64,000 bases of DNA from Geothrix fuzhouensis (lineage in GTDB: Bacteria > Acidobacteriota > Holophagae > Holophagales > Holophagaceae): NCBI RefSeq assembly GCF_024609325.1, contig NZ_JANHMQ010000003.1, positions 270,938-334,937 on the forward strand. Direction: 5' to 3'. Position 1 is the stretch's first letter, and each line of letters begins with the position of its first letter. Positions 1-64,000 of this stretch are shown here, piece by piece. The notes below the pieces were generated by a model that saw only the letters and a list, made by a program, of their open reading frames with translations, did not search any database and was not told the DNA's origin. A program made the translations under genes and the position numbers.

Positions 1-77
1 CCCGGGGGGGCGAGCTTCCCCCTCCCCGCGCCCACGCCGGGGGGGGGGGGGGGGGGCCCCCCCCCCCCCCACCCCCA
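1..77. other. Low-complexity G/C start of window
   Basis: The first 77 bases are almost only G and C, with an uninterrupted G run followed directly by a C run at about 39-70. The two runs are complementary, so this would be one long hairpin. It has no codon structure and looks unlike the rest of the window. It may be a contig-end or assembly artefact rather than biology. Confidence 0.6.
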
Positions 78-109
78 CTATCTTTGATAGAACTGAGATT
101 CGAACTCTC

Positions 110-133
110 CCTGGCCACGCATGCGTGGCCAGG
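110..133. repeat. Perfect 24-bp palindrome
   Basis: Both strands read the same over 24 bases centred between 121 and 122; each half is CCTGGCCACGCA. It sits just ahead of the tandem array and just after a tRNA T-arm-like stretch (GATTCGAAC at 98-106). At the tRNA-Arg locus the comparable position holds a 19-bp inverted repeat made from the tRNA tail, so this may be the equivalent element for a tRNA lying left of the window. That last point is inference. Confidence 0.6.
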
Positions 134-174
134 ATCCAGCGTCGAGTGGGCTTGTGGAGGCGCGACTAGATGTC

Positions 175-531
175 GCGCCGGAGCAAGACCGGCGGCTGGC
201 GAAGCCAGACGCAGTTCGAATCCTGCCCTGATGAGTCGGCGCGAAATACGGAGAACGGCCAGAAAGTCCTGGTGGTGAAGGCGTATCAGAGGAGCGCCGG
301 AGCAAGACCGGCGGCTGGCGAAGCCAGACGCAGTTCGAATCCTGTCCTGATGAGTCGGCGCGAAACATGGAGAACGGCCAGAAAGTCCTGATGCTGAATG
401 TGTCTCGGATGAGCGCCGGAGCAAGACCGGCGGCTGGCGAAGCCAGACGCAGTTCGAATCCGCCTAGGCGGATCGGCGCGGACGTCGGAGAACGGCCTGT
501 GACGGGGTGCCAACCCTTCAGGTTGGGTCGG
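175..531 (+). repeat. 119-bp tandem repeat array (three units), tRNA-tail repeat family
   Basis: Three units begin at 175, 294 and 413, an exact 119-bp period. Units 1 and 2 are nearly identical; unit 3 diverges after its first half. Each unit holds the core CGGAGCAAGACCGGC, a small hairpin (CTGGC GAA GCCAG) and a T-loop-like AGTTCGAATCC, then GTCGGCGCG and GGAGAACGGCC. The same core order appears on the opposite strand in the arrays downstream of tRNA-Arg (8508-8789) and tRNA-His (53219-53613). No convincing protein is encoded: open frames across it simply repeat. Confidence 0.85.
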
Positions 532-1090
532 ATTCTCCGGGAAACGCCTTCGATCCGGCCGTGGTCGGGCGCCGTGATCCCCGCATGGGGAGCCTTAACA
601 GGACGGCCCGCTTGTCCCGGCGATACTCCTCCTCGTCGTAGTCGGGGGTGCCTGCCAGACACCATTCGGCGTACTGGTGGATGGACATGACGGGCTTGGC
701 GGGGTTGCCGCAAGCCAGGACATCCGGAGGGATGTTCCGTGACACGACGGACCCCGCGGCGATCACAGAGTTGGGACCAATGGTCACTCCCGGGAGGATG
801 ATGGCCCGTTGGCCTATCACGCAGTTGTCCAGTACCGTGATCCGACCGAACTTGATGACCTTCTTGTAGGGTTCCTGGTCGCGGAAGATGTGGGTGCCTC
901 CGTCATGCGTGAGAAAGCAGACTTCCGCCGCCATGGCCACATGGTGCCCGATGGTGATCAGGTACGGTTCTGACCCGAAGTTCGGAAGCCCCCCCAGCTT
1001 GCAATCGTCGGGAAGGGTCAGGCCGGCCCGTCGGAGCTGCCAGAGCCGGAGGCGATTGTAAAATTTACGCACAGAACTGACGATGAGCAT
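518..1090 (-). CDS. Hexapeptide-repeat acyltransferase (sugar O-acetyltransferase)
   Basis: A 190-residue left-handed beta-helix acyltransferase, of the kind that acetylates sugars in capsule and O-antigen pathways using acetyl-CoA. The centre carries hexapeptide repeats (VIGQRAIILPGVTIG, then VIAAGSVVS) and the family ending GNPAKPV. FGSEPYLITIG and FLTHDGG are typical of WbbJ/maltose-acetyltransferase relatives. The chosen ATG at 1090 follows a GGGGG ribosome site; the frame stays open upstream, but that extension does not look like this family. It faces away from the acyl carrier operon, so the two share the 1091-1339 promoter region. It is a likely decorating enzyme of the polysaccharide locus; the acceptor is unknown. 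Confidence 0.8.
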   Translation of the reverse strand: MLIVSSVRKFYNRLRLWQLRRAGLTLPDDCKLGGLPNFGSEPYLITIGHHVAMAAEVCFLTHDGGTHIFRDQEPYKKVIKFGRITVLDNCVIGQRAIILPGVTIGPNSVIAAGSVVSRNIPPDVLACGNPAKPVMSIHQYAEWCLAGTPDYDEEEYRRDKRAVLLRLPMRGSRRPTTAGSKAFPGESDPT

Positions 1091-1339
1091 TGATCCCCCT
1101 GGGGGCCCCTGGATCGCGGAGAAGGCCCGATCGGCGCGAGGCTTGCGGTATAACTGCCCTTCCGGTTTTGGAGGAGATGGAAGTGGCACATTCACGGGTC
1201 TGAGAATGATCAGAATCGCTTTTTCAATAGTCCTATCCATTGAATGGATGTAAAACAAGCATACATTGTGTCGATGCTGATGCCAGGAATGAATTGCCTC
1301 AAGCACCGGATTCATGACACCGAAGGAAGGAGAAGGACC
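1091..1339. promoter_or_regulatory. Divergent intergenic region
   Basis: About 250 bp separate the acyltransferase and the acyl carrier operon. The right half (about 1200-1300) is clearly less GC-rich than its surroundings, as expected for promoters in both directions. I could not pick a convincing -10/-35 pair. A weak sigma-54-like element (CGGCGC, 5 bases, TTGC) near 1129-1145 is too poor to call. Confidence 0.4.
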
Positions 1340-1609
1340 ATGGCCGCGGACCTCCATTCCGTCGCTCCCGAGCTCCGCGAGTTCATCTCGCGGAATTTCC
1401 TGTTCAGTGACCAGGGCTTCAAGTACGGAGATGACGCCTCTTTCCTCCGGGAAGGCATCATCGATTCGCTGGGAGTCATGGAATTGGTGAGCTTCGTGGA
1501 GAAGCAGTACGGCATCGCGGTGGCTGACCACGAACTCCTGCCCAGCAATTTCGATTCCGTGAACCGGCTGAGCTCGTTCATCACCAGCAAGCTGGAAGGG
1601 CATTCATGA
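1340..1609 (+). CDS. Acyl carrier protein
   Basis: An 89-residue carrier protein. Ser43 in the motif GIIDSLGVMELV is the expected 4'-phosphopantetheine attachment site, on an acidic four-helix-type sequence of normal length. The ATG at 1340 has a strong AAGGAG site. It is followed 10 bases later by an AMP-forming ligase that would adenylate an acid and load it onto this carrier. It is therefore a pathway-dedicated carrier, not the fatty-acid synthase ACP. The loaded acid is not known. Confidence 0.9.
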   Translation: MAADLHSVAPELREFISRNFLFSDQGFKYGDDASFLREGIIDSLGVMELVSFVEKQYGIAVADHELLPSNFDSVNRLSSFITSKLEGHS

Positions 1610-1619
1610 GGGGTTCCGG

Positions 1620-3137
1620 GTGCTTGTCCACGAATTCCTGACCCGCTCGGCCGCCCGCTTCCCGCAGAAGGTCGCCCTGGTGTGCGACGGCCGCCGGCTG
1701 ACCTACGCCGAGCTGGACGACATGGCGGACCGGCTCGGGAACGCCCTCGTCCGGGGAGGCGTGGGCCGTGGCGATCGGGTCGCCCTGCACCTGCCGAACT
1801 CCGTGGAGGCAGTGGTCGGAATCTTCGCCGCGCTGAAGGCGGGCGGCACCTTTGTGTGCATCAACGCCTCCACCAAGGCAGAGAAGCTGGGCTACATCCT
1901 GAACGACTGTCGCGCCAAGGCGCTGTTGATGCAGGAGCGGACCGGGGGTGCGGAGCGCCTGTGGGATAGTGTCCCGTCCCTCTCCCTCGGCATCCTCTGC
2001 GGGTCTCAGGAGACGCCCGCGGATCCGCACCTGCGGCGCTTCGAGGACCTCCTGGCCGAAGCTCCGGCGACCCCCCTGTCCCACCGCAACATCGACCTGG
2101 ACTTGGCCTGCCTGGTCTACACCTCGGGCAGCACGGGCGAACCCAAGGGCGTGATGTGCGACCACAGCAACGTGGATTTCGCCAGCACCGCCATCATGAC
2201 CTACCTGGAGAACCGGGCGGAGGACGTCATCCTCAGCGCCCTGCCCCTGTCCTTCGACTACGGCCTGTACCAGCTCCTGATGGCGTTCAAGATGGGCGGG
2301 ACGCTGGTGCTGGAGCGGTCCTTCATGTATCCGACGGTGATCCTCCAGCAGATCCAGGAGGAACGTCCCACGGGATTCCCCGGGGTTCCGACCATCTTCG
2401 CCATGCTGCTCCAGAAGGACCTCGGCGCCTACGACACCTCCAGCCTCCGCTACCTCACCAACACCGCGGCCTCCCTGCCGCCCAGCCGCATCCTCGAGCT
2501 GCAGGCCGCCTTCCCGGGCGTGGCGCTCTATTCGATGTACGGGCTCACCGAGACCAAGCGCACCCTCTACCTGCCCCCGGACCAGCTCACCTCCCGGCCC
2601 GGCTCCGTCGGCATCCCCATTCCCGGCACCGAGGCCTGGATCGAGGACGAGTCCGGGCGGCGCCTGGGCCCCGGGGAGACGGGCGAGCTGGTGGTGCGTG
2701 GCCGGCATGTGATGCGCGGCTACTGGGAGGCCCCGGAGGCGACGGCCCACCGGTTCCGCCCTGGCCCCATCCCGGGGGAGCGGCTCTGCTACTCCGGGGA
2801 CCTGTTCCGCCAGGACGCCGAAGGGTACTTCTACTTCCTCAGCCGTAAGGACGACATCATCAAGAGTCGCGGGGAGAAGGTGGCACCCAAGGAGGTGGAG
2901 AACGTCCTCCACATGCTCCCTGGCGTCACGGCCGTGGTGGTGGGCGTTCCCGACCCCACGGCGGGAGAGGTCGTGAAGGCCTTCGTCGTGGCCAGCGGTG
3001 CCTCCCTGACGGAAGCCCAGGTGATCGCCCATTGCCGGGCGCACCTGGAGGAATTCATGGTTCCGAAATACGTCGAATTCAGGACCGATCTGCCCATGAC
3101 CTCCTCCGGGAAGATCAGCCGGCTCGGACTGCAATAG
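1620..3137 (+). CDS. AMP-forming acyl/amino acid:ACP ligase
   Basis: A 505-residue member of the acyl-adenylating superfamily. It shows the A3 ATP loop YTSGSTGEPKG, the YGLTE motif, the hinge SGDLFRQDAEGYFYFLSRKD with DIIKSRGEKV, and the catalytic lysine in SSGKISR near the C terminus. It starts at GTG 1620 behind GAGGGG. Directly after the carrier protein, its natural role is to activate a carboxylic acid as an acyl-AMP and transfer it to the carrier. It resembles the acyl-CoA ligases found beside exosortase-A type polysaccharide loci, although no exosortase is visible here. The substrate cannot be read from the sequence. Confidence 0.85.
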   Translation: MLVHEFLTRSAARFPQKVALVCDGRRLTYAELDDMADRLGNALVRGGVGRGDRVALHLPNSVEAVVGIFAALKAGGTFVCINASTKAEKLGYILNDCRAKALLMQERTGGAERLWDSVPSLSLGILCGSQETPADPHLRRFEDLLAEAPATPLSHRNIDLDLACLVYTSGSTGEPKGVMCDHSNVDFASTAIMTYLENRAEDVILSALPLSFDYGLYQLLMAFKMGGTLVLERSFMYPTVILQQIQEERPTGFPGVPTIFAMLLQKDLGAYDTSSLRYLTNTAASLPPSRILELQAAFPGVALYSMYGLTETKRTLYLPPDQLTSRPGSVGIPIPGTEAWIEDESGRRLGPGETGELVVRGRHVMRGYWEAPEATAHRFRPGPIPGERLCYSGDLFRQDAEGYFYFLSRKDDIIKSRGEKVAPKEVENVLHMLPGVTAVVVGVPDPTAGEVVKAFVVASGASLTEAQVIAHCRAHLEEFMVPKYVEFRTDLPMTSSGKISRLGLQ

Positions 3138-3145
3138 GAGCGTCA

Positions 3146-5134
3146 ATGTGCGGCATCGTGGGCATCTGCGGGCTCAACGGGGGACCCCCGACTGAAGTCT
3201 CGACCCTTCGCCGCATGCTGGGGATGATCCGCCACCGGGGCCCCGACCAGTTCGGGATCTACGTGGATGACCACGCGGCCCTGGGCAGCGCCCGGCTCAG
3301 CATCATCGACCTGAGCACCGGCCAGCAGCCCATCACCAACGAGGACGGCACCCTCTGGATCGTGTTCAACGGGGAGATCTTCAACCACCCGGAGCTCCGC
3401 CAGGAGCTGGAGCGGAGAGGACACCGGTTCACCACCGCCTGCGATACGGAAACGGTCCTCCATGCCTACGAGGAGTACGGCTCAGGCTGCCTGGCGATGT
3501 TCAACGGCCAGTTCGCCATCGCCATCTGGGATACGCGGAATCGCACCCTGTTCCTGGCCCGGGACCGGCTGGGCGTGCGGCCCCTGTTCTACACCTTCTC
3601 CGATGGCCGCCTGGTGTTCGGCTCCGAGATCAAGGCGATCCTGGCCTGCCCCGGCGTGCGGGCCGCGATGGACCCCCTGGCCCTGGACCAGATCTTCACG
3701 TTCTGGAGTCCCCTTTCGCCACGCTCCTTCTTTCAGGGGATCGAAGAAGTTCCGCCGGGCCACTTCCTGCGGCTGCAGGAAGGGCGCGCCGCTCTGGAGC
3801 CGTACTGGCAGCTGACCTTTCCGGAGGGGCGACCGGAGTCGGCCCGCTCCCAGGATGAGTACGCCGCGGAGCTGCGGGAACTGCTCATTGATGCCACGCA
3901 GATCCGACTCCGGGCGGACGTGCCCGTGGGCGCCTACCTGAGCGGAGGGCTGGATTCTTCCACCATCACGGCGATCATCCGTCACCACACGGCGAGCCCG
4001 CTGGAGACCTTCTCGATCTCCTTCTCGGACGCGGGCTACGACGAAAGCCGTTTCCAGACGCAAATGGCCCGGCACCTAGGCACCGATCACCACGTGATCC
4101 AGGCCTCCTACGCTGACATCGGAAGGGTGTTCCCGGAGGTGGTCTGGCACGCCGAGACCCCGCTCCTGAGGACCTCTCCGGCGCCGATGTTTCTCCTGTC
4201 CGGGCTGGTCCGGGAGAAGGGGTTCAAGGTGGTCCTCACGGGCGAGGGAGCCGATGAGTTCCTGGCCGGCTACGACCTGTTCAAGGAAGCCAAGATCCGC
4301 CGATTCTGGGCGGTCCAGCCCCATTCCAAGCTCCGTCCGGCCCTGTTCAGCCGGATCTACCCCTGGATCTCCGGCCTGACTCAGGGCGGATCGGCCTATG
4401 CGACGGCCTTTTTCGGCCTGGGCCTGGAGGAGACCGCCTCCTCCAGCTATTCCCACAGCCTCCGCTGGCGCACCACCAGCCGGGCCAAGCGTTTCTTCAG
4501 CGAAGACATGGCGGACCGGATCCGGGCCGTGGGCTCGGGAACCCACCTCGATCCCGCCTTCCCCGAGGGCTTCGATGGCTGGGATCCCCTCCACCGGGCC
4601 CAGTACCTGGAGATCTCGATCTTCCTGTCCCAGTACCTGCTGTCGTCCCAGAGCGACCGGGTGGCCATGGGGCACTCGGTGGAGGGGCGGTTCCCCTTCC
4701 TGGATCATCGCGTGGTCGATTTCTGCAACCGGCTGCCCCCGAACCTGAAACTCCGTGGGCTCAAGGAGAAATACCTGCTGAAGAAGATCAGCCGCGAATG
4801 GCTTCCCGCGGAGATTACCGACCGGCCCAAGCAGCCCTATCGCGCGCCCATCCACCGCGCCTTCTTCAACGATTCACCTCCGGACTACCTCGAGGCATTG
4901 CTCTCGCCCCACGCCATCCGCGCTTCGGGCGTCTTCAACCCCGTGGCCGTGGACCATCTGGTCGCCAAGGCCCGGCGGGGCCAAGACTTGGGCGAAACCG
5001 ACGACATGGCCCTGGCCGGCATCATCTCCACCCAGCTCGTGGACGCACAGTTCCTGTCCGGATTCGCACTCTCCCCTCCCCTGGACGATGGCGACGATGT
5101 GAAGGTCGTGATCGGTCGGGGCGTCTGCCCCTGA
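3146..5134 (+). CDS. asnB: Asparagine synthetase B-type glutamine amidotransferase
   Basis: A complete two-domain class-II amidotransferase of 662 residues. After removal of Met1 the nucleophile Cys2 (MCGIVGICG) is exposed. The glutaminase domain continues with RHRGPD, FNGEIFN and ARDRLGVRPLFY; the synthetase domain has the pyrophosphatase loop SGGLDSS. Such enzymes hydrolyse glutamine and use the ammonia to amidate an AMP-activated carboxylate. The ATG at 3146 lies 8 bases past the ligase stop. Relatives sit in polysaccharide and exosortase-associated clusters, where they probably amidate a sugar acid or a carrier-bound acid rather than free aspartate. That use is inferred from context. Confidence 0.88.
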   Translation: MCGIVGICGLNGGPPTEVSTLRRMLGMIRHRGPDQFGIYVDDHAALGSARLSIIDLSTGQQPITNEDGTLWIVFNGEIFNHPELRQELERRGHRFTTACDTETVLHAYEEYGSGCLAMFNGQFAIAIWDTRNRTLFLARDRLGVRPLFYTFSDGRLVFGSEIKAILACPGVRAAMDPLALDQIFTFWSPLSPRSFFQGIEEVPPGHFLRLQEGRAALEPYWQLTFPEGRPESARSQDEYAAELRELLIDATQIRLRADVPVGAYLSGGLDSSTITAIIRHHTASPLETFSISFSDAGYDESRFQTQMARHLGTDHHVIQASYADIGRVFPEVVWHAETPLLRTSPAPMFLLSGLVREKGFKVVLTGEGADEFLAGYDLFKEAKIRRFWAVQPHSKLRPALFSRIYPWISGLTQGGSAYATAFFGLGLEETASSSYSHSLRWRTTSRAKRFFSEDMADRIRAVGSGTHLDPAFPEGFDGWDPLHRAQYLEISIFLSQYLLSSQSDRVAMGHSVEGRFPFLDHRVVDFCNRLPPNLKLRGLKEKYLLKKISREWLPAEITDRPKQPYRAPIHRAFFNDSPPDYLEALLSPHAIRASGVFNPVAVDHLVAKARRGQDLGETDDMALAGIISTQLVDAQFLSGFALSPPLDDGDDVKVVIGRGVCP

Positions 5135-5143
5135 GGAATGCCC

Positions 5144-6142
5144 ATGCCCATGAGCCCGCGAGTCCTGGATATCGATGCTGCCGCCGAAACAGACCGGATC
5201 GTGCAGTGGCTGAAGGAGAACATGCGGGGCCTCCACCGCATGGGCGCTGTGCTCGGCATCAGTGGGGGGATCGATTCCTCGGTCTGCCTGGCGCTCTGCG
5301 TCAAGGCGTTCGGACCCGAGCGGGTGGTGCCCCTTCTTCTGCCGGAGAAGGATTCGGATCCCGCGTCCGAGGAGCTGGCCCGGATGCTGGCGGCCCACTA
5401 CGGCGTCACCCCGGTGCTGGAAGTCATCACGCCGGCCCTGGACGGCTACGCCTGCTACCAGCGGCGGGACGAGGCCATCGCGCGGGTGTTCCCCGAGTAC
5501 AACGCCGGCGCTGGGTACAAGGCGAAGATCGTCCTGCCCCCGGGACTGCTGGACCAGGGCACGCTGAACGTCTTCTCCCTGACGATCATCACCCCCCAGG
5601 GCGAGGAGAAGAGCGCGCGCCTGCGGCCGGCCGACCTGGCCCAGATCGTGGCTGCGTCCAATTTCAAGCAGCGCACCCGTACGGCGATGCTCTACTACCA
5701 TGCCGAGCTCAGGAACTACGCGGTCATCGGGACGCCCAACAAGAACGAGCACGACCAGGGCTTTTTCGTGAAATACGGCGATGGCGGCGTGGACCTGATG
5801 CCCATCGTCCACCTCTACAAGACGCAGGTGTATCAGCTGGCCCGCCACCTGGATGTCCCCGAGATCATCCAGAAGCGGCCGCCGACCTCGGACACGTACA
5901 GTGCGCCTACGACCCAGGAGGAGTTCTTCTTCCGCATCCCCTTCCGGACCATGGACCTGCTCTGGTACGCCCAGGAGAACCAGATCTCCGCGGAGGAGAC
6001 GGCCACAACCCTGGACATGACGGCCGACCAGGTTCGGCGCGCCTTCGAGGACTTCAACCAGAAGAAGCGCTCGACGTATTACCTGCGGACCCCTCCCCTG
6101 ACCATGGCCTCCCTCGGAACTCCGGTCTTGACGGGCCGCTGA
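5144..6142 (+). CDS. nadE: NAD(+) synthetase-like N-type ATP pyrophosphatase
   Basis: A 332-residue protein of the ammonia-dependent NAD synthetase family: pyrophosphatase loop SGGIDSSVCLA, then GTPNKNEHDQGFFVKYGDG and KRPPTSDTYSA, which line the deamido-NAD site in the family. It has no nitrilase domain, so ammonia must come from elsewhere. Three ATGs lie at 5138, 5144 and 5150; the GAGGA site touches the first, so 5144 is better spaced. It starts about 10 bases after asnB. NadE homologues recur in polysaccharide loci and may act on a different activated acid there, so the housekeeping role is not certain. Confidence 0.8.
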   Translation: MPMSPRVLDIDAAAETDRIVQWLKENMRGLHRMGAVLGISGGIDSSVCLALCVKAFGPERVVPLLLPEKDSDPASEELARMLAAHYGVTPVLEVITPALDGYACYQRRDEAIARVFPEYNAGAGYKAKIVLPPGLLDQGTLNVFSLTIITPQGEEKSARLRPADLAQIVAASNFKQRTRTAMLYYHAELRNYAVIGTPNKNEHDQGFFVKYGDGGVDLMPIVHLYKTQVYQLARHLDVPEIIQKRPPTSDTYSAPTTQEEFFFRIPFRTMDLLWYAQENQISAEETATTLDMTADQVRRAFEDFNQKKRSTYYLRTPPLTMASLGTPVLTGR

Positions 6143-6172
6143 TTCCCTTCTCGCCTCTTGGAAGGCCCCACC

Positions 6173-7102
6173 ATGATGTTGAAACTCGAACCTCCGCTCC
6201 CGAAGCCCGCCCCTGGGTGGGTTGGGAGGAGCTTCCTTCCTGCGGTGGCGGCCCTCCTCCTCCTGACCTGTGCCCCGGGGGCAGAGACCGCCGGAGCCGC
6301 CAAGCCCAAGGAGCGCGCCGTGTCTGAGTCTGCCTCAAGGATCCTCTTCCTGCACCACAGCACTGGCGAGGCCATCTGGGAGGCTGGTCTGCCTCAGTTC
6401 TTCCAGGCCTGGAACGCGGACCATGGCACCCATTACGCCATCACGGAGATGACGTATCCCATGGCCAACGGGGGACACACCTGGCTGGACCGGATGCTTC
6501 CCACCCGGGTGTTCCGGCGTCTGGTGCACGACCGCTATCCCTGGGACAACTACCCCTATGACTACTGGAACCTGTGGGTGGCCCACACCGGGACCGCGAG
6601 AGACCGGCAGGAGCCCAACCTGGATGACCTCGTCGCGTCCCACGACGTCATCGTCTTCAAGCATTGCTTCCCTGTTAGCCGGGTGCTGCCTGAGGACGGA
6701 ACCCCCAATGTGGCCTCCTCGAAGCGGACCCTCGCCAATTACCGCCTGCAGTACGAAGCCCTGAAGACCCGCCTGCACCAGTTCCCCCACACCACCTTCA
6801 TCGTATGGACCGGCCCGGCGCTGACGGAGGCCTCCACCACCCCCGAGGAGGCCGAGCGCGCCCGGCAGTTCGCCACTTGGGTGAAGGAGACCTGGGACGA
6901 GAAGGGCGACAACATCTTCGTCTGGGACTTCCGCGACCTGGAAACGGAGGGAGGCCTATTCCTGAAGCCGGCCAACGCTGACGGGCCCACCAATGCCCAT
7001 CCCTCCCGGGCCTTTGCCGGGAAGGCTGCTCCGCTCCTGGGACGGCGCATCGTGGACGTCATCGAGGGGCGGGGAGACCAGTCCAGTCAGACCGGAGGCT
7101 GA
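6173..7102 (+). CDS. Secreted SGNH/GDSL-like hydrolase
   Basis: About 309 residues with a positively charged start, a hydrophobic stretch (FLPAVAALLLLTC) and a likely cleavage near AGAAK, so the product should be exported. The mature part opens with ILFLHHSTGEAIWEAGL and closes with NAHPSRAF, placed like the nucleophile and histidine blocks of SGNH hydrolases. The HHST opening is seen in uncharacterised proteins of polysaccharide loci. It starts at ATG 6173 behind GGAAGG. It could be an esterase or acyl-transfer enzyme acting on the glycan outside the cytoplasm. The fold is a reasonable match; the activity is not established. Confidence 0.6.
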   Translation: MMLKLEPPLPKPAPGWVGRSFLPAVAALLLLTCAPGAETAGAAKPKERAVSESASRILFLHHSTGEAIWEAGLPQFFQAWNADHGTHYAITEMTYPMANGGHTWLDRMLPTRVFRRLVHDRYPWDNYPYDYWNLWVAHTGTARDRQEPNLDDLVASHDVIVFKHCFPVSRVLPEDGTPNVASSKRTLANYRLQYEALKTRLHQFPHTTFIVWTGPALTEASTTPEEAERARQFATWVKETWDEKGDNIFVWDFRDLETEGGLFLKPANADGPTNAHPSRAFAGKAAPLLGRRIVDVIEGRGDQSSQTGG

Positions 7103-7156
7103 GGCTACCGACATCCGGACACGCAAGAGGCAGCCATTACGGCCAAGGAGGAACCG

Positions 7157-7891
7157 ATGGTAGACGACAAGGTGGGTGAAAGCGCGAGTTCTGCGATTCC
7201 CGCGGAGGACCGAGGCCCCGCTGCTCTGCTTGAGGTCGGCCACCACAGCTTCCTGGGAGTCGACCTGCTGGTGGGGAAGGGTGTCCTAGTCCCCCGGGAG
7301 GAGACGGAAATCTTGGGGCGGGAAGTCCTGGCCATCATCCGCGCCCTGTCGCTTGAGGAACCGGAGCGGGAGTTGCGGATGATCGACATGGGCTGCGGAT
7401 CGGGGAATCTCGCCTGCACCGCGGCGCTGGGGGGGCCCTCCGTGCGAGTCTGGGCTTCGGACACCACGGACTCCTGCGCCCTCCTGACGCGGGCAAATGT
7501 GGCCCGGCTTGGCCTGGAAGATCAAGTCGTGGTCACCCAAGGGGACCTCTTCGCCCCGCTCGCGAACATGGGGCTTGAAGGCACCATGGACCTGGTGGTG
7601 ATGAACCCTCCCTACATCCCCTCCCATGTGCTGGAGGCCTCCCTGGCCGGCCTGCTTGAGCATGAGCCTAGGGCGGCCTTCGACGGCGGCCCCTACGGGA
7701 TCACGATCCTCACGCGGCTCTTGCAGGAGGCGCCGGCCTTCCTGAATCCAGGGGGGCACCTCCTGTTCGAGTTTGGGCTGGGACAGGACGGACTAATCCG
7801 GGCCTTGGTGGAACGGAACCGGCGCTATTCCACCCTCCGGTTCGTGGGGGATGCCCAGGGCCGTCCGAGGGTGGCCGTCCTCGAGCTGTAG
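7157..7891 (+). CDS. PrmC/HemK-like SAM-dependent methyltransferase
   Basis: A 244-residue class-I methyltransferase. The SAM loop is IDMGCGSGNLA and the catalytic motif NPPYIP is the signature of enzymes that methylate planar amide or ring nitrogens, as PrmC does on glutamine. PREETEILGREVL also matches the PrmC family. It lacks the N-terminal helical domain that binds release factors, so it is probably not the housekeeping PrmC. A clear AAGGAGG site precedes ATG 7157. As last gene of the carrier/AsnB/NadE operon it could methylate the amide made there, which is inference. Confidence 0.75.
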   Translation: MVDDKVGESASSAIPAEDRGPAALLEVGHHSFLGVDLLVGKGVLVPREETEILGREVLAIIRALSLEEPERELRMIDMGCGSGNLACTAALGGPSVRVWASDTTDSCALLTRANVARLGLEDQVVVTQGDLFAPLANMGLEGTMDLVVMNPPYIPSHVLEASLAGLLEHEPRAAFDGGPYGITILTRLLQEAPAFLNPGGHLLFEFGLGQDGLIRALVERNRRYSTLRFVGDAQGRPRVAVLEL

Positions 7892-8041
7892 CCCTTCACC
7901 AGATCAGCGCCGCCTCCAGCGTCCGGGCCACGAGCTGCTGTGCGGCCTCGGCGGTGGCGGATCCTGTGGGCGAAGGCATGTTCCAGGGGTAGCAGGGGCT
8001 GCAGACGGATGCCGAGCTTCCCTCCAGGACGGGGCCTCCCG

Positions 8042-8497
8042 ATGCTCTGGTATTCTTGGTGTGTGAATCCCGCTGCTGTCACTCGAAGCGCGCGATCTTT
8101 CGTACGCTGGCGCAGACAGTTCGAAACCGGACTGGAGCCCATCGACCAGCAGCACCGGGAGCTCTTTGAGACGCTGGGCCAGTTGGCCGGCGCCATCGAA
8201 ACGGGGGCGCCAAGGGACCAGCTGGACGAGGGGTTGGCCTCCTTGGCACAGCATCTCATCAAGCACTGCCAGACCGAAGAGACCCTCATGAAGGAGGCGG
8301 GGTTTTCTGGCCGCATCGTCCACGCGAACCAGCACCAGGATCTGGTTCTTGGCGTCCGCGACCTCCAGTACCGGCGGGCGAAGGGCCAAAAACTGGGCCT
8401 GGAGGCGGTGGAACTGGTCAGGGAGGGGCTGGACCACCACATCTGCGAGTCCGATCTGGCCATGGCGGGCTACCTGAAGACGCTTCGCGCGGTTTGA
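8042..8497 (+). CDS. Bacteriohemerythrin
   Basis: About 151 residues with the full hemerythrin ligand pattern: IDQQHRELFE, then HLIKHCQTEE, HANQHQDL and a terminal LDHHICESD. These His/Glu/Asp residues bind a diiron centre that reversibly binds oxygen. The start is uncertain. ATG 8042 gives a tail longer than usual before FVRWRRQFETGLEPID, and GTG 8063 is an alternative. It is likely an oxygen sensor or oxygen-delivery protein in a microaerophile or anaerobe. The stop is only about 10 bases from the first tRNA-Arg tail copy. Confidence 0.85.
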   Translation: MLWYSWCVNPAAVTRSARSFVRWRRQFETGLEPIDQQHRELFETLGQLAGAIETGAPRDQLDEGLASLAQHLIKHCQTEETLMKEAGFSGRIVHANQHQDLVLGVRDLQYRRAKGQKLGLEAVELVREGLDHHICESDLAMAGYLKTLRAV

Positions 8498-8507
8498 GCC
8501 CGCGGGG

Positions 8508-8789
8508 TCGAATTCAGCTGGGCGCAGGGATGGGCGCCGACCCACGTCACGCTGGCCTCGAACTGCGCTCGGCTGCGCCGATCGCCGGTCTTCCTGCGGC
8601 AGGACATCAAGTCCTGCCTTCAGAATCCCATTCGCTGATTCGAGTCCAGCTGGGCGCACGGAGGCGCGCCGACCCACTTAACGCTGGCCTCGAACTGTGC
8701 TCGGCTGCGCCGATCGCCGGTCTCGCTCCGACAGCGCCCCGCGCTGTCTCCACGATCCCATTCGCTGGCCCGAGTCCAGCTGGGCGCAC
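8508..8789 (-). repeat. Tandem array carrying inverted copies of the tRNA-Arg 3' end
   Basis: Copies of the tRNA-Arg tail lie at 8508-8526, 8639-8658 and 8771-8788, spaced 132 and 130 bp. They read on the plus strand while the tRNA is on the minus strand, so they are inverted. A tRNA read-through transcript would carry several segments complementary to the tRNA's own T arm and acceptor strand. Between copies is a conserved module. In transcript direction it runs GGAGACAGC hairpin, CGGAGCGAGACCGGC, a second hairpin, AGTTCGAGGCC and GTGGGTCGGCGCG, matching the arrays at 175-531 and 53219-53613. The first unit is the most diverged. Confidence 0.85.
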
Positions 8790-8811
8790 TTGGTGCGCCC
8801 AGCTGGACTCG
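8771..8811. terminator. 19-bp perfect inverted repeat at the 3' end of tRNA-Arg
   Basis: Bases 8771-8789 and 8793-8811 are exact reverse complements with a 3-base loop. The right arm is the 3' part of the tRNA itself (T-stem, acceptor strand and CCA), so folding this hairpin would compete with the tRNA cloverleaf. It could act as a terminator or processing signal, though no U tract follows. Confidence 0.6.
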
Positions 8812-8867
8812 AACCAGCGACCTGCAGCTTAGAAGGCTGCTGCTCTATCCACCTGAGCTATGGGCGC
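8791..8867 (-). tRNA. tRNA-Arg (anticodon TCT)
   Basis: The minus strand folds into a full cloverleaf: acceptor GCGCCCA/TGGGCGC, D stem GCTC/GAGC, anticodon stem GCAGC/GCTGC with loop CTTCTAA (anticodon TCT), T stem GCTGG/CCAGC with loop TTCGAGT, discriminator A, and an encoded CCA at 8793-8791. It reads AGA codons. It is flanked downstream by the tail-repeat array, which begins inside its own 3' end. Confidence 0.97.
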
Positions 8868-8957
8868 GCAAGGGATAGTCTAGCGGGTCGGGGTGGGGGT
8901 GGACGGGTTCGGCGGGCTGGGACCTTGCCCTAGACTGGGGGCCTCAAGGAGGCTGCC

Positions 8958-9560
8958 ATGCCGGAGACCCTCGACCCCATCCAGGATGAGGTGCAGGACC
9001 ACGCGAGGGACAGCCGGTTCAACGGGTTCATCGCCCTGTTCGTGGCGGTGGTGGCGACCTTCATGGCCCTGTGCAACGTGAAGGATGGCAACGTCGTCCA
9101 GGCCATGCAGCAGTCCCAGGCCAAGGCGGTGGACCAGTGGGCCTTCTACCAGAGCAAGAGCACCAAGCAGCACATCGCGGAGAACGCGGTGGAGATGCTG
9201 AGGGTCCAGCTCGACATGAGCCCGGGGTTGAAGCCGGAGGCGCTGGCCAAGGTGCAGGCCCGGATCGCCGCCCAGGAGGCGGCCGGGAAGAAGTATGAAA
9301 AAGAGAAGGAGCAGATCAAGGCCGAGGCGGAGCAGGCCGCCAAGGACTACGAGGCGATGAATGTCCATGACGACCAGTTCGACCTCGCCGAGGCCTGCCT
9401 GAGCGTGGCCGTGGCGCTGGCGGGCGTCACGGCCCTCACCCGGAAGCGGTGGCTGTTCGTCGTGGCGGGGGTCTTCGCGAGCATCGGCCTGGTCTTCGGC
9501 CTGGCGGGATTCCTCCACTGGAACCTGCACTCCGACCTGATGGCCAAGCTCCTGGGGTGA
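8958..9560 (+). CDS. DUF4337 family membrane protein
   Basis: A 200-residue protein with one membrane helix near residues 20-42 (FIALFVAVVATFMALCNV), a charged helical middle likely to form a coiled coil (about 95-135), and two further hydrophobic segments near the C terminus (LSVAVALAGVTAL; VVAGVFASIGLVFGLAGF). This layout and the opening HARDSRFNGFIA match DUF4337 proteins, whose role is unknown. A CAAGGAGG site precedes ATG 8958. The gene stands alone between tRNA-Arg and a terminator. Confidence 0.75.
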   Translation: MPETLDPIQDEVQDHARDSRFNGFIALFVAVVATFMALCNVKDGNVVQAMQQSQAKAVDQWAFYQSKSTKQHIAENAVEMLRVQLDMSPGLKPEALAKVQARIAAQEAAGKKYEKEKEQIKAEAEQAAKDYEAMNVHDDQFDLAEACLSVAVALAGVTALTRKRWLFVVAGVFASIGLVFGLAGFLHWNLHSDLMAKLLG

Positions 9561-9580
9561 GGGTCCTCATCCAGACGAAC

Positions 9581-9606
9581 AAGGGGGCCCTGCGAGGCCC
9601 CCTTTT
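9581..9606. terminator. Rho-independent terminator, probably bidirectional
   Basis: A GC-rich hairpin with arms AAGGGGGCC and GGCCCCCTT around a short loop, followed by TTTT on the plus strand. It lies between the ends of the DUF4337 gene and the convergent tsx-like gene and could stop both. Confidence 0.8.
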
Positions 9607-9623
9607 CGCAAGGTTGGGATGAT

Positions 9624-10457
9624 TCAGAAGTGGATCTGCAGCTGAGCCATGGGCGCGGTGACGCGCTTGTTGGTGGCGGGGGCGGGGCCGTCGTGGTTCG
9701 GGCCGCCGAACTTGTTGTTCCAGTACTCGAAGCCGGGGCCCACATAGACCTTCTTCTTGGTGCCGAAGAGGGGGCTGATGTCGAACATCAGGGAGAGGTT
9801 GGCCAGGGTCTCGGGCTTGGTTTCCACCCCGAAGCCGTCCTTTCCCTTGGCGCCTTCGTAGTTGGCGTAGCCCTTGAACTCGGCGCCCACCTGGCCCATC
9901 TGGAAGGGGATGCCCCAGGCGGTGGCGATCTGGTAGGTGGTCTTGAAGTCCACGGACTGGCCCACGATGCCGTTGTAGTTCTGCTCGTGGCAGGCGAAGA
10001 GGCTCAGGTCCCAGAAGCCCTTGGGCACGGCGAAGTGGAAGGTGGGCCCGGCGACCAGGAAGCGCTTCTTGGAGGCGAAGGCGTTGTCCTTGGCGTTGAA
10101 GTCGAAGCCGGCGGTGAGGGAGAGGTCGCGCACGGGGCCGAAGGCCAGGCTCTTGCCCGTGAGCTTGCCGAGGCTCAGGGAGCCGCGGTAGACCACGTAG
10201 ACCTCGTTGGCGCCGCCGTTGCCGCTGGCGGTGGGGTCGTTCTTGTCGGACATGAGCATGTCGACATTGAAGAAGTTCGAGCCGTAGGCCCAGCCGCTGG
10301 CGTGGCCCAGCTGCAGGATGTTCTTGGTCAGGGTGCCGTCGATGCCGGGTTCCCGGAACTGGGTGCCGTAGCGGTAGCCGATGAAGGTGTCGCTCCAGTC
10401 GGCGGCGGCCAGGGGCAGGGCGGCCGCCACGAGGAGGGCGAGGGCGAGCTTGGTCAT
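9624..10457 (-). CDS. Tsx-like outer-membrane nucleoside channel
   Basis: A 277-residue exported protein. The signal peptide is MTKLALALLVAAALPLAAA, with cleavage before DWSD. The mature part is rich in alternating beta strands and ends in phenylalanine (IHF), as outer-membrane barrels do. YRYGTQFREPGI, KNILQLGHASG and NFFNVDMLMSD match the Tsx nucleoside-channel family. It is the last gene of a minus-strand run UraA-AzgA-Tsx, only 25 bases after AzgA, so the operon would move nucleobases or nucleosides across both membranes. Confidence 0.8.
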   Translation of the reverse strand: MTKLALALLVAAALPLAAADWSDTFIGYRYGTQFREPGIDGTLTKNILQLGHASGWAYGSNFFNVDMLMSDKNDPTASGNGGANEVYVVYRGSLSLGKLTGKSLAFGPVRDLSLTAGFDFNAKDNAFASKKRFLVAGPTFHFAVPKGFWDLSLFACHEQNYNGIVGQSVDFKTTYQIATAWGIPFQMGQVGAEFKGYANYEGAKGKDGFGVETKPETLANLSLMFDISPLFGTKKKVYVGPGFEYWNNKFGGPNHDGPAPATNKRVTAPMAQLQIHF

Positions 10458-10482
10458 GGGTTCTCCAGGTTGGGGCGGGGTC

Positions 10483-11901
10483 CTAGGCGGACAGGAAGAG
10501 GAGCTTGAGGAGGAAGATGACCGAGAGCACGAGGATGATCGGGTTGATCTCCTTGAAGCGCCCGGTGGCGGCCTTCAGCACGGTGTAGGCGATCATGCCG
10601 AGGGCGATGCCGTTGACGATGGAAAAGGTGAAGGGCATGACCACCACGGCCAGGTAGGCGGGGATGGCGTCGGTGACGTCGTCGAACTTGATCTCCTTGA
10701 TCTCCGACAGCATGAAGAAGCCGATCATCATGAGCGCCGGGGCCGTGGCCTGGAGCGGCACCATGAGGAAAAGGGGCGAGAGGAAGAGGGCCAGGGCCAG
10801 CCAGCCCGCCACCACCAGGGCTGTGAGGCCCGTCTTGCCGCCCTCGGCCACGCCCGACGCGCTCTCGATGTAGGCGGTGATGGCCGTGGTGCCAAACATG
10901 GACGCGAAGGTGGTGCCCACGGCGTCGGCCATGAAGGCCTTGGACGCGCCCGGGAACTTACCCTCCTTGTCCAGCAGCTTGCCCTGGGCGCCGATGCCCA
11001 TGAGGGTGCCGATGGTGTCGAACATGTCCACGAAGAGCAGGGTGAACAGGATGATGAAGATGTTGATCATGCCGCCCAGGGACCTGGTCCAGGTCCAGTC
11101 GTACTGGAACATCTTCGGCCAGCTGGGGATCTGGAAGAGCGTGCCCTTAGGCAGGTGGGTGAAGCCGCCGCCGAAGCTCACGGGCAGCAGGCCCACCAGG
11201 GTGATGGCCAGGATGCCCAGGAGGATGGCGCCCTTCACGCGCTTGGCCACCAGCACGGCGATGAGGAAGAGGCCCACCACGGACCAGAAGGCGGGGGTGA
11301 GGTGGCCGTGGTCCCAGAACTTCGCGATGAAGAGGTTGTTCACGTCATGCAGCCCGAAGAGGGCCGACGGGTCGTTCTTCAGCACAGGGAAGATGGTGTC
11401 GGGCTCGAACTTCAGGCCCACCTGGGTGACGCCGGAATCCACGAAGCCGATGATGGCGATGAAGAGGCCGATGCCCACGGAGATGCCCTTCTTCAGGGAG
11501 AAGGGGATGGCATCCATGAACGCCTCGCGGACCTTCATGGCGCTGAGGGCGATGAAGACGAGGCCCTCCAGCAGCAGGGCCGTGAGGGCCACCTGGATGG
11601 TGTAGCCCATGCCACCTTGGTTGGCCGGGGCGCAGACCGTGAACGCGAAGAAGGCCGAGAGGCCGATGCCCGAGGCGAAGGCGATGGGCAGGTTCGCGTA
11701 GAAGGCGCCGATGAGGGTGGCGAGGATGGCGCAGATCACGAAAGCCGTGAAGCCCTGCGCCGGTGCGATGCCCGCCACCTTGAGGAAGGCGTTGGGGATC
11801 AGCGAGATCACGTAGGCCATCGAGATGAAGGTGGTGGTGCCCGCGAGCACCTCCGTGGCCACCGTGGTGCCCTTGGCCTTCAGATGGAAGAACCGTTCCA
11901 T
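10483..11901 (-). CDS. AzgA/PbuG-type purine permease (NCS2 family)
   Basis: A 472-residue polytopic inner-membrane transporter. The N terminus (ATEVLAGTTTFISMAYVISLIPN), FASGIGLSAFFAFTVC and GTTAITAYIESASGV belong to the AzgA branch of the nucleobase-ascorbate transporter superfamily, which imports adenine, guanine and hypoxanthine with protons. It begins 17 bases after the UraA-type gene. The substrate is predicted from the family only. Confidence 0.88.
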   Translation of the reverse strand: MERFFHLKAKGTTVATEVLAGTTTFISMAYVISLIPNAFLKVAGIAPAQGFTAFVICAILATLIGAFYANLPIAFASGIGLSAFFAFTVCAPANQGGMGYTIQVALTALLLEGLVFIALSAMKVREAFMDAIPFSLKKGISVGIGLFIAIIGFVDSGVTQVGLKFEPDTIFPVLKNDPSALFGLHDVNNLFIAKFWDHGHLTPAFWSVVGLFLIAVLVAKRVKGAILLGILAITLVGLLPVSFGGGFTHLPKGTLFQIPSWPKMFQYDWTWTRSLGGMINIFIILFTLLFVDMFDTIGTLMGIGAQGKLLDKEGKFPGASKAFMADAVGTTFASMFGTTAITAYIESASGVAEGGKTGLTALVVAGWLALALFLSPLFLMVPLQATAPALMMIGFFMLSEIKEIKFDDVTDAIPAYLAVVVMPFTFSIVNGIALGMIAYTVLKAATGRFKEINPIILVLSVIFLLKLLFLSA

Positions 11902-11917
11902 GCCGCGCTCCTTTGAA

Positions 11918-13192
11918 TCAGGGTTGAGAGTCGTTGCTGATGCCGAAGCGATCGAAGGACCAGAAGACCAGGCTCAGGACGATGGCCACCACGGTGCCCA
12001 GGGCCATGCCGCGCAGCTCCACCGTGTGGAGCTTCACCGCCGCGCCACTGATGCCGCTGATGAGCACCACCGAGGTGAGGATCAGGTTGCGAGACTGGGT
12101 GTAGTCGACCTTCTTCTCGATGAGCATGCGGATGCCGGCGGCGGCGATGACGCCGAAGAGCAGGATGCAGACGCCGCCCATGACGGGCACGGGGATGCTG
12201 CGAATCAAAGCCGCCAGCTTGCCGGAGAAAGACACCAGGATAGCGATGACGGCCGTGCCGCCGATGACCCACACGCTGTAGACCTTGGTGATGGCCATGA
12301 CGCCGATGTTCTCGCCGTAGGTGGTGTTGGGCGTCGCCCCCACCAGCCCCGACAGCACGTTGGAGAGGCCATCCCCCAGCAGGGAGCGATGCAGGCCGGG
12401 GTTCTTCAGCAGGTCCTTGCCCACGATGTTCCCGGTCACCACCAAGTGCCCTACGTGTTCGGCGAGCACCACCAGCGTGGCGGGCAGGATGATGAGGATG
12501 GCCTGGAGGTTGTAGCTGGGCGCGTAGAGCGTGGGCACCTGGAACCAGGGCGCCAGACGCACCGCCTGAAAATCGACCACACCAAGCCCGAGGGAGATCA
12601 GGTAGCCCGCGATGACGCCAAGCAGGACCGGGATCACCGCCAGGAACCCGCGCAGCAGGATGGAGGCCAGGATGGTCACGGCCAGGGTGGACAGCGACAC
12701 CACCAGGGCCAGGCGCAGCGGCATGCCCAGCACCGCGGGGCCAGCGGTGAGTCCCGCCATGTTGGTGGCCACGGGGGCCAGCTCCAGGCCGATGATGGCC
12801 ACGATGGCGCCCATGGCGGCCGGGGGGAAGATGATGTCGATCCAGCGGGTGCCCGCGACACGCACCACCTGGGAAAGCAGCATGAAGATGAGGCCGAAGA
12901 CGATGAAGCCGCCCTGGGCGGCGGAGTAGCTCAGCCCCGCCGCCAGCACGGCGAAGACCGGCGAGAGGAACGCGAAACTCGACCCCAGGTAGGCGGGGAT
13001 GCGGCCCTTGGCCACGACCAGGTAGATCAGCGTGCCCACCCCATTCATCAGCAGGCAGGTGGCCGGGTTCACCTTGAAGAGGAAGGGCACCAGCACCGTG
13101 GCGCCGAACATGGCGAAGAGGTGCTGGAGGCTCAGGGGGGCGGTCTGCAGCAGGGGCAGGCGTTCGTCGACGTCGATGGTGCGGCGCTGCAT
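11918..13192 (-). CDS. uraA: Uracil/xanthine permease (NCS2, UraA type)
   Basis: About 424 residues with the family features LSLQHLFAMFGATVLVPFL, AYLGSSFAFLSPV, GLELAPVATNMAG and the conserved motif ATPNTTYGENIGVMAITKVYS. It is a proton-coupled uracil or xanthine importer with about 14 membrane segments. I place the start at the ATG at 13192 (GAGG five bases upstream), which gives the family's usual length. The frame is open to a GTG at 13327, but that 45-residue extension is proline/arginine-rich and unlike the family. It heads the UraA-AzgA-Tsx operon. Confidence 0.88.
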   Translation of the reverse strand: MQRRTIDVDERLPLLQTAPLSLQHLFAMFGATVLVPFLFKVNPATCLLMNGVGTLIYLVVAKGRIPAYLGSSFAFLSPVFAVLAAGLSYSAAQGGFIVFGLIFMLLSQVVRVAGTRWIDIIFPPAAMGAIVAIIGLELAPVATNMAGLTAGPAVLGMPLRLALVVSLSTLAVTILASILLRGFLAVIPVLLGVIAGYLISLGLGVVDFQAVRLAPWFQVPTLYAPSYNLQAILIILPATLVVLAEHVGHLVVTGNIVGKDLLKNPGLHRSLLGDGLSNVLSGLVGATPNTTYGENIGVMAITKVYSVWVIGGTAVIAILVSFSGKLAALIRSIPVPVMGGVCILLFGVIAAAGIRMLIEKKVDYTQSRNLILTSVVLISGISGAAVKLHTVELRGMALGTVVAIVLSLVFWSFDRFGISNDSQP

Positions 13193-13387
13193 GGGGGCCT
13201 CGGCGGGTGGGACCCTGCCGAAGCGCTTGGAGAATGCGCCGATCTCCGGGGCCCGGGGAGGGTCCGTACGGTCCGGAGGCACAGGGACAGCTTGATTCTT
13301 CCGTATCTGGAGGATTGTTGGCGTCACACTTTGTTTTTTACAACCCTCGCGGGCTGCGGCCGATCCAGCTGGAAAGGTCCCGAACCC
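13193..13387. promoter_or_regulatory. Upstream region of the nucleobase uptake operon
   Basis: About 195 bp between the GGDEF/EAL gene and uraA, both on the minus strand. It holds an AT-rich patch around 13331-13343 that may be part of a promoter. I looked for a purine riboswitch fold and saw none. Confidence 0.3.
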
Positions 13388-14857
13388 TTATCGGGCTGCG
13401 CGTCCCCGGCCCGCAGGGGCCAGCCGGGGGACTTTGACCTCTTCCTGGGCGCGCCCGGCCTTCCTGAGGAACTGCTTCGTCGACATGAACTCCAGCATCG
13501 CTTCGAAGGCGTCCGCGGGCAGGGGCCGGCCCAGCAGGAAGCCCTGGAGGCAGTCACAGCCGAGCAGTTCCAACATGTCCCGCTGGCCCTCGGTCTCCAC
13601 ACCCTCGGCCACGACGGTGAGGTTGAGGCTGTGGGCCAGCTGGATGACGGCCCGCACGATGGCCTCGGACGAGAGCCCAGGATCTTCGGAGGTCAGCGCT
13701 GCGATGAACGACTGGTCCAGCTTCAGGGTCGTGATGGGCAGGCGCTGAAGGTAGCCCAGGGAGCTGTAGCCCGTGCCGAAATCATCGATGGCGATCCGCG
13801 TGCCGATCTCGCGCAGCCGATGGAGCGGAGCCAGATCTTCATGACCCTGCCGCATCACCAGGCTTTCCGTGAGTTCGAGCTCCAGGCAGCCGGGCTCCAG
13901 GCCCGTATCCGCCAGGGCCCGCGCCACACAGGCATCCCAGTCCCCGTTGGCGAACTGGAGGACGGACACGTTCACGGCGAGGATCAGGGGCGAGGGGCTG
14001 ATGGACTGCCACTTCGCCATTTGCCCGCAGGTCTCGCGGAGGGCCCACTCACCGATGGGCAGGATGAGGCGGCTCTCCTCGGCCAGGGGGATGAACTTCA
14101 CGGGGGGGACGGAGCCGAGGAGGGGATGGTTCCAGCGCATCAGCGCCTCGGCGCCGGCGAGGCGACCGTCCATGAAGAACTGGGGCTGGTAGTACATCTG
14201 CAGTTCGCCATTCTGCAAGGCGGACCGCAGGCAGCTCTCCAGTTCCTGGCGCTCGAGGGAGACTTCGTTGAGGGTGCTGGTGAAGCATTCGATGCGATTG
14301 CCGCCGCGCTCCTTGGCGCGGACCAGGGCGGATTCCGCGTGGGCCTCCAGGACGTGGGCGTCCTGGCCATCGTTGGGGTAGACGCAGACCCCCAGACTGG
14401 CGGTGATGTCCAGCTCCCGGGACCCGGCGCGGAAAGGCGCCTGGAGCGCCTCCAGCAGCTTCTGTCCCACACGGGCGGCCGCTACCACATCCTTGATCTC
14501 CTGCAGCAGGACCAAAAACCGGTCGCCACCCATGCAGGCCAGCGTGTCGCCCTGGCGCAGGGCTTCCTGGAGACGCTGACCCACCATCCTCAACACCTCA
14601 TCGCCGCCCGCATGCCCGAGCAGATCGTTCACGCGCTTGAACCGATCAAGGTCCAGGAGGAGGAAGGCGACGATGTGCCCATGGCGCTGAGCCATGAGCA
14701 GGGCCTGGGAGAGCCGGTCCTCGAAATGGCGGTGGTTGGGTAGCCCGGTGACGGCATCCAGCAGGCTCAGTTCCGACACCCGCTGTTCCAGCGCATCAAT
14801 CCGCCGCTCCGCGTTCCGCAGGCGGCTGATCGCATCGAGACGGTCGATCTTGAGCAT
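13388..14857 (-). CDS. GGDEF-EAL protein, likely cyclic-di-GMP phosphodiesterase
   Basis: About 489 residues: a short coiled-coil start, a GGDEF domain (about 35-200) and an EAL domain (about 215-465). The GGDEF signature is changed to GGDRF, which should abolish cyclase activity. The EAL domain keeps EALMRW, the NVS metal-site region, ELTES, DDFGTGYSSL, KLDQSF and EGVE, so c-di-GMP hydrolysis is expected. There is no membrane segment, so it is cytoplasmic. The start at ATG 14857 has AAGG upstream; a TTG at 14899 would add 14 residues. Its position beside an exopolysaccharide locus suits control of biofilm output. Confidence 0.88.
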   Translation of the reverse strand: MLKIDRLDAISRLRNAERRIDALEQRVSELSLLDAVTGLPNHRHFEDRLSQALLMAQRHGHIVAFLLLDLDRFKRVNDLLGHAGGDEVLRMVGQRLQEALRQGDTLACMGGDRFLVLLQEIKDVVAAARVGQKLLEALQAPFRAGSRELDITASLGVCVYPNDGQDAHVLEAHAESALVRAKERGGNRIECFTSTLNEVSLERQELESCLRSALQNGELQMYYQPQFFMDGRLAGAEALMRWNHPLLGSVPPVKFIPLAEESRLILPIGEWALRETCGQMAKWQSISPSPLILAVNVSVLQFANGDWDACVARALADTGLEPGCLELELTESLVMRQGHEDLAPLHRLREIGTRIAIDDFGTGYSSLGYLQRLPITTLKLDQSFIAALTSEDPGLSSEAIVRAVIQLAHSLNLTVVAEGVETEGQRDMLELLGCDCLQGFLLGRPLPADAFEAMLEFMSTKQFLRKAGRAQEEVKVPRLAPAGRGRAAR

Positions 14858-15444
14858 GAAGCCCTTGAGATCCAGACCGTGGGGACGCTCGTTCGGCAAA
14901 TGGGCTCCGTATGGCTATTGAATCCTAAGGCACCTGGCCGGGCTGCGCCACGGAGAAAGGCCTGCCCCAAGAAAAAACCGTCCATTCGGGAACGTGGAAG
15001 GACCACTGGTCCCGACCGCGGCCCGGAGAGTTCCAACCGCCCAAGCGGGGAACTGCTGGAACGCTCCTCCCCGCGAAGGAGTCGCCCATGCGATGACTTG
15101 GCCGTCGCCAGGCCTCCATTCACGTGGTGCGCCTTCCCGTGCCTCCTCACGGGTCAAAGGATTCTCCTCGGGGCATGAGGTCAGTGGTCTGGCTTCCGGC
15201 CTAAGGCCCCCTTCAGCCTCAGGGCGGGATCCCATGGATGGCCTGCCGGGCGGCTCTTCGGAGGCCAAGCGGTTTCCCGGGGCGAAGCTTGCGCGAGGCG
15301 AAGACGAAAGAAGGGCCAACTCATGCGGGGACCTTGGGATCTGGTCAAAGGTTAACACTTGGCCGAAGCCAAAATAGTGCTGATTTTGCTTGTATGACCG
15401 TGGGAAATAGCGATATATCTAGGTCCCTCATCACGGAGAGTGCC
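14858..15444. other. Intergenic region upstream of the export operon
   Basis: Nearly 590 bp without a credible gene. It contains a 13-base palindrome GGACCACTGGTCC (15000-15012), a small hairpin CCCGTG/CACGGG near 15138, and an inverted repeat TTGGC-CGAA-GCCAA (15359-15372). No c-di-GMP riboswitch core could be recognised. It probably carries the regulatory sequences of the wza operon at its right end. Confidence 0.5.
15390..15419 (+). promoter_or_regulatory. Candidate promoter of the wza-ptp-wzc operon
   Basis: TTGTAT (15390-15395) and TATATC (15414-15419) are spaced 18 bases, 26 bases upstream of the first start codon. The spacing is acceptable, but both hexamers are imperfect, so this is tentative. 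Confidence 0.3.
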
Positions 15445-16647
15445 ATGTGCCCTTCCGATTCATTCCAGACCCAGCTTTCAAGGTGGCCCCTTCCTTCAGC
15501 CCGCCAGCCTGACCTTCCGAGGGGGCATGTGCGATTCCGTGCCGGGGGCTGGATGGCGCTGTGCGCCACCCTGCTGCTGGCAGCCTGCGCGGCTCCTGGG
15601 ATGAAGCTGAACGTCCATCCCTCCAAGACCGAGAGCTCCCGCCTCGATGGGCTCAATGTCACCTTGCGTCCGCTGAACACCGCCACCCTCCAGGAGCAGG
15701 AACGGCGGGCCTCCGAACCGGGTCCGGCTGCTGGCCTTCTGGAGAAGGCCGCCACGCCCTACAAGCTCGGACCGCAGGACATCCTGTTGGTCACAGTCTG
15801 GGACCACCCGGAGATCACGCTGCCCCTCGGGCAGTACCGGCAAGATACGGCCGCCGGCACGGTCATTGATGAAGATGGCAATTTCTTTTTCCCCTATGTG
15901 GGCAAATTCCACGTCGCCGGCCTGACCGTCGGGCAGGTTCGGGACAAGCTCGTCTCCCTGCTGGGCAAGGTGCTTCAGAATCCGCAGGTGGATGTGAAGG
16001 TGATCGCCTTCCGATCGCAGAAGGCCTACATCGGGGGTGAGGTCCGCAATCCCGGGGTCTATCCGGTCACTGACGTACCATTCACCCTGACCGAGGCCGT
16101 GAACCGGGCCGGTGGTTTCCTTCCGACGGCGGATGACAGCCGGATTCTCCTGTCCAGGGGCAAGCAGACTTGGCAGCTGAACTTCCAGGCTCTGATGACC
16201 CAAGGCAACCGCGTGGGACAGATTCTTTTGCAGGACGGGGACTCGCTGCAAGTCCCGAATCTGACGGACTCCCCGGTCTACATGCTGGGCGAACTCGTAA
16301 GGCCGGGGACCACGCCCCTCATTCACGGAAATCTCTCCCTCGCCAAGGCCATCCAGGACTCGGGCGGGATTCAGGGTCTGACGGCTGATGCACATTCGAT
16401 CTACGTGATTCGTCAGGGCTCCGCCACCAACGCGGTGGATGTCTTCCATCTGGATGCTCGCAATCCCACAGCCATGATCCTGGCGGACCGCTTTCCCCTC
16501 TACGCCCGTGACATCGTCTATGTGGACAAGGGCACCGTGGTCCGCTGGGGGCAGGTCATGAATCTCATCCTGCCCACCTACTCGACCCTTCTGCAGACGG
16601 CAACCACCGCCAAGTACCTGGGATTTTCATCGAATTCAAGACCATGA
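15445..16647 (+). CDS. wza: Wza-type polysaccharide export lipoprotein
   Basis: Up to 400 residues. A lipoprotein signal ends in LLLAAC, with Cys48 as the lipidated residue if translation starts at ATG 15445. A GTG at 15529 preceded by GAGGGGG would give a more usual 20-residue signal. The mature protein begins the Poly_export domain at YKLGPQDILLVTVWDHPE, followed by SLBB-type segments (VIAFRSQKAYIGGEVRNPGVYPV; QVPNLTDSPVYMLGEL). Wza forms the outer-membrane export channel for group-1-like capsules and exopolysaccharides. The stop overlaps the next start by 4 bases, and Wzb and Wzc follow. Confidence 0.9.
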   Translation: MCPSDSFQTQLSRWPLPSARQPDLPRGHVRFRAGGWMALCATLLLAACAAPGMKLNVHPSKTESSRLDGLNVTLRPLNTATLQEQERRASEPGPAAGLLEKAATPYKLGPQDILLVTVWDHPEITLPLGQYRQDTAAGTVIDEDGNFFFPYVGKFHVAGLTVGQVRDKLVSLLGKVLQNPQVDVKVIAFRSQKAYIGGEVRNPGVYPVTDVPFTLTEAVNRAGGFLPTADDSRILLSRGKQTWQLNFQALMTQGNRVGQILLQDGDSLQVPNLTDSPVYMLGELVRPGTTPLIHGNLSLAKAIQDSGGIQGLTADAHSIYVIRQGSATNAVDVFHLDARNPTAMILADRFPLYARDIVYVDKGTVVRWGQVMNLILPTYSTLLQTATTAKYLGFSSNSRP

Positions 16648-17123
16648 ATGCAGGATCTGCTAATGCCATCAGCCACATTCTGGTCGTCTGCGAGGGCAAC
16701 CATTGCCGTGGCCCCATGGCGGAGGCCTTCCTGCGCGCCATGCTCCCCCAGGACATCAAGGTAGAATCCGCCGGTTTGGCCGCTCTGGAGGGGGCTCCGG
16801 CGGATCTGGAGGCCCAGCGCCTCATGGCTGACATCGGCTTGGACATCTCCGCCCACGTTGGCCGCCAGTTGACCTACGAGATGACCGTCGCCGCAGATCT
16901 CATCCTGGTCATGGAACTATCCCAGAAAGCATGGTGCGGACAGATGTTCCCCAGCTCCCTCGGGCGGATCTTCCTCCTGGGGCACTGGCAATCCCCCACC
17001 GCCAGAGAGATCCTGGATCCCTTCAGACAAGGGCCCGAGGCCTTCCGTGTGGCTTTTGAAAGCGTGCGCCAAGCCTCGTCAGACTGGCCGCCCCGCCTGA
17101 CACCCAAGCAAAGGTCGGCATGA
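16644..17123 (+). CDS. wzb: Low-molecular-weight protein-tyrosine phosphatase (Wzb-like)
   Basis: A 159-residue LMW-PTP. The catalytic loop is Cys16-EGNHC-Arg22, and the general-acid motif appears as DPF (ILDPFRQG). In most family members the residue after the loop arginine is Ser or Thr; here it is Gly (CRGP), which could slow the enzyme. Set between Wza and the Wzc kinase and overlapping both by 4 bases, it should dephosphorylate the kinase's C-terminal tyrosines and so control polymer length or export. Confidence 0.88.
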   Translation: MNAGSANAISHILVVCEGNHCRGPMAEAFLRAMLPQDIKVESAGLAALEGAPADLEAQRLMADIGLDISAHVGRQLTYEMTVAADLILVMELSQKAWCGQMFPSSLGRIFLLGHWQSPTAREILDPFRQGPEAFRVAFESVRQASSDWPPRLTPKQRSA

Positions 17124-19336
17124 ACTCCCAGCTTAACCACGGAACCCAGCCCAACCACACGGATCACGGCGAGTATCCACCCATGCCCACGCGGCGCTTC
17201 GACGAGTCCGAAGAGTTGGGGTTCTTCGAGTGGTTCGCCAATCTTTGGGAGGGCAGGTATTTCATCTTTGCCTCCCTGTTCCTGTTCGTCTGCCTTGGCG
17301 GCCTGTATGTCTGGCGAACCGCTCCGACCTATCAGGCCCAGGCCCTGTTGCAAGTCGAAGGCAGGCGGACGGGGTCCGCCGACCCGGCCTTTGCCAAGAT
17401 GGAGGGTCTGTTTTCAGGACCGACCGAGGCCCAGAGCGAGATCGAGATCATCCAGAGCAGCCTGGTGCTCGGCCGCACGGTGGAGGCTCTCCACCTGGAC
17501 ATCCTGGCCGCGCCAAAGTTCTTTCCCTTCGTGGGAGCGGCCTTCAACCGTGGGAACCCTGAGGCACCCAGGATCGAGGTGGAATCCTTTGATGTTCCGG
17601 ACAACCTGCGAGGGCAGGTATTTGGCCTGACCGCCCTCACAGGCGGTACCTATCGGCTGGAATCCCCGTTGGGCACGGTGCTGGGCACGGGTGAGGTGGG
17701 CAAGCCATTAACCTTGGGCAATGAAGGCAATGCCTTGAAGCTGGTGGTTCGGACCCTCAGTGGCAAGCCCGGCCAGAAGTTCACCTTGGAGCGGCAACCC
17801 GAGCTTCAGGCGCTTGAGGTGCTGCGCAGGAATCTCGATGTGGCCGAGAGGGGCAAGCTCACAAACGTGCTGGGGCTGACCCTCAAATGTGCCGATCCCA
17901 ACGTTGGCGCAGAGATCCTCAACGAAATCGTGAATCAGTACGTCCAGCACAAGATCGAACGGAAGAACTCCGGTACTTCCCAAACCCTGGCCATCCTCAA
18001 GGAGCAACTCCCCCAGGTGAAGGCCAAGCTGGATGAATCGGAGAATCGCCTCAATCAATTCCGAAGCCGCACCGGGTCTGTGGACCTCGCTCGTGAAGGG
18101 GACGCTCTGCTGCAGCAGAACTCCAACTTGAGCGTGCAGATCTCGGCGCTGCAACAGAAGAAACAGGAACTCCTGCGGACCTACCGCGAGGACTCGGATG
18201 TGGTGGCCACCCTCAATCGGCAGATCGCCCAGCTCCGGTCCGAAGGGAGCCGGATCGATGCCAAGGTGCGAACCCTCCCCAACGCGCAGCAGGAGGTGGT
18301 GCGTCTGTCCCGCCAGGTGGCGATCAACACGGAACTCTACACGGCGCTCTTGAACAATATCCAGCAACTGGGGATCGCCAGTGCCGGCGAAGTGGGGGGA
18401 ATCACCATTGTGGATCCCGCCAAGCCGGATCCGACGCCCATCGCGCCCAGGAAGACGATGCTGATGGGGCTCTTCCTTTTCCTTGGGTTGTTGTCCGGGG
18501 TGGGCCTGGCCATCCTGAGGAAGACCTTCAGCCCGGGCATCGAGGATCATCGCCTCATCGAATCCAAGCTGGGTCTCCCGGTGCTGGTGACCATTCCCCA
18601 CAGCAAGGCCCAGGAGGCGCATTCGCAGGCCATGCAGAACGGGGAGGACGGTCTGCATCTGCTGGCGGCGCTCAATCCGGATGACCTGGCGACCGAAAGC
18701 CTCCGCAGCCTGCGCACGAGCCTCCACTTCTCGAAGAAGAAGGCCTCCAGTCAGACTGTGATGGTGACCGGCCCCTCGCCGGGCATCGGTAAATCTTTCG
18801 TCAGCGGCAACCTGGCCGTCGTGCTGGCCCGGCCGGGCAACCGAGTGCTGGTGGTGGATGCGGACCTCCGGAAGGGATCCCTGCACCGCCAATTCTGGTC
18901 GAGGGATCGGGCGGGCGGTCTGTCAGATGTCCTCTCCCGGATGGCGGAGTGGAAGGCGGTGGTCCATAAGACGGCCGTCCCCAGGCTGGACTTGATCATG
19001 TCCGGGTCCATTCCCATGAACCCATCGGAACTCTTGATGTCGGATTCCTTCGAGGAGTTCCTCGTGGAAACCTCGAAGGTCTACGACTATGTGATTCTCG
19101 ACGCCCCACCAGTGTTGGCGGTCACGGACGCCCTGATCATCGGCGGCAGTGTCGACAGCGTGCTGGTGGTGGCGAAATATGGGAAGCACCCGATGGAGGA
19201 ACTCCGGACCTGCCTGAAGCGCCTTGAGCGCCAGAACATCCCAGTGTTGGGCTGCGTCTTCAACGATGTGCAGCCTCTCCGCATGGGGGGCAACCGCACG
19301 CGCTACCGTTATGCCTACCACTATCGGTACGAATGA
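17120..19336 (+). CDS. wzc: Wzc-type chain-length regulator and tyrosine autokinase
   Basis: A 738-residue co-polymerase/kinase. The first membrane helix is around residues 47-65, then come a Wzz domain and a long periplasmic coiled coil (about 280-420). The second helix is near 450-468, with a proline motif (DPTPIAPRKT) just before it. The cytoplasmic BY-kinase has Walker A GPSPGIGKSF, Walker A' VLVVDADLRKG and Walker B VILDAPP, and the C terminus is a tyrosine cluster (RYRYAYHYRYE), the autophosphorylation site. It fuses the transporter and kinase parts in one chain, as in Gram-negative bacteria. Confidence 0.92.
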   Translation: MNSQLNHGTQPNHTDHGEYPPMPTRRFDESEELGFFEWFANLWEGRYFIFASLFLFVCLGGLYVWRTAPTYQAQALLQVEGRRTGSADPAFAKMEGLFSGPTEAQSEIEIIQSSLVLGRTVEALHLDILAAPKFFPFVGAAFNRGNPEAPRIEVESFDVPDNLRGQVFGLTALTGGTYRLESPLGTVLGTGEVGKPLTLGNEGNALKLVVRTLSGKPGQKFTLERQPELQALEVLRRNLDVAERGKLTNVLGLTLKCADPNVGAEILNEIVNQYVQHKIERKNSGTSQTLAILKEQLPQVKAKLDESENRLNQFRSRTGSVDLAREGDALLQQNSNLSVQISALQQKKQELLRTYREDSDVVATLNRQIAQLRSEGSRIDAKVRTLPNAQQEVVRLSRQVAINTELYTALLNNIQQLGIASAGEVGGITIVDPAKPDPTPIAPRKTMLMGLFLFLGLLSGVGLAILRKTFSPGIEDHRLIESKLGLPVLVTIPHSKAQEAHSQAMQNGEDGLHLLAALNPDDLATESLRSLRTSLHFSKKKASSQTVMVTGPSPGIGKSFVSGNLAVVLARPGNRVLVVDADLRKGSLHRQFWSRDRAGGLSDVLSRMAEWKAVVHKTAVPRLDLIMSGSIPMNPSELLMSDSFEEFLVETSKVYDYVILDAPPVLAVTDALIIGGSVDSVLVVAKYGKHPMEELRTCLKRLERQNIPVLGCVFNDVQPLRMGGNRTRYRYAYHYRYE

Positions 19337-19474
19337 TGGCTTCTGGGTGAAGGGTCAACCGCCGATGGTGGCCCTTCCGAAGGGATTGGCCAGGTAGAGG
19401 ATGGCGCCCGTGAGGTCGATCTCAGCCGTGAGGATGTCTGCGGTGAGGGAGTCGTCGGGTCTGCCTCGCGGGAG

Positions 19475-19820
19475 GCCACCGGAGGCAGCGCCATGAAGAC
19501 CAGGACACCCTCCGTCACGCGGCGCACATCGTGCTTCTCCTCGGCAATCCGCCGGCCTTCGTCTCCGAACCGGGCGATCAGGGCGGGATCCGCCGCGAGC
19601 CGCACGACTGGGTTCGTGAGGGCTCGGCTGTCCCGCACCGGGACGAGGAAGTCGTTGCGTCCGTCCTGGACTGTGGCCCGGCAGCCAGGCGCATCGGTGG
19701 TCACGATGGCCCGCCCCATAGCCATGGCTTCCAGTGCCGAGCGAGGGGTGTCTTCTCCGTAGGAGGGCAGCGCCAGGACATGGGCGGCGGTCAGCGCCGG
19801 GCGCACGTCCTCTGATTCTT
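19475..19820 (-). pseudogene. Remnant of a GT4 glycosyltransferase (C-terminal part)
   Basis: On the minus strand this stretch encodes EDVRPALTAAHVLALPSYGE through GRRIAEEKHDVRRV, nearly the same as the C-terminal third of the intact glycosyltransferase at 24362-25495. The DNA is also clearly similar along the stretch. The N-terminal two thirds are missing, and the frame runs into unrelated sequence at the 3' end, so it cannot make a working enzyme. The rest of 19337-19912 holds no other recognisable gene. It lies on one side of the adenylation/dehydrogenase/GNAT cassette, with the intact copy on the other. Confidence 0.8.
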
Positions 19821-19912
19821 GGCAAGGGTCATCGAAACAGTTGGAACCTGCCGTGTCGGATGGCACCAATTCACCATCACCCTGCGTAAACCATGTGGCA
19901 TAAATTGGGAGG

Positions 19913-21775
19913 CTATGTGTAATTCAAAGTGCCCGGTTCAGCCGACCCATCTCCTGTGTCTGATGGGATCTTTGCCAGCGCCAGGTTATCGATGGCCTTT
20001 GCGAGCGCGGATAGCTGTAGCTGATCGAACAGGCCTGCGAGTTCGAGGTCCACGCCAAACGTGTTCTTGATTTGGATGAGCAGTCCAATGCCACTCATCG
20101 AGTCGCCCCCCAGGTCGAAGAAGTCATCGTCAATGCCGACCGTATCCCGCTTCAGCAGATCGCACCATATCGCCGCGAGGGCCTGCTCGGTCCGGGTACG
20201 GGGCTTTCCACCTTTTTCGGCGCTAGCGGTTACGCCGGTCCAGGGCGGCAGGGCCTTCCGGTCGACCTTTCCATTTGGCGTGAGCGGGAGGGCGTCCAGG
20301 AAGACGAAATGGGCCGGAATCATGTACCCCGGAATCCGCTCCTTGAGGAACGACCGTAGCTCCCCGGCATCCGGCCTACCGTCGTCGCGTGCGACCACAT
20401 ACGCGAGAAGCTGCTTGACCCCAGAGTCGTCCTCTCGCGCGAGGACCGCGCAGGACCATACCTTTGGTTGTGCCGCGAGGGCCGCTTCGATCTCGCCAAG
20501 CTCGACCCGGTAGCCGCGGATTTTGACCTGGTCGTCGATCCGGCCCAGGTATTCCAGGATTCCATCCGCCCGGTACCTTGAGAGGTCTCCCGTCTTATAC
20601 ATGGTGGCGCCTGGAACGTCACTGAAGGGATCGGGCAGGAAACGCTCGGCCGTGAGCTCCGGCCGGTTCAGGTAACCGCGTGCCACGCCAGCACCACCAA
20701 TGTAGAGCTCGCCCATCTCGCCGGGCGGAACCGGCCGCAGGCTGGGATCGAGCACATACAGGGAGGTGTTCGCGATCGGTCGCCCGATGGGCACTGGTCC
20801 GCTGGTCGGATCCTCTGGCCGCACTTCGTGGACACAACAACCGACGACTGTCTCGGTAGGGCCATATTCGTTGATGATCCGCGTGTCAGGCGCCAGATCG
20901 CGCCAGAGTTGGAGGCTTTCGGCCAGCAGATTCTCGCCCCCGACCACGAAGACCCTCGCCATGCCCGGCACATGGATCGGGTTGACCTGCTTGCTCAGCA
21001 GTTCCAGGTGCGACGGCGTGATCTTGACGAGACCGTGCCCCCCGGTTCGCTGCAAGGCCGCCACCAGGTTCTGCGCGCCGGCATCCTCCGGCAGGAGCTC
21101 GACCGTGCCGCCCGCCATCAGCGGCGTGTACAGGCTGGTCACCGTGAGGTCGAACGACACGGAGGAATGAACCGGAACCCTGTGGCTGGGGCCGACGGCA
21201 TAGGCCTGAATCGCCCACCACAAATAATTGACCAGGCCGCTATGGACGATCATCGCGCCTTTGGGGCGGCCGGTCGATCCAGAGGTGTACATGACATAGG
21301 CTAGATGGGACGGATGGGCGACCGGCGCAGGATTGTCGTGGGCTTGGTGTTCGATCAGCGGCCAGCCGCTGTCCAGGTAGATCGCCTCGGCGCTCAGAGA
21401 CCCGAGCACCGGACGGCACTTCTCCTCGGTCAGCAGCAACCGCGTGGCTGCATCGTCGATCATGAAGGACAGCCGCTCTGGTGGGTAGGTCGGATCCAGA
21501 GGAACATAGGCGCCACCTGCCTTCCATACCCCCAACAACGCCACGACCATATCCGGGGAACGCTCAAGACAGACCCCTACGAGCACGTTCGGACCCACGC
21601 CGCGTTCGCGGAGGTGGTGCGCCACCTTATTCGCGCGCTCATTCAATTCCCGGTAGCTGACCTGTCGCGCTCCGAAAGCGAGGGCGACGGCGTCGGGGGT
21701 CCGGGCCGCCTGCTGCTCGAACAGCTCGTGTGTGCAAACAGGTGGGAATTCGGCGTGCGTATCGCTGATTGTCAT
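19913..21775 (-). CDS. Nonribosomal peptide synthetase adenylation-PCP didomain
   Basis: A 620-residue free-standing A-PCP module. A-domain motifs include YVMYTSGSTGRPKG, NEYGPTE, GELYIGGAGVARGY, YKTGDLSRYRADG, YLGRIDDQVKIRG and the lysine in PNGKVDRKALP. The carrier has DDFFDLGGDSMSG with the phosphopantetheine serine. Hand alignment of the binding pocket to GrsA gives D-L-T-K-V-G-E-V-G-K, close to known asparagine codes, so Asn (or Asp) is predicted. There is no condensation or thioesterase domain, so the aminoacyl group should be handed to another enzyme. Its ATG overlaps the dehydrogenase stop (ATGA), tying the two together. Confidence 0.9.
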   Translation of the reverse strand: MTISDTHAEFPPVCTHELFEQQAARTPDAVALAFGARQVSYRELNERANKVAHHLRERGVGPNVLVGVCLERSPDMVVALLGVWKAGGAYVPLDPTYPPERLSFMIDDAATRLLLTEEKCRPVLGSLSAEAIYLDSGWPLIEHQAHDNPAPVAHPSHLAYVMYTSGSTGRPKGAMIVHSGLVNYLWWAIQAYAVGPSHRVPVHSSVSFDLTVTSLYTPLMAGGTVELLPEDAGAQNLVAALQRTGGHGLVKITPSHLELLSKQVNPIHVPGMARVFVVGGENLLAESLQLWRDLAPDTRIINEYGPTETVVGCCVHEVRPEDPTSGPVPIGRPIANTSLYVLDPSLRPVPPGEMGELYIGGAGVARGYLNRPELTAERFLPDPFSDVPGATMYKTGDLSRYRADGILEYLGRIDDQVKIRGYRVELGEIEAALAAQPKVWSCAVLAREDDSGVKQLLAYVVARDDGRPDAGELRSFLKERIPGYMIPAHFVFLDALPLTPNGKVDRKALPPWTGVTASAEKGGKPRTRTEQALAAIWCDLLKRDTVGIDDDFFDLGGDSMSGIGLLIQIKNTFGVDLELAGLFDQLQLSALAKAIDNLALAKIPSDTGDGSAEPGTLNYT

Positions 21776-22923
21776 AGGGACCGCCCCACGATTTCTTTCA
21801 TGACCTCATTGGTGCCGCCATAAATACGCTGTGCCCGGCTATCGCGCCACATGCGGGCGATCGGGTATTCCTCCATGTACCCGTATCCCCCGTGAAGCTG
21901 GACGCACTCGTCGATGATCCGGCATTGGCAGTCGGTCAGCCAGTACTTGGCCATCGCCGCGCTCACCGGGTCCAGCCGCCCGGCGATGTGCTGTTGGATG
22001 CAGTTGTCCACGAACACACGCCCGATGCGAGCCTCGGTCTTGCACTCTGCCAGCTTGAACCGTGTGTGCTGCAGATCGATGAGCGGGTTGCCGTAAATCC
22101 GCCGCTCCTTCGCGTAGCGTGTTGTCATCTCCACCGCGCTTTCCGCGGAGGCGACGGCGGCGAGCCCGATCGACAGCCGCTCGTAGGTGAGCTGCTCCAT
22201 GAGTTGCAATAGTCCGCGGCCCTCGCCGGCGCCAAGCAGGTTCCTGGAGGGGACCCGCACGCCGTCAAAGAACAGTTCGCACGTATCCAGAGGGTGCCGA
22301 CCTATCTTTTGCAGGATCTGGCCAGTCCGGTAGCCGGGCAGGTTTTCGGTCTCGACGACCAGCAACGACAGCGCCCTCATGCCGGTGGCCTTGGGGTCCG
22401 TCCGCACGGCGAGACACACGAGACCCGCATGCCATCCATTGGTGATGAAGGTCTTGGAACCGTCGATCACGTAATCATCGCCCTCCCTGCGGGCGAGCGT
22501 CCTGAGGGAGGCCAGATCGGACCCAGAGTCGGGTTCCGTCATCCCGATCGCACCGACGAGGGTTCCGTTGGCCATGCGGGGGAGCCAGGCGCGTTTCTGC
22601 TCTTCGCTGCCATAGGCGAGAATGTAGTGGGCCACGATGCTCTGGACTCCGGCGCCGAACGGAATCCCCGCGCGCGCCAACTCCTCCACGACGACGGCTT
22701 CGTGCGCGAAAGTTCCGCCGCCCCCGCCATAGGCTTCAGGCACGTCTGGCAGCAGCAACCCCGCTTGGCCGGCTTTGATCCACACGCCGGGATCCGGGTG
22801 GCCCTGCGCCGCCCAGGGGGCCTGGTGCGGGGCGAGGTCGTGTTCGACGAAGTGCTGGACCGTCCGCCGGAAGATCCGTGTATCGTCGGTCATCCACGGG
22901 GACTCGTAACCGAGAGCTGTCAT
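21772..22923 (-). CDS. Acyl-CoA dehydrogenase-family flavoenzyme
   Basis: A 383-residue FAD-dependent dehydrogenase with the family signatures GAIGMTEPDSGSDLASL, VIDGSKTFITNG, CQLHGGYGYMEEYP-like (VQLHGGYGYMEEYP) and the catalytic glutamate in IYGGTNEVMKEIVGRSL. These enzymes make an alpha-beta double bond in acyl thioesters. It is translationally coupled to the A-PCP gene, so the likely substrate is the aminoacyl group on that carrier, as in prolyl-carrier oxidases. This is inferred from coupling. It is the upstream gene of the pair, with a weak GAGG site 13 bases from the ATG. Confidence 0.88.
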   Translation of the reverse strand: MTALGYESPWMTDDTRIFRRTVQHFVEHDLAPHQAPWAAQGHPDPGVWIKAGQAGLLLPDVPEAYGGGGGTFAHEAVVVEELARAGIPFGAGVQSIVAHYILAYGSEEQKRAWLPRMANGTLVGAIGMTEPDSGSDLASLRTLARREGDDYVIDGSKTFITNGWHAGLVCLAVRTDPKATGMRALSLLVVETENLPGYRTGQILQKIGRHPLDTCELFFDGVRVPSRNLLGAGEGRGLLQLMEQLTYERLSIGLAAVASAESAVEMTTRYAKERRIYGNPLIDLQHTRFKLAECKTEARIGRVFVDNCIQQHIAGRLDPVSAAMAKYWLTDCQCRIIDECVQLHGGYGYMEEYPIARMWRDSRAQRIYGGTNEVMKEIVGRSL

Positions 22924-23131
22924 CTAATGGAATCGCCTCAGAAGAATAAAGGTCATATCATGTTCAACAACGGATTGCTACAAGCTTGTCGGCCAGCGCC
23001 GGACAACACCAGGGGTCCGAGTCCCGTGGGCTCCATTCCTGACCTCTCGAAATGCCGCCTTCGCCCTGGAATGGCCACCCAGTGGAATCGCACCCGGAAT
23101 CAGGCCGTTCATTCAAACCATCAGGTGTGGC
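22924..23131. promoter_or_regulatory. Divergent region between dehydrogenase and GNAT-like genes
   Basis: About 210 bp between the starts of two divergent genes, somewhat less GC-rich near 22945-22985. It must hold promoters for both directions, but I could not identify a firm -10/-35 pair. Confidence 0.35.
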
Positions 23132-24262
23132 ATGCGCATTGAAATCACCCCTTATACCGCTGCACACGAAGAGGCTGTGCGGGCGTTCAACACACGACTC
23201 GCCGCGGCAAACCTCGACCCCGACTTGTATACCTTTCATTTCACGGAATCGCATGTTCCCAAGTGGCTGCCCCGGAGGGAGGGATTCGATCTGTACCAGG
23301 AATATTTCGTGGCTGTCGATGAACAAGGGGGCATGCACGGCGGTTACGGTTTGAAACATCAGCCCTTTCTGCTGAAGGGGGAATATCTGGTCATGCAGGA
23401 TTACCAGAACCCGATTTCCGAAGGGATCGCCGACCGAACCTACGCCATGATCGGGGCGAAGTTGTACTGGGATGCCCTTCGCCGGCATCCTCACATGTGG
23501 GGGCTGGGTATTGGAGGCCTCCACATTCCCATGGCGAAATTCCTGCTTTCAGCCGGATGGCAGACGACCCCGGTCCCGTTTTGGTTCAGGGTCATTCATC
23601 CCAATGCATTCCTGCGCAACATCACCATATTGCGGAACAGCCCCCTTCGGCGGATCGTCTTCGACGTCCTTAGGTTCAGTGGCTTGGGCTGGCTGGGCAT
23701 CAAGACGCTCTTCGGCCTGAGACGCGGTCATCGTCCCTCGGCTGATGTGTCCTACGAGATTGTTCCCGAGTTCTCTGAATGGACCGACGCCATCTGGGAT
23801 AGCTGTAAAAACGACTATTCACTGATCGCAGTGCGCGATCAGCGGATCTTGAACGCCCTCTACCCGGCCACCAACCCACGATTCATACGCCTGAAGGTCA
23901 TGCGGGATCGACAGGTCGTGGGCTGGGCGGTATTGCTCAATACTCAGATGTCCGGACACAAGCAATTTGGTGATATGCGGGTGGGCACCTTGGTGGATTG
24001 CCTCGCAAAGCCCGCCGATGCCCCGGAGGTCGTCGCCTGCTCCAGGAAGGTTCTCGAAGCCGGCGGGTCAGACTTGGTCATCTCGAATCAGGCTAGCCAA
24101 GCCTGGTGCCTGGCGTTACGAAACGCGGGCTTTATAGAAGGCCCATCGAATTTTCCATTTTTCATGTCCCCCAAGTTAGCCGAACTGCTCCAACCCCTTG
24201 ATGACAGCGCCTTATGCTTCCACCTCAATCGCGGCGACGGTGATGGGCCGGTACATCTCTAG
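23132..24262 (+). CDS. GNAT-like acyltransferase
   Basis: A 376-residue soluble protein that reads as two GNAT-type halves. The opening MRIEITPYTAAHEEAVRAFN is a typical first strand and helix. GLGIGGLHIPMAKFLLSAGW and the second-half LVISNQASQAWCLALRNAGF look like the CoA-binding helix regions of N-acyltransferases. It has no signal peptide. It is divergent from, but adjacent to, the A-PCP/dehydrogenase pair, and may move the carrier-bound aminoacyl group onto an amino sugar. The family match is moderate and the function is inferred from neighbours. Confidence 0.6.
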   Translation: MRIEITPYTAAHEEAVRAFNTRLAAANLDPDLYTFHFTESHVPKWLPRREGFDLYQEYFVAVDEQGGMHGGYGLKHQPFLLKGEYLVMQDYQNPISEGIADRTYAMIGAKLYWDALRRHPHMWGLGIGGLHIPMAKFLLSAGWQTTPVPFWFRVIHPNAFLRNITILRNSPLRRIVFDVLRFSGLGWLGIKTLFGLRRGHRPSADVSYEIVPEFSEWTDAIWDSCKNDYSLIAVRDQRILNALYPATNPRFIRLKVMRDRQVVGWAVLLNTQMSGHKQFGDMRVGTLVDCLAKPADAPEVVACSRKVLEAGGSDLVISNQASQAWCLALRNAGFIEGPSNFPFFMSPKLAELLQPLDDSALCFHLNRGDGDGPVHL

Positions 24263-24361
24263 AATTCACAAACACGCCCTGGAGCGCCCACCGAGCCACC
24301 CCGCACGGAGCACGAATCAGCAACCGGTGGTTGGCGGGAGGAACAAGAGCCTCAGGACGCG

Positions 24362-25495
24362 CTAGAGATGAGCAGGGGCCAGCTCCATGAACGCCAGGAT
24401 GTCCGCTGTTACACGGCGGACATCGTAGGTTTCCTCGGCGATCCGCCGGCCCTCCGCCCCGAAGCGGGCGATCAAGCTCCGGTCCGTGGCCAGCTTCGTC
24501 ATGGCTTTGGCGAGGGCGTCGCTGTTCCGCACCGGGACGAGGAAGCCGTTGCGTCCGTCCCGGACCGTGGCCCGGCAGCCGGGGGCATCGGTGGTCACGA
24601 TGGCCCGCCCCATGGCCATGGCTTCCAGGACCGAGCGGGGGGTGCCTTCCCCGTAGGAGGGCAGCACCAGGACGTGGGCGGAAGCCAGGGCCGGGCGCAC
24701 GTCCTCCGTCTCGCCCAGGTAGGTCACGATGCCTTCCCGGCCCCAGGCCGCCACCTGATCGGCGTGGATCGCGTTCGGGTTGCTGTCGAGAGGCCCCAGG
24801 ATCTGGAACCGCGCCGGGACCGGGCCGCCAGCGACGGCGCGACAGGCCTCCACGTACTCCTGCAGGCCCTTGTCCCGGAGGAGGCGGCCCACGAACAGGA
24901 AGGACGCGGGGCCGTCCGGGAGGGGGGCGGGGGCGAAGTGGTCCAGGTCTACGCCCGAGCCGTTGACGATCCGCGAGGCTTTGCCTTCGGGCAGCAGGCC
25001 CTCCTCCCTGAAGAAGGCGAGGTCGTCCTCGTTCTGGAACAGCACGCCCCGGCAACGCCGCAGGGCGAGCCGGTAGAGGGCCTTGACGGCACTGCGGACG
25101 GCCCGCAGCCGGAACCCGGTGGCTTCCCCCTGGAGGGTGGTGCCCCGGCCCGTGATCATGGCGAAGCGGTGGGGCACGCCCGCCCGTTCGGCGGCGAGGG
25201 TCCCGAAGACCACGGCCTTGATCTCATAGGCCAGGAGCGCCTCGAGGCGGAGGCGGCGGAACAGGGTCCACAGCCGGAAGAGGGTCCGGAGATCGTGGAG
25301 GGGGTTCAGGCCGGTGCGGTCGATGTCGACGGGGACGTAGGTGGCGCCCAGCTTCCGGAGCTCCTCCCGGATCGCAGGCGTGCCGCCGGGCGCGATCCCG
25401 TAGACCGTGTGCCCGGCCCGGGCCAGCTCCGAGATGAGGTGCCCCCGGAAGTTCACCAGATCTCTGGCCGCGCCCCCTAAGACTGCGATTCGCAT
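24362..25495 (-). CDS. GT4 glycosyltransferase (PglA-like)
   Basis: A 377-residue GT-B enzyme. The N domain opens MRIAVLGGAARDLVNFRGHLI, and the C domain carries FLFVGRLLRDKG and the nucleotide-binding EX7E region PSYGEGTPRSVLEAMAMG, then GRAIVTTDAPGCR. The order and the INGRG-like MITGRGT stretch resemble transferases that add GalNAc to a lipid-linked sugar. Its ATG overlaps the epimerase stop by one base, so it is the third gene of the UDP-HexNAc dehydrogenase / epimerase / transferase operon. A truncated copy lies at 19475-19820. Confidence 0.88.
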   Translation of the reverse strand: MRIAVLGGAARDLVNFRGHLISELARAGHTVYGIAPGGTPAIREELRKLGATYVPVDIDRTGLNPLHDLRTLFRLWTLFRRLRLEALLAYEIKAVVFGTLAAERAGVPHRFAMITGRGTTLQGEATGFRLRAVRSAVKALYRLALRRCRGVLFQNEDDLAFFREEGLLPEGKASRIVNGSGVDLDHFAPAPLPDGPASFLFVGRLLRDKGLQEYVEACRAVAGGPVPARFQILGPLDSNPNAIHADQVAAWGREGIVTYLGETEDVRPALASAHVLVLPSYGEGTPRSVLEAMAMGRAIVTTDAPGCRATVRDGRNGFLVPVRNSDALAKAMTKLATDRSLIARFGAEGRRIAEETYDVRRVTADILAFMELAPAHL

Positions 25496-26525
25496 CAGAC
25501 CTGGGCCGCCCGGGCTGCGAACCAGGGGACCAGCTCATCCAGGCCCTGCGCCACGGAGTGGGTGGGCTCGTAACCCAGGTGCGCCTTGATCTTGGAGAGA
25601 TCGGCCTGGGAATGCTGGATATCGCCTTCGCGCCAAGGCCCGTAGATCGGGTCTTTCCGCTGGAAGCCAGGCTGCGCGGTGGCGAGGCGATCGGCGATCA
25701 TCCAGTAGAGCTTGGTCAACGAGGTTGTGCCGCCGTAGGAGACGTTGAAGACTTCGCCCAGGGAGCCTTCCGGGGCCGCGCTGACCAGGAGGTTGGCCTG
25801 GACGGCGTTGGCGATGTAGCAGAAATCCCGGCTGGTTTCGCCGTCCCCGTGGATGGTGCAGGTCTCTCCATCGATCAAGGCCTGGAGCCACTTGGGCATG
25901 ACGGCGGCGTAGGGGCCGTTGGGGTTCTGCCGCAGGCCGAAGACGTTGAAGTAGCGGAAGCCGAGGGTCTTGAAGCCGTAGGTCCGGGCGAAGATGGCTG
26001 CGTACTGCTCGCCGATGACCTTGGTCAGGGCATAGGGGGAAAGGGGCCGCCCCGTCCGGGCTTCGACCTTGGGCAGCCCCGGGTCGTCTCCGTAGACGGA
26101 ACTGGAGGAGGCGTACGCCATCCGCCGGACGCCCGCATCCCGGGCGGCCACCAGCATGTTGAGGAGGCCGTCCACGTTGGATTGATGGCTGGCAATCGGA
26201 TCCTTGATGGAACGAGGCACGGAGCCCAAGGCGGCCTGGTGCAACACCACCTCGGCGCCCTGGCAGGCCCGCTGGCAAGTCTCCAGGTTCCGGGTGTCCC
26301 CCTCGATGAAGGTGAAGCGCTCCCACGCCCCGGCGGGGAGCCCCAGGCGCACGTTCTCCAGGTTCGCTGGGCTCCCGGTGGAGAAATTGTCCAGGCCGAC
26401 CACGGTCTGGTCCAACTCCAGCAGCTTCTGGAGGATCGAGGAGCCGATGAAACCGGCGACCCCGGTCACGAGCCAGCGCTTGGGGTGGGCCTGAAGGTCC
26501 TGGCAGAGCGCCTGGTACAGGCTCA

Positions 26526-26526
<1 letters not shown>
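25495..26526 (-). CDS. UDP-N-acetylhexosamine 4-epimerase (WbpP/TviC-like)
   Basis: A 343-residue extended SDR. The N-terminal extension before the Rossmann loop (LYQALCQDLQAHPKRWLVTG, then VAGFIGSSILQ) and GLDNFSTG are characteristic of WbpP/TviC-type epimerases. The catalytic set is Ser in ASSSSVYGD plus Tyr/Lys in SPYALTK. Together with the dehydrogenase upstream it would convert UDP-GlcNAc (or its uronate) to the galacto form, giving UDP-GalNAcA. The start overlaps the dehydrogenase stop (TGATG). Confidence 0.88.
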
Positions 26527-27800
<1,274 letters not shown>

Positions 27801-27886
27801 GATGCTCCACTCCGAGTGACCTGCGTTGGATGGCTCTTCAGTTTGCTCTGTGGCGAGGTTTCCAGGGCGATTATTTCTTAATCAGA

Positions 27887-27914
27887 TGTATACTCCTAAT
27901 AGGAATTTTTGTAA
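27887..27914 (-). promoter_or_regulatory. Promoter and overlapping inverted repeat for the dehydrogenase operon
   Basis: On the minus strand TTACAA (27914-27909) and TATACA (27892-27887) are 16 bases apart in an AT-rich island about 90 bases before the dehydrogenase ATG. Inside the spacer lies the near-palindrome TCCTATTAGGA (27904-27894 on the minus strand), a possible operator. The element is plausible by eye only. Confidence 0.5.
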
Positions 27915-27957
27915 TAGTACGAATTGTAAAACTCGCCCCACATTGAGGGCCGAGGGG

Positions 27958-28245
27958 TCAGGCGTTGTCCCGAAGCGGGACGGATTCGCGGAGATTGAGC
28001 GCGCTTAGCTCCGCCCTGAAGGAGGCTGCCGGATCCATGCGCGGCCTGAACCGGTAGCCGTAGGTGTCTTGGTAGCCGAGGGGTGGCATCAGGATGACGC
28101 CGGTCTCTGAAACCGGCCGCTCTCCTGGACTGGGACCATGCTCCACCACCAAGCCTTCGCCCAAGTCGTAGCGCGAGCGACAAACACCGTGCCCTCCGCC
28201 TTTGGGGGCTGCGGTGGTACGTTGGTTCTGTGATAAGCGGCCCAT
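27958..28245 (-). CDS. Small uncharacterised protein (95 aa), possible hydrolase remnant
   Basis: A 95-residue frame whose ATG overlaps the stop of the preceding transferase-deacetylase gene by one base (TGATG), with GGAG upstream, so it is probably translated. No membrane helix or signal is seen. The segment GVILMPPLGYQDTYGYRFRP resembles the beginning of alpha/beta hydrolases found in exosortase-type polysaccharide loci (PPxGYxD). However, it ends far too early for a hydrolase, and no continuation is seen downstream in any frame. It is either a relic or a small protein of unknown role. Confidence 0.5.
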   Translation of the reverse strand: MGRLSQNQRTTAAPKGGGHGVCRSRYDLGEGLVVEHGPSPGERPVSETGVILMPPLGYQDTYGYRFRPRMDPAASFRAELSALNLRESVPLRDNA

Positions 28246-30404
28246 CAACTCGCTCCTACGACAGCCCGGGGATCTGGTGAAGGAATCAAGCTGCGGGCAG
28301 TCCGGGCCCTGGCGGCGATCTCCCCCATGTTCATGGGAACCACGCCGTACCGGTCCCGCAAGGTGATATGGAACCGGAGGAGCTCCTCCAGGTTCGCCAG
28401 ATTCTCCTTGAGATGAGTGCCGAAGTTATGGGGGTGCCACCAGAGGTGGAAGCACTCACCAGCCTTGGCTGACGCCTCCATGGCGCGCTTGATCCGCCGC
28501 AGACGCAACCCATCCATGGACTCCAGGTAGGGGTTGATCGGCCGCAGAAACCGGCTGGAGGGGCAGTTGATCAGCCTCCCCTCTTCATGCGGGGTGAATC
28601 CATTGGAGCCGGAAAGGTTCAGGTAGTGGTCTAACAGGCGGGTCGTCCGCAGGGTCGAAGAATGAGATTCGTTGGCGCCCCCGCGGTACATCCAGGCCCT
28701 TTCGTTGCCGCGGAAGCAGGTGAATCCGGCATCGGCGCAGATGGACAGGTACTCGTGGTTGTACTGGTTCCGGGGGAACACGAAGCTGACCGGGCGCTCC
28801 CCCAACCGTTGGATGGCGGCGATGGAGGCCTCCAGATCGGCCCGGAACTGGGCCTCGGTCTGGCCTCTCTCCAGGCAGTAGAAATGGGAGAAAGTGTGGC
28901 TCCCGAGCTCCATGCCGTCGCAGTCGAGGATCTGGCGGACCATGGACAGCCCGAAGTGGTAGGGGTCGGAGCGCTCGTCTTCTCCGACCTCATCCAGGGC
29001 CAGGTAGGGATTCAACACCTCGCAGTCGTAGGTGGGTCGCAGGTCAGGCAAGTATTTGAGGAGTTCCTCGCGGCGGTCGAAGAGTGTCATGCCCACCGCT
29101 GCCCAGGTGGCCTTGATGCCGTATCGCCTGAACAAGCCGAGCATGGCAGGAATGGCTTCGCGCTCCCCCAGGATGTGGTCGCCATAAGTTTGGATGGTTT
29201 GCTTGTCGCGCATGCCCCAGAGCAGCTCAAAGTCCAGGGAAATGACGAAGGCGGGCGCCTGCTTCGGCAGGAGCTTCCGGGCCGTTGCGGAGGTCTGCCG
29301 GACCAGGTCCTCCCACCGCTCGGTTATGCGCTCCTGGTCGTAGCGGGTGGCCATGTGCTCTCGGCCGATCGCGCCCATCTCGTCACGCGCGGGGGCATCC
29401 AGGGCCATCGCGGCCAGCATCTGGTCTGCAAGGGCAGCGGGATCACGCGGCGGAACGATCCATCCCGAGCGACCAGGGACGACCAGCTCTCTGACCCCCC
29501 CGACATCTGTCGCCACCACGGGAAGGCCTGATGCCAGTGCCTCCATTACGGCGTTGGGAAGGCCTTCCCAGGCCGAAGAGAGCACGAAAGCATCCGCTCC
29601 CTTCATGAGCCGCGCCACGTCGGTGCGCTTCCCAAGGAAGCGCACCACCTGTCCCACCCCGCGCGCGTACGCATCCGCCCTGAGGGTGTCGATCTGCTCG
29701 CCTCCTCCTGCGATGATCAAGCGGAACCGGGGGTCGGCCGCCGCACATCGCGCCGCCGCCTCGAGCATGGTGGGGTAGTCCTTCGCCGGGTTGAGGGTGC
29801 CGACCGCGAGCCACAGGAAAGCTTCTGGGGCGATTCCGAGGTTGGCCCTTACTTCTTCTCGGGGAACAGGCGAAGGGTAATCCGAGGTGAACATGCCATT
29901 CGGGATCACGAGCGTCTTTCTCGGCGTGAGGATTTTCCGCGAGACCATGTAATTGATTCCGGCCTGGGAGTTGGAAACGGTCAGATCGATCAGCGGTTCG
30001 GTGATCCGGTAGACCTTTTCACGCAGCGGGGTCTTGGCGAAGGCGGTCCGAAGGGAGCCGATGATGACCGGGACGCCCGCCATTCGGCCGCACACTCGGC
30101 CGATGACGTCGGAATGGTAGCTGAAGCAGATCAGCGTGGAAGGCTTCCAGGCGCGCAGGTGCCGGATGAGCCGTAGCGTGAGGCGTAGCGGGACCATGGG
30201 GTGGTCCTTCGGCATGCGGTGGGGCTCACACGACAGATGGGGGATGCCATCGGCCTGGAGTTCCTCGTCGAAATCACTGCCGGGAAAAAGGGAGAGGATG
30301 CCCACCTTCCAGCCCCTTCGGTGCAGGGATATGCAGATCCGGACCAGTTGAGTCTCGGCCCCCCCACGGCCCAATTGATCAGTGAGAAACACGATGTCGT
30401 ACAT
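28245..30404 (-). CDS. Fused GT4 glycosyltransferase and polysaccharide deacetylase
   Basis: A 719-residue two-enzyme chain. Residues 1-375 are a GT4 transferase: FLTDQLGRGGAETQLVR acceptor loop, LAVGTLNPAKDYPTML, and SSAWEGLPNAVMEALASGLPVVATDVGG with the EX7E pair. Residues about 385-700 are a NodB-type deacetylase: FVISLDFELLWG, FRRYGIKATWAAVG, MELGSHTFSHFYC (metal-binding HxxxH) and FVFPRNQYN, then WWHPHNF. One protein could add a HexNAc and deacetylate it. The start ATG abuts the stop of the upstream GT4. No membrane segment, so cytoplasmic. Confidence 0.85.
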   Translation of the reverse strand: MYDIVFLTDQLGRGGAETQLVRICISLHRRGWKVGILSLFPGSDFDEELQADGIPHLSCEPHRMPKDHPMVPLRLTLRLIRHLRAWKPSTLICFSYHSDVIGRVCGRMAGVPVIIGSLRTAFAKTPLREKVYRITEPLIDLTVSNSQAGINYMVSRKILTPRKTLVIPNGMFTSDYPSPVPREEVRANLGIAPEAFLWLAVGTLNPAKDYPTMLEAAARCAAADPRFRLIIAGGGEQIDTLRADAYARGVGQVVRFLGKRTDVARLMKGADAFVLSSAWEGLPNAVMEALASGLPVVATDVGGVRELVVPGRSGWIVPPRDPAALADQMLAAMALDAPARDEMGAIGREHMATRYDQERITERWEDLVRQTSATARKLLPKQAPAFVISLDFELLWGMRDKQTIQTYGDHILGEREAIPAMLGLFRRYGIKATWAAVGMTLFDRREELLKYLPDLRPTYDCEVLNPYLALDEVGEDERSDPYHFGLSMVRQILDCDGMELGSHTFSHFYCLERGQTEAQFRADLEASIAAIQRLGERPVSFVFPRNQYNHEYLSICADAGFTCFRGNERAWMYRGGANESHSSTLRTTRLLDHYLNLSGSNGFTPHEEGRLINCPSSRFLRPINPYLESMDGLRLRRIKRAMEASAKAGECFHLWWHPHNFGTHLKENLANLEELLRFHITLRDRYGVVPMNMGEIAARARTARSLIPSPDPRAVVGAS

Positions 30405-31586
30405 TCAGGCACCGGCGGGAAAAGGGCGGGTCGATGGGGCGCGACGCAAGGACGCCAGCGCGGCTTCCGTTCTGCGGACGAGAGTCTCAGTGCTGAATTC
30501 CGAGCACATCCGAGACCGCTGGGCCAGGCCCTTCTCGGTGCGGGACGCCGCGGGCTCTCCCAGGAGGCGGGAGATGGCCGCTGCCAGGGCCTCATCATCG
30601 CGAGGGTCCACGACGGCCTCAGGGTCGTCCACGAGCCGCTCGGAATCCCCGGCCCGGGTCGAGACACAGGGGATGCCGCAAGCCATGGCCTCCCCCAGGA
30701 CATTGGGGAAGCCTTCGTCGGTCGAGGACAGGGCGAGTACAGTCAGGGCGTTATAGACGGCGGGCATCTCTGTGCATGCACCAGGCCACAGGACGCTGTC
30801 GCGGAGACCGAGGGACTCCGCCTGTCGCTTCAGGGACTCCGAATAGCCCGTCGGCCCGCTGCCCACGCAGACGAAGCGGGTTCCAGGCCAATCACGGGCA
30901 ATCCGTGCAGCCGCGCGCAGGAAGGTGGGGTGGTCCTTCACCGGTTCCAGACGGCCCACGATGCCGATGAGCGGCGCCTCCGCCGGCACGTTCCAGGCCC
31001 GGCGCTGCTCCAGGCCCTGGGCCAAAGCCGGCGCGAACCTGGTGACATCGAAGCCGTTGGGGATGACCAGCATCCGGGGCGCCTGCATGCCCATGGATTG
31101 ATGACTGGCCCGCCCTGCCTCGGAGTTGAAGATGATCAGATCCGTGAACCGGGACAGGCGCGCGGAGATTCTCAGCAGCCACCGGGAGCGGCCATCCAAC
31201 AGTGAATGGTCACTGCTCGTGCGGCGGATGCCCCAGACCACCGGGATGCCGATGAGACGCCCAAGGAGCAGGGCCGGCAGGTTCGCATCCATGTACCCAT
31301 GGAGAACGTCCGGCTGGATCCGCCGCAGCAGGGTCAGTAGGCGAGGAAGCGCAATCAGGTACCCCCCACTGCCCCTCCGCTTGTGGAGGCAATGCCACGT
31401 GCTGTCCGGGATCCTCTCCGTCTCGCCCCACAGGTGGTTCTCGCCGTGCGCCTCGGGACCATAGAACACCACGACGTGGACCTCGAAGAGGTCCTTGTTC
31501 ATCCCCCGCACCAACTCGCAAAGCTGCCGCTCGGCCCCATGGGCGATCAGGGAAGGAATGAGGAACACGACGCGGGTCCGGATCAC
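30405..31586 (-). CDS. GT4 glycosyltransferase
   Basis: A 393-residue GT-B transferase: RVVFLIPSLIAHGAERQL opening, SGYLIALP-like segment GGYLIALPRLL, GIVGRLEPVKDHPTF at the domain linker, and SSTDEGFPNVLGEAMACGIP with the donor-binding EX7E glutamates. It starts at GTG 31586, overlapping the preceding stop by 4 bases (GTGA) with GAGG just before. It is closely related to the N-terminal half of the neighbouring gene 31583-33127, so the two arose by tandem duplication. Confidence 0.88.
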   Translation of the reverse strand: MIRTRVVFLIPSLIAHGAERQLCELVRGMNKDLFEVHVVVFYGPEAHGENHLWGETERIPDSTWHCLHKRRGSGGYLIALPRLLTLLRRIQPDVLHGYMDANLPALLLGRLIGIPVVWGIRRTSSDHSLLDGRSRWLLRISARLSRFTDLIIFNSEAGRASHQSMGMQAPRMLVIPNGFDVTRFAPALAQGLEQRRAWNVPAEAPLIGIVGRLEPVKDHPTFLRAAARIARDWPGTRFVCVGSGPTGYSESLKRQAESLGLRDSVLWPGACTEMPAVYNALTVLALSSTDEGFPNVLGEAMACGIPCVSTRAGDSERLVDDPEAVVDPRDDEALAAAISRLLGEPAASRTEKGLAQRSRMCSEFSTETLVRRTEAALASLRRAPSTRPFPAGA

Positions 31587-33127
31587 GACGCCCACCTCGT
31601 CCGTTGCCTCCGGGTCATGGTCAGGATCTTCCGGGAGAGGCCCACCATCCGGTCCAGCGGGGAGAGGCGTCGGCCGCCGAGAGCCCTCGCCTCGCTGAGG
31701 GAGATCATTCTCGGCCCCAGCTGCTCCAGACTCTTCCGGAAGTGGGCCATGGCCCCCCCAGAGAGAAGACCGAGGTGGTAGCAGAAGGTCCACACCCCCC
31801 AAGGCATGGGCCGCATGATCGCGTACTGCTGGGGAATCCACACGGTCCCCCGGTCGTCCTGATAGGGCCGGAAGGCCATGCCATCGCTGATGGTCCGGAT
31901 CCCAAGTTCCCTCAACGCGGCCACGGTGACCAGATCAAAGGAATGGGATGGTGCGATCCAAACGTCCGGCCGGACCCCTTCGCGGGCGAAGATCTCCAGT
32001 CCGAGTTTCAGCTTGCGCAGCTGTTCCTCGTAGGGCAGGCCGGCGAATTCGCTTTTCGACGGGAAGCCCAGGATGCCAGGCTCCGAATTCACGCGGAGGT
32101 GCTGGTACCCGTGGAGTCCGATGGCCCATCCCCGCGCCTGCCAGCCCCGCACCCGATCCCAGAAGTCGGATGCCGGCGGGTCGACCATCAGCTTCGGATC
32201 CTGGTTATCGGGAACCACCGCGAGGATCGGCTTCACACCCTGGGCGACCAGGATCTCCTCGACGGCGTTCCAGGTCGACCAATCCATGGTTGGGCAGATG
32301 TCGTCGAAGCGGAGCAGGTAGCGTGGGCCGCCGGAGAGGGCGTTCCTCGAGGCTGCTCTGGCGGGCTGGACGGGAAGGGGGTCTCTCGAGAGGAGGTCAA
32401 GAAGGGCCTTTTCGGTTTCTCGAGCCAGAGCCTGGTCGCTGAACCGCGTCGAGATCGGGGCTCGCCAGGCTGCCCGGCGGGCTGAGTGGGATTCCCGTGC
32501 CTCCGGGGGGATATCCAAGACAGCCGGGGCCAGGACCTTCCGATGCAAAGGCCCCCGGCCGGGATCCGGACTGAACAGGGAGATGCCGTGGCTGTTCGGG
32601 ATGATCTGCATGCGCCGGGCGTGCATGCCCATGGCTCGGTGGTTCCGGAAGCCCGCTTGGGAGTTGAAGATGATGAGATCGGCGAAGCGGGAGAGCCGCA
32701 CCTCGATCCTGAGGAGAATCCGGGACTTGAGATCCATCTTGGAGATGTCGATGCTCGTGCGGCGGATACCCCACGCGACCGGCTTGTGGAGCAGGCCACC
32801 CACCACGAGGGCCGTCAGGTTGCCCTGCAGGTAGCCATGCAAGATGTCGGGTTCGATCCGCGAGACCAGGTTGATGAGGCGGGGAAGCGCGATCAGGTAG
32901 CCCAGGAGGCCCTGCCGCTTGTGGAGGCTGTGAAGGGTCACACCCGGGGTCGAGGCCACCTCTGCCCAAAACTCGCCTCGGTTGCTGTATCCGGAGTCGT
33001 GGAGGACGGCGACGTGGAGGTCGAACCGATCCTGGTCCATCCCCCGCACCAATTGCGTCAGCTGCCGTTCGGCGCCGCCGGCCGCCAGGGAATTGATGAG
33101 GAACAGCACGCGGGGTTTCCGGGTCAT
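31583..33127 (-). CDS. Chimeric protein: truncated GT4 fused to DUF2334 deacetylase
   Basis: A 514-residue in-frame chimera. Residues 1 to about 215 are a GT4 acceptor domain (RVLFLINSLAAGGAERQLTQLVRG; GLLGYLIALPRLI) nearly parallel to the adjacent GT4. The whole donor-binding half, including EX7E, is absent: the chain jumps to FSDQALARETEKALLDLL, which matches the extreme C terminus of the neighbour (FSTETLVRRTEAALASL). Residues about 270-500 are a DUF2334 deacetylase (YLLRFDDICPTMDWSTW, IGLHGYQHL, WIAPSHSFD). The deacetylase may work; the transferase should not. Its ATG overlaps the previous stop (ATGA). Confidence 0.85.
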   Translation of the reverse strand: MTRKPRVLFLINSLAAGGAERQLTQLVRGMDQDRFDLHVAVLHDSGYSNRGEFWAEVASTPGVTLHSLHKRQGLLGYLIALPRLINLVSRIEPDILHGYLQGNLTALVVGGLLHKPVAWGIRRTSIDISKMDLKSRILLRIEVRLSRFADLIIFNSQAGFRNHRAMGMHARRMQIIPNSHGISLFSPDPGRGPLHRKVLAPAVLDIPPEARESHSARRAAWRAPISTRFSDQALARETEKALLDLLSRDPLPVQPARAASRNALSGGPRYLLRFDDICPTMDWSTWNAVEEILVAQGVKPILAVVPDNQDPKLMVDPPASDFWDRVRGWQARGWAIGLHGYQHLRVNSEPGILGFPSKSEFAGLPYEEQLRKLKLGLEIFAREGVRPDVWIAPSHSFDLVTVAALRELGIRTISDGMAFRPYQDDRGTVWIPQQYAIMRPMPWGVWTFCYHLGLLSGGAMAHFRKSLEQLGPRMISLSEARALGGRRLSPLDRMVGLSRKILTMTRRQRTRWAS

Positions 33128-33912
33128 GGAGTCATCACCCTTCGTTCGCGCAGGCGCCGCCGGGCGGCCCAGAGGGGCCCCATGATGCGGTGGGTCCAGA
33201 CGTATTCTGAAAACCCTTGCCAACGGTCGGAAAGAGAGAGCCTCCGCCCTGCGTAGTCCTGGAGCACGGAGGGAACATCCGTCAGACGGGACGCAAAGGT
33301 GCGAAGGGATTCGGCAAACAGCTCCAGCCGCTGCGGGGTCCAGTGGTTGTGGTGATTGCACACGGTCCAGACGCCCGCGGGCCTGGGTTGGAAATCCCAG
33401 AGCTGCTGGGGTATCCATGTGATGCCATTGGCCTCGGTGAAAGGCCGAGGCCAGAGGCCGTCACTGATGCGGGTCAAGCCGAGGTCTGCGAGGATCTCCA
33501 CGGTGGTGCGGTCGAAGGAGTGGGAAGGCGCCACCCAGGCCTCGGCCCGGACGCCCTGCTGATCGAAGATCGCGAGCCCCGCTCTCAGCTTGGCCTCCTG
33601 TTCCGCTCGCGGAAGACCGGCGAACTCGCTCTGAGGGGTCAGCTTCAACATCCCAGGGTCCTTGTTCACGTAGACGTGCTGGTACCCGTGGAGGGCGATG
33701 GTGTACCCCATGGCCTGCCAACGACGGACACGAGTCCAGAATTCAGCTTGGGGAGCGCCGACCATCAATTTGCGGTCACGGTTGTCGGGCACCACTGCCA
33801 GGATGGGCTTCACTCCGAACTGGACCAGGCGGGCCTCGATAGCCTCCCACACTGGCCAATTCATGGTCGGACAGATGTCGTCGAAACGGACCAGGTATCG
33901 GCTGTCGGTCAT
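33124..33912 (-). CDS. DUF2334 polysaccharide deacetylase-like protein
   Basis: A 262-residue member of the DUF2334 branch of NodB-like deacetylases. It has the metal-binding aspartates in RYLVRFDDICPTMNW, the histidines in IALHGYQHVYVN, and the SHSFD motif (VAPSHSFDRTT). No signal peptide is present. It is the first gene of a five-gene minus-strand run and is the stand-alone counterpart of the C-terminal domain of the next gene. It starts at ATG 33912, with GGAG about 9 bases upstream. Probable N-deacetylation of a lipid-linked amino sugar. Confidence 0.82.
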   Translation of the reverse strand: MTDSRYLVRFDDICPTMNWPVWEAIEARLVQFGVKPILAVVPDNRDRKLMVGAPQAEFWTRVRRWQAMGYTIALHGYQHVYVNKDPGMLKLTPQSEFAGLPRAEQEAKLRAGLAIFDQQGVRAEAWVAPSHSFDRTTVEILADLGLTRISDGLWPRPFTEANGITWIPQQLWDFQPRPAGVWTVCNHHNHWTPQRLELFAESLRTFASRLTDVPSVLQDYAGRRLSLSDRWQGFSEYVWTHRIMGPLWAARRRLRERRVMTP

Positions 33913-34120
33913 GTGGATCGTCTCCTTCACCACGGATTCGATGGCCAAGAGGGGAGCGGCAATCGGTTGGGAAGGTTTCCGATTTCCATAGAGCCAAGGT
34001 TCTCCAACAAGACTTCATCTACAATACCTTCGGATGGCAAAAATCGATAGAATGACGTTTCATGATCGTGTCTATCCCTGATTTCGGCCAGCCTCCCACC
34101 CCTGCCTGAGGAAGGAACGC
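33913..34120. promoter_or_regulatory. Divergent intergenic region
   Basis: About 208 bp between the divergent deacetylase and GT4 operons, with a less GC-rich centre (34000-34070). TAGAAT near 34049 could serve as a plus-strand -10, but no matching -35 is clear. Confidence 0.35.
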
Positions 34121-35254
34121 GTGAAGATCTGCTTTTTCGTTTGGGGCCTTCGAGCCGCTGGTGCGGAGCGGGTGCTCTCCTTTCTCGCGAATGATTGGGC
34201 GGCGAGGGGGAGACGGGTCGTGGTCCTGACCATGGAGGATGAGGGGAAGACACCTTTCTACCCCCTGGGCCGTGCCATCGAGGTGCGACCCCTGGATCTG
34301 TTGGGAGAAAGTCATTCCCTGCTATCTGGGCTCTTCAACAACCTCCGCCGCCTCCGCAGCATTCGCAGGGCGATCCGCGAGGCTCAGCCCGACGTGCTGA
34401 TCGCTTTCATCGACAAGGCCAATATCCTGGCGGTCCTGGCATCGCGAGGGCTCGGCATCCCCGTCATCATCTCGGAGCGCACGGATCCCTCCAGGAGATC
34501 TCTCGGATGGCGTTGGGGCCTCCTGCGCAATCTAGCCTACCCCCAAGCCGATACCGTCGTCTTCCAGTCGCAGGCCGTGCTGGAGTGGTTTCCCGCCGGG
34601 GTCCGCAGGAAGGGACTGGTCATTCCCAACCCGGTACCTCCGCCACCGCCGGTCCAGGGGGGAGATCCCGGGAAAGCTTCCTCCCACCGGCTCGTCGCGA
34701 TCGGAAGACTGTTTCCTGTCAAAGGGTTCGATCTCCTGCTGCAGGCTTTTGCAACCGCCAGGCGGCAGGCGCCAGGGTGGACTCTGGAGATCTGGGGCGA
34801 GGGGCCTGAGCGAAAAGCGCTGGAGGCCCAGGCCCTGAGCCTGGGGCTGTCCGGGTGCACCCGACTCCCGGGCCTGACCGAGCATCCCTACGCGGTCCTG
34901 CGCAGCGCGGACCTGTTTGTCATGTCGTCCCGGGCCGAAGGATTCCCGAATGCCCTGGTGGAGGCGATGGCCTGCGGGCTTCCCGTGGTGTGCACAGATT
35001 TTGGGGGCGCGGCAAGAGAGATCATTCTGGACGGTGTGAATGGGCGCCTGGTGCCCCCGGAGGATCCCTCGGCCCTGGCCGAGGCCCTGGTCACCCTGAT
35101 GTCGGACCCCGCAGGCCGTGCACGCCTCTCCGCACGGGCTGGTGAGGTGGTTCAGCGGTTTTCGGGCGACCGGGTCCTGGCCCTGTGGGAGGGGGCCATC
35201 CAGCAGGCCAGGGGCCGGAAGCCTTCCGCGGGAGGTACTGCATGTCCAATTTGA
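34121..35254 (+). CDS. GT4 glycosyltransferase
   Basis: A 377-residue GT-B enzyme with FVWGLRAAGAERVLSFLAN, AIGRLFPVKGFDLLLQAF and SSRAEGFPNALVEAMACGLPVVCTDFGG, including the EX7E glutamates. VIISERTDPSRR is the retaining-GT4 acceptor-side motif seen in PglH/PglJ relatives. It starts at GTG 34121 behind AAGGA and overlaps the next gene by 13 bases. It is a cytoplasmic repeat-unit glycosyltransferase; sugar specificity is unknown. Confidence 0.88.
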   Translation: MKICFFVWGLRAAGAERVLSFLANDWAARGRRVVVLTMEDEGKTPFYPLGRAIEVRPLDLLGESHSLLSGLFNNLRRLRSIRRAIREAQPDVLIAFIDKANILAVLASRGLGIPVIISERTDPSRRSLGWRWGLLRNLAYPQADTVVFQSQAVLEWFPAGVRRKGLVIPNPVPPPPPVQGGDPGKASSHRLVAIGRLFPVKGFDLLLQAFATARRQAPGWTLEIWGEGPERKALEAQALSLGLSGCTRLPGLTEHPYAVLRSADLFVMSSRAEGFPNALVEAMACGLPVVCTDFGGAAREIILDGVNGRLVPPEDPSALAEALVTLMSDPAGRARLSARAGEVVQRFSGDRVLALWEGAIQQARGRKPSAGGTACPI

Positions 35255-36957
35255 TCTTTGCCTGCTGGCGTGGGCCCCAGGGTGCGTTCAGCGAGGGCGA
35301 TCTGAGGCGTGTGGCGGACCAGATCACGCCCTCCAACGTGACCGGCCACCCCCATCGGATCGGGATGGGGACACAGGAGGGCCTGTGCCTCACGGGGCCC
35401 GTGGGGGCGGCCACGGCGAGGGAAACCTCGGCTCATTTGGGCGCTTTCGCGGGTTCGTGGCCGGCCTGGTACGAGCCTGGGTCCCCCGTGCCAGATGGAT
35501 CCTTCGCCCTGGTCCGATCCGATGGCGGGCGCGTGGAGCTGTGCAGCGATTTCGCAGGATCCAGGACGCTCTGGTACGTCCTCACGGAGACCCGCTTTCT
35601 CGCCTCGACGTCCCAGCGGGCGCTGGTCGCGCTTCTGGAGGGCCTGGATTTCAACCGGGCGGCCTTTGCGTGGTTCCTGTCCTCGAGCACGCTCGGCCCC
35701 TCCGACGGCTGGGACCGGCGCCTTCACCGCCTGCCCCAGAACGCCCGTCTGGTACTGGACCGCCAGCGGTGGACCCTGGACCTGCGCACCATCCCGATTG
35801 AGTTCAGCCCCAGGCCGATGGAAGCCGCGGCCTGCCGAGAGCAACTGCTGGGGATCATGCGGGCCGCCATCCAGCGGTTCGATTTCAGCTCCGCCCGCTG
35901 GGCCCTGCCCCTGTCGGGAGGCTATGACAGCCGGTTCATCCTCGGCGTCCTGGTGGAAGCCGGGATGCGGCCCCCCACCATGACCTGGGGACTCGCGTCC
36001 TCCCTCGACCAGCCCGGCAACGATGCGTTCATCGCCCGGAAGCTCGCCGCGCACTATGGCCTCCCTCATGACTACCTGCTTTCGGAGCGGTCGGAGGATT
36101 CGCCCACGGCGGTCGTGGATCGGTTCCTGGCCGCCAGTGGGGGCGGCACGGATCAGCTCTTTCCCTACCTGGATGGCCTGTGCATGTGGGCTTCCTTCGC
36201 GACGAGTGGAATCTCGGGGGTGATCCGGGGTGATGAGGGCTTCGGCTGGATCCCCGTGCGGACCGTGCAGCACGCGAGGACCTCCGTGGGCCTGACCATG
36301 CTGAGGGATTTCCTGGCGGAGGATGTGGCCGAGGAACTTGCAGATGGCGCGCAGCGGCTCCCGGAAACGCTGGAACACCGAGCCGGCGAATCCATCCCCG
36401 CCTATCGGGACCGCCTGTATCATGGCCACCGGATCCCCATCGGCCTCGCCGCCTTGAACGATGTGAAGGCTCCCTACGTCGAGATCTCGAGCCCCCTGCT
36501 TGCGCGTGAAGTGCTGACCTTCGTCCGCGAGATGCCAGACGAACTGCGCACCGACAAGCTGGCGTTCCGCCAGATTGCGAAGGCTGTGGGCCCACCGCTG
36601 CCCTATGCGACGATGGGTGCCGACGACGACCGAAACGACTACCTGCGCTCGGAGGCCTACAGGTGCTGGTTCCGCGAGGAACTGGGGACGGGAACTGTGG
36701 AGACCCTGCTGCCGGCTTCGTTGCGGGCCCGCCTCCTGGGCCACCTTTCGGAGACCTCCTTTACACCGGCCTCCACTCGAACGGTGAGAGCCGCCCTCAA
36801 GCGGGTCATCCCTACTCCTTGGATCCGGGCTGTCAAAGCCCGGATGGGGCCTGAACTTCCGTCGTGGAGGTTCCTCGCGCTTCGCACGGCGCTCACCAGC
36901 CGCCTGGTGCGCCTGCTCGAATCGGATGCCAAGGCGATGAGGGACAATCCTCGATGA
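35242..36957 (+). CDS. AsnB-like protein lacking the glutaminase cysteine
   Basis: A 571-residue asparagine-synthetase-like protein. The N-terminal part follows the class-II fold loosely but begins MSNLIF, so the Cys2 nucleophile needed to use glutamine is missing. The C-terminal part keeps a pyrophosphatase loop, here SGGYDSRF instead of SGGLDSS, and a GDEGF stretch in place of the usual GEGADE loop. It starts at ATG 35242 behind GGGAGG, inside the end of the GT4 gene. It may use free ammonia or another amine to amidate a sugar uronate, perhaps supplied by the true AsnB at 3146. Function is inferred. Confidence 0.72.
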   Translation: MSNLIFACWRGPQGAFSEGDLRRVADQITPSNVTGHPHRIGMGTQEGLCLTGPVGAATARETSAHLGAFAGSWPAWYEPGSPVPDGSFALVRSDGGRVELCSDFAGSRTLWYVLTETRFLASTSQRALVALLEGLDFNRAAFAWFLSSSTLGPSDGWDRRLHRLPQNARLVLDRQRWTLDLRTIPIEFSPRPMEAAACREQLLGIMRAAIQRFDFSSARWALPLSGGYDSRFILGVLVEAGMRPPTMTWGLASSLDQPGNDAFIARKLAAHYGLPHDYLLSERSEDSPTAVVDRFLAASGGGTDQLFPYLDGLCMWASFATSGISGVIRGDEGFGWIPVRTVQHARTSVGLTMLRDFLAEDVAEELADGAQRLPETLEHRAGESIPAYRDRLYHGHRIPIGLAALNDVKAPYVEISSPLLAREVLTFVREMPDELRTDKLAFRQIAKAVGPPLPYATMGADDDRNDYLRSEAYRCWFREELGTGTVETLLPASLRARLLGHLSETSFTPASTRTVRAALKRVIPTPWIRAVKARMGPELPSWRFLALRTALTSRLVRLLESDAKAMRDNPR

Positions 36958-36983
36958 ACCCTCGGATCATGTTGCAAAGGTCA

Positions 36984-37029
36984 TTGGATAAAAACACGCA
37001 AGTCATAAAATAATAAATGTTATTAACAT
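36984..37029 (+). promoter_or_regulatory. Candidate promoter and operator upstream of flippase operon
   Basis: TTGGAT (36984-36989) and TAAAAT (37006-37011) are 16 bases apart in an AT-rich island that stands out from the GC-rich surroundings. Just downstream is a perfect 13-base inverted repeat ATGTTA-T-TAACAT (37017-37029), close to the expected transcription start and a good operator candidate. Confidence 0.5.
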
Positions 37030-37064
37030 ATTGGCACCTTGACAGGAAACGAGAACATGGAACC

Positions 37065-37163
37065 ATGACGAAAACCAGTGAACCTGGTCGACTGGCTGAG
37101 CATTCGGCGGAGTTCGTCACCCTGTCGAATCAGAACCTAAGATCCCTGAGACGCCCAAGCTAG
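37065..37163 (+). CDS. Possible 32-residue leader peptide
   Basis: A short open frame from ATG 37065 to TAG 37163, between the promoter island and the flippase gene, ending 15 bases before the flippase ATG. It has no good ribosome site and the sequence is not recognisable. It could be a leader or simply chance. Confidence 0.2.
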   Translation: MTKTSEPGRLAEHSAEFVTLSNQNLRSLRRPS

Positions 37164-37177
37164 AGGTGGATGCCTAC

Positions 37178-38554
37178 ATGGTGGTGGTCGCGCTGCGACG
37201 AGTCTGGGCCCGGCTCCCCCTGGCTGCGGCCAACCGGGGCGTGCTGCGGGCCGTGCTTACCGTCGGGTTCTTCGCGGTGGGCGTCAAGGTGGTGTCCGTC
37301 GTGAAGGAATCGGTGGTCGCGGCCGCCTTCGGGACTTCCAACGCCTTCGACGCCTTCGTGATCGCCACCCTGGCTCCTTCAGTGGCTGTCGGCCTTATTT
37401 CCAATTCCCTGAATGCAGCCCTGATCCCCACCTACATCGATGTTCGCACCAAGGAGGGGCAGGCCTCCGCTGGGCGACTCTATGCGACTGTGCTCCTACT
37501 CAATCTCGCCCTACTGACAGCCCTCTCCCTGGTGGTGGCCCTGACCTCGCCTCGGTGGCTGCCTATCATCGCCTCGGGGTACTCGCCCGAGAAGCTGGCC
37601 TTGGCTCAGCGACTGGTCTACTGGTCCATGCCCATGGTGGTGGCGACAGGGTTGTCCACGACCTGGGGAGCGATCCTCAACGCGCACGAGAAGTTCGGCG
37701 TCGTGGCCATGGCCCCGGCACTGAATCCCCTCGCGATCCTGGTCGCCTTGGCGGTGGCTTACAAGGTCTGGGGCATTGGCGCTCTGTTGGCCGGAACCCT
37801 CCTTGGAGCTGCCCTGGAAGCAGTGGTGATCGGCGTCAGCCTGTTTCGAAGAGGGAATTCCCTCCTGCCCCACTGGCACGGGATGACCGTGCATGTCCGG
37901 GCTGTCCTCGCGCAGTATGGGGCCACCATCAGCGGCGCCTTCCTGATCACCTCCATGTCGTTGGTGGACCAGGGCATGGCCTCCATGCTTGGCCCCGGGA
38001 GCAACAGCGCACTGAGCTACGGAATGAAGATCCCCACGGCCTTCGCCGGCTTGGGCATGGCGGCCCTGGGCACCGCCGTTCTGCCGCGGTTCTCGCAGTT
38101 CGCAAGCGAGGAAAACTGGCTGGAATTCCGCCGGACCCTTTGGAAGTACCTTCTCATCGTAGGGGCCCTGAGCATCCTCATGGCCTGTCTGCTTGCGGCA
38201 GGGTCCACGTTGATCACGACCATCCTCTACGAACGAGGTCGGTTCTCGGCCCAGGACACCGGGCTCGTGTCCCGAATCCAGATGTTCTATCTCCTGCGCC
38301 TGCCGATCCCGATCACCGCAACCTTGCTGGTGCGGGCCCTCAATGCCATGCGCGCCAACCAAATCCTGGCTGCGATCGCGGTCCTGCAGGCGATCCTGAA
38401 CGCGGTCCTCGACTGGGTCTTCATGCAACGGATGGGTGCCCCGGGAATCGCGGCCTCGTCCCTGGGGGTCTCCATGGTGGCCTTCACCTGCGTCTCGGTG
38501 TCCGTCTGGTGGCTGCTGGACAAGCGGTGCAGAGGAGTTGTGAGCCATGGCTGA
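37178..38554 (+). CDS. MurJ-like lipid-linked oligosaccharide flippase
   Basis: About 458 residues with some 12-14 membrane segments. The start (VLTVGFFAVGVKVVSVVKESVVAAAFGTSNAFDAFVIA), SGYSPEKLALAQRL, LNPLAILVALA and ILYERGRFSAQDT are MurJ/MviN hallmarks within the MOP superfamily. In this locus it is the natural candidate for flipping the lipid-linked repeat unit, since no Wzx is present. ATG 37178 has AGAGGTGG eight bases before it; GTG 37166 is an alternative. It overlaps the CapA gene by 8 bases. Confidence 0.85.
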   Translation: MVVVALRRVWARLPLAAANRGVLRAVLTVGFFAVGVKVVSVVKESVVAAAFGTSNAFDAFVIATLAPSVAVGLISNSLNAALIPTYIDVRTKEGQASAGRLYATVLLLNLALLTALSLVVALTSPRWLPIIASGYSPEKLALAQRLVYWSMPMVVATGLSTTWGAILNAHEKFGVVAMAPALNPLAILVALAVAYKVWGIGALLAGTLLGAALEAVVIGVSLFRRGNSLLPHWHGMTVHVRAVLAQYGATISGAFLITSMSLVDQGMASMLGPGSNSALSYGMKIPTAFAGLGMAALGTAVLPRFSQFASEENWLEFRRTLWKYLLIVGALSILMACLLAAGSTLITTILYERGRFSAQDTGLVSRIQMFYLLRLPIPITATLLVRALNAMRANQILAAIAVLQAILNAVLDWVFMQRMGAPGIAASSLGVSMVAFTCVSVSVWWLLDKRCRGVVSHG

Positions 38555-39719
38555 AGGGGGCGTACGGGTCTTCGTCGGTGGGGACATCTGCCCGGTCGGT
38601 CGCATGTCCGGCCCCTTTGGCAGGGGCGAATCCGACCTCATCTTCGGTGATGTGCTCGACCTCATCCGAGGGTGCGACTTCGCCGTGGCGAACCTGGAGT
38701 GCCCGCTCGCCGAGGGGAGCCGTCGGCCGATCCCGAAATCCGGCCCCAACCTCCGCGCCCTCCCCAGGTCGGCGGCGACCCTGCATCGGAGTGGGTTCGG
38801 CGCCGTGGGTCTCGCCAACAATCACATCATGGATTTCGGGGCGGCCGGCCTGAAGGACACCCTGACCACCTGTGCCTCTGCGGAGCTCGCGACCTTCGGG
38901 GCCGGCGCGTCTTTGTCGGAAGCCCGCAAGCCCCTCATCGTCGTGCGGAACGGCGTGCGCATCGCCTTCCTGGCCGTCGCCGAAGATGAGCGTTGCCTGG
39001 CGACCGTCTCGCGTCCGGGGGCGAACCCCGTCGACCCGATCTGGGTCGTCCGCACCTTGGCCGAGCATCGGGGTCAGTTCGATCGGTTGGTGGTCCTCCT
39101 GCACGGAGGAACTGAAGGCTTCCCGTATCCGGCGCCCTGGCTGAGGGAGACCTCCCGGTTCCTGGTGGAGCAGGGGGCCGATGTGGTGGTCTGCCAGCAC
39201 TCCCACTGCGTCGGCTCCATGGAGGTCTATCAGGGTGGAACGATCCTCTATGGCCAAGGAAACTTCATTTTCGATTACGCCGATCATGGACCGCTGGGCG
39301 GCCAGGGCCTGGGGTTGGTCCTCACCTTCCAAAATGGGCAACCGGCGGAAGTGGCTCTGCATCCGATTGAGCAGGTTGCTGGTGGGGGGGGCATCCGGCG
39401 ATCCTCCGAACGGGAGGCTCAGGCCCTCCTGGAGACCTTGCGGGTTCAGTCTGAGGTGCTGGGGGACCCGGAACGGTACCTCCAGGTGTGGAGCGCCTTC
39501 TGTGATCAGCACCGCGCTGGATTCCTGACGCGGTTGTTCGGGTTCGGAAGGTGGCTCCAGCGATTGAACCGTCGTGAATGGCTGTTCCGCCACTTGACCC
39601 CGCCCGACTTGCTCAGGATCTACAACTTGGTCAGTTGCGAAAGCCATCGGAGCGCCCTTCGGACCTCCCTCGATAACCTGATAGATCGGACGATTCCGCC
39701 GGAGGAGGGTCGAGGATGA
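38547..39719 (+). CDS. CapA-family protein (poly-gamma-glutamate capsule type metallophosphatase fold)
   Basis: A 390-residue CapA-domain protein. It has the metal-site blocks VFVGGDICPVG, VANLECPLAE, LANNHIMDFG, LLHGGTEGFPYPAPW, VVCQHSHCVG and LYGQGNFIFDY in the family order. It has no signal peptide. CapA proteins belong to the calcineurin-like superfamily and are tied to polyglutamate capsules, but they are common in other exopolysaccharide loci. It starts within the flippase gene's end and overlaps the Wzy gene by 4 bases. Confidence 0.85.
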   Translation: MAEGGVRVFVGGDICPVGRMSGPFGRGESDLIFGDVLDLIRGCDFAVANLECPLAEGSRRPIPKSGPNLRALPRSAATLHRSGFGAVGLANNHIMDFGAAGLKDTLTTCASAELATFGAGASLSEARKPLIVVRNGVRIAFLAVAEDERCLATVSRPGANPVDPIWVVRTLAEHRGQFDRLVVLLHGGTEGFPYPAPWLRETSRFLVEQGADVVVCQHSHCVGSMEVYQGGTILYGQGNFIFDYADHGPLGGQGLGLVLTFQNGQPAEVALHPIEQVAGGGGIRRSSEREAQALLETLRVQSEVLGDPERYLQVWSAFCDQHRAGFLTRLFGFGRWLQRLNRREWLFRHLTPPDLLRIYNLVSCESHRSALRTSLDNLIDRTIPPEEGRG

Positions 39720-41044
39720 CGGAACACCGAACGACCGACCTTCCAGAGCCAGGCTCAGCCCGATCTTGGGTCGCGGATTTATTCAAGGATGGAGAGGGAC
39801 AGAACTATGAATTGCGTGGGACCTGGGCCTTTGTGACCTGGGGGGCAATGATCACCATCGCCCTCGTTCCCTTCACGAATGTCTTCGTTCCGATGACGAA
39901 CCGTCAGTATTCGCTGATGAGCGTGACGCAGCTGTTCTTCTGGGCTTGTCTCCTGCTCTCCCCGCGGGTCCTCAAACGGGGCTTTTCACCCATCCTCATC
40001 TGGATGGCGGTCCTGTTCGGCACGCGGTACGTCTACGGTTCGCTGCTGTCGACCCTGCCGAACCAGATGGCTGATTCAACCCGCAACATGATCCGGCCCC
40101 TGCTCTGGGCCTGGATTCTGGCGGCCGTCATGAGGGAGGACCGGCTGAGGAAGCGGGCCTGCGACTTCTTCGTTCTGGGTTGTGCCCTGGCAGGAATCCT
40201 CCATCTGATGGGCATCGGGGCCGCTGCCCCGATCGTCGAAGCGCTCGGGGAGCAGCGCATTTCCGCATTCGAGCAGAACGCGAATGTGCTTGGCGTCATC
40301 TACGCAACCGCCTTTGTCATTGCCATCGCCAGGGTGATCCAGCCCCGCACGGGCTATGGGTGGGCGACGCGGCTGTTGTTCGCCGGTGGGGGGATCATCG
40401 TGATCTTGGGCCTTCTGTTGACGGGCTCACGCACGGCGGCCCTCCTCGCCGTCATCGGAGTGGTGACGTTGGTGGCCATCGAAACGCGGCGTGCGCGGTG
40501 GTCCCCACCCGCTGTTCTGGCCTCAGTGATCGTCATGGCCGCGGTCGTGGGTGGAAGCCTGGCCAAGTCGATCATCGAGAAGCGATCCGAACGCGTGGTG
40601 AGCGCCGACATCAGCAGCGAGGACCGCGCCCGGATGGCGCCGGTGCTCATCGAGCAGTTCTTCCGTTCCCCGCTGTATGGTTTGGGCCCCGAGAATTACC
40701 GCGTGGAACTCGGCCACCGGTCCAAGACTGGGGATTCCGACGTTGGCATCGTGGCGCATAACCAGATGGCCATGTTTGCCGTGGAAATGGGACTCTTCGG
40801 CCTCATTCCCTTCCTGATCATGTGCGGCCTGCTGCTCAGCCAAGCCTGGCGCGTCCGTGCGCTTGAGGGTGGCCTGCCTTTCGCCCTGGCCCTTCCGTGC
40901 GTCCTCACGGCCTGCACCACTGCGAACATCGCCTTCCATTGGCATTTCTACTTCATCGTGGGGCTGGTGGCGGGCGCCTATGGCGCTCACCGGATGCGCC
41001 AGACCTCATTCCAGGAATCCACTGCCTTGAAGGGCGAGCCATGA
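39716..41044 (+). CDS. O-antigen polymerase/ligase family membrane protein (Wzy-like)
   Basis: A 442-residue inner-membrane protein with roughly ten hydrophobic segments and a large periplasmic loop before the last ones. The Wzy_C signature region holds LLLTGSRTAALLAVIGVV and, after the loop, PLYGLGPENYRVELGHRS and VAHNQMAMFAVEMGLFGLI. The His in HNQ and the Arg in SRTA are typical. It would polymerise the flipped repeat units in the periplasm. It overlaps its neighbours by 4 bases on both sides. Confidence 0.82.
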   Translation: MTEHRTTDLPEPGSARSWVADLFKDGEGQNYELRGTWAFVTWGAMITIALVPFTNVFVPMTNRQYSLMSVTQLFFWACLLLSPRVLKRGFSPILIWMAVLFGTRYVYGSLLSTLPNQMADSTRNMIRPLLWAWILAAVMREDRLRKRACDFFVLGCALAGILHLMGIGAAAPIVEALGEQRISAFEQNANVLGVIYATAFVIAIARVIQPRTGYGWATRLLFAGGGIIVILGLLLTGSRTAALLAVIGVVTLVAIETRRARWSPPAVLASVIVMAAVVGGSLAKSIIEKRSERVVSADISSEDRARMAPVLIEQFFRSPLYGLGPENYRVELGHRSKTGDSDVGIVAHNQMAMFAVEMGLFGLIPFLIMCGLLLSQAWRVRALEGGLPFALALPCVLTACTTANIAFHWHFYFIVGLVAGAYGAHRMRQTSFQESTALKGEP

Positions 41045-42063
41045 TCGTTGGATTGAGTGATCGGATGTGCCAGGCCCCCGCGAACTGGCGGGGAGAGTTC
41101 GAAAAGGCCTGTGCCACGCTTGGCCTGGAAGTGCGCAGTGTGCCGGTGGATGACAATGCCTGGATGGAGGCGGTCAGAGGCGTCGATCTCTTCGTGTGGC
41201 GCCCGACGATGGGCGACCCGAGCGAAATGGCGGAGATCCGGACCAAGATTCCGCTCGTCGAGGCGATGGGAGTCCCCTGTTTCCCCAATTCCCTCATGCT
41301 CTGGCTCTACGACGACAAGATCCGGGAGACGTTGTTCCTGAAGGCCCACGGCCATCCGGTGCCAGAGACCTTCATCAGTTACAGCGAAATGGAGGCGCGG
41401 GCGTACTTGGACAAGGCGATCTACCCCCTGATCGCCAAGACGCACATGGGCGCCTCGGCGAGCGGGGTGGTCCGCGTGCGGGATCGTGCCGCGGCCGAGG
41501 AGCTGCTGAAGGGCATCTTCCGGCCGCAGAGCCTCTTGGAAAAGGTGGTGATGAAATTCCACTACCTGCCGCGCCTGGAGAAAGGGGATCTCCTGCTGGC
41601 GAGGAAACTCCGGTACCTGAACGCCTGCCCCAGGTACATCTATGCCCAGGAATTCATCGAGGCCGATTCGGACTGGCGCATCACGACCCTGGGCACCGAC
41701 CTCCTGTCGGTCTTCGTCCGAAGGAACCGGCCTGATGATTTCCGGGCCAGTGGAAGCGGTTTGTGGGAGATGGTGGAGCCTGCGGATCTGCCGACAGAGG
41801 CGTGCGACCTGGCCCTGGAAATCAGCAACCGGCATGGTTTCACCTCCATGGCCTACGATTTCATGCAGGGGCCGAAGGGCTGGGTCATCGGAGAGATCTC
41901 GATGACCTTCGTGCTGAACGACGTCTACACCACCACCCTCTTCCGCCGGACCCCGGCGGGGTATGCCAAGCAGACGCCGATCCCCATCGGGGTCATGCAC
42001 CTGTCCGCCCTGATGGAAGCCCGGGAGAGGGGGACGGCGATCCCGCATTGGCCCATGACCTGA
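41041..42063 (+). CDS. ATP-grasp carboxylate-amine ligase-like protein
   Basis: A 340-residue cytoplasmic protein with an ATP-grasp layout. A pre-grasp Rossmann-like domain includes FVWRPTMGDPSEM and a lid-side YDDKIRETLFLKAHGHPVPET. The ATP-binding lysine is in LIAKTHMGASASGVV, QEFIEADSDWRI follows, and the metal-binding end is GEISMTFVLND. ATP-grasp enzymes join a carboxylate to an amine through an acyl phosphate. As the last gene after Wzy it may attach an amino acid to a uronic acid of the glycan. The family is fairly clear; the substrate is guesswork. Confidence 0.72.
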   Translation: MIVGLSDRMCQAPANWRGEFEKACATLGLEVRSVPVDDNAWMEAVRGVDLFVWRPTMGDPSEMAEIRTKIPLVEAMGVPCFPNSLMLWLYDDKIRETLFLKAHGHPVPETFISYSEMEARAYLDKAIYPLIAKTHMGASASGVVRVRDRAAAEELLKGIFRPQSLLEKVVMKFHYLPRLEKGDLLLARKLRYLNACPRYIYAQEFIEADSDWRITTLGTDLLSVFVRRNRPDDFRASGSGLWEMVEPADLPTEACDLALEISNRHGFTSMAYDFMQGPKGWVIGEISMTFVLNDVYTTTLFRRTPAGYAKQTPIPIGVMHLSALMEARERGTAIPHWPMT

Positions 42064-42108
42064 GGGCTGTACCGCGACGCGTCCTTCACGGTGGAACGCG
42101 GCCCGGGA

Positions 42109-42705
42109 TCAGACCCGCTCCGGGGCGAGGAGGCCTAGGGTGGCCAGGATCACCTTGAAGTTGCGCCAGACACCCGCCTTCGCGGCGTAGTCGAGGTTGA
42201 TGCGGATCTTGTCCGGGAGGATTGTCCTGATGTAGTGGGCCTCCGGATCCTCGTGGCCGTCCAGCAGATCGCTTTCGTTCCGGTAGGCGATCGAAGCCAG
42301 GTCCGTGATGCCCGGTCGGAGGTCCAGCACCCGCCGCTGGGTTTCGGTGTAGAGCGCGACGTAACGTGGAACTTCGGGCCGGGGCCCCACGAACCCCATC
42401 TCGCCCGTGACCACGTTGAGCAGTTGCGGGAGTTCATCGAGTTTCCAGCGCCGCAGGTAGGCTCCCACCCGCGTCACCCGGGGATCCCCGCCCACGGTGA
42501 GGGAGCGACCGATCCGGTCGGCACCCACGACCATCGTCCGGAATTTCCAGATCCGGAACAGACGCCCCTCCCGGCCGACCCTCACCTGCCGGTAGAAGAC
42601 CGGGCCGCGGTCTGCGAGCTTGATGATGGCCGCGATGAGGAGCAGCCCCGGAGACAACAGGACGAGCCCGAGGAGCGCGCCCAGGAAGTCGAAGAGCCGC
42701 GTCAT
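42109..42705 (-). CDS. Initiating sugar-phosphate transferase (PglC/WcaJ catalytic domain)
   Basis: A 198-residue monotopic phosphoglycosyl transferase. One hydrophobic hairpin lies at residues 5-30, followed by the signature GPVFYRQVRVGREGRLFRIWKFRTM, then RRWKLDELPQLLNVVTGEMGFVGPRPE and LRPGITDLASI. It lacks the N-terminal membrane bundle of WcaJ, so it is the short PglC form. It moves a phospho-sugar from a UDP-sugar to undecaprenyl phosphate, starting repeat-unit assembly. It lies two bases after the DegT aminotransferase stop, which suggests a UDP-amino-sugar substrate. Confidence 0.9.
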   Translation of the reverse strand: MTRLFDFLGALLGLVLLSPGLLLIAAIIKLADRGPVFYRQVRVGREGRLFRIWKFRTMVVGADRIGRSLTVGGDPRVTRVGAYLRRWKLDELPQLLNVVTGEMGFVGPRPEVPRYVALYTETQRRVLDLRPGITDLASIAYRNESDLLDGHEDPEAHYIRTILPDKIRINLDYAAKAGVWRNFKVILATLGLLAPERV

Positions 42706-42707
42706 GG

Positions 42708-43865
42708 CTAGGCCTGGTTCGAACCGAGGAGGTCTTCCAGGGCCTCGCAGACGTCTGAGACATCCCGATCAGTCATCCCCGGATGCAGTGGGAGGCTCAG
42801 CATCCGGCTGAAGGCGTCCGCGGCCACGGGGCAATCTTCGGTCCGATAGCCGTACTTCTCCCGGTAATAGGGGTGCATGTGCACCGGGAGATAGTGCACC
42901 GAGGTCCCGATGTTGCGCGCCTTGAGCCCCTCGATGAGGGCGTTTCGATCGATCCTGAGCTGGTCTGGCCGCAGGCGGAGCACATACAGATGCCAGCTCG
43001 ACTCCACCTCCGGGCGTTCGACGGGGAGCTCCAGGCAGGGGAGCTTCCCTAGCCGATCCCTGTACGCGGTCACCACTTCCCGCCGCCGCCGCTGGAACCC
43101 TTGCAGTCGATCCAGCTGGTGGAGGCCAAGGGCCGCCTGGATGTCCGTCATGTTGTACTTGAACCCTGGCAGGACGACTTCGTAGTACCAGGAGCCGCTC
43201 CGGTCGAAACGTTTCCAGGCGTCGCGGTTCATCCCGTGATGGCCGTAGATGTGCGCCTTCTCGACCAGCGCCTCGTCCCCGGTCAGGCAGCCGCCCTCCG
43301 AGGTGGTGATGTTCTTGGTGGCGTAGAAACTGAACGCCGCGAGGTTGGACCTGGAGCCCACCAGGCGACCCCGGTAGCGGGCGGAAATGGCGTGCGCGGC
43401 GTCCTCCAGGACCTGGAGGCCGTGGCGGTCGGCCAGGGCGAAGATGGCGTCCAGATCCACTGGGTGCCCCGCGTAATGGACTGGGAGGATGGCCTTCGTC
43501 CTGGACGTGATGGCCCGGGCGGCGGCTTCGGGGTCCATGTTGAGGGTGTCCGGGGAGACATCCACGAGGATCGGCTTCGCCCCGACGTGTTCGACAACAT
43601 TCGCTGTGGCGCAGAAGGTCATGGAGGGGACGAGCACTTCGTCACCGGGTCCGGCACCCAGGGCCAACAGGCCCACATGGAGGCCCGCCGTACAGGAGTT
43701 GAAGCCCACCACAGCGGGCGCGCCGAAGTAGTCCTTCAGCTTGGTCTCGAACGCCTTGGTTTTCGGACCCGTGGTGATCCAGTCGGATCTCAGGGTGTCC
43801 ATCACCTCGTCGCGCTCCTCGTTGCCGATGGAAGGCGGGCTGAAGGGCAGGAAGGCTTCCCTCAT
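42708..43865 (-). CDS. DegT/DnrJ/EryC1 family PLP sugar aminotransferase
   Basis: A 385-residue sugar aminotransferase: LPFSPPSIGNEERDEV, then NSCTAGLHVGLLALGAGPGDEVLVPSMTFCATAN, the aspartate in VLEDAAHA, and the PLP lysine in FYATKNITTSEGG. It transfers an amino group from glutamate to a 4-keto-6-deoxy nucleotide sugar. The WbpM-type dehydratase at 51104 could supply that keto sugar, and the sugar transferase downstream could use the product. It starts at ATG 43865 with GGGG five bases upstream. Confidence 0.9.
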   Translation of the reverse strand: MREAFLPFSPPSIGNEERDEVMDTLRSDWITTGPKTKAFETKLKDYFGAPAVVGFNSCTAGLHVGLLALGAGPGDEVLVPSMTFCATANVVEHVGAKPILVDVSPDTLNMDPEAAARAITSRTKAILPVHYAGHPVDLDAIFALADRHGLQVLEDAAHAISARYRGRLVGSRSNLAAFSFYATKNITTSEGGCLTGDEALVEKAHIYGHHGMNRDAWKRFDRSGSWYYEVVLPGFKYNMTDIQAALGLHQLDRLQGFQRRRREVVTAYRDRLGKLPCLELPVERPEVESSWHLYVLRLRPDQLRIDRNALIEGLKARNIGTSVHYLPVHMHPYYREKYGYRTEDCPVAADAFSRMLSLPLHPGMTDRDVSDVCEALEDLLGSNQA

Positions 43866-44008
43866 AAAATCCCCATAGAGTGAACATTCAACATCGAAAT
43901 ATTCTAGCATCATGCTCGGAGTTATAAGGCAATCATGAGGCATGGCATGTCTTGATGGGTTCTCGGGATGGGACTATCATCCCCACAGACACCCAACAGG
44001 TGGCCGCC

Positions 44009-45196
44009 ATGCACGCGATGAACACTCCTTCTCCGTTGCTCCGAGTGCTTCTGGCGGGCCTTCTTGGCATCACCAGCAGCGCTTCAGCCGGGCCAGGTCG
44101 ACAATCCACGGGCCTGCCCGGCCAAGGGTGTGTGCCCGTCCCTAGATCCACCTTGGTCATGAATGTCCGGAACAGCAGGATAGGAGCCCAGGGCGACGGG
44201 ATCACCGACGATACCCAGGCCATCCAGCGGGCGGTGGACATGGTGGCCGGCACGGGGGGGACCGTGAGCATCCCGAAAGGGACCTACCTCGTCAACGCGC
44301 TCATATCGGTACGCCTGAGGAGCGACATGACGCTAGCCCTGGCTCCTGGCGCCGTCCTGAAGGCCATCCCGAACAATTCGGCGCATTCTGCCATCCTCCT
44401 GGTCGCCAAGGCGGAGCGCGTGACCATCACCGGCGGCACACTCCTGGGTGAGCGGGCGGGCCACACCGGCAAGGGAGGCGAGTGGGGCCACGGGCTCTCG
44501 CTCGCGCAGGCCCGGCAGGTAGTCGTGGCGGGGGTCACCGCCAGGGAGTGCTGGGGCGACGGTTTTTATGTGGCCTCCAGCCATGAGGTGACCTTCTGCG
44601 GGGTAGTCGCGGACCACAACCGGCGCCAAGGAATGTCCATCACCAGCGGGAAGGGCATCGTGGTTCGGGATTCCACCTTCAGGAATACCGCAGGAACCCT
44701 TCCTGAAGACGGCCTCGACATCGAGCCCAATGCCGGCGATACAGTGGACGACGTCCTCATCTCCGGATGCAAGTTCCTGGACAACGGCGGATACGGCCTC
44801 GAGATTGGCGTGCCGCAGGCCCACACGGGCCGGGCCTGGATCTCCCGCGTCGTGGTGAACGGCAACACCAGCACAGGCAATGGGGCGCACACGCTCAGCC
44901 CCTCACCGCGCGCCGGCATCGAGGTCTCCAATTGCGCGGGCGTGCAGATCACCAACAATCGGGTGGAGAGGAACGGCCTCGGCCTCCTCCTGCGGAACGG
45001 GGCAGATCACTGCACCGTGACGGGGAACTCCGTCACTGGCAATGCCGGAGATGGCATCCTCCAATACCTCTGCAAGGGGAACACCATCACCGGAAACACC
45101 GTGACGGGCAACCTGGGCCGCGGGATCAATTCCTCCGATTCGTCCGTGGAGGGCGTCTCCCGCAACACCTTGTCGGGGAACGGACTGCAGCGCTGA
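44009..45196 (+). CDS. Secreted right-handed beta-helix protein (pectate-lyase-3 type)
   Basis: About 395 residues with a signal peptide (LLRVLLAGLLGITSSASA, cleaved before GPG). The mature chain opens with the Pectate_lyase_3 pattern IGAQGDGITDDTQAIQRAVDMV and IPKGTYLV, followed by parallel beta-helix repeats (NCAGVQITNNRVERNG; ADHCTVTGNSVTGN; KGNTITGNTVTGN). Such proteins are often polysaccharide lyases or epimerases. It may trim or modify the exported polymer in the periplasm or outside the cell. I chose ATG 44009; ATG 44018 is equally workable. Confidence 0.82.
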   Translation: MHAMNTPSPLLRVLLAGLLGITSSASAGPGRQSTGLPGQGCVPVPRSTLVMNVRNSRIGAQGDGITDDTQAIQRAVDMVAGTGGTVSIPKGTYLVNALISVRLRSDMTLALAPGAVLKAIPNNSAHSAILLVAKAERVTITGGTLLGERAGHTGKGGEWGHGLSLAQARQVVVAGVTARECWGDGFYVASSHEVTFCGVVADHNRRQGMSITSGKGIVVRDSTFRNTAGTLPEDGLDIEPNAGDTVDDVLISGCKFLDNGGYGLEIGVPQAHTGRAWISRVVVNGNTSTGNGAHTLSPSPRAGIEVSNCAGVQITNNRVERNGLGLLLRNGADHCTVTGNSVTGNAGDGILQYLCKGNTITGNTVTGNLGRGINSSDSSVEGVSRNTLSGNGLQR

Positions 45197-45311
45197 CCGG
45201 ATCCAGGGCAGGCCTGGGACGTACCGTTTCGTCCGGTGCGACAGGGGGAAGGCCGCCGCATCCGCGCTCGTCGCGATCCGCAACAATGGAACGTCCTTCC
45301 GCACGCAGCAA

Positions 45312-45357
45312 CTCCTTGGTCATCTGGTGAAACTTCTACACCGCGATGACCAAGGAG
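45312..45357. terminator. 13-bp perfect inverted repeat between convergent genes
   Basis: CTCCTTGGTCATC (45312-45324) and GATGACCAAGGAG (45345-45357) are exact reverse complements with a 20-base loop. They lie between the ends of two convergent genes, where a bidirectional terminator is expected, but no T tract follows. Confidence 0.5.
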
Positions 45358-45374
45358 GCTGGTTCTAGACTTGC

Positions 45375-47327
45375 CTAGAAACTCAAGTCGTTGATGAGGG
45401 CTTGATCATAAGCATCGAGTCCACCCACGCGGCATCCGGCGTTGGCCTTCACGTAGTTGGCGCCATCCAATGCGCTGGTCGCAGTGATCCGGGCCGCAGT
45501 AGGCACCGTGAATGGCGAAGACATGTTGTTACCGATGCTGGATCCATCCTTTGAGAAGTTTCCACTCGAATAGCACTGAGCCGGGGCGCCACTGCTCGTG
45601 TCAACGTGAACGGCGGCCGTATTGCCTGGATTGACCGCGTTATACATGTAGTTCCCAAGCACGTTGGCCTTCGCGCCCCAGTAGATTTCAATGCCGTAGT
45701 TGGATGAGTATTTCCATCCGACATTGTTGATGACTTCGGCGCAGATCCCAGGAGCGGCGGTTCCGTTGGCGTCATCCCAACCAATCGCTGGGATGCGGTA
45801 GTAACCGTTTGAGATGAGGTTGTGGTAGAAGGTGATGTTGTAATTACCACCACCGATCAAGCAAGGGTAGTTGGGGCTCCCCGCCATTCCTGCTCCGATG
45901 ATGCAGTTCTGGATCGTGAAGTCATGGTTCCCGTGCCAGAGGTCGATCCCTTCATCCCCATAATTAGAGAAGGAGCAATGATCGATCACCACGTTGTAGT
46001 TATCAGGCTGGAACTGGATGCCCTCACCATTGCTTCCACTGACTCCACATCGGTTCCGTATTCCCCTTACGATAATATTATTGCAACTAGAGAATACCAT
46101 TTGATAACCGGTAAAGGTGATGCCTGGAGAGGGTGCTGTGGTTCCGTCAATGGTGACGTTGGCGCAGGAACTGAAACCGATAGGACTCGACACTGGAAGT
46201 GTCCCCGCCACGTCAAACACGATGGTCCGGTTTGAACCTACCGCGGCGCGGAGGCTTCCAGCTCCCGAGTCGTTAAGGTTCGTGACGTGGACCACCTGCT
46301 GCCCAGCGCCTCCGGTGGTGGCATAGCCGAAACCGACAACTCCTGTTTGGACGCCGCTCACAGCGTTCACCGTGAGAGTCGCTGCGCTGGAGGTCACGCT
46401 GCCCGAGGCATTGGTCACCACCACCGTGAACCCAGCGCCGCTGTCCGCAGTGCTGGTGACTGGAGTGGTATAGCTGGCGGAGGTGGCGCCGCTGATCGCG
46501 GTCCCATTCTTGCTCCACTGATAGTTCAAGGTAGCGGTACCCGTGGCGACGACGGTGAAGGTGGCCGTTTGGCCCGCGTTCACGGCAATGCTTAGGGGCT
46601 GGGTCGTGATGGCGGGAGCCACGGAAGGGGCGAGGGTTCCCTGCACCGTGACGGTGGTGGACCCGCTTACGCTGGCGTTGACAGAATTGGTGGCCACGGC
46701 CTTGATCGTGTGTGTCCCGCCTGTTGCCGGGGCCGTATAGAGCATGTGGGCCCCGTCGCCGTTGGGGGTGAGGGCGCCGACCGTGGCATTGCCGTTGGAG
46801 ACGTTATCCACGAACCAGGTGATCGTCTGGCTTTCGGTGCCGGACACCGCCGCGTAGTAGGCCTGGGTGGCACCGGTGCTGATGGTCGCGCCGGCAGGGC
46901 TCAACGTCACGGTAGCCGTGTTGGTGGCTTTGCGGACATGCACCTGAGTCTTGGCGGACTTGGTGGTGTCCATGACGCTGGTGGCAGCCAGTACATAGTT
47001 GCCTTCCGTCGTGGGGGCTGTGTAAGTGACGGCGTTTCCGTTGCCGGCGATCGTACCTACATCGCTGCTGCCGTTCGGGATGTTATCTACCGTCCAGGTC
47101 ACAGCCATATTGGTGGCGCCCTGGACCTGGGCCGTGACGGGCACGGTGTCACTGACATTGATATCGGTTGGGACACCTACCAGGGCGACAGCCACGGTGG
47201 GCGCCGGGGCAGTCGTGCCTGCATTTCCCGAACTGTTGCCGCCACTTCCGGAGCATGCGCCGGTCAGAATCAGCATTCCAACCACGGCACTCCCCTGAAG
47301 CGCAGTGAATAATTTTCCGATCTGCAT
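45375..47327 (-). CDS. Exported lipoprotein-like protein with Ig-like domains and beta-helix
   Basis: A 650-residue surface or secreted protein. The start ATG 47327 follows GGAGGT, and the export signal ends near ILTGAC, giving a likely lipidated cysteine. Residues about 35-220 are two Ig-like repeats (VALVGVPTDINVSDTVPV; VTLSPAGATISTGATQAYYA, with TYTAPTTEGNYVLAAT and LYTAPATGGTHTIKA). A third Ig-like domain follows at about 235-320 (ITTQPLSIAVNAGQTATF). The C-terminal half is a polysaccharide-lyase-like beta-helix (VVHVTNLNDSGAGSLRAAV; VVIDHCSFSNYGDEGIDLW). It lies under a near-consensus sigma-54 promoter. Probable extracellular polysaccharide lyase or binding protein. Confidence 0.8.
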   Translation of the reverse strand: MQIGKLFTALQGSAVVGMLILTGACSGSGGNSSGNAGTTAPAPTVAVALVGVPTDINVSDTVPVTAQVQGATNMAVTWTVDNIPNGSSDVGTIAGNGNAVTYTAPTTEGNYVLAATSVMDTTKSAKTQVHVRKATNTATVTLSPAGATISTGATQAYYAAVSGTESQTITWFVDNVSNGNATVGALTPNGDGAHMLYTAPATGGTHTIKAVATNSVNASVSGSTTVTVQGTLAPSVAPAITTQPLSIAVNAGQTATFTVVATGTATLNYQWSKNGTAISGATSASYTTPVTSTADSGAGFTVVVTNASGSVTSSAATLTVNAVSGVQTGVVGFGYATTGGAGQQVVHVTNLNDSGAGSLRAAVGSNRTIVFDVAGTLPVSSPIGFSSCANVTIDGTTAPSPGITFTGYQMVFSSCNNIIVRGIRNRCGVSGSNGEGIQFQPDNYNVVIDHCSFSNYGDEGIDLWHGNHDFTIQNCIIGAGMAGSPNYPCLIGGGNYNITFYHNLISNGYYRIPAIGWDDANGTAAPGICAEVINNVGWKYSSNYGIEIYWGAKANVLGNYMYNAVNPGNTAAVHVDTSSGAPAQCYSSGNFSKDGSSIGNNMSSPFTVPTAARITATSALDGANYVKANAGCRVGGLDAYDQALINDLSF

Positions 47328-47351
47328 TAGTACCTCCACTGCTAACCAAAG

Positions 47352-47366
47352 GCAACGGAGGTGCCA
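47352..47366 (-). promoter_or_regulatory. Sigma-54 (RpoN) -24/-12 promoter
   Basis: The minus strand reads TGGCAC, five bases, TTGC, an excellent fit to the RpoN consensus. It stands 25 bases before the ATG of the Ig/beta-helix gene, so the transcript would start close to 47340. The gene just upstream encodes an NtrC-type activator with an intact sigma-54 contact motif, which makes the site functionally credible. Confidence 0.8.
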
Positions 47367-47482
47367 CAACAAATCAATCAGATCACAAAGGCTTAAGGTA
47401 TCTGTTACCAGCACTAAGATTTTTTATATAGGGGCAGAACGATCCCTTGGCCAGGAGCAAGTCTGAGCTTTGGATCTGAATT

Positions 47483-48838
47483 CTAGAATTTGGACGGTTC
47501 AGGTCCGTAAGCCTTGAGTTTCTGGTAGAGGGTGCTTCGGGGGATATTGAGTCGCTTGGCAGCCCGATCCACATGGCCGTCCTCCTCAAGGAGGACTTGG
47601 GTGATGTAATGCTGCTCAAGTTCCTTCAGGGTCATGTTGGAGAGCCCCACAGACCCCTTACTGTCGGGACTGGAGGCGAAATCCAGGTCCTGCGCCTCGA
47701 TGATGGGAGACTTGGCCCCCATCAGTGCCCTTTCCAGGACGTTGCGCAGTTCCCGGATGTTCCCAGGCCAGGAATGATGCTTGAGTTTCATCAGTGCGCC
47801 CTGGGAGAGACGCATCTGCTCCCGCCCGCAATCATTGGTCAGCCGGTTCAGGAGGATCTGGCCGAAGGTGGGGATATCCTCGGCACGCTCGCGCAGTGGG
47901 GGTACATAGATCTGAATGGCACTGATGCGGTAGAAGAGGTCCGGTCGGAAGAGTTGCTCCTGGACAAGCCGATCCAGCTGCTGGTGGGTGGCAGCGATCA
48001 AGCGGAAATCCACTTTCCGGTCCTGGAGCCCACCCAGTCGACGAAAGCGCTTTTCTTCCAGCGCCTTAAGGACTTTCGGCTGAATCTGTATATCCATGTC
48101 CCCGATTTCATCCAGGAAGACGGTCCCGCGATGGGCGGCTTCAAGCAGGCCAACCTTGACCCCGATCGCCCCCGTGAAAGCCCCCTTCTCGTGCCCAAAC
48201 AGCTCTGATTCCAGGAAATCCTTGCTTAACCCCCCGCAATTGAGCTCAAGTATCGGCTCTGAGGCCCTCGAACTGTTTCGATGCAGCCACCGGGCCAGTT
48301 CGCTCTTCCCCGTACCCGTCTCGCCCTGGATGAGAATGGGGCTATCGGTCGCAGCCGCAAGGCGGGACTGCTCCTCCAGCTTATGGATGGCAAGACTCTC
48401 TCCAATGAAGGGATCTATCGCGCGCTGGGGTTGATCGGCCGAGTCACGAGCCAGTTGCTTCCTGCGGTTCTTCTGGTTTTCTAGCGCCCGCTCGATCACG
48501 AAAAGAAGGGCAGGAAGATCCAGAGGCTTCACCAGGAATTGCTCAGCACCAAGCTGGATGGCTCGAACGGCGAGTTCAATGCTTGCATAGCCGGTGAGAA
48601 GGATGATGGGGACTCCGGCATCGATGGCCTTGAGCTTCGGTAGCAGCTCGATGGCGTTCCCATCCGGCAGAGAGTAATCCAGCGTGACGGCATCATACAC
48701 ATCTGCGCGGTACCTGATCTCCGCTTCAGCGCAGGTTTCCGCCTCATCGACGGTGAAGCCGTGGAGCTCTAGGTAATCCCGAATCGCAAAGACAATGATT
48801 TCGTCATCGTCCACAACCAGAATCTTCGCCTTCGCCAT
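47483..48838 (-). CDS. NtrC-family sigma-54 response regulator (PrsR-like)
   Basis: A 451-residue activator. The receiver domain is residues 1-120 with phospho-acceptor Asp54 (TLDYSLPDG). The AAA+ domain has Walker A GETGTGKSEL, the sigma-54-contacting GAFTGA loop (HEKGAFTGAIG) and Walker B VFLDEIGDM. A Fis-type helix-turn-helix (DRAAKRLNIPRSTLYQKLKAYG) closes the protein. All motifs are intact. It resembles PrsR, the regulator paired with PrsK in exopolysaccharide/exosortase loci. The sigma-54 promoter downstream indicates it controls at least the 45375-47327 gene. Confidence 0.9.
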   Translation of the reverse strand: MAKAKILVVDDDEIIVFAIRDYLELHGFTVDEAETCAEAEIRYRADVYDAVTLDYSLPDGNAIELLPKLKAIDAGVPIILLTGYASIELAVRAIQLGAEQFLVKPLDLPALLFVIERALENQKNRRKQLARDSADQPQRAIDPFIGESLAIHKLEEQSRLAAATDSPILIQGETGTGKSELARWLHRNSSRASEPILELNCGGLSKDFLESELFGHEKGAFTGAIGVKVGLLEAAHRGTVFLDEIGDMDIQIQPKVLKALEEKRFRRLGGLQDRKVDFRLIAATHQQLDRLVQEQLFRPDLFYRISAIQIYVPPLRERAEDIPTFGQILLNRLTNDCGREQMRLSQGALMKLKHHSWPGNIRELRNVLERALMGAKSPIIEAQDLDFASSPDSKGSVGLSNMTLKELEQHYITQVLLEEDGHVDRAAKRLNIPRSTLYQKLKAYGPEPSKF

Positions 48839-48845
48839 GGAACCC

Positions 48846-50006
48846 TCAAGGTTGACTGGCTGCTCGCAAAGAATAGGACAATTCCGAGGGCAACATGAAA
48901 CTGATCCGCATCCTTCCTTCGGCTCCAGGACCTGCGGTCAGGGTCCCTCCGTGGGACTCGAAAACCCGCCGGGCTCCTGGCAGTGTGAGCCGGCCCATTC
49001 CAGAAACGCGGAAGTAGAAAGGCTCGAACAGCCGGGCCGTATCGATGTTTTCCATCTTCGCACTGGAAAATTCCAGGTGCCCGGAGACCACGGTCCTGTT
49101 TCCCGGATGGCTGCTTGCGACATGGAGTACCACGTGCCCACCTGGTTCCTCATGCTGCAGAACAAGGTTGATCATGCGGGTGAAGGCCGACTGCAGCCCC
49201 TGCTTGTCAGCGTTGATCGCTGGCAAGGGCCCTTCGATGTGGAGTTGAAGATCAAGGCCGTTTTTCACCGCCAGGGGAAGGTTGTGCTCGATGGCTTCCT
49301 GCAGCAAGGGCTCGAGCGCGAGCACGGTCCAGGAGAGCCTCTGTGGGTACCCGTATTCTCTCAACTCCACAATGAAGGCGCTCATCCGGTCCAGGCTTCT
49401 TCGGATGTTGGCTCCGTACTTACTCATCCCTTCCACGTCTGCGAACCTTGCCTCAAAAGCATCTAGGCTCGCCGAGATTCCGAATATGAAGCTGCCGAGC
49501 TCATGGACGAGCCCGGGCACAAATGACGCAGCCGAAGGTGCGCGAGGGGTGGTGCGCGATTCGGATTTTTGATGATCCATGGCCACGATGATCTGGATAT
49601 GTTCTGCCAGTAATCTCAGCCCTTCTCGCTGGACCTCGGAAAGAGCGAGCGGTTCCGGTGAAAGCGCGCACAGGGTGCCAATGACCAGGTGCCGATCATC
49701 AACCAGAGGCAGGGCTTCGACCACCAGAAGCCCGTATTTCTCCAGAAGGCGGACTTTCGATTCAGGGTTGAGTCCTTGGGAGTCGGCTGGCTCTAAACCC
49801 GCAAGCTGTTCGCTCGTGAGGCCACTGCCATCCCGGTACCAGGTGCCGATTTCGTCCTGCAGGACCAGAGCCACCTGCGCGCCCGTAAGTGCCGCCGCAA
49901 TGAGCACCGAATCCCGCAGCATGTTCTCGGAAAGAGACTCAGTGAAACCATGCCGAGGCGGGATATTGGATCGGGATTGGATCGGAAATGGACCGTCGGA
50001 ATTCAC
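48846..50006 (-). CDS. GAF-containing histidine-kinase-like protein with degenerate ATPase domain
   Basis: About 386 residues. An N-terminal GAF-like domain (residues about 25-145) is followed by a DHp helix with a candidate phospho-histidine in FVPGLVHELGSFIFGISASL. The C-terminal ATPase region has EPLLQEAIEHNL at the family position. However, the N box (NLLxNA) reads MINLVLQHEE and no clear DxGxG is present, so ATP binding is doubtful. It is 7 bases upstream of the regulator and surely its partner, as PrsK is to PrsR. It may act as a phosphatase or need another kinase. Start GTG 50006 follows AAGGAG. Confidence 0.7.
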   Translation of the reverse strand: MNSDGPFPIQSRSNIPPRHGFTESLSENMLRDSVLIAAALTGAQVALVLQDEIGTWYRDGSGLTSEQLAGLEPADSQGLNPESKVRLLEKYGLLVVEALPLVDDRHLVIGTLCALSPEPLALSEVQREGLRLLAEHIQIIVAMDHQKSESRTTPRAPSAASFVPGLVHELGSFIFGISASLDAFEARFADVEGMSKYGANIRRSLDRMSAFIVELREYGYPQRLSWTVLALEPLLQEAIEHNLPLAVKNGLDLQLHIEGPLPAINADKQGLQSAFTRMINLVLQHEEPGGHVVLHVASSHPGNRTVVSGHLEFSSAKMENIDTARLFEPFYFRVSGMGRLTLPGARRVFESHGGTLTAGPGAEGRMRISFMLPSELSYSLRAASQP

Positions 50007-50610
50007 ACGGGCTCCTTCCGGAATCACTTCAAGTGACAGATTGGCACCCCTCGATACCGTTTGGAATGGCCTGTTGATTAAAAAGGTGGATCCAAGGTCA
50101 TAAGCCCGAGCTGTCGTGAGATCTTAAGAACCCCGACAAGGTATAAACGCGTATGGATCGAAGGTTTTTTTAAGAGAATTGCCGCCAGGCGATTGCGTAC
50201 GCAATGGCTTCGTTGGTTTCGTGCAGATGGGCCTGCCTGAGGTCCGGAACCCCATGGGACGGGGGCAAACGGTCACGGGCTGCAACCGCACTCGCGAGGT
50301 CGTGCGAAATCTCTTGTCAACTCGGGGAGGGCCTTGAGGCCAACCCGCTTGCCGAAGCCGTGAAGGAGATTAAGGTGCGATCACCATGCTTTCGGGCGAT
50401 GCCGCCGCGAACGAGGTGGTCCGGGGTCCATCGGATTCGCTTCCAAAGACACCCAGAAGGGTATGAACTGTTGCTGTTCTTGGTGCCTTGGTGTTTTGGT
50501 GTCCTTTTTTATCCGCTAAGGGCAACTCGGTTGGATGCGGCGTCAAGGTGCTGCCCGATCCGAGGGTGGCTGGGCCGTCGTGACAACGTCAAAGCTAACT
50601 ACCTGCGATC
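50007..50610. other. Intergenic region with a 14-bp palindrome
   Basis: About 600 bp with no credible intact gene. It includes the promoter side of the two-component pair, an exact palindrome ATTGCGTACGCAAT (50192-50205) downstream of a T-rich stretch, and sequence to its right that looks decayed. An open frame of 136 residues here has no recognisable domain. Confidence 0.5.
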
Positions 50611-51070
50611 GTAGCGCTCACCAAGGGCTCGCCCCACTCCTGGATCATCCTCAATGCGATCGTGGACCGGTTCGGGCTGGTCACTGCCCTCACTGAGGAC
50701 AAGGGACCCCGGAGGGAGGCCATCCGGCGCCGCCTCAAGCGGCACGGGCCCGTGACCTTGGCTGGCCCGATCGGGTTCGTGCTCCTGCAGCGATTCATCG
50801 CGAACAGAAACCGGGCCCGCATGGCTGAGATCCTCCAAGAGCAAGGCCTCAACCCGGAGCCCAATCACCTTCAAGGCCGGGAAGCAGGACAAATTCTCCA
50901 CTTATTTCTACCTGCAGGCGGCTGCCATCCGCCCTTTGGCCGTGAAGGCCATCGAGGAGGCCTTGCGGGGTGAGCTCAAGCCCTTCAAGCCGAGCCTTCC
51001 ATCTGAGCAGTTCCATCACCCCACGCTCTGTGGCTACCTCTGGACGGGCCTGACGAAGGGCGTCTGGTAG
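50611..51070 (+). pseudogene. Decayed formyltransferase-like gene (two frames)
   Basis: The plus strand encodes ALTKGSPHSWIILNAIVDRF and RRRLKRHGPVTLAG without a start in one frame. After about 50850 the meaningful sequence continues two frames over as FKAGKQDKFSTYFYLQAAA through FHHPTLCGYLWTGLTKGVW, ending at TAG 51068-51070. The two parts look like the beginning and end of formyltransferase-type enzymes of polysaccharide loci, with the catalytic middle missing. There is both a frameshift and a large internal loss, so it is not functional. The family assignment is from memory of such sequences and is tentative. Confidence 0.55.
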
Positions 51071-51103
51071 GGAGCCCAGGGCTGAGCCGACGTTCCCCTG
51101 ATT

Positions 51104-53107
51104 CTAGTTGAACAAGGGGACCTCCTCAGACATGGGCGGAGCGGTACCCGTCTCCGCCCCGGCGTACTTGCCCAGGCCGATGGGAGAGGGCTGATAGGAG
51201 GGCACGAGCCGCTTGAAGCAGCGGAGCATCTGTCGCTGGCGCTCCCCATCCGGCAGGTGGATGACCTCCCTGAGCTGGCGCAGGGAAAGGTCCAGGAGCA
51301 TGGGGTCGTGGGGTGTCTGCACTGCCTCGAAGACCTTCGCATGCACATCGGCATTCCCTTGTTCGCCGTCCGTGAAGAGCTCTTCGAAGAGCTTCTCCCC
51401 GGGGCGCATGCCCGTGAACTGGATGTCGATGTCCACGCCCGGCGAGAGGCCGGAGAGGCGGGCCATGTCCATGGCCATGTCCACGATCCGCACCGGGTCG
51501 CCCATGTTGAGGACGAACGTCTTGCCCGTCTGCCCGAGCACGCCGGCCTGGAGCACCAGCTGGCTGGCTTCGGGGATCGTCATGAAATAGCGAGTCATGT
51601 CCGGGTGAGTGACCGTGAGGGGGCCCCCCGACTTGATTTGGTCGCGGAAGATCGGAATCACACTCCCCCGGCTCCCTAGCACATTTCCGAACCGGACACT
51701 CACGAATCGGCGGCCCGCCGGGGCCTCGTCCGCCGCCTGCAGCACCAGGGATTCCGCAATCCGCTTGGAAACACCCAGTACATTTGTGGGGTTTACGGCC
51801 TTGTCGGTGGAGATGTTGACAAAGATCCGCGTGTCGCAGGCCAATGCGGCCTGCAGGACATTGAGCGTGCCGAAGACGTTGTTTTCAATGGCTTCCTCGG
51901 GGTTCCGCTCGAGGAAGGGGACGTGCTTGTGGGCCGCGGCATGGAAGACGATCTGTGGGCGGCAGGCTTCGAAGGCCCGCCCAAGCCGGAGGGTGTTGCG
52001 GATGTCGCAGAGCTCCACGGCGAGGTTCAGTCCCGGGAAGCGTTGGTGGAGTTCCCGTTCCACTTCCCACAGGCTGTTCTCCCCCCGCCCCAGCAGCACC
52101 AGGCGGCTGGGGCGGAAGGGGGCCACCTGACGGGCCAGCTCGCTGCCGATGGAACCGCCCGCTCCGGTGATGAGTACCACCGAGCCTTCCACCTCCTGGC
52201 TGATGGCGCTGAGGTCCTGGCTGACGGGCTCGCGCCGAAGGAGGTCTTCGATCGCGATATCCCTGAGCTCAGGCTTCCAGGGCCGGTCGCCGATGAGGTT
52301 GAAGATGCCGGGAACGGTCTTCACCCGGACTCCCTCGGCCTGGAGCATGTCGCTCAGCTCCTTCAACCGGGCGCCCGATGCCCGCGGCATGGCCAGGATC
52401 ACCTGGGTGGCATGGCGCTCCTTGAGGAAGACCGGCAGCAGTTGGCTGTGCCCGAGGACTGGAATGCCCTGGATCCGGACCCCCTGCTTCTCCAGGGCGT
52501 CATCCACGAAACCCACCACCTCGCATTGAAGCTGGAGATTGGTGCGCAGTTCTTGGCAGAGGACGGCGCCCGCCCTGCCCGCGCCAACAATGAGGGTCCG
52601 CTGCACTTCCCGGCCGCCTTCTCCCGAGGTGTTCAACCTTTGGCGAGCGGTATACGCACGCCGTGACAGGCGCTGATAGGAGGCCAGGAAGATGATCCGC
52701 AGGGTGAGCCACATGGGACAAGTGATGAGCCCGGCGACCAGGAGCAGGTTGTGCGATTCGAGGTCCAGCCCCAACCTGTCCCCGAAGGCGGAAACCAGCG
52801 TGAGGGATGCCACCATGACCACGGTTCCGAAGATGAAGGATTCGGCCTCCTCAATTCCCAGAAGGCGAAAGTGCTGGCCTGTGTAGCGGAAGGCGAGGTT
52901 CACCAGCATGGCGAAGGCCACCCACGAGAGGGTGCCGTACAGGGTCGGCAGATCCTGGCGGACTTGGCTGGTGGCGACAATCCAGGCAAGCGCCGCCACG
53001 CCCGCGTCCAGGATCAGCTTGCAGCCCTGCCTGACGGCCGGCCGTTTCAGGATGGTCAGTGACCTGAGTGTTTCAATGTCCGGGGAGGCTTGGGCATTCT
53101 CACGCAT
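51104..53107 (-). CDS. Nucleotide-sugar 4,6-dehydratase/epimerase, membrane type (WbpM/CapD-like)
   Basis: A 667-residue WbpM-type enzyme. Four membrane helices lie in the first 150 residues, then a CoA-binding-like Rossmann domain (LIVGAGRAGAVLCQEL). The catalytic SDR domain has NAD loop ITGAGGSIGSELARQ, FHAAAHKHVPFLE, NISTDKAVNPTNVLGVSKR and VRFGNVLGSRGSVIP. The family converts UDP-GlcNAc to the 4-keto-6-deoxy sugar, which a DegT aminotransferase such as the one at 42708 can aminate. It starts at ATG 53107 after an AT-rich upstream region and probably forms its own unit. Confidence 0.9.
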   Translation of the reverse strand: MRENAQASPDIETLRSLTILKRPAVRQGCKLILDAGVAALAWIVATSQVRQDLPTLYGTLSWVAFAMLVNLAFRYTGQHFRLLGIEEAESFIFGTVVMVASLTLVSAFGDRLGLDLESHNLLLVAGLITCPMWLTLRIIFLASYQRLSRRAYTARQRLNTSGEGGREVQRTLIVGAGRAGAVLCQELRTNLQLQCEVVGFVDDALEKQGVRIQGIPVLGHSQLLPVFLKERHATQVILAMPRASGARLKELSDMLQAEGVRVKTVPGIFNLIGDRPWKPELRDIAIEDLLRREPVSQDLSAISQEVEGSVVLITGAGGSIGSELARQVAPFRPSRLVLLGRGENSLWEVERELHQRFPGLNLAVELCDIRNTLRLGRAFEACRPQIVFHAAAHKHVPFLERNPEEAIENNVFGTLNVLQAALACDTRIFVNISTDKAVNPTNVLGVSKRIAESLVLQAADEAPAGRRFVSVRFGNVLGSRGSVIPIFRDQIKSGGPLTVTHPDMTRYFMTIPEASQLVLQAGVLGQTGKTFVLNMGDPVRIVDMAMDMARLSGLSPGVDIDIQFTGMRPGEKLFEELFTDGEQGNADVHAKVFEAVQTPHDPMLLDLSLRQLREVIHLPDGERQRQMLRCFKRLVPSYQPSPIGLGKYAGAETGTAPPMSEEVPLFN

Positions 53108-53218
53108 GACGAATCCACAATGAAGGATTTTAACAATAGCTTCCTTTTAGCCATAAGCAATATGTTAAAATAAAAGATTATCATTGGATTGCCAAGCCAG
53201 GTTCGGGGGGTAGCCATG
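53108..53218. promoter_or_regulatory. AT-rich upstream region of the WbpM-like gene
   Basis: About 80 bp next to the start codon (53115-53185) is strikingly AT-rich for this window. On the minus strand TTGCTT and TATTGT, 16 bases apart, are a possible promoter, weakly matched. Confidence 0.35.
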
Positions 53219-53613
53219 CTTCCGGCGGCTCCGGGCAGCCCCAGGCCCACTCGGACCGGACTCGAACCGTCCGCATCCCGCTTTGCGGTCTGCCGGTCTC
53301 GCTTCCGACAGCCCACCGGGCTGTCTCCGTGAGCCCCTTGTCGCCGGGTCGGGATCTGGCCAAGGAACCTGACCCACCCAGACCGGCCTCGAACCGTCCG
53401 CAACCCGCTTTGCGGTCTGCCGGTCTCGCTCCGACAGCCCACCGGGCTGTCTCCGCGAGCCCATTGTCGCCGGGTCGGGATCTGGCCGAGGAACCCGACC
53501 CACCCAGACCGGCCTCGAACCGTCCGCATCCCGCTGCGCGGCCTGCCGGTCTCGCTCCGACAGCCCACCGGGCTGTCTCCGCGAGCCCATTGTCGCCGGG
53601 TCGAGTCCAGGTG
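53219..53613 (-). repeat. 126-bp tandem array carrying inverted tRNA-His tail sequence
   Basis: Units begin at 53341, 53467 and (partial) 53593, an exact 126-bp period, with a diverged unit before them from about 53219. In transcript direction each unit reads GGAGACAGC hairpin, CGGAGCGAGACCGGC, a second hairpin, a T-loop-like GGTTCGAGGCC and GGGTGGGTC, then sequence resembling the antisense of the tRNA-His T arm. The copy next to the tRNA (53591-53608) matches the tRNA segment at 53669-53686 in 17 of 18 bases but inverted. The same core is found at 175-531 and 8508-8789. Confidence 0.85.
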
Positions 53614-53615
53614 TC

Positions 53616-53657
53616 CCAGAATGAAAAAGCCCCCGTGCGGGGGCCTTTTCATTCTGG
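53616..53657. terminator. Strong bidirectional terminator after tRNA-His
   Basis: An almost perfect hairpin: CCAGAATGAAAA and TTTTCATTCTGG enclose GCCCCC-GTGC-GGGGGC, with T runs on both strands. One arm includes the CCA end of tRNA-His, so the tRNA 3' end and the terminator stem are fused. Confidence 0.85.
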
Positions 53658-53732
53658 GGCGGCTGACCGGACTCGAACCGGCGACACCTGGAATCACAAT
53701 CCAGTACTCTAACCAACTGAGCTACAGCCGCC
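53655..53732 (-). tRNA. tRNA-His (anticodon GTG)
   Basis: The minus strand folds as G-1 plus GCGGCTG acceptor paired to CAGCCGC, C73, encoded CCA, D stem GCTC/GAGT, anticodon stem CTGGA/TCCAG with loop TTGTGAT, and T stem GCCGG/CCGGT with loop TTCGAGT. The extra 5' G and opposite C73 are the identity elements of tRNA-His. Confidence 0.97.
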
Positions 53733-53840
53733 GTTGGACTGCTCAGATTATCCTGGTCGGCTCGGGAAGGCCAGCGGGAACCTTAAGGGGACTGCAGTCA
53801 CCGAAAGACATGCCGGGGATCCGGCGGAGTGAGGGATCGC

Positions 53841-55343
53841 ATGAATCGTCAGGTAAAGCAGGTCTTGGGGTTGTCGGCCTTCGCGGCTGGGTGCATGGCT
53901 CTCGGGATGGGGCTCAGCCATGGCTGGCAGGCCCAGGCGCAGGAAGAGAAGCCCGTCATGGTGGAAACGAAAGGGATGGACCGCCTGCCCCCCATCGCGG
54001 ACGTGGCAGAGAAGCTCAACCCCACGGTGGTGGCCATCACCAACACCAGTTTCGTAAAAAATCAGCGCTTCGAGCACCCCCAGATCGGGGGCGAGGACTT
54101 CTTTGACTTCTTCTTCGGCCCTGGTGGGCCGCAGCAGCGGCGGACGCCCCGGGGGGGGAATGACGAGCAGCGGGCCGTGTCGGGCGGATCCGGCGTGATC
54201 ATCAGCCCTCAGGGTGAGATCCTCACGAACTACCATGTCATCGCCAGCATGGGCGCCAGCGACAACGCCCTGGAGGTGAAGACCTCCGATGGGCGCAGCT
54301 TCAAGGCCACGGTGCTCGGCAAGGACAAGGAGCTGGATATTGCGCTCATCAAGATCGATGCGGCTCACCTGCCCTTCGCCAAGCTGGGCGAGTCGGATTC
54401 CCTGCGCATCGGCGAGTGGGTGGTGGCCATCGGCAACCCCTTCGGCCTGGAGCACACCGTCACCCAGGGCATCATCAGCGCCAAGGGCCGCAAGCTGGAT
54501 ACGGGCGTGAGTTCCTTCCTCCAGACCGACGCCGCCATCAACCGCGGCAATTCCGGCGGCCCTCTGCTCAACCTGAAGGGTGAGGTGGTGGGTATCAACA
54601 CCGCCATCAACCCCGCGGGTCAGAACATCGGCTTTGCCGTGCCCATCAGCCAGGTCAACCGCATCCTCAAGGACCTCCGCAGCGGCAAGCCCGTAAGCCG
54701 TGGCTACCTGGGTGTCGGCCCCACTGATCTGGATCAGGCCTACCAGGACGCGCTGGGCGTGAAGGAGGGCGTGGTGGTCAGCACGGTGGAGAAGGGCCAG
54801 GCGGCCGACAAGGCCGGCGTGCAGCGGCTGGATGTGATCACTGCTGTGGACGGACATCCCGTGCGCAGCCAGGACGAGCTGGTGAGCGTGATTTCCAGCC
54901 GCCGGGCCGGCGAGACCATCAAGCTGTCCGTTTGGCGCGATGGCAAAACCCTCACCCTCACCGCCACCCTGGGCGACCGCAAAGCCCTGGAAGCCCAGCG
55001 CCGGGGTGACTCGGGCGAGGATTCCGAGGATGAGAGCGGTCAGAAGCCTCAGGGCGAGGCAAAGAGCCTCAACCTGGACAAGCTCTACGGCTTCACCGTG
55101 GAGCCGATGGATGTGAAGCACCGGCTCAAAGGCGTGGTGGTGACCTCCGTGGATCCCCGCTCCCCAGCCGCCGAACGCGGCATGGCGCCCGGCATGGTCA
55201 TTACCGAGGTGGGGCGGCAGCCCGTGAACAGCCTGGCCGAGTTCAATGCCCAGGTGAAGAAAGCTGGCGGCAGAACCCTGCTGTTGTTCATCCAGAGCCC
55301 CAATGGCAGCCAGAAGGTGACCTTGGCCATCCCCCCGCGCTGA
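53841..55343 (+). CDS. HtrA/DegQ-family periplasmic serine protease
   Basis: A 500-residue protease. An N-terminal hydrophobic signal (VLGLSAFAAGCMALGMGLSH) comes first. The trypsin-like domain has His in ILTNYHVI, Asp in DIALIKID and Ser in GNSGGPLLNL. Two PDZ domains follow (about 270-370, YLGVGPTDLDQAY; and 410-500, YGFTVEPMDVKHRLKGVVVTSV). A Gln/Arg-rich loop (GPQQRRTPRGG) sits in the LA-loop position. It degrades or refolds misfolded envelope proteins. ATG 53841 is preceded by GAGGG; a GTG at 53829 is possible. Monocistronic, with a hairpin terminator after it. Confidence 0.93.
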   Translation: MNRQVKQVLGLSAFAAGCMALGMGLSHGWQAQAQEEKPVMVETKGMDRLPPIADVAEKLNPTVVAITNTSFVKNQRFEHPQIGGEDFFDFFFGPGGPQQRRTPRGGNDEQRAVSGGSGVIISPQGEILTNYHVIASMGASDNALEVKTSDGRSFKATVLGKDKELDIALIKIDAAHLPFAKLGESDSLRIGEWVVAIGNPFGLEHTVTQGIISAKGRKLDTGVSSFLQTDAAINRGNSGGPLLNLKGEVVGINTAINPAGQNIGFAVPISQVNRILKDLRSGKPVSRGYLGVGPTDLDQAYQDALGVKEGVVVSTVEKGQAADKAGVQRLDVITAVDGHPVRSQDELVSVISSRRAGETIKLSVWRDGKTLTLTATLGDRKALEAQRRGDSGEDSEDESGQKPQGEAKSLNLDKLYGFTVEPMDVKHRLKGVVVTSVDPRSPAAERGMAPGMVITEVGRQPVNSLAEFNAQVKKAGGRTLLLFIQSPNGSQKVTLAIPPR

Positions 55344-55362
55344 ACGGGTCCACCACCTTCCC

Positions 55363-55386
55363 GAAGCCCCGGTTCTCCGGGGCTTC
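55363..55386 (+). terminator. Hairpin terminator after htrA-like gene
   Basis: GAAGCCCCGG and CCGGGGCTTC form a 10-bp stem with a four-base loop, 20 bases after the protease stop. The following sequence is only moderately T-rich. Confidence 0.65.
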
Positions 55387-55433
55387 TGCTGTTCAGGGTA
55401 AACTCACAGGTTCAACCAGGGTAAGGAACGACC

Positions 55434-56672
55434 ATGGGCCAACGCCTCCTACTTGTGGACAGCGACCGGAGCTTCCTCAAGGAGCACCAGGTCAGCCTGG
55501 AAGCAGCCTTCGATCTAGAGGTAGCCAAGTCGCCGGAAGGCGTGACGACCTTCCTGGAAATGGGCGACTTCGCGGCGGTGCTCATCTGCGTTGAAGTGGC
55601 GGACAACAAGGGGTACGCCCTCTGTTCCACCATCCGCAAGCAGGCGGCCCTGAGTGGCATCAAGATCGCTCTCATCAGTGCCAAGGCCACGGAGGAGGAG
55701 TACCGCCGGCACCAGAGCCTCAAGGGCCGGGCCGATCTCTACCTGCACAAGCCCATTGCTCCCAGCGCGCTGGTGGCCGCGCTGGCCCCCTTGGTGCCCG
55801 GCCGCAGCGTGGATCCCGACAACCCCCTGGGCGACTTGGCGGATACGGAAATGGGCGACGATTGGCTCGATGGCTTGAAGGCCTCGGTCGCCGAACCGCC
55901 ACCACCACCGCCCACGCCCTCCCGACCGGCCCCTGCAGCTCCTGCGCCCACAGTGCCAAAATCCAGTCGGGCTACCCAGCCACCGGACACCACCCGTGCC
56001 CACCTCTTGGAGGAGCAGGTGGTCGCCCTCCGGGAGGAACTGAGGTTGCGGGGTCAGCAACTCCAGGAGGCCGAGGATTACCTTCATCAGCAGATCGGCG
56101 CCACAACCCTGAACCTCGACGAGATGTCCGCCCGGGACGAGATGCTCGCGGCGGCCCAAAAGGAAGCCAATGACGCCAAGGAGCAGGCCCATATCCTTCA
56201 GCTCAAGCTAGCCGGGGTCGAAGCCGCGTCGCGGGGTCAGGACCGCGATCTCGCTGGACTCAGCGACCGTCTCAAACAGGTGGAAGCTGAACTCGAGGCC
56301 GCCCGGGCGCAGTCCGGGGAGCGGGAGCAGCAGGCGCAGACGCTGCAGGAACAGCTTCAGATGCGCCAGGAGGAGATCACCCGGCTGACGGTGCAGGTTT
56401 CGGGGCTGCGTCAGCAGCTCGATGAAAGCACCGTCCAGCATGAGGGCGAACGGCTGGAGTTGATGAACGGGCTGGACCAGAAGGATGCGGAGCTGGCCCG
56501 GATGGCCCATACCCTGACGGAGCAGCGGGAGGCCTACACGGCCCTGGAGCGCGAGAAGCAGGCCGCCCACGGGAAGCTGTCCGAGCACCGCGATCGCCTC
56601 AAGAACCTGGAGACCCTGCTCCAGGAGGTCCAGGAACATCTGCGGCGGGGATCCGACCTCGCGAAGGGCTGA
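55434..56672 (+). CDS. FrzS-like pseudo-receiver coiled-coil protein
   Basis: A 412-residue protein. Residues 1-125 form a receiver-like domain in which the phospho-acceptor aspartate is replaced by Cys52 (LICVEVADNKGYALC), although YLHKPIAPSAL keeps the conserved lysine. A proline/alanine-rich linker follows (about 155-185). The rest is a long coiled coil rich in Gln, Glu and Leu. This order is that of FrzS, the Myxococcus polar motility protein whose receiver is also a pseudo-receiver. It begins a run with a CorC-type protein, MurU and AmgK. A role in polarity or surface motility is plausible by family only. Confidence 0.72.
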   Translation: MGQRLLLVDSDRSFLKEHQVSLEAAFDLEVAKSPEGVTTFLEMGDFAAVLICVEVADNKGYALCSTIRKQAALSGIKIALISAKATEEEYRRHQSLKGRADLYLHKPIAPSALVAALAPLVPGRSVDPDNPLGDLADTEMGDDWLDGLKASVAEPPPPPPTPSRPAPAAPAPTVPKSSRATQPPDTTRAHLLEEQVVALREELRLRGQQLQEAEDYLHQQIGATTLNLDEMSARDEMLAAAQKEANDAKEQAHILQLKLAGVEAASRGQDRDLAGLSDRLKQVEAELEAARAQSGEREQQAQTLQEQLQMRQEEITRLTVQVSGLRQQLDESTVQHEGERLELMNGLDQKDAELARMAHTLTEQREAYTALEREKQAAHGKLSEHRDRLKNLETLLQEVQEHLRRGSDLAKG

Positions 56673-56677
56673 CAGCC

Positions 56678-58000
56678 GTGACGTTAGCCGCGGCCCTCAT
56701 CTGCGTCGCCCTGCTCTTGGCCAGCGCCTTTTTCGTGATGGCGGAATTCGCGGCGGTGCGCGTGCGGTCCACCCAACTGGAGGCCCTGGCGGACACCGAT
56801 CCCCGGGCGGTTGCAGCCCTGGAGGTTCATCGGGGCCTGGGCCATCACCTCTCGGCCATCCAGGCGGGCATCGTGCTGTGCGCCCTGGCCCTGGGCGCCG
56901 TGGGTGAGGAGTTGTTCAGCGAGGCCTTCCGAGGCCTGTTCGGCCACTTGCCCTGGCCGGCCCTGGTCGCACCCGTGAGCTCTGGCCTCGCCCTCCTGGT
57001 GATGACCACCTTGGATGTCGTGCTGGCGGAACTGGTGCCCCGGAGCCTCGCCATCCGGGCTGCGTTGCCCTGGGCCCTGCGCACCGCCGCACCTCTGCTG
57101 GCCTGGTCGCGCCTGGTGCGCCCTCTGACCTGGGTCCTCATCCGCTTGAGCCACCTGGTACTGCGGGTTGTGGGGGTCCACCCCGAAGCCGGGGCCGAGG
57201 ATCTGCTCCCTTCAGAAGCCGAATTCCGCCGCATGCTCGAACGCAGCCAAGCCGAGGGCCACCTGGAGCTCGATCGCAAGGAGCTCATTGAGAACCTCTT
57301 CGACTTCAGCCGCCGCACGGTGAAGGAGATCGCGGTGCCGCGGGCCCAGGTGGTGTGCTTCGACCTGCACCGGGATCTGGAGGCCAACCTCACCTTGGCC
57401 CGCACCACCATCCACACCCGCATTCCCCTGGTGGAGGGGGACCTCGACCAGGTGGTGGGGGTCATCCACCTCAAGGAACTGCTCTGGGCCATGCAGGATG
57501 GGCCCAGTCTGGTAGACCTGCGGGCCCTGGCCCGCCCCGCCTTCTTCGTGCCGGAGATGAAGCCCATCCAGGGCCTGCTGCTGGAGTTCCAGCAACGCAA
57601 GCAGCACCTGGCCCTGGTAGTGAACGAGCACGGTGGCGTGGACGGCCTGGTGACCCTGGAGGATGTGCTGGAAGAGCTGGTCGGGGAGATCCAGGACGAG
57701 TTCGACCGCGAGGCCATTCAGCTGCGGAAGACCCGCGGGGGCGCCTGGTTGGCCCAGGGCAACGTCATGTTGGAGCAACTGGTCGACCACCTGGACCTGG
57801 ATCTCCAAGCCGAGGCCGGTTCCGTGAGCCTCGGCGGCTTCTTCCAGGAGCGCCTGGGTCGCGTGTTGCGCCCCGGGGATGAGCTGCGTCTCCAGGGCTG
57901 GCGCATCCGCGTCCTCTCCATGCGCGGCCTGGCTCCCACGCAGTTCCTGCTGAAACCCCTGCCGCCGGCGAACGGCACCCCGGAAGCTGGCGATGCCTGA
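56678..58000 (+). CDS. CorC/HlyC-type CBS-domain membrane protein (CNNM/UPF0053 family)
   Basis: A 440-residue inner-membrane protein. The DUF21/CNNM domain (residues 1-165) opens ALLLASAFFVMAEFAAVRVR and includes LVMTTLDVVLAELVPRSLA. A CBS pair (about 200-325) holds VPRAQVVCFD and LVVNEHGGVDGLVTLEDVLEELVGEI. The C-terminal CorC_HlyC domain has VSLGGFFQERLGRV. Homologues are linked to magnesium export or tolerance and have been called hemolysins. It starts at GTG 56678, and its end overlaps the MurU gene by 8 bases. Confidence 0.88.
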   Translation: MTLAAALICVALLLASAFFVMAEFAAVRVRSTQLEALADTDPRAVAALEVHRGLGHHLSAIQAGIVLCALALGAVGEELFSEAFRGLFGHLPWPALVAPVSSGLALLVMTTLDVVLAELVPRSLAIRAALPWALRTAAPLLAWSRLVRPLTWVLIRLSHLVLRVVGVHPEAGAEDLLPSEAEFRRMLERSQAEGHLELDRKELIENLFDFSRRTVKEIAVPRAQVVCFDLHRDLEANLTLARTTIHTRIPLVEGDLDQVVGVIHLKELLWAMQDGPSLVDLRALARPAFFVPEMKPIQGLLLEFQQRKQHLALVVNEHGGVDGLVTLEDVLEELVGEIQDEFDREAIQLRKTRGGAWLAQGNVMLEQLVDHLDLDLQAEAGSVSLGGFFQERLGRVLRPGDELRLQGWRIRVLSMRGLAPTQFLLKPLPPANGTPEAGDA

Positions 58001-58838
58001 AGTTCTGGACGGCTTCCTGCTGGCGGCGGGCCTGGGCACGCGCATGGGGGCCCTGAGCGCTTGTCTACCTAAGCCCGCCTGGACGCTTCGGGAGAAGCCC
58101 CTCCTGCAGTGGGGGGCCGACGCCCTCCGCCGGGCTGGTGCGGCTCACCTCGGCTGCAACGCCCACCTGCTGCCGGACCGCCTGCGAGCCGTGGCGGAGG
58201 GGCTTGAGGTCTTCTACGAACCCACCCTCCTGGGCAGCGCGGGGGGCCTGCTGCACGCCCGGGGCCGGGTGGAGGCGGAGCTGCTCACCTGGAACGCGGA
58301 CATCTGGGCGGACGAGGTGCCCTTCGACCTCCTGCGCTCACGCCACCGCGAGGCCGGGGCCAGTCTCAGCTGGCTGCTGGTGCCGCACCCCGGTGGCAAC
58401 TGGAATCCCGTGTGGATGGATCACGAGGGCCGCGTGCTGCCGAAGGGCGTGGCCGGGCCCTGGGGGCCCTACCACTTCACCGGCGCCGCCGCTTGGTCCC
58501 CTGGAGCCCTGGCCTTGCTGCCTGAAGGCCCCAGCGAAGTGAACGATCTGCGACCCCGCCTGGCCAGCCTCCCAATGGGGCATCTCGGCGTGGTAACCGA
58601 GCCCTTCCCCTGGCGCGAGGTGGGCACGCCGCACGCCCTCATCGAGGCTGCGGCGGACCTGGCGCCGGCTGCGGAAGGTCGTCTGCCGGGCTGTTACCTC
58701 CATCCCGCGGCTCGACTCGCCGGGCGCCTCACCCGCTGCATCCTGGGGCCCGGCGCGGCACCTCCACCCGCCATCACGGATGTAGATGCTCTCTGGTTTG
58801 AAGAAGGCGGCAACCAGGTGCGGCTGGGATTACCCTGA
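57993..58838 (+). CDS. murU: MurU-like N-acetylmuramate-1-phosphate uridylyltransferase
   Basis: A 281-residue nucleotidyltransferase. The signature is LAAGLGTRMGALSACLPKPA (the usual PKP lysine retained), then KPLLQWGADAL, LLGSAGGLLHAR and the metal-binding aspartate in WNADIW. Combined with the AmgK-like kinase 4 bases downstream it would make UDP-MurNAc from recycled MurNAc, the shortcut that bypasses the fosfomycin target MurA in pseudomonads. The assignment rests on the partner gene as much as on the sequence. Confidence 0.78.
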   Translation: MPEVLDGFLLAAGLGTRMGALSACLPKPAWTLREKPLLQWGADALRRAGAAHLGCNAHLLPDRLRAVAEGLEVFYEPTLLGSAGGLLHARGRVEAELLTWNADIWADEVPFDLLRSRHREAGASLSWLLVPHPGGNWNPVWMDHEGRVLPKGVAGPWGPYHFTGAAAWSPGALALLPEGPSEVNDLRPRLASLPMGHLGVVTEPFPWREVGTPHALIEAAADLAPAAEGRLPGCYLHPAARLAGRLTRCILGPGAAPPPAITDVDALWFEEGGNQVRLGLP

Positions 58839-58842
58839 AACC

Positions 58843-59826
58843 ATGGATCCCCGTCTGGCCCACGCCTTGGAGCGCTGGAACTTGTCGGCTCCCCGTCCCC
58901 TGGCGGGGGACGCGGGAGCCCGACAGTACATCCGCGTGACCCATCCGCAGGTGGGCACGGCGCTGGTGGTGCTGCATCCCCTGGACACCCCCGACAAGCC
59001 CGACGACAGCTACTTCGAATTCCGGGCTCTCCAGGCCTACCTGGATCCTGTGCTGCGGGTGCCCACCATCCTCCAGAGCGACGATGAGGACCGCTGTCTG
59101 CTGGTGGAGGACCTGGGCGACACCTCCCTGGAGCGCCGCCTGATGGAGCACCCCGAGGAAGAGCTCCGCTGGGCCGAGCAGGCCGGCTGGCTGCTGGCCA
59201 CCCTCGCCGGGCCGCTCACCCTGGGCGCCCCCGCCCACGCCTTCTTCATGAACCGCTCCTTCGACGAGGCCAAGTTCGCGTTTGAATGGGAGTATTGCCG
59301 CGCCAATTTCTTTCACGACTTCCTCCAGAAGGACCCGCCCCGCTGGCTGGATCGGATGATGGAGGAGGCCCACGCTAGCCTGGAGACCCGGGCGCACTTC
59401 TTTGCCCACCGCGACTTCCATGTGCGCAACCTCATGGTCCACGGCGACCGGCTGGTGGTCATCGACTTCCAGGACGCCCGCCGGGGTGCGGCCACCTACG
59501 ACCTGGCGAGCATCCTCTACGACGGCTACTGGGACTGGTCCCGGGAAGCAGGCCGGGCTCTGGTGGGGCCTCTCCAGAACGAGCTGGGCTGGAACCATGA
59601 GGCCCTGCTGGAAGAGCTGAACCTCAGCGCGCTCCAGCGCAACCTCAAGGCCCTGGGCACCTTTGGCCACCAGATCGTCCACCGCCACAAGGCCCACTTT
59701 GCCCCCGCGATTCCCCGCACCCTGCGCCATCTACGCGGCCACTTCCAGCGCATGAACCACCAGGACGGCGTGCTCGCCACCGAGCACTTGTTGCGTCTGG
59801 CAGAGGATCGGCTGCTGAAGGGTTAG
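58843..59826 (+). CDS. amgK: AmgK-like MurNAc/GlcNAc anomeric kinase
   Basis: A 327-residue aminoglycoside-phosphotransferase-fold kinase. LLVEDLGDTSLE is the hinge region, HRDFHVRNLM the catalytic loop with Asp and Asn, and VVIDFQDARRGAATYDLASIL the metal loop, all matching AmgK more closely than antibiotic kinases. It phosphorylates the anomeric carbon of MurNAc with ATP. ATG 58843 lies 4 bases after the murU stop, so the two are co-translated. Confidence 0.82.
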   Translation: MDPRLAHALERWNLSAPRPLAGDAGARQYIRVTHPQVGTALVVLHPLDTPDKPDDSYFEFRALQAYLDPVLRVPTILQSDDEDRCLLVEDLGDTSLERRLMEHPEEELRWAEQAGWLLATLAGPLTLGAPAHAFFMNRSFDEAKFAFEWEYCRANFFHDFLQKDPPRWLDRMMEEAHASLETRAHFFAHRDFHVRNLMVHGDRLVVIDFQDARRGAATYDLASILYDGYWDWSREAGRALVGPLQNELGWNHEALLEELNLSALQRNLKALGTFGHQIVHRHKAHFAPAIPRTLRHLRGHFQRMNHQDGVLATEHLLRLAEDRLLKG

Positions 59827-59859
59827 GTCACAAGCCGCCTCCAGCGCCCTGGGAGGCTG

Positions 59860-61857
59860 GTGAAGCGGGTTATGCTCTTGGCCATGTCCTCCATGGAGCG
59901 TGAGTCCAACCCCCTGATGCAGGCCCGGAAACTGGTCAGGGGCAAGGCGCTCTCCCACCAGGACCTGCAGTTGTTGAAGGAGATCCTCCGTGTCACGGAG
60001 GGCGAACTCGGGCCCTTGCTCGATTCTGGGTCGGGTCAGGCGCCCGTCCCCGCGGACGCTCCCCAGCTCGCCCGACTCCAGCGCTCCTTGGGTCTGTTCC
60101 TGGTCTTCCTCAACAGCTTCGCCAACCTGAAGCCAGGGAAGGACCGGATGGCCATGGGGCTGGTCCTGTCCCACAGTCTGAACGAGCTGAAGGCGATCGC
60201 CCAGGAAGCCAACATCGAGGTCCTCGAGAGCCATGAGGAGCCTGGCTGGGTCGTCTACCTCCTGGACCTCATCGCCTCGCTCCGGACGATGGCCACCTCG
60301 TTCGGACCAGAAGACCCGTTCCAGCTCCTGGATGATTGGGCGGCCTTCCTTCAGGAGCGGCGGGACAGCTTCAGGGATCTGCTCGCGATTCTCGTGGATG
60401 GGCCAGGCGGGGAAGAACGGGTGTCCCAGCTCAACAGTCGCATGAAGGCCCTCAACCGGGCCCTTCAGGGCGCGGGCGGGCGGCCCATTGAGGCCATCCA
60501 CAAGCTGGTGGATCTCCTGGAGACTTTCGTGCCCCAGGAGACCCTCTCGCGTGTCGAGCCACTGCTGCTGGTCCAGCATGTCCTCGATTCGCTCCGCCTC
60601 ATCCTGCTGTGGCCCCTTGACCAGGGCATCAACTGGGGGGCCCTGGAGCAGATCCGCGGGAGCCTTACCTGGCTCTGGAACCACCTCGGGTGGTCCCTGC
60701 CCCGCTACGATGCCCGTCGGCTCGAAGCCATGTTGACCCAGGAGGTTCGTGCCACGCTCAAGGGTGTGCGCGGATCGCAGCCCAAAGCTTTCCGGCTCCT
60801 CGCCCACAGCCTGGCCTCGCACCTGACCATCCTGGGCCTGGTGGATCCGATTCCGCCGGCGGGGAACATGCCTGAACAGGAACGGTACGCGGCAGTCCCG
60901 ACTTATTTCGTCGTGGAACGCGAGCTGGGGCGGCTGGTGGAGCAGCTGGGGCGGGCCCAGATCCTGGAGGGACTGCCGGAAGGCACCGAGGAGACCCTCC
61001 TGCTCTCGGCCTTCCTCCAGCAGGCGGTGCTCACCTTGAGCCAGGACCAGACCACCATCCATGAGCTCCTGCAGGAGGCCCTGATCCAGGCGGATGGCGA
61101 CCACCTTGCGCTCACGCTGGATCACCTGAAGACCGGGCTCATCAACCACCAGCGCCAACTGATGGCGGACCTGGTCAGGACCTTCTCTGCGGAACTCCGC
61201 CAGAGCATGTTCCCGAACTCCCCGACCCTGAAGGATGAGGGGGACCAGCTGCGACAACGCCTCTACCGTCTCTGGGAACAGCTCACCCGCCTGCTTCCCA
61301 GGCTCCGGACGCAGGTTCGGGAGAAGGACTACCTCCGCTTGGCGCTCACGCTTTTCCAGGCCCACAATCACGTGAACGCCTTCCGGCGGAGTCCGGAGTT
61401 CTTCCTCATCCGGGCTCAGGATCGTTCTGAAATGGACCGGTTGACGTCCACGTTCGGGTGGGTGCTGGACGCGCAGAGCGATATCGAACTGGCGCTAGTC
61501 AACGGAACGGAGTTGGTGGAGGAACTGTTCAGCTACCTGGAGGGATTCCTCGCCCGGATCAACGCCCGGGTACCCCTCATCAGCCATGACCTCATGGTGG
61601 CGAGGGAGGCCTTCCGCCTCAGCCAGCAGATGCAGGAGACCCAGGGAGGGGGGGCGGGGCGGACGAGGCTGGCCAAGATCTTCATCCAGTCCACCAAGAA
61701 GCTGGGCGTTCGCGATCCTCAGACCCTATCCCTTCTCCGACGCTGGGTGCGCTCGGAACGAGGGCGGCGGGAAATGCCGGATCCCCTCGACGGACTGAGT
61801 TCCCACTTGGAGCGGCTGATCACTCGGTTGGAAGCGGCCCTGGGCCAGCCCGTTTGA
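59860..61857 (+). CDS. Uncharacterised all-helical protein
   Basis: A 665-residue (or slightly shorter) protein that I do not recognise. It is almost entirely predicted alpha-helix, leucine-rich, with no signal peptide, membrane helix or familiar catalytic motif. Repeating segments such as LVDLLETFV and ELGRLVEQLGRAQ suggest a helical-repeat or scaffold protein. Starts are possible at GTG 59860 (GGGAGG just before, but close) or ATG 59884/59893. It follows amgK by 33 bases and precedes the chemosensory genes, so it could belong to either group. Confidence 0.6.
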   Translation: MKRVMLLAMSSMERESNPLMQARKLVRGKALSHQDLQLLKEILRVTEGELGPLLDSGSGQAPVPADAPQLARLQRSLGLFLVFLNSFANLKPGKDRMAMGLVLSHSLNELKAIAQEANIEVLESHEEPGWVVYLLDLIASLRTMATSFGPEDPFQLLDDWAAFLQERRDSFRDLLAILVDGPGGEERVSQLNSRMKALNRALQGAGGRPIEAIHKLVDLLETFVPQETLSRVEPLLLVQHVLDSLRLILLWPLDQGINWGALEQIRGSLTWLWNHLGWSLPRYDARRLEAMLTQEVRATLKGVRGSQPKAFRLLAHSLASHLTILGLVDPIPPAGNMPEQERYAAVPTYFVVERELGRLVEQLGRAQILEGLPEGTEETLLLSAFLQQAVLTLSQDQTTIHELLQEALIQADGDHLALTLDHLKTGLINHQRQLMADLVRTFSAELRQSMFPNSPTLKDEGDQLRQRLYRLWEQLTRLLPRLRTQVREKDYLRLALTLFQAHNHVNAFRRSPEFFLIRAQDRSEMDRLTSTFGWVLDAQSDIELALVNGTELVEELFSYLEGFLARINARVPLISHDLMVAREAFRLSQQMQETQGGGAGRTRLAKIFIQSTKKLGVRDPQTLSLLRRWVRSERGRREMPDPLDGLSSHLERLITRLEAALGQPV

Positions 61858-61900
61858 GGACCAAACCCGCCCGGGTGAGGATGGTTCCCCGCGCCCTTTG

Positions 61901-61919
61901 ACCGGTCAAACATTGACCG
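61901..61919. terminator. Inverted repeat upstream of the chemosensory operon
   Basis: CCGGTCAA-ACA-TTGACCGG is a perfect 8-bp-arm inverted repeat about 45 bases after the unknown gene's stop. With no T tract it may be a protein-binding site rather than a terminator. Confidence 0.4.
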
Positions 61920-61959
61920 GCATGGACAGTTTCTGATCTAAGGGGAGGGCTTTCAGTCT

Positions 61960-62040
61960 TTGGATTGCGCTATATAAGTCATTTTATATACATAGATACA
62001 TCGTTACGCGTGGATTGGCTGTCGATTTGCATTGGCTGTC
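61960..62040 (+). promoter_or_regulatory. Promoter region of the che operon with sigma-54-like element
   Basis: An AT-rich stretch (61968-61998) is followed by TGGCTG, five bases, TTGCA at 62016-62031. This keeps the GG and GC at sigma-54 spacing, with two mismatches in the -24 box. A 10-base direct repeat ATTGGCTGTC occurs at 62014-62023 and 62031-62040. The transcript would start around 62043, about 70 bases before the cheY ATG. Confidence 0.4.
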
Positions 62041-62115
62041 TACAGTTGCTGCCGGTTCAAGAACAGCTCGGGAGGCTCAAGCCGCCCGGTTTCCAACTTT
62101 TGGTTGAGGGGTGCC

Positions 62116-62490
62116 ATGACCCAACGAAAAAAAATCCTGCTCGTCGATGACTCCAGCACGGTGCTCATGGTGGAGCAAATGATCCTCAAGAACAGCCCCT
62201 TCGACATCCTGATCGCGAGGGATGGCGAAGCCGGGTTCGAGACGGCACTGAAAGAGCGCCCCGACCTGATCCTGATGGACGTGATGATGCCGCGCATGGA
62301 CGGCTTCGACGCGCTGCGGGAGATCCGGGCCAACGAGGAAATCAAGGACATCCCCGTCATCATGGTCACCACCCGCGGCGAGGGCGTGAACATCGAGACC
62401 GGGTACACGGTCGGTTGCAACGACTACGTCACCAAGCCCATCAACGGGTCGGAGCTGCTGAGCAAGATCAACAACCTCATCGGTTCCTGA
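62116..62490 (+). CDS. cheY: CheY-like single-domain response regulator
   Basis: A 124-residue receiver. Acidic pocket DD at 11-12, phospho-acceptor Asp55 (LILMDVMMPRMDG), switch Thr in VTTRG and the conserved lysine in YVTKPI are all present. ATG 62116 follows GAGGGG. It heads a chemosensory operon with a GAF protein, CheD and CheA, so CheA would be its phosphodonor. The output could be flagella, pili or polysaccharide secretion; nothing here decides. Confidence 0.92.
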   Translation: MTQRKKILLVDDSSTVLMVEQMILKNSPFDILIARDGEAGFETALKERPDLILMDVMMPRMDGFDALREIRANEEIKDIPVIMVTTRGEGVNIETGYTVGCNDYVTKPINGSELLSKINNLIGS

Positions 62491-62541
62491 GGTCTGGAGC
62501 CTCCCCGGTCCCGAAACCGCAGCCGATCACTGGAGCCTTCT

Positions 62542-63300
62542 GTGGCCAACGAACCCAACCAAGAATCCTACGTCCGGCGTGTGCTGGAGGAGACCCGCGA
62601 GTACGAGCGCCGCCTCCGAGAGGACAACGAGGGCTTGAGAGAACTCGTCGCCACTCTTGAGGTTGAACGCGTAGCGCTCCAGAAGCGGGTGGAGGAGCTG
62701 GAGGCAGGAGCCACCCAGCAGCTGAACGAGCTGAGCGCCATGAGGGAGCGACTGACCGCCCAGGTCAACGCGAACCAGAAGTCCACCGAGCAGCAGCTCG
62801 CCATTGAGCAGCAGAACACCAACCTGGCGAACCTCTATGTGGCGAGCTACCGGCTCAATAGCGCGCTGGACCGTGCGGAACTTGTGGACGCGATCCGGGA
62901 GATCGTCATCAACCTGGTCGGCTGTGAGGAGTTCGCCCTGCTGGAACCCGATGGCCAGGGGAGATGGCAGGTCTGCGATTCCATGGGGTTGCCAGCCGAC
63001 TTCCTGGCCAGCATGACGCGCCCGGAGGGAGCCCTGGCGGGACATCTGAGATCCAGGCAGATGCACGTGACGGATCCGGCGGTCCTCAGCGTGGACGAGC
63101 TGGACGTGTCCCGGCCTTCGGCCAGCATTGTCATGAGCGTCGGGGACGAGACCGTGGGGGCGGTTGCCATGTACCGCCTGCTCCCCCAGAAGTCGGGCCT
63201 CGAGCCCCTCGACCGGGAACTCTTCGACCTGCTGGCCGCGAATGCGGCCATGGCGCTCTACCGACTGAAGCTTCAGGAATTCGTGAAGGGCGGAAAGTAG
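62542..63300 (+). CDS. Coiled-coil GAF-domain protein
   Basis: A 252-residue protein starting at GTG 62542. Residues about 5-95 are a charged coiled coil; residues about 100-245 are a GAF domain (YRLNSALDRAELVDAIREIVINLVGCEEFAL, then PSASIVMSVGDETVGAVAMYRLL and LFDLLAANAAMAL). There is no membrane segment and no catalytic domain. Between cheY and cheD it may bring a cytoplasmic ligand signal to the CheA complex, perhaps in place of or beside a chemoreceptor. Confidence 0.75.
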   Translation: MANEPNQESYVRRVLEETREYERRLREDNEGLRELVATLEVERVALQKRVEELEAGATQQLNELSAMRERLTAQVNANQKSTEQQLAIEQQNTNLANLYVASYRLNSALDRAELVDAIREIVINLVGCEEFALLEPDGQGRWQVCDSMGLPADFLASMTRPEGALAGHLRSRQMHVTDPAVLSVDELDVSRPSASIVMSVGDETVGAVAMYRLLPQKSGLEPLDRELFDLLAANAAMALYRLKLQEFVKGGK

Positions 63301-63332
63301 CCAGCCCGACGCTTCACCACCCAAGGAGACCC

Positions 63333-63833
63333 ATGCCCCACTTGCCCGCCCCCGGCTGGATTCCGGCGGATGCCGCCAGCGGTGGTGTATCGGTCTACCT
63401 GCATCCCGGGCACCTGCATGTGTCCCTCGTGCCCTGCACCATGACCACGATCCTGGGTTCCTGCGTGGCGGTCTGCCTTTGGGATCCGGTCTCCCGCGTC
63501 GGGGGGATGAATCACTTCCTGCTCGCGCACCATCCGCCGACGGAAATCGACTCCGCACGGTACGGGGACTCGGCGACGGACATGCTGATCAGTGCGGCCG
63601 CCCGGGCGGGAGGGTCCCTGGGGAGGCTCCAGGCCAAGCTGTTTGGTGGAGCCTGCGTGCTGGGGAAGGTGACTTCCGGCACCCAGCACCTCGGCCTGAA
63701 GAACGTGATGGTGGCCCGGGAGCGGCTTGCCGCGCACGGCATCCGCGTGGTGGGCGAGGACGTGGACGGCTCCCGCGGCCGGAAGATCCACTTCCAGACC
63801 CTGGATGGCGTGGTACTGGTCAGGACGCTTTAG
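63333..63833 (+). CDS. cheD: CheD chemoreceptor glutamine deamidase
   Basis: A 166-residue CheD. The catalytic cysteine is in TTILGSCVAVCLWD, the histidine in GGMNHFLLAH, and the LFGGACVLGK and IGxxN-like segment LGLKNVMVARERL follow in order. It deamidates glutamines in chemoreceptors and can interact with CheC/CheY. A CCAAGGAG site precedes ATG 63333. Confidence 0.9.
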   Translation: MPHLPAPGWIPADAASGGVSVYLHPGHLHVSLVPCTMTTILGSCVAVCLWDPVSRVGGMNHFLLAHHPPTEIDSARYGDSATDMLISAAARAGGSLGRLQAKLFGGACVLGKVTSGTQHLGLKNVMVARERLAAHGIRVVGEDVDGSRGRKIHFQTLDGVVLVRTL

Positions 63834-63841
63834 GAGACCGC

Positions 63842-64000
63842 ATGGACATCGATATCAAGGCCATCCGTGCGACGTTCTTCGCCGAGACCGGTGAACATCT
63901 GGACGAATTCGAAGCGGCCTTGATCGAGTTGGAGCGGCAGCCCGGGGACAAGGACCTGGCCAAGACCATCTTCCGGATCGCGCACACGATTAAGGGCGAT
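63842..64000 (+). CDS. cheA: CheA histidine kinase, N-terminal Hpt domain (cut by window end)
   Basis: The first 53 residues of a CheA. The Hpt motif RIAHTIKGD contains the phospho-accepting His48, and the preceding FFAETGEHLDEFEAALIELE helix is typical. ATG 63842 is 8 bases after the cheD stop, with TAGGAG overlapping that stop. The kinase core lies beyond the window. Confidence 0.88.
   Translation, partial: MDIDIKAIRATFFAETGEHLDEFEAALIELERQPGDKDLAKTIFRIAHTIKGD

Follow-up and report, generated by a model that had tools for sequence, protein, structure and literature searches.

Background

In a 64,000-nucleotide stretch of the genome of Geothrix fuzhouensis (contig NZ_JANHMQ010000003.1, positions 270,938 to 334,937; hereafter the window), a tRNA-Arg gene is followed by tandem repeats carrying copies of the tRNA's own 3' end in the opposite orientation. 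This arrangement raises the question of what such copies are, how they come to match the gene beside them and what they might do to its product. An initial annotation of the locus took the inverted copies to be a design distinct from the direct repeats of Escherichia coli tyrT and suggested that they might terminate transcription, tune tRNA maturation or supply an antisense RNA. We report here that the repeats are units of a family of tRNA-tail cassettes in the Holophagaceae, we describe their grammar, structure and distribution, and we weigh the explanations that could account for them.

Results and discussion

The array behind tRNA-Arg(TCT)

The host gene, tRNA-Arg (anticodon TCT), lies on the minus strand at 8791..8867 (ARAGORN; Rfam RF00005, 71.1 bits), so that its 3' flank runs from 8790 down to 8501, and the sequence copied in the array is the 3' strand of its T-arm and acceptor stem. 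An inverted-repeat search recovers the three inverted copies first annotated, about 130 and 131 bp apart and all on the plus strand: I1 (8762..8789), directly after the CCA, I2 (8632..8659) and I3 (8501..8526), a degenerate terminal copy that ends the array. These arms, of 28, 28 and 26 nt, pair against 8793-8820 of the tRNA gene, being 93, 96 and 85% complementary to the tRNA tail, and I1 does form with the tRNA the perfect 19-bp stem described earlier, across a 3-nt loop.

The first reading of the array was thus right about the inverted copies; it was incomplete in overlooking two further arrays and the direct copies of the T-arm. The first of these, D1, of sequence CAGTTCGAGGCCAGC (8683..8697, minus strand), closes with I1 a first unit (8686..8777, minus strand), whose conserved class A core is computed to fold as a three-way junction with the apical hairpin GACAGCGC/GCGCTGTC and which scores 87.8 bits with our class A model, R1 (E 2e-16). 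I2 opens the second unit (8554..8647, minus strand; 100.1 bits with R1, E 5e-19), which has a class A core with the apical hairpin GGCAGGAC-TTGAT-GTCCTGCC and is closed by D2, again CAGTTCGAGGCCAGC (8551..8565, minus strand). Read on the minus strand, the order is CCA, I1, core, D1, I2, core, D2, I3, that is, two units of about 130 bp with a closing inverted copy at the end of the array, as also found at loci L087, L092 and L100. Since each unit has both an inverted copy (I) and a direct copy (D), its structured core is flanked by copies of opposite orientation. When a unit is folded to minimum energy, its own I and D pair with each other and so close a folded domain. No run of T comes after I in the window.

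Two open frames span the array (8494-8832, plus strand; 8607-8789, minus strand; e.g. ...AQLDSNQRPAA). They are probably a side effect of the repeats and might be annotated as proteins in error.

Further arrays in the window and in the genome

The two further arrays lie near either end of the window. The window starts about 100 bp beyond the end of a tRNA-Pro(TGG) gene; an inverted copy of the tail of this tRNA lies at 85..109 (minus strand) and three class A units follow in tandem at 131-223, 251-342 and 370-461 (together 131..461, plus strand; model R1). The sequence that follows the tRNA-Pro(TGG) gene and reaches window position 1 (L061:1838-2020) contains long runs of G and of C together with ten N bases, and is probably a misassembled gap. 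A hammerhead-like CTGATGAG..CGAAAC in a unit of this array was rejected as a candidate, the window giving no Rfam match for it. The third array is hosted by tRNA-His (GTG; 53655..53731, minus strand; ARAGORN). Here a terminator-like palindrome (53614-53654) precedes the I copy of the T-arm (53591..53613, plus strand), and three tandem class A units occupy 53511-53608, 53385-53482 and 53258-53356 (together 53258..53608, minus strand; model R1).

Across this genome, an inverted self-match lies within 110 nt downstream of 14 of the 46 tRNA genes; with shuffled flanks, 41 of 9,200 tests gave one, corresponding to about 0.2 tRNAs expected. The tmRNA of the genome bears a unit as well, and in a first scan long-period tandem repeats occurred in several downstream tRNA flanks and in 0 upstream flanks. 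The initial annotation had staked its case in part on finding tail copies conserved beside further tRNAs of related genomes. Such copies are conserved there and are specific to their hosts, so that the sequence half of its refutation test comes out in its favour.

The cores fall into class A, found behind Arg, Pro, Thr, His and other tRNAs, and class B/C, found behind Val, Glu, Cys, Met, Arg and others. The extent of the direct copy varies between them: class B units of this genome (Val, Glu, Ser, Cys, Phe) duplicate the tRNA 3' end in full, CCA included, and mostly also the terminator-like hairpin that comes after it, and the direct host tail with its CCA likewise ends the units of several Arg arrays, while many class A units, including those in the window, hold the T-arm part alone.

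Hosts of the cassettes

Directly behind an intact tRNA gene, on the same strand, lie 53 of 60 class A loci. The other seven comprise four behind tRNA 3' fragments, two that lie at a contig edge or are cut by it and one mixed array, behind a tRNA-His, in which the first unit is of class C. Arrays behind 3' fragments derive from Thr (L077, L132, L158), Pro (L065, L179) and Met (L160, L272) tRNAs and resemble what an island inserted in the tRNA gene leaves; in the present genome an intact tRNA-Met (C1:554421) lies about 3 kb from its own 3' fragment, which is followed by two class C units (C1:557.4-557.9 kb). As units are also found behind tmRNA genes, the hosts comprise tRNAs, tRNA 3' fragments and tmRNA, and what they have in common is therefore the T-arm/acceptor/CCA end. 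The grammar of the cassettes can be written tRNA(D)-(I-core-D)n-I, with a tRNA, a tRNA 3' fragment or a tmRNA as host.

At L076:1380-1900 (genome G009, contig C40), about 500 bp form a palindrome whose centre is the terminator of an array of tRNA-Thr type that lacks the tRNA itself; this may be a genuine fold-back inversion or else an artefact of assembly or amplification.

Structure and strand of the core

A covariation analysis of the unit, which had been proposed as a check, bears out the folded core. In 150 class A units paired cells amount to 97.6%, against 83.5% in shuffles, and double changes number 594 against 183, both counts leaning towards the model to which the alignment was fitted; the covariation signal is destroyed by sliding the partners. 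The apical loop reads TAGAT, TTGAT or TCGAT 84 times and its reverse complement 0 times, and the internal loops have G.A-type sequences. Where tRNA and I fail to match, G.U outnumbers A.C by 75 to 14, a sense-strand bias. Together, the loop that does not invert, the G.A-type internal loops and the G.U-rich mismatches point to the strand of the tRNA transcript.

The stems of the core tell a different story. P2b has 4 G.U and 3 A.C among about 1,030 cells, compared with 5.9% G.U in tRNA stems, and many core stems differ as whole modules. Core stems nearly free of G.U are fitted better by DNA copying or the exchange of whole hairpins than by stepwise selection on RNA. Copying at the DNA level is likely to be what keeps the palindromes perfect; template switching, through which hairpins are suggested to arise and to be repaired (PMC8794818), is one proposed route.

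In L100, L101 and the Pro(GGG) array L051, some of the class A apical stems contain insertions of about 50-70 nt that are nested, palindromic and GC-rich. Searches of Rfam at gathering and at relaxed thresholds match the units to no known family and find the tRNA alone, and comparison by eye with the consensus of integron attC sites gave no match.

Matching of the inverted copies to the host tRNA

In 95 of the 117 loci of Geothrix and its relatives that have an inverted copy, I fits its own tRNA better than the tRNAs of every other amino acid. This comparison was used in place of a unique match to the host anticodon, which is found at only 54 of the 117 because isoacceptors share T-arms. Furthermore, the match follows changes in the tRNA. 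Where a tRNA base varies across species, in the sense of departing from the commonest tRNA base of its group (64 places), I carries the complementary base in 59 cases and retains the old one in 1, a count which leans somewhat towards matching because the loci had to align. At tRNA-Arg(TCT), for example, species with CAGCTAGGCGCACCA then have GCGCCTAGCTGG, and species with GTTGG..CCAAC then have CCCAGTTGG..CAAC. The inverted copy is kept in 26 of the 29 distinct Arg(TCT) loci.

Termination by the hairpin of tRNA and I, one of the roles first proposed, is not borne out: none of the 26 Arg(TCT) loci having I shows a terminator-like site with a U-tract before it, and other loci have a terminator of their own ahead of I. 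Such a terminator-like hairpin precedes I in 43 of 117 loci, where read-through would consequently be limited. At 19 of the 26 Arg(TCT) loci, I starts 0-2 nt past the CCA with no terminator between.

Turnover of the units

Units are near-identical to their neighbours and diverse elsewhere: the median identity is 0.91 within one array, and 0.70, 0.71 and 0.68 for units of the same genome, of the same tRNA and drawn at random, respectively. The Arg(TCT) site, with the same downstream gene, has class A in some species (L084/L085/L104) and class C in others (L105/L106), and at some loci elsewhere (L088, L093) an inverted copy stands alone, with no core. We found no mobiliser for the cassettes; in particular, a Y1 transposase (PF01797; RAYT/IS200-type) is absent from the four few-contig, array-bearing genomes G000 (the present genome), G002, G044 and G046.

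Distribution

The class A model has matches in 44 of 47 Geothrix genomes and in three other genera of Holophagaceae, and the class B/C model in further genera of the family. Neither core occurred in two further families of the taxonomic class that were searched, and class A has no match in about 270 Acidobacteriota outside Holophagaceae (297 genomes being sampled in the phylum). Pattern matches outside the family (Streptomyces, Frankia and others) are taken as chance because their model scores are weak at best and no tRNA adjoins them. In viral contigs, class A was absent, 17 short-motif matches failed the B/C model and no core pattern tested was found convincingly. The cassettes are a real family of the Holophagaceae, of the same kind as the RtT elements discussed below, and appear to be unreported, in so far as our searches of the open-access literature turned up no account of comparable arrays from the Acidobacteriota.

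In another genus, a B-type core that falls under the threshold of the model can be seen by eye after tRNA-Pro and tRNA-Asn. Related genera have direct tail copies, perfect or nearly so, behind other tRNAs (L189 and L224 in G067; L233 and L235 in G081), and part of these are probably neighbouring duplicate tRNA genes.

Origin and possible function

The explanation that we prefer, and for which we would claim about even confidence, is that the tRNA-tail cassettes of Holophagaceae are read through with the tRNA and spread by copying of the T-arm. The cassettes would be transcribed together with their host. In that transcript, I might pair with the D of its own unit, giving a closed folded domain and leaving the tRNA free, or alternatively with the tRNA, giving a long hairpin in which the tRNA would be trapped. 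By analogy with RtT RNA in E. coli, units may be released during tRNA processing. Spread would proceed by DNA copying between T-arms, through gene conversion or template switching, and since the T-arm GTTCGANNCC is common to most tRNAs, local tRNA sequence would be written into both ends of the cassette.

A serious rival, to which we would still give appreciably less than even credence, holds that the cassettes are purely selfish DNA hairpin repeats, copied from tRNA to tRNA through T-arm homology, with RNA playing no part; template switching would keep their palindromes perfect and unequal crossing-over would enlarge the arrays. This accounts well for units that are near-identical within one array and not elsewhere (0.91 against 0.68-0.71), for defects in P2b that are as often A.C as G.U, for an I that tracks tRNA changes with no wobble intermediates and for core types that differ between congeners at one locus; the published proposal on the making and mending of hairpins (PMC8794818) also speaks for it. 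It sits less well with an apical loop that never inverts, inversion being one possible outcome of template switching across a hairpin, with the sense-strand bias of the mismatches between tRNA and I, or with the retention of the inverted copy at Arg(TCT).

Control of the tRNA itself seems improbable to us. Here a read-through I would pair with the 3' half of the tRNA and tune its level, by blocking 3' maturation or by triggering RNase III. The 19-28 bp of complementarity preserved by matching changes and the Arg(TCT) loci in which I begins 0-2 nt after the CCA would suit such a role, yet a tRNA is usually folded before I is made, tmRNA and tRNA fragments are among the hosts, and each I is equally able to pair with the D of its own unit, a point that also weakens the antisense RNA proposed in the initial annotation. 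That the D copies are att sites of islands at tRNA 3' ends, with cores as remnants of attP arms, is very unlikely: tRNA and tmRNA 3' ends are classic sites of tyrosine integrases, five tyrosine recombinase matches occur in this genome and some arrays follow 3' fragments of tRNAs of the kind left by islands, but the inverted copies and a single covarying core across many different tRNAs are not predicted, and no tested core pattern lies convincingly within viral contigs.

The matching changes of tRNA and trailer across species form a series for testing how hairpins stay matched, and the cassettes would provide a natural case of tRNA genes with trailers that could trap their own product.

Relation to RtT and other known systems

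RtT elements are known from enterobacteria and Pasteurellaceae. Re-reading the E. coli RtT (RF00391) behind tyrT, tyrV and proK reveals the same I-core-D grammar, with inverted T-arm copies at +55 and +60 (Tyr) and +51 (Pro) from the tRNA, and direct copies too. At tyrT/tyrV, GGGGAAGG[AG]TGAGAA[GC]CTTCGA is an inverted Tyr T-arm and the end is AATCCTTCCCCCACCACCA; the proK element (RF00391, 101 bits; L397:949-1082) contains GAGGATGAGAACCTCCG and has the end AATCCTCTATCACCGACCA. The contrast first drawn with a tyrT carrying direct copies only does not hold: tyrT, tyrV and proK carry inverted copies and Geothrix carries direct ones, so that the distinction by orientation falls and a stronger parallel appears in its place. 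Like the Geothrix cassettes, RtT lies 3' of tRNA genes, has a folded core and host-specific ends, which differ between Tyr and Pro, and includes tandem units (of about 178 bp, at tyrV). Each RtT unit closes on a direct copy of the host tail down to its CCA, an end that class B units and several Arg arrays share and many class A units lack.

The cores, in contrast, are unrelated. RF00391 has no match in this Geothrix genome at E<=10, nor in the window, and R1 scores 10.7 bits in the E. coli locus, which is not beyond noise; the Geothrix element is therefore RtT-like by architecture and not a member by sequence. It also differs in having at least two core types, I copies that are often longer, and a host range that takes in the tmRNA and roughly one tRNA in three. 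PMC4986893, citing Bosl and Kersten (1991), reports that in E. coli RtT RNAs are released from transcripts of tRNA operons and modulate the stringent response.

Other systems share single features. The 3'ETS-leuZ of E. coli, the external transcribed spacer of a tRNA-Leu annotated as a small regulatory RNA, is an RNA directly downstream of a tRNA, but it is a single spacer and no strong tail copies were found near leuZ. REP/BIME are short palindromic intergenic repeats with covarying hairpins, as in the cassettes; REP/BIME go with RAYT (Y1), whereas the cassettes sit only behind tRNA-like genes, and the four few-contig genomes searched have no Y1. The att sites of genomic islands also duplicate tRNA 3' ends directly, but the cassette units, of about 130-170 bp, are non-coding and have inverted copies as well.

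That a distant phylum shows the same I/D grammar, behind tmRNA and roughly one tRNA in three, suggests that elements tied to the T-arm form a wider class. We put forward, tentatively and as the less probable case, that tRNA-tail cassettes are a general and barely recognised class of bacterial elements, T-arm-matched hairpins processed as RNA, that serve or parasitise tRNA and tmRNA genes and have their ends rewritten to match the host tRNA; RtT in the gammaproteobacteria and the Holophagaceae cassettes would be independent or very ancient members.

Among RtT matches in a plasmid collection, the four inspected adjoin purU, three of them lying between purU and narI in the arrangement of the chromosomal tyrTV locus; they give no sign of independent mobility. 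In E. coli MG1655, the argVYZQ cluster (L399) gives weak RF00391 matches of 29-31 bits, the annotation of the regions examined names rttR at tyrV only, and the matches at proK and argVYZQ adjoin the tails of their own tRNAs.
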